DNA from: Listeria marthii FSL S4-120
Lineage (GTDB): Bacteria; Bacillota; Bacilli; Lactobacillales; Listeriaceae
Assembly: GCA_000183865.1 (NCBI GenBank)
Contig: CM001047.1
Coordinates: forward strand, 133,420-144,656
Direction: 5' to 3'
Length of the DNA stretch: 11,237 nucleotides
The position numbers and the translations under genes were made by a program. Numbering within the stretch: the stretch's first letter is position 1; each line of letters starts with the position of its first letter. The notes under the pieces are model-generated. The model made no database searches. It had not been told where the DNA came from and was given only the letters and a program-made list of their open reading frames with translations. This document shows, piece by piece, positions 1 through 11,237 of this stretch.

Positions 1-37
1 TTTTCATATAAATATCATATCATAACTTACATTTTAA

Positions 38-66
38 TTGCGCGGAACTTGCTGCTATGTTATATT
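38..66 (+). promoter_or_regulatory. Probable sigma-A promoter of the monooxygenase-nitroreductase operon
   Basis: A -35-like TTGCGC (38-43) and a -10 TATATT (61-66) are separated by 17 bp. Transcription would begin near 73, inside the inverted repeat at 71-92. The elements are read by eye and match the consensus only partly. Confidence 0.5.
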
Positions 67-70
67 ATGA

Positions 71-92
71 TAGTTCGAAATTAATCGAACTA
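71..92. promoter_or_regulatory. Perfect inverted repeat, likely repressor operator
   Basis: The arms TAGTTCGA (71-78) and TCGAACTA (85-92) are perfect reverse complements around the 6-bp spacer AATTAA. The site covers the predicted transcription start and lies 27 bp before the first start codon, a position where a bound dimer would block transcription. Its size and symmetry suit a MarR- or HxlR-type winged-helix regulator. That class of regulator commonly controls nitroreductase and quinone-modifying genes. No regulator gene is visible in the window, so the cognate protein is unknown. Confidence 0.55.
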
Positions 93-118
93 TAAAATCC
101 GAAAGAAGTTGTTGGAAA

Positions 119-409
119 ATGTTGCATATTGAAGCGCAAATTACGATAAAAAAAGAGCAAACCGAAGCTTTTTTGCAGGCTGCTAAGGAAGTTATTGCCG
201 CATCACAAAAAGAAGCGGGAAATCACGGTTATGAATTAGTGCAATCGACGGAAAACGAAACAGTTTTTTATATGTTAGAAAAATGGGCAGATATGGATGC
301 CATTCAACAACATAATGAAAGCGAGCATTTCCAAAAATTCCGGAAAGCCGCTGCCAATTTTGTTGCTAAAGAACTTGAAATTTCAGTGTTAACGCCACTT
401 GCGCGATAA
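119..409 (+). CDS. Antibiotic biosynthesis monooxygenase (ABM) domain protein, putative quinol monooxygenase
   Basis: This 96-residue protein has the length and pattern of single-domain ABM/YgiN-like proteins, which are small dimeric ferredoxin-like folds that act on quinols or other aromatic compounds in the cytoplasm. The visible features are an N-terminal beta strand (HIEAQITIKKEQ), a helix, the pair ELVQSTENETVFYMLEKW around residues 39-56, and the conserved H-x-x-S/E-x-HFQKF region near residues 65-74. The ATG is preceded by a GAAAGAAG stretch about 10 bp upstream, a modest ribosome site. Only 13 bp separate it from the nitroreductase gene, so the two are almost certainly co-transcribed. 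The pairing suggests a shared role in detoxifying quinones or nitroaromatics. The exact substrate cannot be read from sequence; some members of this fold are haem-degrading or of unknown function. Confidence 0.75.
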   Translation: MLHIEAQITIKKEQTEAFLQAAKEVIAASQKEAGNHGYELVQSTENETVFYMLEKWADMDAIQQHNESEHFQKFRKAAANFVAKELEISVLTPLAR

Positions 410-422
410 GGAGGAGAAAAAT

Positions 423-1055
423 ATGACTTATTTAAATAATGATTTTGAAGACTTAATGAAAAACCGCCGCTCGATTCGGGAATACGATGAAACGGTGAAA
501 ATTAGCCAAGAGGAAATGAAAGCTATTTTAGAGGATGCGGTAACTGCTCCTTCTTCTGTAAATATGCAGCCATGGCGTTTTGTAGTTGTGGAAAGTGACG
601 CGGGTAAAGAAAAATTAAACTCGTTAGTTCGCTTTAATACTCGTCAAAACGAATCTTCTTCCGCAATGATTTTAGTTTTCGGTGACTTACAAAACTTCGA
701 AAACGGTGAAAAAATCTATGGAGAATCTGTGGAACTAGGCTTGATGCCAGCAGAAGTGAAAGAACAACAAATGGCGAAATTAAGCCAGTATTTTGAAGCG
801 ATTCCTCGTTCAGAAGCAGAACGCGTAGTACTTATTGACGGTGGACTTGTAGCAATGCAGTTAATGCTCGTTGCTCGTGCGCACGGTTATGATACAAATC
901 CAATTGGCGGTTTTGAACGCACAGAAGTTGCAGAAGCTTTTAATATGGATCCAGAACGTTATGTTCCAGTTATGATTGTTTCTATTGGAAAAGCGAAAAA
1001 TTCCGGTTATCAGTCTTATCGATTGCCGATTACTGATGTTACGAGTTTTGCTTAA
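423..1055 (+). CDS. Nitroreductase family protein (FMN-dependent NAD(P)H oxidoreductase)
   Basis: The 210-residue protein belongs to the nitroreductase fold, in which homodimers bind FMN and reduce nitro groups, quinones or similar electrophiles with NAD(P)H. The family signature RRSIREY is at residues 15-21, providing the FMN-phosphate-binding arginines. APSSVNMQPWRF follows at 42-53, the second conserved FMN/substrate loop, and an IGGFE segment in the C-terminal third corresponds to the loop near the flavin. Length is typical. I chose the ATG at 423 because a strong AAGGAGGAG (408-416) lies 6 bp upstream. An in-frame ATG at 399 would add eight residues inside the upstream gene and has no ribosome site. 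It is the second gene of the operon behind the operator at 71-92. A hairpin with a T-run follows at 1065-1098. Physiological substrate unknown. Confidence 0.9.
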   Translation: MTYLNNDFEDLMKNRRSIREYDETVKISQEEMKAILEDAVTAPSSVNMQPWRFVVVESDAGKEKLNSLVRFNTRQNESSSAMILVFGDLQNFENGEKIYGESVELGLMPAEVKEQQMAKLSQYFEAIPRSEAERVVLIDGGLVAMQLMLVARAHGYDTNPIGGFERTEVAEAFNMDPERYVPVMIVSIGKAKNSGYQSYRLPITDVTSFA

Positions 1056-1064
1056 AATGCGAAT

Positions 1065-1098
1065 GGGGAAATAGTTGATATTTCCTTGTTCTTTTTTT
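1065..1098 (+). terminator. Probable intrinsic terminator after the nitroreductase gene
   Basis: GGAAATA (1067-1073) pairs perfectly with TATTTCC (1079-1085) around a 5-nt loop, extendable by two G-U pairs. Seven Ts follow at 1092-1098 after a 6-nt gap. The stem is AT-rich and the gap makes it weaker than ideal. Confidence 0.5.
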
Positions 1099-1113
1099 AC
1101 TTCTTGGTATAAT
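1086..1113 (+). promoter_or_regulatory. Extended -10 promoter for the small membrane protein gene
   Basis: A perfect extended -10, TGGTATAAT (1105-1113), is preceded at 16 bp by TTGTTC (1086-1091). Predicted transcription starts near 1120, just before the ribosome site AAGGAGGAG at 1131-1139. The -35 overlaps the tail of the upstream terminator. Confidence 0.65.
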
Positions 1114-1147
1114 TAAAGTGACATAAAGCCAAGGAGGAGAAGCAACT

Positions 1148-1522
1148 GTGACAATCAAAATAACTCGTAAAACAGGCATTGGCGGCAGCATTACTCCGGT
1201 GAATATTAGAATTGATAATGAAGAAATTGTGAAATTAGATAACTACCAATCGCACTTTTTTATGCCCAAGGTGGAGAAAACGAAGGTTCGGGTAACAAAC
1301 TGGTTTTATGGAAGCGAAGAAGCGATTTTGGAAAATAGCAGTGATGTGATTGTGCGGATTAATAGTAAGGCACTAATATTAAATTATGCGATGTTTCCGT
1401 TTCTTATTTACGGTTTTGTTATGACTAGTTTGGTAGCTACGTTGATTGCGCTTGGTCTTTGCTTAGCATCATTTTTTTATTCGCGAAAGCATTGGTTTGA
1501 GTTTGTGAAAATAAAGAGATAA
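1148..1522 (+). CDS. Small membrane-anchored protein of unknown function
   Basis: I do not recognise this 124-residue protein. The N-terminal 75 residues are hydrophilic and beta-rich, containing repeated I/V-x-I/V patterns (PVNIRIDNEEIVKL). They resemble the small extracytoplasmic or cytosolic domain that many Firmicute proteins carry in front of a membrane anchor. Residues 75-111 are strongly hydrophobic and could form one long or two short transmembrane passes, followed by a basic tail (RKHW...KIKR). Translation starts with GTG, supported by AAGGAGGAG 8 bp upstream. It is transcribed alone: an extended -10 promoter precedes it and a strong terminator follows. Being the only gene in its unit, it gives no functional hint through neighbours. 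Confidence 0.75.
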   Translation: MTIKITRKTGIGGSITPVNIRIDNEEIVKLDNYQSHFFMPKVEKTKVRVTNWFYGSEEAILENSSDVIVRINSKALILNYAMFPFLIYGFVMTSLVATLIALGLCLASFFYSRKHWFEFVKIKR

Positions 1523-1529
1523 TTAATCG

Positions 1530-1562
1530 ATAGTACGGGCCAAGCGCTCGTACTATTTTTTT
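1530..1562 (+). terminator. Strong intrinsic terminator
   Basis: ATAGTACGGGC (1530-1540) pairs with GCTCGTACTAT (1546-1556) with one G-U wobble and a 5-nt loop. It is followed by an uninterrupted run of Ts to 1562. It ends the small membrane protein gene 8 bp after its stop codon and insulates the chitinase promoter region. Confidence 0.85.
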
Positions 1563-1592
1563 ATCTGTGTAAGTTGACATTCTATCTGTGTA
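1562..1592. repeat. Direct repeat pair, possible activator binding site
   Basis: The 10-mer TATCTGTGTA occurs at 1562-1571 and again at 1583-1592, exactly 21 bp (two helical turns) apart. Both copies therefore face the same side of the DNA. They lie about 71-101 bp upstream of the transcription start predicted from the sigma-54 promoter, a range where enhancer-binding activators often sit. The activator is unknown. Confidence 0.4.
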
Positions 1593-1636
1593 GCTTAAAA
1601 ATGGTAGTTAAACCGCGTGATGACAGCGCTTTCTTT

Positions 1637-1652
1637 TGGCATGATAATTGCA
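1637..1652 (+). promoter_or_regulatory. Sigma-54 (RpoN/SigL) -24/-12 promoter of the chitinase gene
   Basis: The sequence TGGCATG-ATAA-TTGCA fits the sigma-54 consensus TGGCAYR-N4-TTGCW at every defined position. The invariant GG (1638-1639) and GC (1650-1651) are 12 bp apart as required. Transcription should begin near 1663, giving a leader of about 137 nt before the chitinase ATG. Sigma-54 promoters need an AAA+ activator, which in Listeria are mostly PTS-linked LevR/ManR-type proteins responding to sugars. Such an activator is not encoded in this window. Confidence 0.7.
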
Positions 1653-1799
1653 TGATATACAGATGCTCGGAATGAATCTTTAATCGGGGGGAGGAAATTA
1701 GAGAAAAGGGCATTCTGGCAACCACACGAAAAGGGGTACAGAGAGACAAACTTAGAACTACCGAAATGAGGTTTATAAATCAAAAATCGGGGTGAAGAG

Positions 1800-4082
1800 A
1801 TGAATAAGAAGATGAAAAAGCTTTTTAGTATTACTTCTGTTGTGTTGTTGGTTTTATCGTTAGTGGTTGTATCGAATGGTGCACAGCCAAAACGGGCGAA
1901 AGCGGCTGAAAATGTACCACAGTATCGAAATGTGATGTATTATGGCGATTGGTCGATTTGGGGAGGAGAAGGGAACTTTTATCCGAAAGATATTCCGGCT
2001 GATCAATTAACACATTTGAATTTTGCTTTTCTGGATTTTAATAGTAATGGGGATTTGGTTTTTACTGATAAAGATGCTGCTGTTGGGGCGCCTGTTGGGC
2101 AAGAGGGAGTTCAATGGGGCGGAGCGAATGCGGGTGTTTTGAATGCGATTCAAGATTTACGCGCTCAAAATCCGAATTTGAAAATCGGTGTGTCGGTTGG
2201 AGGCTGGTCTAAGTCGGGAGATTTCTCTACGGTTGCAGCAGATCCAACAAAACGGGCTAACTTTGTGAAAAATGTGATGAAGTTTGTGAAATATACCAAT
2301 ATGGATTTTGTTGATTTGGACTGGGAATATCCTGCCTCGGTGCGGGACGCTGACCTTGTTGATAATAAAAACGATGAAGGCACTCCAAATGCAAAACCTG
2401 CGGACAAACAAAACTTTATTACGCTTTTACAAGATTTGAGAACGGCTTTGGATAAACAAGGCGTTGATATTAACAAGAAATACGAATTATCGGTTGCTTT
2501 ACCAGCTGCAAAATCTACATTAGAAAATGGGATTGATGTAGCGAATTTGTTTAAAGTAGTCGATTTTGCGAATGTGATGACGTATGACTTAAATGGTGCT
2601 TGGACACCGAATAGTGCGCATCATACAGCGCTTTACGGCAATCCGAAAGACCCGAATTATGATAGTGGTTTTTCTGTCGACCAAACCGTTAAATACTTAA
2701 AAGAAAAGGGAGCAGTTTCGAATAAAATTGTTGTTGGGGCAGCATTTTATACTCGGGGCTGGAATAAAGTAGCTGCTGGAACGGATACGGCATTGCCAGG
2801 ACTTTTCCAAGCTGCTGAAAAAACGAATAAAGATGCGGATGGCTCGCTTACTTATGGGGCAAACAACGAAAACCCAATTAAAACTGGCGATGGGGGCCGT
2901 GCTGGCGGAGTTTGGGCGTATAGAAGTATCGATGCGCTGAAAGCTAAAACGCCAACTTTGAAAGAATATTGGGATGATACTGCCAAAGCGCCGTATCTTT
3001 ATAGTAAGGAAACTGGGGAGTTTTACACATATGACAATCCACGTTCGATTGGCTATAAGGCACAATATGTAAAAGATAATAACCTTGGGGGGATGATTTC
3101 TTGGATGCAGTCGCAGGATAAAACCACGACTTCAACTAAGCGCGATGAACTCACAAAGGCGATTAAATCAGGATTATTCGGCACAAGCGCTATCCCGCAA
3201 AATACGATCACTTATGCGAATTTAAATGTGGTAGCGACAGTGAAACCTTATAGCGAAAATGGGGTCGGATACGAAATTACAATTACAAACAATGAAAAAG
3301 CGGACGAAACCAATGAAGTCTTGAAATCAACTGAGCTATCGTTTGAAACAGTGAAATTACCTAAGTTTTATATTCCAGTAAAAGCGGGCGAAACGTTAAC
3401 TGCTGGGGATTATAAAGCGGGTACGGTTACTACTTCGGGTGGCAATACAGTAGTTGATTTAGCTTCTGTATATGATGCACAGCAAATTCCGCAAGGCGCA
3501 TCTTATACGTTCCGTTTAAAATCGAGCGCATCTAGTGTGGATGTAAATAATATTTCTAAAATTGATTTAACACAACGAATGGTAAAATCGAGTGTCGAAT
3601 TTGCTAAACAAACGATTTTTGGCGGAGGAAGTGTTGTACCTGACCCAAGTGACACAGAAGCACCAACCGTACCAAAAGCACTCGCATCTTCTAATGTAAC
3701 TGATAAAGCTGCTACGCTAACGTGGACAGCTTCAACGGACAATAAAGCGGTGGCTGGATATAAAGTGTATCGAAACGGGACTGAAGTTGGCTCTGTTTCA
3801 GGAACTACTTTTACAGATAGTGGTTTAACTGCTAAAACAGCGTACACTTACACAGTAAAAGCGTATGATGCGGCTGGGAATTTCTCGGCGGCAAGCTCGG
3901 CCTTAACTGTGACAACGCTTGACGCGGCAACACCACCAGCAACTCCAGCATGGGACACTGCAAAAACGTACAATAAGGGAGATAGGGTTTCTTATAAAGG
4001 GAAAACATATGAAGCACAGTGGTGGACACAAGGAAATGAGCCGGGAGCTGAACAGTGGGGCCCGTGGCTTTTGATTAATTAA
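1800..4082 (+). CDS. chiB: Secreted multidomain chitinase, GH18
   Basis: This is a 760-residue secreted endo-acting chitin hydrolase of glycoside hydrolase family 18, the size and architecture of Listeria ChiB. A signal peptide spans about residues 1-35: basic KKMKK, a hydrophobic stretch, and an AKA-A cleavage region. The TIM barrel follows, with the SVGGW strand motif and the catalytic D-x-x-D-x-D-x-E at D169, D172, D174 and E176, where E176 is the acid. A beta-rich linker domain of unknown type covers roughly 465-610. A fibronectin type III module spans about 618-708. A C-terminal chitin-binding module (CBM5/12 type, AKTYNKGDRVSYKGKTYEAQWW, split here only for description) lies at about 718-760, with exposed W741 and W742. 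GGGGTGA at 1789-1795 supports the start. A sigma-54 promoter precedes it and a terminator follows. It releases chito-oligosaccharides outside the cell; Listeria chitinases have also been linked to virulence in L. monocytogenes. Confidence 0.93.
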   Translation: MNKKMKKLFSITSVVLLVLSLVVVSNGAQPKRAKAAENVPQYRNVMYYGDWSIWGGEGNFYPKDIPADQLTHLNFAFLDFNSNGDLVFTDKDAAVGAPVGQEGVQWGGANAGVLNAIQDLRAQNPNLKIGVSVGGWSKSGDFSTVAADPTKRANFVKNVMKFVKYTNMDFVDLDWEYPASVRDADLVDNKNDEGTPNAKPADKQNFITLLQDLRTALDKQGVDINKKYELSVALPAAKSTLENGIDVANLFKVVDFANVMTYDLNGAWTPNSAHHTALYGNPKDPNYDSGFSVDQTVKYLKEKGAVSNKIVVGAAFYTRGWNKVAAGTDTALPGLFQAAEKTNKDADGSLTYGANNENPIKTGDGGRAGGVWAYRSIDALKAKTPTLKEYWDDTAKAPYLYSKETGEFYTYDNPRSIGYKAQYVKDNNLGGMISWMQSQDKTTTSTKRDELTKAIKSGLFGTSAIPQNTITYANLNVVATVKPYSENGVGYEITITNNEKADETNEVLKSTELSFETVKLPKFYIPVKAGETLTAGDYKAGTVTTSGGNTVVDLASVYDAQQIPQGASYTFRLKSSASSVDVNNISKIDLTQRMVKSSVEFAKQTIFGGGSVVPDPSDTEAPTVPKALASSNVTDKAATLTWTASTDNKAVAGYKVYRNGTEVGSVSGTTFTDSGLTAKTAYTYTVKAYDAAGNFSAASSALTVTTLDAATPPATPAWDTAKTYNKGDRVSYKGKTYEAQWWTQGNEPGAEQWGPWLLIN

Positions 4083-4096
4083 TATACGTTGCAGGA

Positions 4097-4130
4097 CAGG
4101 GATTCTTCTTTTAGAGTCCCTGTTTTTATT
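4097..4130 (+). terminator. Intrinsic terminator after the chitinase gene
   Basis: CAGGGATTCT (4097-4106) pairs with AGAGTCCCTG (4113-4122) with one U-G wobble and a 6-nt loop, followed directly by TTTTTATTT. It lies 14 bp after the chitinase stop codon. Confidence 0.85.
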
Positions 4131-4199
4131 TGAAAAAGAGGACAAAATCATAGCCAGCGTATTACAATGAATAAAAGACATTAGAGAGGATGCTGGCAG

Positions 4200-5090
4200 A
4201 TGTATTTTGTATATGATATCGGTGGAACTTTTATAAAATTTGCGTTGATGGAAAATAATGGAACGATAAAAATGAAAGATAAATTCCCTACTACTGCCAA
4301 AAGCGCGGAAGAACTTGTAGAGCAAATGGTAGAAAAATGGCGTCCTTATCAACAAGATGTAACAGGGATTGCAGTGAGTTGTCCTGGGGTGGTCAATACG
4401 GAAACTGGCGTGATCTACCAAGGTGGTGCGCTATTATTTATGCATGAAAAAAACTTGGCTGAAATGCTCGCACGTGAATGTCATGTTCCGGTCGTTTTAC
4501 AAAATGATGCTAAAAGTGCTGCACTTGCAGAATTGTGGTTAGGTGTAGCGAAAGATGTTGAAAGTGCGGCGATTTTAACGCTTGGAAGTGGTGTTGGTGG
4601 CGGGATTATTATGAACGGCAAGTTGCAATCTGGTTTTAATTTAATGGCTGGGGAGGTAAGTTTTATTCAGACCTCTTTTGATACGGAAAAATTGCGAGGG
4701 AAGTTTTTTGGACAGGCTGGGTCGGCGGTTGAACTAATTAAAAGAATTGCTACCAAGAAAAATCTGGCAGATAAAAAAGACGGCGAGCAAGTTTTTGAGT
4801 GGATAAACCAAGGGGATGAGGAAGCTCAAGCTATTTTTGATGATTATATTTATGGGCTAGCCTCGCAGGTTTTGAATATCCAATATTTGATTGATCCAGA
4901 AATTATTGCGATTGGCGGCGGAATTAGCGCGCAACCCATTGTTGTTAAACGTTTAAACAAGGCCATTGAAGAAATAAAAGCTGCAAATCCATTCCACGGA
5001 GCAAGGCCGAAAATTGTTACCTGTCATTTCCGAAACGATGCTAATTTATATGGTGCGCTTTATAATTTCTTTTTACAAAGTATCGACTAA
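4200..5090 (+). CDS. ROK family sugar kinase
   Basis: A 296-residue cytoplasmic ATP-dependent sugar kinase of the ROK family. The N-terminal phosphate-binding loop is DIGGTFIKFALM (about residues 6-17), the central region has LQNDAKSAALAELWLG, and the second nucleotide-binding stretch is TLGSGVGGGI. The C-terminal IAIGGGIS is the adenosine-binding motif. The zinc-binding H-x-n-CxCGxxGCxE motif of glucokinases and NagC-type repressors is absent and there is no N-terminal helix-turn-helix, so this is an enzyme and not a repressor. Members of this shorter type in Listeria and streptococci include beta-glucoside and N-acylhexosamine kinases. Its position right after the chitinase makes an amino sugar or chitobiose-derived substrate attractive, but a terminator separates the two genes, so that is inference. 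GAGAGGA about 9 bp upstream supports the start. Confidence 0.85.
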   Translation: MYFVYDIGGTFIKFALMENNGTIKMKDKFPTTAKSAEELVEQMVEKWRPYQQDVTGIAVSCPGVVNTETGVIYQGGALLFMHEKNLAEMLARECHVPVVLQNDAKSAALAELWLGVAKDVESAAILTLGSGVGGGIIMNGKLQSGFNLMAGEVSFIQTSFDTEKLRGKFFGQAGSAVELIKRIATKKNLADKKDGEQVFEWINQGDEEAQAIFDDYIYGLASQVLNIQYLIDPEIIAIGGGISAQPIVVKRLNKAIEEIKAANPFHGARPKIVTCHFRNDANLYGALYNFFLQSID

Positions 5091-5112
5091 TTGTATATTA
5101 TTATACTAAATT

Positions 5113-5142
5113 TTGCGATTAGTACTAAAAATGTATTAGAAT
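5113..5142 (+). promoter_or_regulatory. Probable promoter of the EAL gene with an internal palindrome
   Basis: TTGCGA (5113-5118) and TAGAAT (5137-5142) are 18 bp apart. The spacer contains TTAGTACTAA (5119-5128), a perfect 10-bp palindrome that could be a regulator half-site pair. Elements match consensus only in part. Confidence 0.4.
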
Positions 5143-5175
5143 AGAGAAGAGAAACGGGAAGGAATGATGGGACTC

Positions 5176-5874
5176 ATGAAATTTCAACTTTTTATTCAAC
5201 CTAAGTTAGACGTTCTTCAGGGAAATATTGTCGAATATGAAATACTGTTGCGCGATGATAGTAAAGTTCCTAGATTTCCTCTGTCAGAATTAGAGGCAGT
5301 ACTCGCGGATGAAGAATTATACTTGGCTTTTTCAGAGTGGTTTTGCGATGCTTTTTTCGATGTTTTAGCGAAATATCCAAATGATCGATTTGCTATAAAT
5401 ATCGCTCCACAGCAACTTTTTTATACAGAAACCCTCCACTGGCTAGATAAATTAAAAAGTGAGAGCCACCGTATTACCGTCGAAATGACTGAAGATATTT
5501 TCGATGTTCCCGCGCATAAACGCCACCTCAATGCGAATGATAAAGACGCATTTATTTTAAACAAAATTAAAGTGATTCACGGTCTTGGCTATCACATCGC
5601 AATAGATGATGTTAGTTGCGGCTTAAACAGCTTAGAGCGAGTAATGAGTTACCTACCCTACATAATAGAAATTAAATTTTCATTAATTCATTTCCAAAAT
5701 ATTCCATTAGAAGATCTACTATTATTTATTAAAGCATGGGCGAATTTTGCTCAAAAAAACAAGCTTGATTTTGTGGTCGAAGGGATTGAAACAAAAGAAA
5801 CCATGACTCTACTAGAAAGTCATGGCGTGTCTATTTTTCAAGGTTATTTAGTTAATAAGCCGTTCCCTGTTTGA
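5176..5874 (+). CDS. pdeD: EAL-domain cyclic di-GMP phosphodiesterase
   Basis: The 232-residue protein is a bare EAL domain that would hydrolyse cyclic di-GMP to pGpG in the cytoplasm. It corresponds in size, lack of extra domains and neighbourhood to L. monocytogenes PdeD. Catalytic positions can be traced: E22 of the EAL motif (here EILLR), N of FAINIAPQ, E of VEMTED, both aspartates of IAIDDVSCG, K of IEIKFS, E of VVEGIETKE and Q of FQGYLVNKPF. The loop-6 motif is DDVSCG instead of DDFGTG and EAL reads EIL, but all metal ligands appear kept, so activity is likely. I chose the ATG at 5176 because the only ribosome site (GGAAGGA, 5157-5163) abuts the earlier ATGs at 5164 and 5167; spacing to 5176 is a longish 12 bp. 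In Listeria c-di-GMP controls exopolysaccharide production and motility. Confidence 0.85.
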   Translation: MKFQLFIQPKLDVLQGNIVEYEILLRDDSKVPRFPLSELEAVLADEELYLAFSEWFCDAFFDVLAKYPNDRFAINIAPQQLFYTETLHWLDKLKSESHRITVEMTEDIFDVPAHKRHLNANDKDAFILNKIKVIHGLGYHIAIDDVSCGLNSLERVMSYLPYIIEIKFSLIHFQNIPLEDLLLFIKAWANFAQKNKLDFVVEGIETKETMTLLESHGVSIFQGYLVNKPFPV

Positions 5875-6539
5875 AAACTGTCCACTTGATCTAACAAGTC
5901 TTCATGAGAACTAATCGTAATAGGTCTTTTAGAGAGTAATAAACCATTTTCTCGTAATGCTTCGAGCGCTTCTGTAATTCGAGCGCGACTAGAACGACAA
6001 TAATCAGCTAAGAAAGTTTGATTGATATAGGACGGAAGTTTAATTGGCCCATCGGATTGATGCAAATTGAGAAGCTCGACAATTTCCACAAAAATGCGCG
6101 TCACTTTTACTATTGGTGGTTGATTGATATTTTTGTAATTTTTCGCTGTAAACAGGTATCGTACAATAACATCATCCAACACAAGATGGAAAAATTGCGG
6201 ATTCGCATATAAATAATTGAGGAAAAACTCGCGGTCGATGAATAAAGCAGTACCGTTTTCTAATGCGCGAACGCGGTATTCCGTAAGTTCGGGAGCCGTT
6301 TTTGTTTCGAGCAAACTTTCCATTCCAAAAATTGCTTTTTGCGAGATCAAAGCATTTATCATCCAGCGTCCTTCGCTTGTTGGTCCTTCTAAAACAGCAG
6401 TTCCTTTTAGAAGCACTCCCATTTGAGGTGGTTTATTTTCATAAGCTCGAAATGAATGAATAATATCGCCTTTTTTAAAAGAGACTTTACTCGAATAATC
6501 ACTAGAAAAAATAGCTGAAAAATCTATAGTGGAAAGCAT
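5844..6539 (-). CDS. Crp/Fnr family transcriptional regulator
   Basis: A 231-residue regulator of the Crp/Fnr (and PrfA) superfamily. Residues about 15-125 form the cyclic-nucleotide-binding-like beta-roll (FKKGDIIHSF, GVLLKGTAVL). The long dimer helix follows, and the C-terminal winged helix-turn-helix is at about 175-203 (LADYCRSSRARITEALEALR). Only one cysteine (C181, in the helix-turn-helix) is present, so an FNR-type iron-sulphur cluster is excluded. The effector is unknown; it may respond to a small molecule or none. The start at 6539 is chosen because AGGAG lies 8 nt upstream; a TTG two codons earlier is too close to that site. It is convergent with the phosphodiesterase gene and overlaps it by 31 bp, with no terminator between them. 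Listeria carries many paralogues of this family, so the individual role cannot be assigned. Confidence 0.88.
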   Translation of the reverse strand: MLSTIDFSAIFSSDYSSKVSFKKGDIIHSFRAYENKPPQMGVLLKGTAVLEGPTSEGRWMINALISQKAIFGMESLLETKTAPELTEYRVRALENGTALFIDREFFLNYLYANPQFFHLVLDDVIVRYLFTAKNYKNINQPPIVKVTRIFVEIVELLNLHQSDGPIKLPSYINQTFLADYCRSSRARITEALEALRENGLLLSKRPITISSHEDLLDQVDSFQTGNGLLTK

Positions 6540-6550
6540 AATCAAAACTC

Positions 6551-6583
6551 CTATACTAAAGTAAAATGTTAATTACTATACTA
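6551..6583. repeat. Direct repeat CTATACTA upstream of the Crp/Fnr gene
   Basis: CTATACTA occurs at 6551-6558, overlapping the ribosome site of the Crp/Fnr gene, and at 6576-6583, 25 bp away. The related TATACTAAA also appears upstream of the EAL gene (5102-5110). The DNA is AT-rich, so chance is possible; autoregulation is a speculation. Confidence 0.2.
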
Positions 6584-6712
6584 CTGTACTGCTATCTGTC
6601 CTAAAAAGATACTAGATTAAAAAAACTTTCGCAATACAGATATGAAAAAGACACTTTTTAGCAACATTTTCGATAATTTCACCACTAAAAACATACTTTT
6701 AAAAAAGAGCAC

Positions 6713-6738
6713 AAAAAAGACCCATAAAAATGAGCCTT
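6713..6738 (-). terminator. Intrinsic terminator of the repressor-metalloprotease operon
   Basis: On the minus strand AAGGCTCAT (6738-6730) pairs with ATGGGTCTT (6725-6717) using two G-U wobbles and a 4-nt loop. A T-run (6718-6713) follows. It starts directly after the metalloprotease stop codon. Confidence 0.7.
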
Positions 6739-7200
6739 CTAAAACTTCTTATAAACATCAATGGAATTACCAAAATTAATCAGATAGCCACCATAATCAT
6801 ACATTGGACCGTATTTATCAGCATAATGAGAAACGGTGTGGCGCAAAAATTCTTCTGTTACCTCTAAAAACTCCGCTACTTCAAAATATTCACGTAAACC
6901 GAGATAAAAGCACGAGATAATATCATCAAGTGGTATCAATTCTTCGTAGCCTTTACGACGAGCAAAAATTTCTTGTTTTTTATCCATAATTGTTTCTTGT
7001 TTGGTAATATTACCTACAGTGTATTTGTAATGCATCAATTCTTCTACTAAAATACAACCTTTTTGAATAGAAGACTGATCTTTACTAATAAAAATCGTCC
7101 CGTTTAAATAAAGACCGGGTAGTTTGTAAGGCATTTTTTCTTCTCTGATGGTTACCTCGTCTTGGTATTTATTCACTAATTTTTCGTACAATAAAATCAC
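6739..7200 (-). CDS. mpaR: ImmA/IrrE-type metalloprotease, monocin-locus anti-repressor
   Basis: This 153-residue protein is an ImmA/IrrE (DUF955) metallopeptidase. The metal-binding helix reads E53-E-L-M-H57, the EExxH variant of HExxH that I recall in many Gram-positive phage members. The second conserved helix is QEIFARRK at 76-83, which matches the E-x-x-A/FA pattern of the family. In ICEBs1 of Bacillus, ImmA cleaves the repressor ImmR. In L. monocytogenes 10403S the corresponding protease of the bacteriocin locus (MpaR) inactivates CI-like repressors under stress. The same position here, directly downstream of the XRE repressor, supports that role. Its GTG start overlaps the repressor stop by 4 bp, so translation is coupled and the amount of protease follows the amount of repressor. 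Loss of the first histidine leaves open a non-proteolytic, binding-only mode. Confidence 0.8.
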   Translation of the reverse strand: MILLYEKLVNKYQDEVTIREEKMPYKLPGLYLNGTIFISKDQSSIQKGCILVEELMHYKYTVGNITKQETIMDKKQEIFARRKGYEELIPLDDIISCFYLGLREYFEVAEFLEVTEEFLRHTVSHYADKYGPMYDYGGYLINFGNSIDVYKKF

Positions 7201-7532
7201 ATCCCGCGATGGAGTTTTTTCTTCATCTCTATATAAGCTAGAATATCCCGCATTTCTTCATCTGTTACATCATCATCTATATGGGCTGCAATTGTCACCA
7301 AGCGTTCATCAACAGGCGGTAAACTTCTTTCCGGGAAAAAATCATCTAATCGTTTGTTGAAGATTTTTGCAAGTTCAAATAAAACATCTTGATTTGCTTT
7401 TCGATCGCCATTTTCGTAACGGCTAATCGTTTGGCGAGTTGTATGAAGCTTTTCTGCTAAGGCTTCTTGATTTAAACCGCGTTCCTCGCGATACTGTTTT
7501 ATTTTATTTCCTACAAATTTATTTAACTCCAT
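7197..7532 (-). CDS. XRE-family CI-like repressor of the monocin locus
   Basis: A 111-residue repressor with an N-terminal HTH_3 domain: residues 6-64, with the recognition region NQEALAEKLHTTRQTISRYE at 21-40. The C-terminal half is short and acidic (DERLVT...HIDDDVTDEEMRDILAYIE) and lacks an S24 peptidase domain. It therefore cannot self-cleave with RecA like lambda CI and needs the adjacent metalloprotease for inactivation. GGAGGA 8 nt upstream fixes the start. It is divergent from lmaD, and the intergenic region holds three operator-like repeats, one over its own promoter. It corresponds by position and type to the repressor of the L. monocytogenes monocin cluster (lmo0114-like). Confidence 0.88.
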   Translation of the reverse strand: MELNKFVGNKIKQYREERGLNQEALAEKLHTTRQTISRYENGDRKANQDVLFELAKIFNKRLDDFFPERSLPPVDERLVTIAAHIDDDVTDEEMRDILAYIEMKKKLHRGM

Positions 7533-7562
7533 AATAATTGTCCTCCATATGTTTATGGCTTC

Positions 7563-7571
7563 AGTATAGCA
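7563..7571 (-). promoter_or_regulatory. Extended -10 promoter of the repressor operon
   Basis: On the minus strand TGCTATACT (7571-7563) is an extended -10 with TATACT at 7568-7563. No good -35 is seen at the right distance, which an extended -10 tolerates. The first operator (7579-7591) covers the -35 area, consistent with autoregulation. Confidence 0.55.
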
Positions 7572-7578
7572 CTTTTAG

Positions 7579-7591
7579 CACCAAAACGGAA
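7579..7591. promoter_or_regulatory. Repressor operator 1 (degenerate)
   Basis: CACCA-AAA-CGGAA keeps the left half of the CACCA-N3-TGGTG palindrome but has a diverged right half. It lies over the -35 region of the leftward repressor promoter. The asymmetry suggests weaker binding than at the other two sites. Confidence 0.5.
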
Positions 7592-7597
7592 CTTTTT

Positions 7598-7612
7598 CGA
7601 ACATATTTGTCG
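7598..7612. promoter_or_regulatory. Possible degenerate LexA box
   Basis: CGAACATATTTGTCG matches the first nine positions of the Gram-positive LexA consensus (CGAACATATGTTCG) but the right half is disrupted. It lies between the divergent promoters. Direct SOS control here would bypass the repressor; the match is imperfect and may be chance. Confidence 0.25.
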
Positions 7613-7619
7613 GATAAAG

Positions 7620-7648
7620 TTTACCAGTAACCAAAATGGTGCTATAAT
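7620..7648 (+). promoter_or_regulatory. Rightward promoter of lmaD-lmaC
   Basis: TTTACC (7620-7625) and a perfect TATAAT (7643-7648) are separated by 17 bp. Operator 2 fills most of the spacer, so repressor binding would exclude RNA polymerase directly. The start site is predicted near 7655, giving a leader of about 95 nt. Confidence 0.75.
7629..7641. promoter_or_regulatory. Repressor operator 2
   Basis: AACCA-AAA-TGGTG matches the CACCA-N3-TGGTG palindrome at all but one position. It lies between the -35 and -10 of the rightward promoter. Confidence 0.65.
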
Positions 7649-7694
7649 ATTTGTAGAGCTAGAAAATAAAAGCGGCTGTATTTTACATCAATAG

Positions 7695-7707
7695 CACCAT
7701 TTTGGTG
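7695..7707. promoter_or_regulatory. Repressor operator 3 (perfect)
   Basis: CACCA-TTT-TGGTG is the perfect version of the palindrome. It lies in the transcribed leader, 66 bp after operator 2. The flanking TAG before it is also shared with operators 1 and 2 (TAGCACCA on one strand or the other). Cooperative binding or looping with operator 2 is possible. Confidence 0.65.
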
Positions 7708-7751
7708 ACAACGAACTAGCATATTAACTTATGAGATGGAAGTGGGAATGG

Positions 7752-8180
7752 ATGGATAGAAAACTTTTGAAAGAAAAGCAAATCCAACTAATTTTTCAAC
7801 TAGAACAAGAAGAAAATCGATTTATTCGGAAACGTTTAATAGAAGAGTTGGAGTTTTTTGAAGCACTTGGGGATAGAGAAAAAGGCCTTTTAACGGCTGA
7901 GCAAAAGCTACTTATTTTAACACCTGATGAGTACCGTGAATATAAAAAGACTAAATCCGATGTGCAAATTAGCAAGTTGATTGGGGTATCAAGATCGTCA
8001 CTTGCCGATTGGAAACGAAAAAAAGGATTAAATAGAAAAAAGTCGCAGCCGGTACAGCAGGAAATGATTGAGGTGTTAGCTTTTCATTTAGATAAAACAG
8101 AAGAGGAAATTGGTCGTTTGCCGGCAGCTGCAATTGAGTGTCAGTATGAAGCCTATGTCATTAACGAAGCTCACAATTAA
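7752..8180 (+). CDS. lmaD: LmaD, phage-type regulatory protein
   Basis: The 142-residue protein is mostly helical and very charged. A predicted helix-turn-helix at about 69-92 (VQISKLIGVSRSSLADWKRKKG) is preceded by a helical N-terminus rich in E, K and Q that could be a coiled coil. It corresponds by position and by the following LmaC to LmaD, first gene of the Listeria monocin operon; its biochemical role has not been defined to my knowledge, but a DNA-binding regulator is the best reading. I chose the ATG at 7752 because GGAAG (7738-7742) lies 9 bp upstream; an in-frame ATG at 7731 would add seven residues (MRWKWEW) and has no ribosome site. It is transcribed from the repressor-controlled rightward promoter, 11 bp ahead of lmaC. 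Confidence 0.75.
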   Translation: MDRKLLKEKQIQLIFQLEQEENRFIRKRLIEELEFFEALGDREKGLLTAEQKLLILTPDEYREYKKTKSDVQISKLIGVSRSSLADWKRKKGLNRKKSQPVQQEMIEVLAFHLDKTEEEIGRLPAAAIECQYEAYVINEAHN

Positions 8181-8191
8181 GGAGTGATGGG

Positions 8192-8608
8192 ATGCAAGTT
8201 TTAATTTTACCGGAGAATAAAGATATCAATTATATAAAGACAGTTCAAGAAGTAAAACGATTTTTTGCGGATTTTCAGCGGTTTCGAGTGATTGCTGGCT
8301 TATCGAAAAAACCATTTTTACTTAGAGGCGGATTTTTGGAAGAACCGCATTTTGGCACATTGGGATTTTCTGCTAGACATAATAAGGAAGTAATTATGGA
8401 AGCGCGTTGGTTAGTGGAGAAATATACGGCGACGTTAAATCAAATGGACGATTTATATCGAAATATTTTGCTGGAGTGTTATGTGGAACAAAAACAAGAT
8501 GTGGCAGTGATGATGGATTTGCCATATGAAATAGCCCAGTTTAAACGCATCAAAAAGCGAGCAGTACTGGAACTGGCAACGATTATGGGGCTTTTAGTAA
8601 GGAAATGA
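8192..8608 (+). CDS. lmaC: LmaC, ArpU-family phage late transcription regulator
   Basis: A 138-residue protein resembling the ArpU family of Gram-positive phages, small regulators placed just before late genes and thought to activate structural and lysis genes. The pattern seen is a central conserved segment (ARWLVEKYTATLNQMDDLYRNILLECYVEQK, described only in outline) followed by a sigma-region-4-like helix-turn-helix: VAVMMDLPYEIAQFKRIKKRA. AAGGAG at 8179-8184, overlapping the lmaD stop codon, fixes the start, so the two are translated from one message. Position and size match LmaC of L. monocytogenes. Here it is not followed by lmaB and lmaA; a 324-bp gene-free stretch separates it from the lysis genes, which are its most probable remaining target. 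Confidence 0.78.
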   Translation: MQVLILPENKDINYIKTVQEVKRFFADFQRFRVIAGLSKKPFLLRGGFLEEPHFGTLGFSARHNKEVIMEARWLVEKYTATLNQMDDLYRNILLECYVEQKQDVAVMMDLPYEIAQFKRIKKRAVLELATIMGLLVRK

Positions 8609-8932
8609 TGATACTTTCATGATATTTTCAAAAACCCTTTTACCGTTAATATAAAAGTAAGCTAATTGTCCAGCAAGCGGATGACAATAAAAGCTGCGTC
8701 AGAATGAAGGTGCACCGATTTTCTGATAATACATGATGTTTTTACAAGAAATTTGTTTTTATTACTGGATACTAATTCCGTTGACATAAACAAATATTCT
8801 ATTTTGAAAAGTAACGTTCGGAGGAATAAATTATTAAGAATGGTCTTGACCGGATGTTGCTTTTCGTTTTGAAGGAGTGAATGCTTGGTGTTAGGCCAAC
8901 TGACGGTAATGTAATCAAAAAGGAGGTTTTCC
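8609..8932. other. Gene-free stretch between lmaC and the holin, probable deletion scar with late promoter
   Basis: No convincing gene lies in these 324 bp on either strand. In the L. monocytogenes monocin cluster this is where lmaB, lmaA and the tail structural genes would be. A weak promoter-like pair, TTTTCA (8625-8630) and TAATAT (8647-8652), 16 bp apart, sits 17 bp after lmaC and could be the LmaC-dependent late promoter. Two orphan ribosome-site-like sequences, CGGAGGAAT (8819-8827) and GAAGGAGTG (8871-8879), each precede only very short reading frames. They look like ends of lost genes. No transposase, direct target repeat or tRNA was found. Confidence 0.5.
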
Positions 8933-9355
8933 ATGGAAGTCGTACTAAAAATTGGGATTTTGGGATTTGGCGCGGTGTTTGGATACTTGTTTGGGGAAGT
9001 GGATATATTGGTAAAAGTGCTAGTGTGCTTTATTGTAGCTGACTATGTTTCAGGGCTACTCGCTTCAGGGTATCTAGGGGAACTTAGCAGCAAAATGGGT
9101 TTCAAAGGAATCGCGAAAAAAATTGCTATCTTAATTTTAGTAGCTATTGCGCATCAAATAGATTTGATTCTGGGAACGCATAATACGACGCGGGATGCGG
9201 TTATCTTTTTCTATTTGGCGAATGAGCTGATTTCCATCTTGGAAAATTTCGTTCGAATGGGAATGAAGGTCCCGGAAGTATTGAAAAATTTAATTTTGAT
9301 TTTTGATGCGAAATCAGGGGATGAGGAGGAAAAACATGACAAAAATATGGATTGA
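8933..9355 (+). CDS. Phage holin, TcdE/phage_holin_4 family
   Basis: The 140-residue protein has about four hydrophobic segments: residues 5-20, 25-46, 60-82 and 86-105. They are arranged as in the holin family that includes phage holins and the toxin-release protein TcdE of Clostridioides difficile. Diagnostic stretches are VCFIVADYVSGLLASG and the following ELSSKMGFKGIAKK. The C-terminus is acidic then charged (DAKSGDEEEKHDKNMD), a common holin tail. Holins form membrane holes that let the endolysin reach the wall. A very strong AAGGAGG 7 bp upstream fixes the start, and the 3' end overlaps the amidase gene by 20 bp, a typical lysis cassette. It corresponds to the monocin holin (lmo0128-like). 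Confidence 0.88.
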   Translation: MEVVLKIGILGFGAVFGYLFGEVDILVKVLVCFIVADYVSGLLASGYLGELSSKMGFKGIAKKIAILILVAIAHQIDLILGTHNTTRDAVIFFYLANELISILENFVRMGMKVPEVLKNLILIFDAKSGDEEEKHDKNMD

Positions 9356-9863
9356 TGCCGGTCATGGTGGCAAAGATCCTGGTGCAACTGGTAACAGCCT
9401 CGTTGAAAAAAACTGGGCGCTAACTATTGCGAAACAACTAGAGACAGAACTCGTTAGCGCTGGCTTTGAAGTAGGGATGACACGTACAAATGATACTTTT
9501 TTAGAGTTAAGTGAACGTGCAAAAAGAGCGAATAGTTTTAAAGCAGATTTGTTCCTTTCGATTCACTTTAACGCGGGTGGCGGTAAAGGTTATGAAGATT
9601 ATATTTACACGTCAGTTCCAGCTAGAACCAAGACAATTCAAAAAGTAATTCACAAAAATATTATGGCAAAAGTTACTAAACACGGTATACGTGACCGAGG
9701 GATGAAAAAAGCTAATTTTGCAGTGTTACGCGAAACTGCGATGGATGCAGTTTTACTAGAAGCGGGCTTTTGTGATAGTACAGATGCAGCAATTCTTAAA
9801 TTAAATACGTATCAGCGAGATTATTGCCTAGGAATTGTAGCAGGATTGAAAGAGATTTTTTAA
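9336..9863 (+). CDS. Endolysin, N-acetylmuramoyl-L-alanine amidase (Amidase_3)
   Basis: The 175-residue enzyme is a single zinc-dependent Amidase_3 domain that cuts between N-acetylmuramic acid and L-alanine in peptidoglycan. Zinc ligands are H10 (DAGHGG), E24 and H77 (LSIHFNA), and the catalytic glutamate is E142 (LLEAGF). There is no signal peptide, so it depends on the holin for access. No cell-wall-binding domain follows: the protein ends about 30 residues after the catalytic motif, whereas many Listeria phage endolysins carry a C-terminal binding domain. GAGGAGGA (9323-9330) supports this start within the holin gene; an in-frame ATG at 9303 is less likely. It corresponds to the monocin amidase (lmo0129-like). 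Confidence 0.92.
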   Translation: MTKIWIDAGHGGKDPGATGNSLVEKNWALTIAKQLETELVSAGFEVGMTRTNDTFLELSERAKRANSFKADLFLSIHFNAGGGKGYEDYIYTSVPARTKTIQKVIHKNIMAKVTKHGIRDRGMKKANFAVLRETAMDAVLLEAGFCDSTDAAILKLNTYQRDYCLGIVAGLKEIF

Positions 9864-9946
9864 AGAGCGACACAGAAGTAATTATTATGGAAATAAACTT
9901 TGTAATTTCAAAAAAAAATAAAACATAAACAACAGGAGGAACAAAA

Positions 9947-11218
9947 ATGACTGAACATGTAAAAGAATTTGATATTAAAAAAGCACAAGATAACTTAGCG
10001 GTACAGGTGAACTGTTGGGCACCGTTCCAATTTGTAATGATTAGCGATTTATACGTATATGGTGTTGAACAACCAGCGCTTACTAATCCAGATAACGCAA
10101 CCATTTACCAAATTGATAATAACGGAGAGGTTCGAGGTAAAATGCTTCTTATGGGGGGCACACATAACTCTGCGTATGGCGTAAAAACCATCGATGGTAA
10201 AGACTACATCTACGCTCCGATTCACACAGTTAGTGGCAATAAAGTAGCTCATAAATTTGAGTTTGTGAAAGATACAATAATTACCGAATCTTCTCCAAAC
10301 GCAACAAAATTAGGAGATTTCGGACAGAAAAAATCTTTTAATGTTAATATTGTGAATGATGATGTATTTGTTTTCACTCTATTAGAAGATAATACTGCAA
10401 CAGTAATGAAATTTACACTTGAGGAATTCGAGCAAGGTGCTACAGATAGTGCGATTAAAGTTGAGGTGGGTGATAAGGGTTATGGCTACCTACAAGGTTT
10501 TGCTGGGTTTGGCGATAAAGTGTATATTGCAGTTGGCCCTGGTGGAACTCCAAGTAAGCCTGGTAGTCAATGCTACTTGTACACACACTCCTTAACGGAT
10601 GGTAGCCTATACGATAAGCAATGGATTTCTTGGGGTACGGATGATGAACTCGGAGAACCGTTTAACCAATCTCACGAACCTGAGGGCATGGCCTTTTTTG
10701 TAAGTAAAACGGGGGAACCAGTCTTAGTTCAAACTGTGTTTACTGGTGGCTATGGTCCAGGTGGTGGAGCAGTCCAACGCCGTAATAAACTATATACAAT
10801 TACAAACTTAAATAATAGTGAGGACTTTGCGGCTAGATTTAACCGTAAAAGACCTTCGTCCGCAATGATTTATGAAGGTTCGCTTAAAGGGAATAACAAG
10901 GACACAGCATATATGACGCGTGATGTCTCCAACTACGAATATATTGTAGTAACATGGATGCATGGCGATGGGGTACGCCGCAATCAAAGTTTCCGTGTGA
11001 AAAATTTACTAGAATATTCACGAGTAGACCTTTCTAATCTTGTGCTACAAAGCGATGGATTTGCTACAGCTTACTACTTTATTGTTGACATTACAGGATC
11101 TCAAATGCGTATTCACGCTTCAAGAGCACGAAGAATGAAACCAACAGGCTGGGATGCTCTAGTTGATCCTTATGCAAGCTCTGTAGTCCTTTCTGTAGAA
11201 GGTTATGGTTTACGATAA
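9947..11218 (+). CDS. Beta-propeller receptor-binding-like protein (P68 RBP/TagC or helveticin J type), candidate bacteriocin
   Basis: The 423-residue protein has no signal peptide or membrane segment. Residues about 20-295 contain repeated beta motifs and stretches recalling the P68 RBP/TagC-like propeller and the class III bacteriocin helveticin J: GGTHNSAYGVKTIDGKDYIYAP (described in outline, 70-91), YGYLQGFAGFGDKVYIAVG (179-197), and SHEPEGMAF (242-250), close to the EPEG motif I associate with the propeller. Residues about 305-423 (YEGSLKGN...SNYEYIVVTW...YGLR) resemble the beta-sandwich at the C-terminus of many phage receptor-binding and baseplate proteins. AGGAGGA 6 bp upstream fixes the start; the gene lies 83 bp after the amidase with no terminator between. 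It likely binds a cell-wall glycopolymer; killing activity is only inferred. It could also be a receptor-binding protein for an unseen particle. Confidence 0.6.
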   Translation: MTEHVKEFDIKKAQDNLAVQVNCWAPFQFVMISDLYVYGVEQPALTNPDNATIYQIDNNGEVRGKMLLMGGTHNSAYGVKTIDGKDYIYAPIHTVSGNKVAHKFEFVKDTIITESSPNATKLGDFGQKKSFNVNIVNDDVFVFTLLEDNTATVMKFTLEEFEQGATDSAIKVEVGDKGYGYLQGFAGFGDKVYIAVGPGGTPSKPGSQCYLYTHSLTDGSLYDKQWISWGTDDELGEPFNQSHEPEGMAFFVSKTGEPVLVQTVFTGGYGPGGGAVQRRNKLYTITNLNNSEDFAARFNRKRPSSAMIYEGSLKGNNKDTAYMTRDVSNYEYIVVTWMHGDGVRRNQSFRVKNLLEYSRVDLSNLVLQSDGFATAYYFIVDITGSQMRIHASRARRMKPTGWDALVDPYASSVVLSVEGYGLR

Positions 11219-11237
11219 TTTTAAATTAAAATAAAAA

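Follow-up and report, generated by a model that had tools for sequence, protein, structure and literature searches.

Gene content of the locus

The window, by which we mean the whole stretch of 11,237 nucleotides analysed here, carries a switch formed by a CI-like repressor and the anti-repressor MpaR, followed by lmaD, lmaC, a holin gene, an amidase gene and a gene for a 423-aa propeller protein, and it adjoins a 5'-nucleotidase gene that lies across an assembly gap (Table 1). The surroundings, the switch, lmaD, lmaC, the holin and the amidase are common to the window and the Listeria monocin (F-type tailocin; ftb, lmaDCBA) at 84-100% identity, as measured by blastp with the genes of L067 as full monocin reference. 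The window differs from the full monocin in lacking the genes from lmaB through the tail receptor-binding protein (RBP), in an amidase without its C-terminal region, and in the additional 423-aa gene. Genes for tail tube, tape measure, Dit, Tal or RBP are found in 9 of 14 Listeria loci but not within the window, which indicates a monocin derivative and not a working monocin.

Table 1. Features of the tail-less monocin locus (positions in the window) and the 431-aa propeller genes
Feature	Position	Strand	Match or basis
MpaR anti-repressor, M78/DUF955-type metalloprotease	6739..7200	-	PF06114, E 1.7e-11; 99% to L067 (full monocin locus)
CI-like repressor	7197..7532	-	HTH_3, E 2.8e-19; 98% to L067
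lmaD, monocin operon gene 1	7731..8180	+	97% to L067; named by position after PMC6872733 (accessible text)
lmaC, ArpU-type regulator	8192..8608	+	TIGR01637, E 6.7e-37; 95% to L067
lmaC-lmaB intergenic, putative late promoter region, retained	8609..8884	+	promoter role presumed
Tail-deletion junction	8885..8914	+	direct sequence reading
Holin	8933..9355	+	PF05105, E 4e-39; TIGR01593; 100% to L067
Amidase, catalytic domain alone, 175 aa from ATG	9336..9863	+	PF01520, E 3.2e-44; 84% to L067
Propeller protein, stem-less RBP-platform type, 423 aa	9947..11218	+	
431-aa propeller gene	L087:4971-6266	-	
431-aa propeller gene	L088:4709-6004	-	
431-aa propeller gene	L089:5466-6773	-	

The first-pass annotation had described the propeller gene as following holin and amidase with no tail genes in the window, and had proposed a tailocin switch and lysis module; both descriptions hold, the second through the identity of these genes to the full monocin. 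It had also assigned the holin to the family of TcdE, in agreement with a score of 133.7 bits against TIGR01593 (cut-off 40.2), a family that includes TcdE. Its overall interpretation therefore stands for the switch, the lysis genes, the propeller and the missing tail, but not for a previously undescribed system, because the switch and lysis genes are those of the monocin and tail-less remnants appear in the accessible text of PMC3464598 and PMC9159981.

According to the accessible parts of the published accounts, MpaR is the anti-repressor for the CI-like repressors of both the monocin and a resident prophage (PMC6872733), and monocin release is served by a holin-lysin pair (PMC7076858). L. 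monocytogenes 4a L99 has kept 5 of 16 monocin genes, lmaDC among them, with lmaA and lmaB missing from both this strain and L. welshimeri (PMC3464598), and L. swaminathanii UTK C1-0015 carries an eight-ORF monocin without structural genes (PMC9159981); as far as these sources go, the tail loss in all three is like that in the window. The words propeller, receptor and baseplate are absent from the accessible text of PMC9159981 on the L. swaminathanii monocin, and in the limited open literature searched we found no paper describing the propeller gene. Tail-less monocin loci are a known kind of locus and a known form of decay, and the conserved propeller cassette is an unexplained, testable addition to it.

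The assembly gap (L002:4658-4757) starts right at the end of the window at 11237, and the 5'-nucleotidase gene lacks about 190 residues there, so the real gap must exceed its nominal 100. PADLOC, run on four proteins, returned nothing, and neither did Rfam at the gathering score.

Tail deletion among Listeria monocin loci

The 14 loci compared represent every genome among 25 Listeria genomes with lmaC at 77% identity or more. In the nine tail-bearing loci, lmaC and the holin gene are separated by some 7.7 kb of tail genes, which are missing in the window genome (G000) and in G014, G013, G001 and G021. The tail cluster of L010 matches PHROGs and Pfam profiles for a tail terminator (LmaB, weakly), the major tail protein (LmaA), tape measure, Dit, Tal and small tail or fibre proteins, including the 178-aa RBP. 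The first-pass annotation had held that tail genes directly downstream would speak against its reading; the relatives do have tail genes, but upstream, between lmaC and holin.

G000 and G014 have one common deletion junction with a single base different, where lmaB, after its first codons, passes in frame into the apparent last codons of the tail RBP gene, and this junction spares the intergenic region and the holin ribosome-binding site. By eye, the lmaC-lmaB intergenic region is near-alike in full and tail-less loci. The deletion in G013 has the same left edge as in G000 and G014 and a different right edge. G001 and G021, which have neither tail nor propeller gene, still have the switch and holin. 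Their persistence would be expected if these loci are plain remnants, in which MpaR's role in co-ordinating resident prophages preserves the switch and lysis genes and the propeller gene is a passenger, and the accessible text of PMC6872733 does describe MpaR as controlling other prophages.

Distribution of the propeller gene

Relatives of the propeller gene are present in 5 of the 60 genomes searched, the window's own included, with a single match each and at the same site every time; identity to the gene in the window is 97% in G014, 93% in G009 and 76% in both G013 and G018 (L. farberi). G009 and G018 carry the whole tail cluster upstream, which shows that tail-less loci are not its only setting. 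A survey of synteny across Listeria, as proposed in the first-pass annotation, thus places the gene always at the monocin site, but not always without a tail. Three contexts are represented: tail and amidase (G009), tail and broken amidase (G018), and amidase without tail (G000, G014, G013), with the switch and holin as the constant partners. None of the five copies has an internal stop.

The two tail-bearing loci, the late-operon position and a propeller resembling those of phage RBPs could mean that the monocin particle carries the protein as an accessory receptor-binding subunit, which at loci with a deleted tail is an orphan in slow decay. However, both of these loci also have the usual 178-aa gene for the tail RBP, complete, next to the propeller gene. 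A protein database search gave nine clusters with 297 sequences, and eleven clusters with 302 sequences after a profile search; the five of the nine with a named source are all Listeria, annotated as 'hypothetical', 'phage baseplate protein' or 'P68 RBP/TagC-like beta-propeller'. Short versions of 198-384 aa account for 12 of the 302 sequences and for six of the eleven clusters, two of these six clusters being labelled partial, and suggest that some copies may be decaying, as expected of an orphaned subunit. L. weihenstephanensis and L. aquatica, both outside the L. monocytogenes species group, have relatives at 73% identity (clusters P0005 and P0009), which may reflect horizontal transfer.

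Fold of the propeller protein

The 423-aa protein matches PF21311 (phage RBP platform propeller) above the curated cut-off and its predicted structure is of propeller type, in line with the first-pass description of a leaderless propeller of phage RBP/TagC type; the structure comparison relates it to phage RBPs, where an unrelated fold would have argued against that description. No secretion signal is present. The propeller starts at residue ~14-18 and aligns from residue ~149-162 of the phage RBPs, so that the ~150-residue N-terminal stem of the Staphylococcus phage RBPs (phi11, 80alpha, P68), which would serve for tail attachment, is absent, and this argues against a particle subunit. A long additional N-terminal part is seen in two relatives from prophages (557 and 656 aa). 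The Staphylococcus phage relatives target wall teichoic acid, which by analogy is the most likely target of the 423-aa protein.

Past the platform, structure comparison gave no good match to the phi11, 80alpha and P68 RBPs, and one row (P68 particle, 6q3g) extends to model residue 398 with an rmsd of 9.8. No domain could be assigned to the last ~120 residues. Foldseek on viral models returned diverse tail fibres, propellers and sialidases with TM at most 0.45 (best 50 of 1253) and is not informative. Solved structures were not matched by the sequence (E up to 1) or its profile (E up to 10), and a profile match between the C-terminal part and the monocin 178-aa tail RBP was not found, both profiles being shallow. 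A phage origin was sought by sequence and rejected: tblastn gave no match at E 1e-5 among 50,697 phage records, and viral contigs gave none with the single sequence or the alignment.

The first-pass annotation had read the protein as a single-protein, wall-targeting bacteriocin freed by altruistic lysis. A leaderless, lysis-linked protein that occurs without tail genes agrees with this, but profile searches recognised no killing domain, no immunity gene is evident at the locus, and Helveticin_J (PF17312) was not matched at E 0.1 (the genome search, also silent, is uninformative, as its 14 controls were silent too). Furthermore, three of the 25 Listeria genomes have, at a conserved housekeeping site, a free-standing PF21311 protein of 431 aa that belongs to the same propeller family, is of similar length and likewise stem-less, and has neither tail nor lysis genes adjoining. 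The existence of such relatives implies that a stem-less propeller alone is not evidence of a bacteriocin, and we consider this reading distinctly unlikely.

Selection on the propeller gene

Monocin remnants are commonly read as decay. The lmaC-holin spacer of G000 and G014, which contains the junction, differs at 22 of 324 sites, which indicates divergence after the deletion, unless recombination passed it on. In their propeller genes, 14 differences are nonsynonymous and 39 synonymous [dN/dS 0.09, binomial p 6e-15, assuming 980 of 1269 sites nonsynonymous], and dN/dS lies at 0.04-0.10 for the pairs computed, six out of a possible ten, which share sequences and for which dS is near saturation when G000 or G009 is compared with G013. 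For the other operon genes of G000 and G014, dN/dS is 0.00 (cI), 0.01 (lmaD), 0.12 (lmaC), 0.05 (holin) and 0.27 (amidase, with few changes, calculated on a longer ORF that starts at TTG and overlaps the end of the holin gene). The values for the propeller gene are not predicted by hitchhiking, and we regard the idea of a plain remnant with a passenger gene as very unlikely. The low ratio in a tail-less pair and the five uninterrupted copies also weigh against a decaying particle subunit, which we find rather improbable.

The C-terminal 123 residues evolve faster than residues 1-300 in five of six pairs (dN/dS 0.10-0.20 versus 0.03-0.07), as a bacteriocin might; in G000-G014 the order is reversed (0.05 versus 0.11). 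The flanks of G000 and G014 have dS of 0.74 (Crp-like) and 0.68 (M78), far above the 0.06-0.24 of the operon, and this implies that the locus moved between lineages. Recombination with other strains could maintain both the low dN/dS and the common deletion. From these sequence comparisons, the propeller gene appears to be kept by selection even without the tail.

The amidase and the exchanged cassette

In all five propeller-gene carriers the amidase stops after the catalytic domain and the C-terminal region is lost, whereas the nine non-carriers all encode a further ~67 residues, in G021 within a stop-broken frame. This C-terminal part had no Pfam match in the one tested and may bind the wall. 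The stop in G021 lies within the amidase frame of its tail-less locus (L070:5761-6438). In G018 an internal deletion affects the amidase (L012:13242-13391) but spares the tail cluster, the holin and the propeller gene; the retention of the propeller gene with a broken amidase argues against a need for an intact one.

Over the first 360 columns (holin), G000 shares 98-100% identity with G004 and G019, falling to 73-90% in the amidase; in G014, with the same cassette as G000, identity to G004 and G019 in the next gene is 87-99%. For the 5' half of the amidase, the species grouping is accepted (p-AU 0.54) and a carrier clade is rejected (p-AU 0.0098), but for the 3' half the species grouping is rejected (p-AU 0.00018) and the best tree unites the four carriers, with only 67% bootstrap. 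These trees include 12 of the 14 loci, with G021 (broken frame) and G018 (internally deleted) left out, and the split column was picked after seeing the identity profile. The conflict between the two halves indicates that the 3' half of the amidase behaves together with the propeller gene as a single cassette in exchange, and the association of the propeller gene with a truncated amidase may reflect no more than their being neighbours in that segment.

Transcription signals and a model for the locus

No terminator-like site was found in the amidase-propeller gap, and by eye a hairpin lies 3' of the propeller gene in all four relatives, with a clear T run in three. A promoter-like match at 9859-9888, directly before the propeller gene, makes co-transcription with the amidase uncertain, and promoter and terminator matches are no commoner than in shuffles.

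The gene content, the deletion, the selection, the movement of the cassette and the propeller-type fold are results of computation; co-transcription, release, target and effect of the propeller protein are what we infer from them. In the explanation that we favour, and to which we give an even chance, a monocin without its tail carries an amidase-propeller cassette that releases an autonomous wall-binding protein. A clean deletion would have removed the tail genes from the monocin locus, and recombination would have swapped the endolysin for the cassette with its shortened amidase and free-standing, stem-less RBP-type propeller. Upon SOS-type induction, MpaR would remove the CI-like repressor, as presumed from the published monocin, and LmaD and LmaC would switch on the late operon, the role of LmaC being suggested by the ArpU family. 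Holin and amidase would then lyse the cell and free the leaderless 423-aa protein, which would bind Listeria wall glycans, probably wall teichoic acid, without a tail.

The lack of tail attachment and of a secretion signal, the position at the end of the late operon, the hairpin and the three contexts point to a lysis-freed protein acting alone on walls, and an intact, selected gene where the tail is gone, kept also with a broken amidase, fits such autonomous action. An autonomous wall-binding role, either masking receptors against phages or tailocins or replacing the lost amidase C-terminus, is more likely than direct killing. Only tentatively can the locus be regarded as a tailocin turned into a selected, tail-less 'lyse and release' system, in which a lone binder of wall teichoic acid acts as killer, mask or half of a split endolysin. 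If this conserved, exchangeable amidase-propeller cassette was selected after tail loss, a tailocin is able to carry a separate payload in its lysis half. This is testable with one purified protein, which could yield a soluble Listeria wall-binding reagent.

Free-standing propellers at other sites

The 431-aa proteins are annotated as 'teichoic acid biosynthesis protein' or 'phage baseplate protein', and one matches the P68 fibre platform directly (E 2.3e-15). Identity of the 423-aa protein to the 431-aa proteins is about 20%. TagC/DinC of B. subtilis, for which the open literature search found no paper, is another free-standing, stem-less protein of the propeller family and of similar length. 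The profile comparison of the 423-aa and 431-aa proteins gave a probability of 0.58% although the alignment is collinear, both profiles being shallow. The genes adjoining the 431-aa gene are cdaA- and malP-like. A conserved palindrome-like stretch, ATCAGCTGAT, lies shortly upstream of the 431-aa gene start and is not a LexA-type box; the two LexA-type patterns searched for are absent from the window and the 431-aa loci. Within the class, PF21311 is found in 9 of 398 sampled genomes, the window's included; four have frames of 596-644 aa, three of one genus have 353-380 aa, and one is a weak match under the cut-off.
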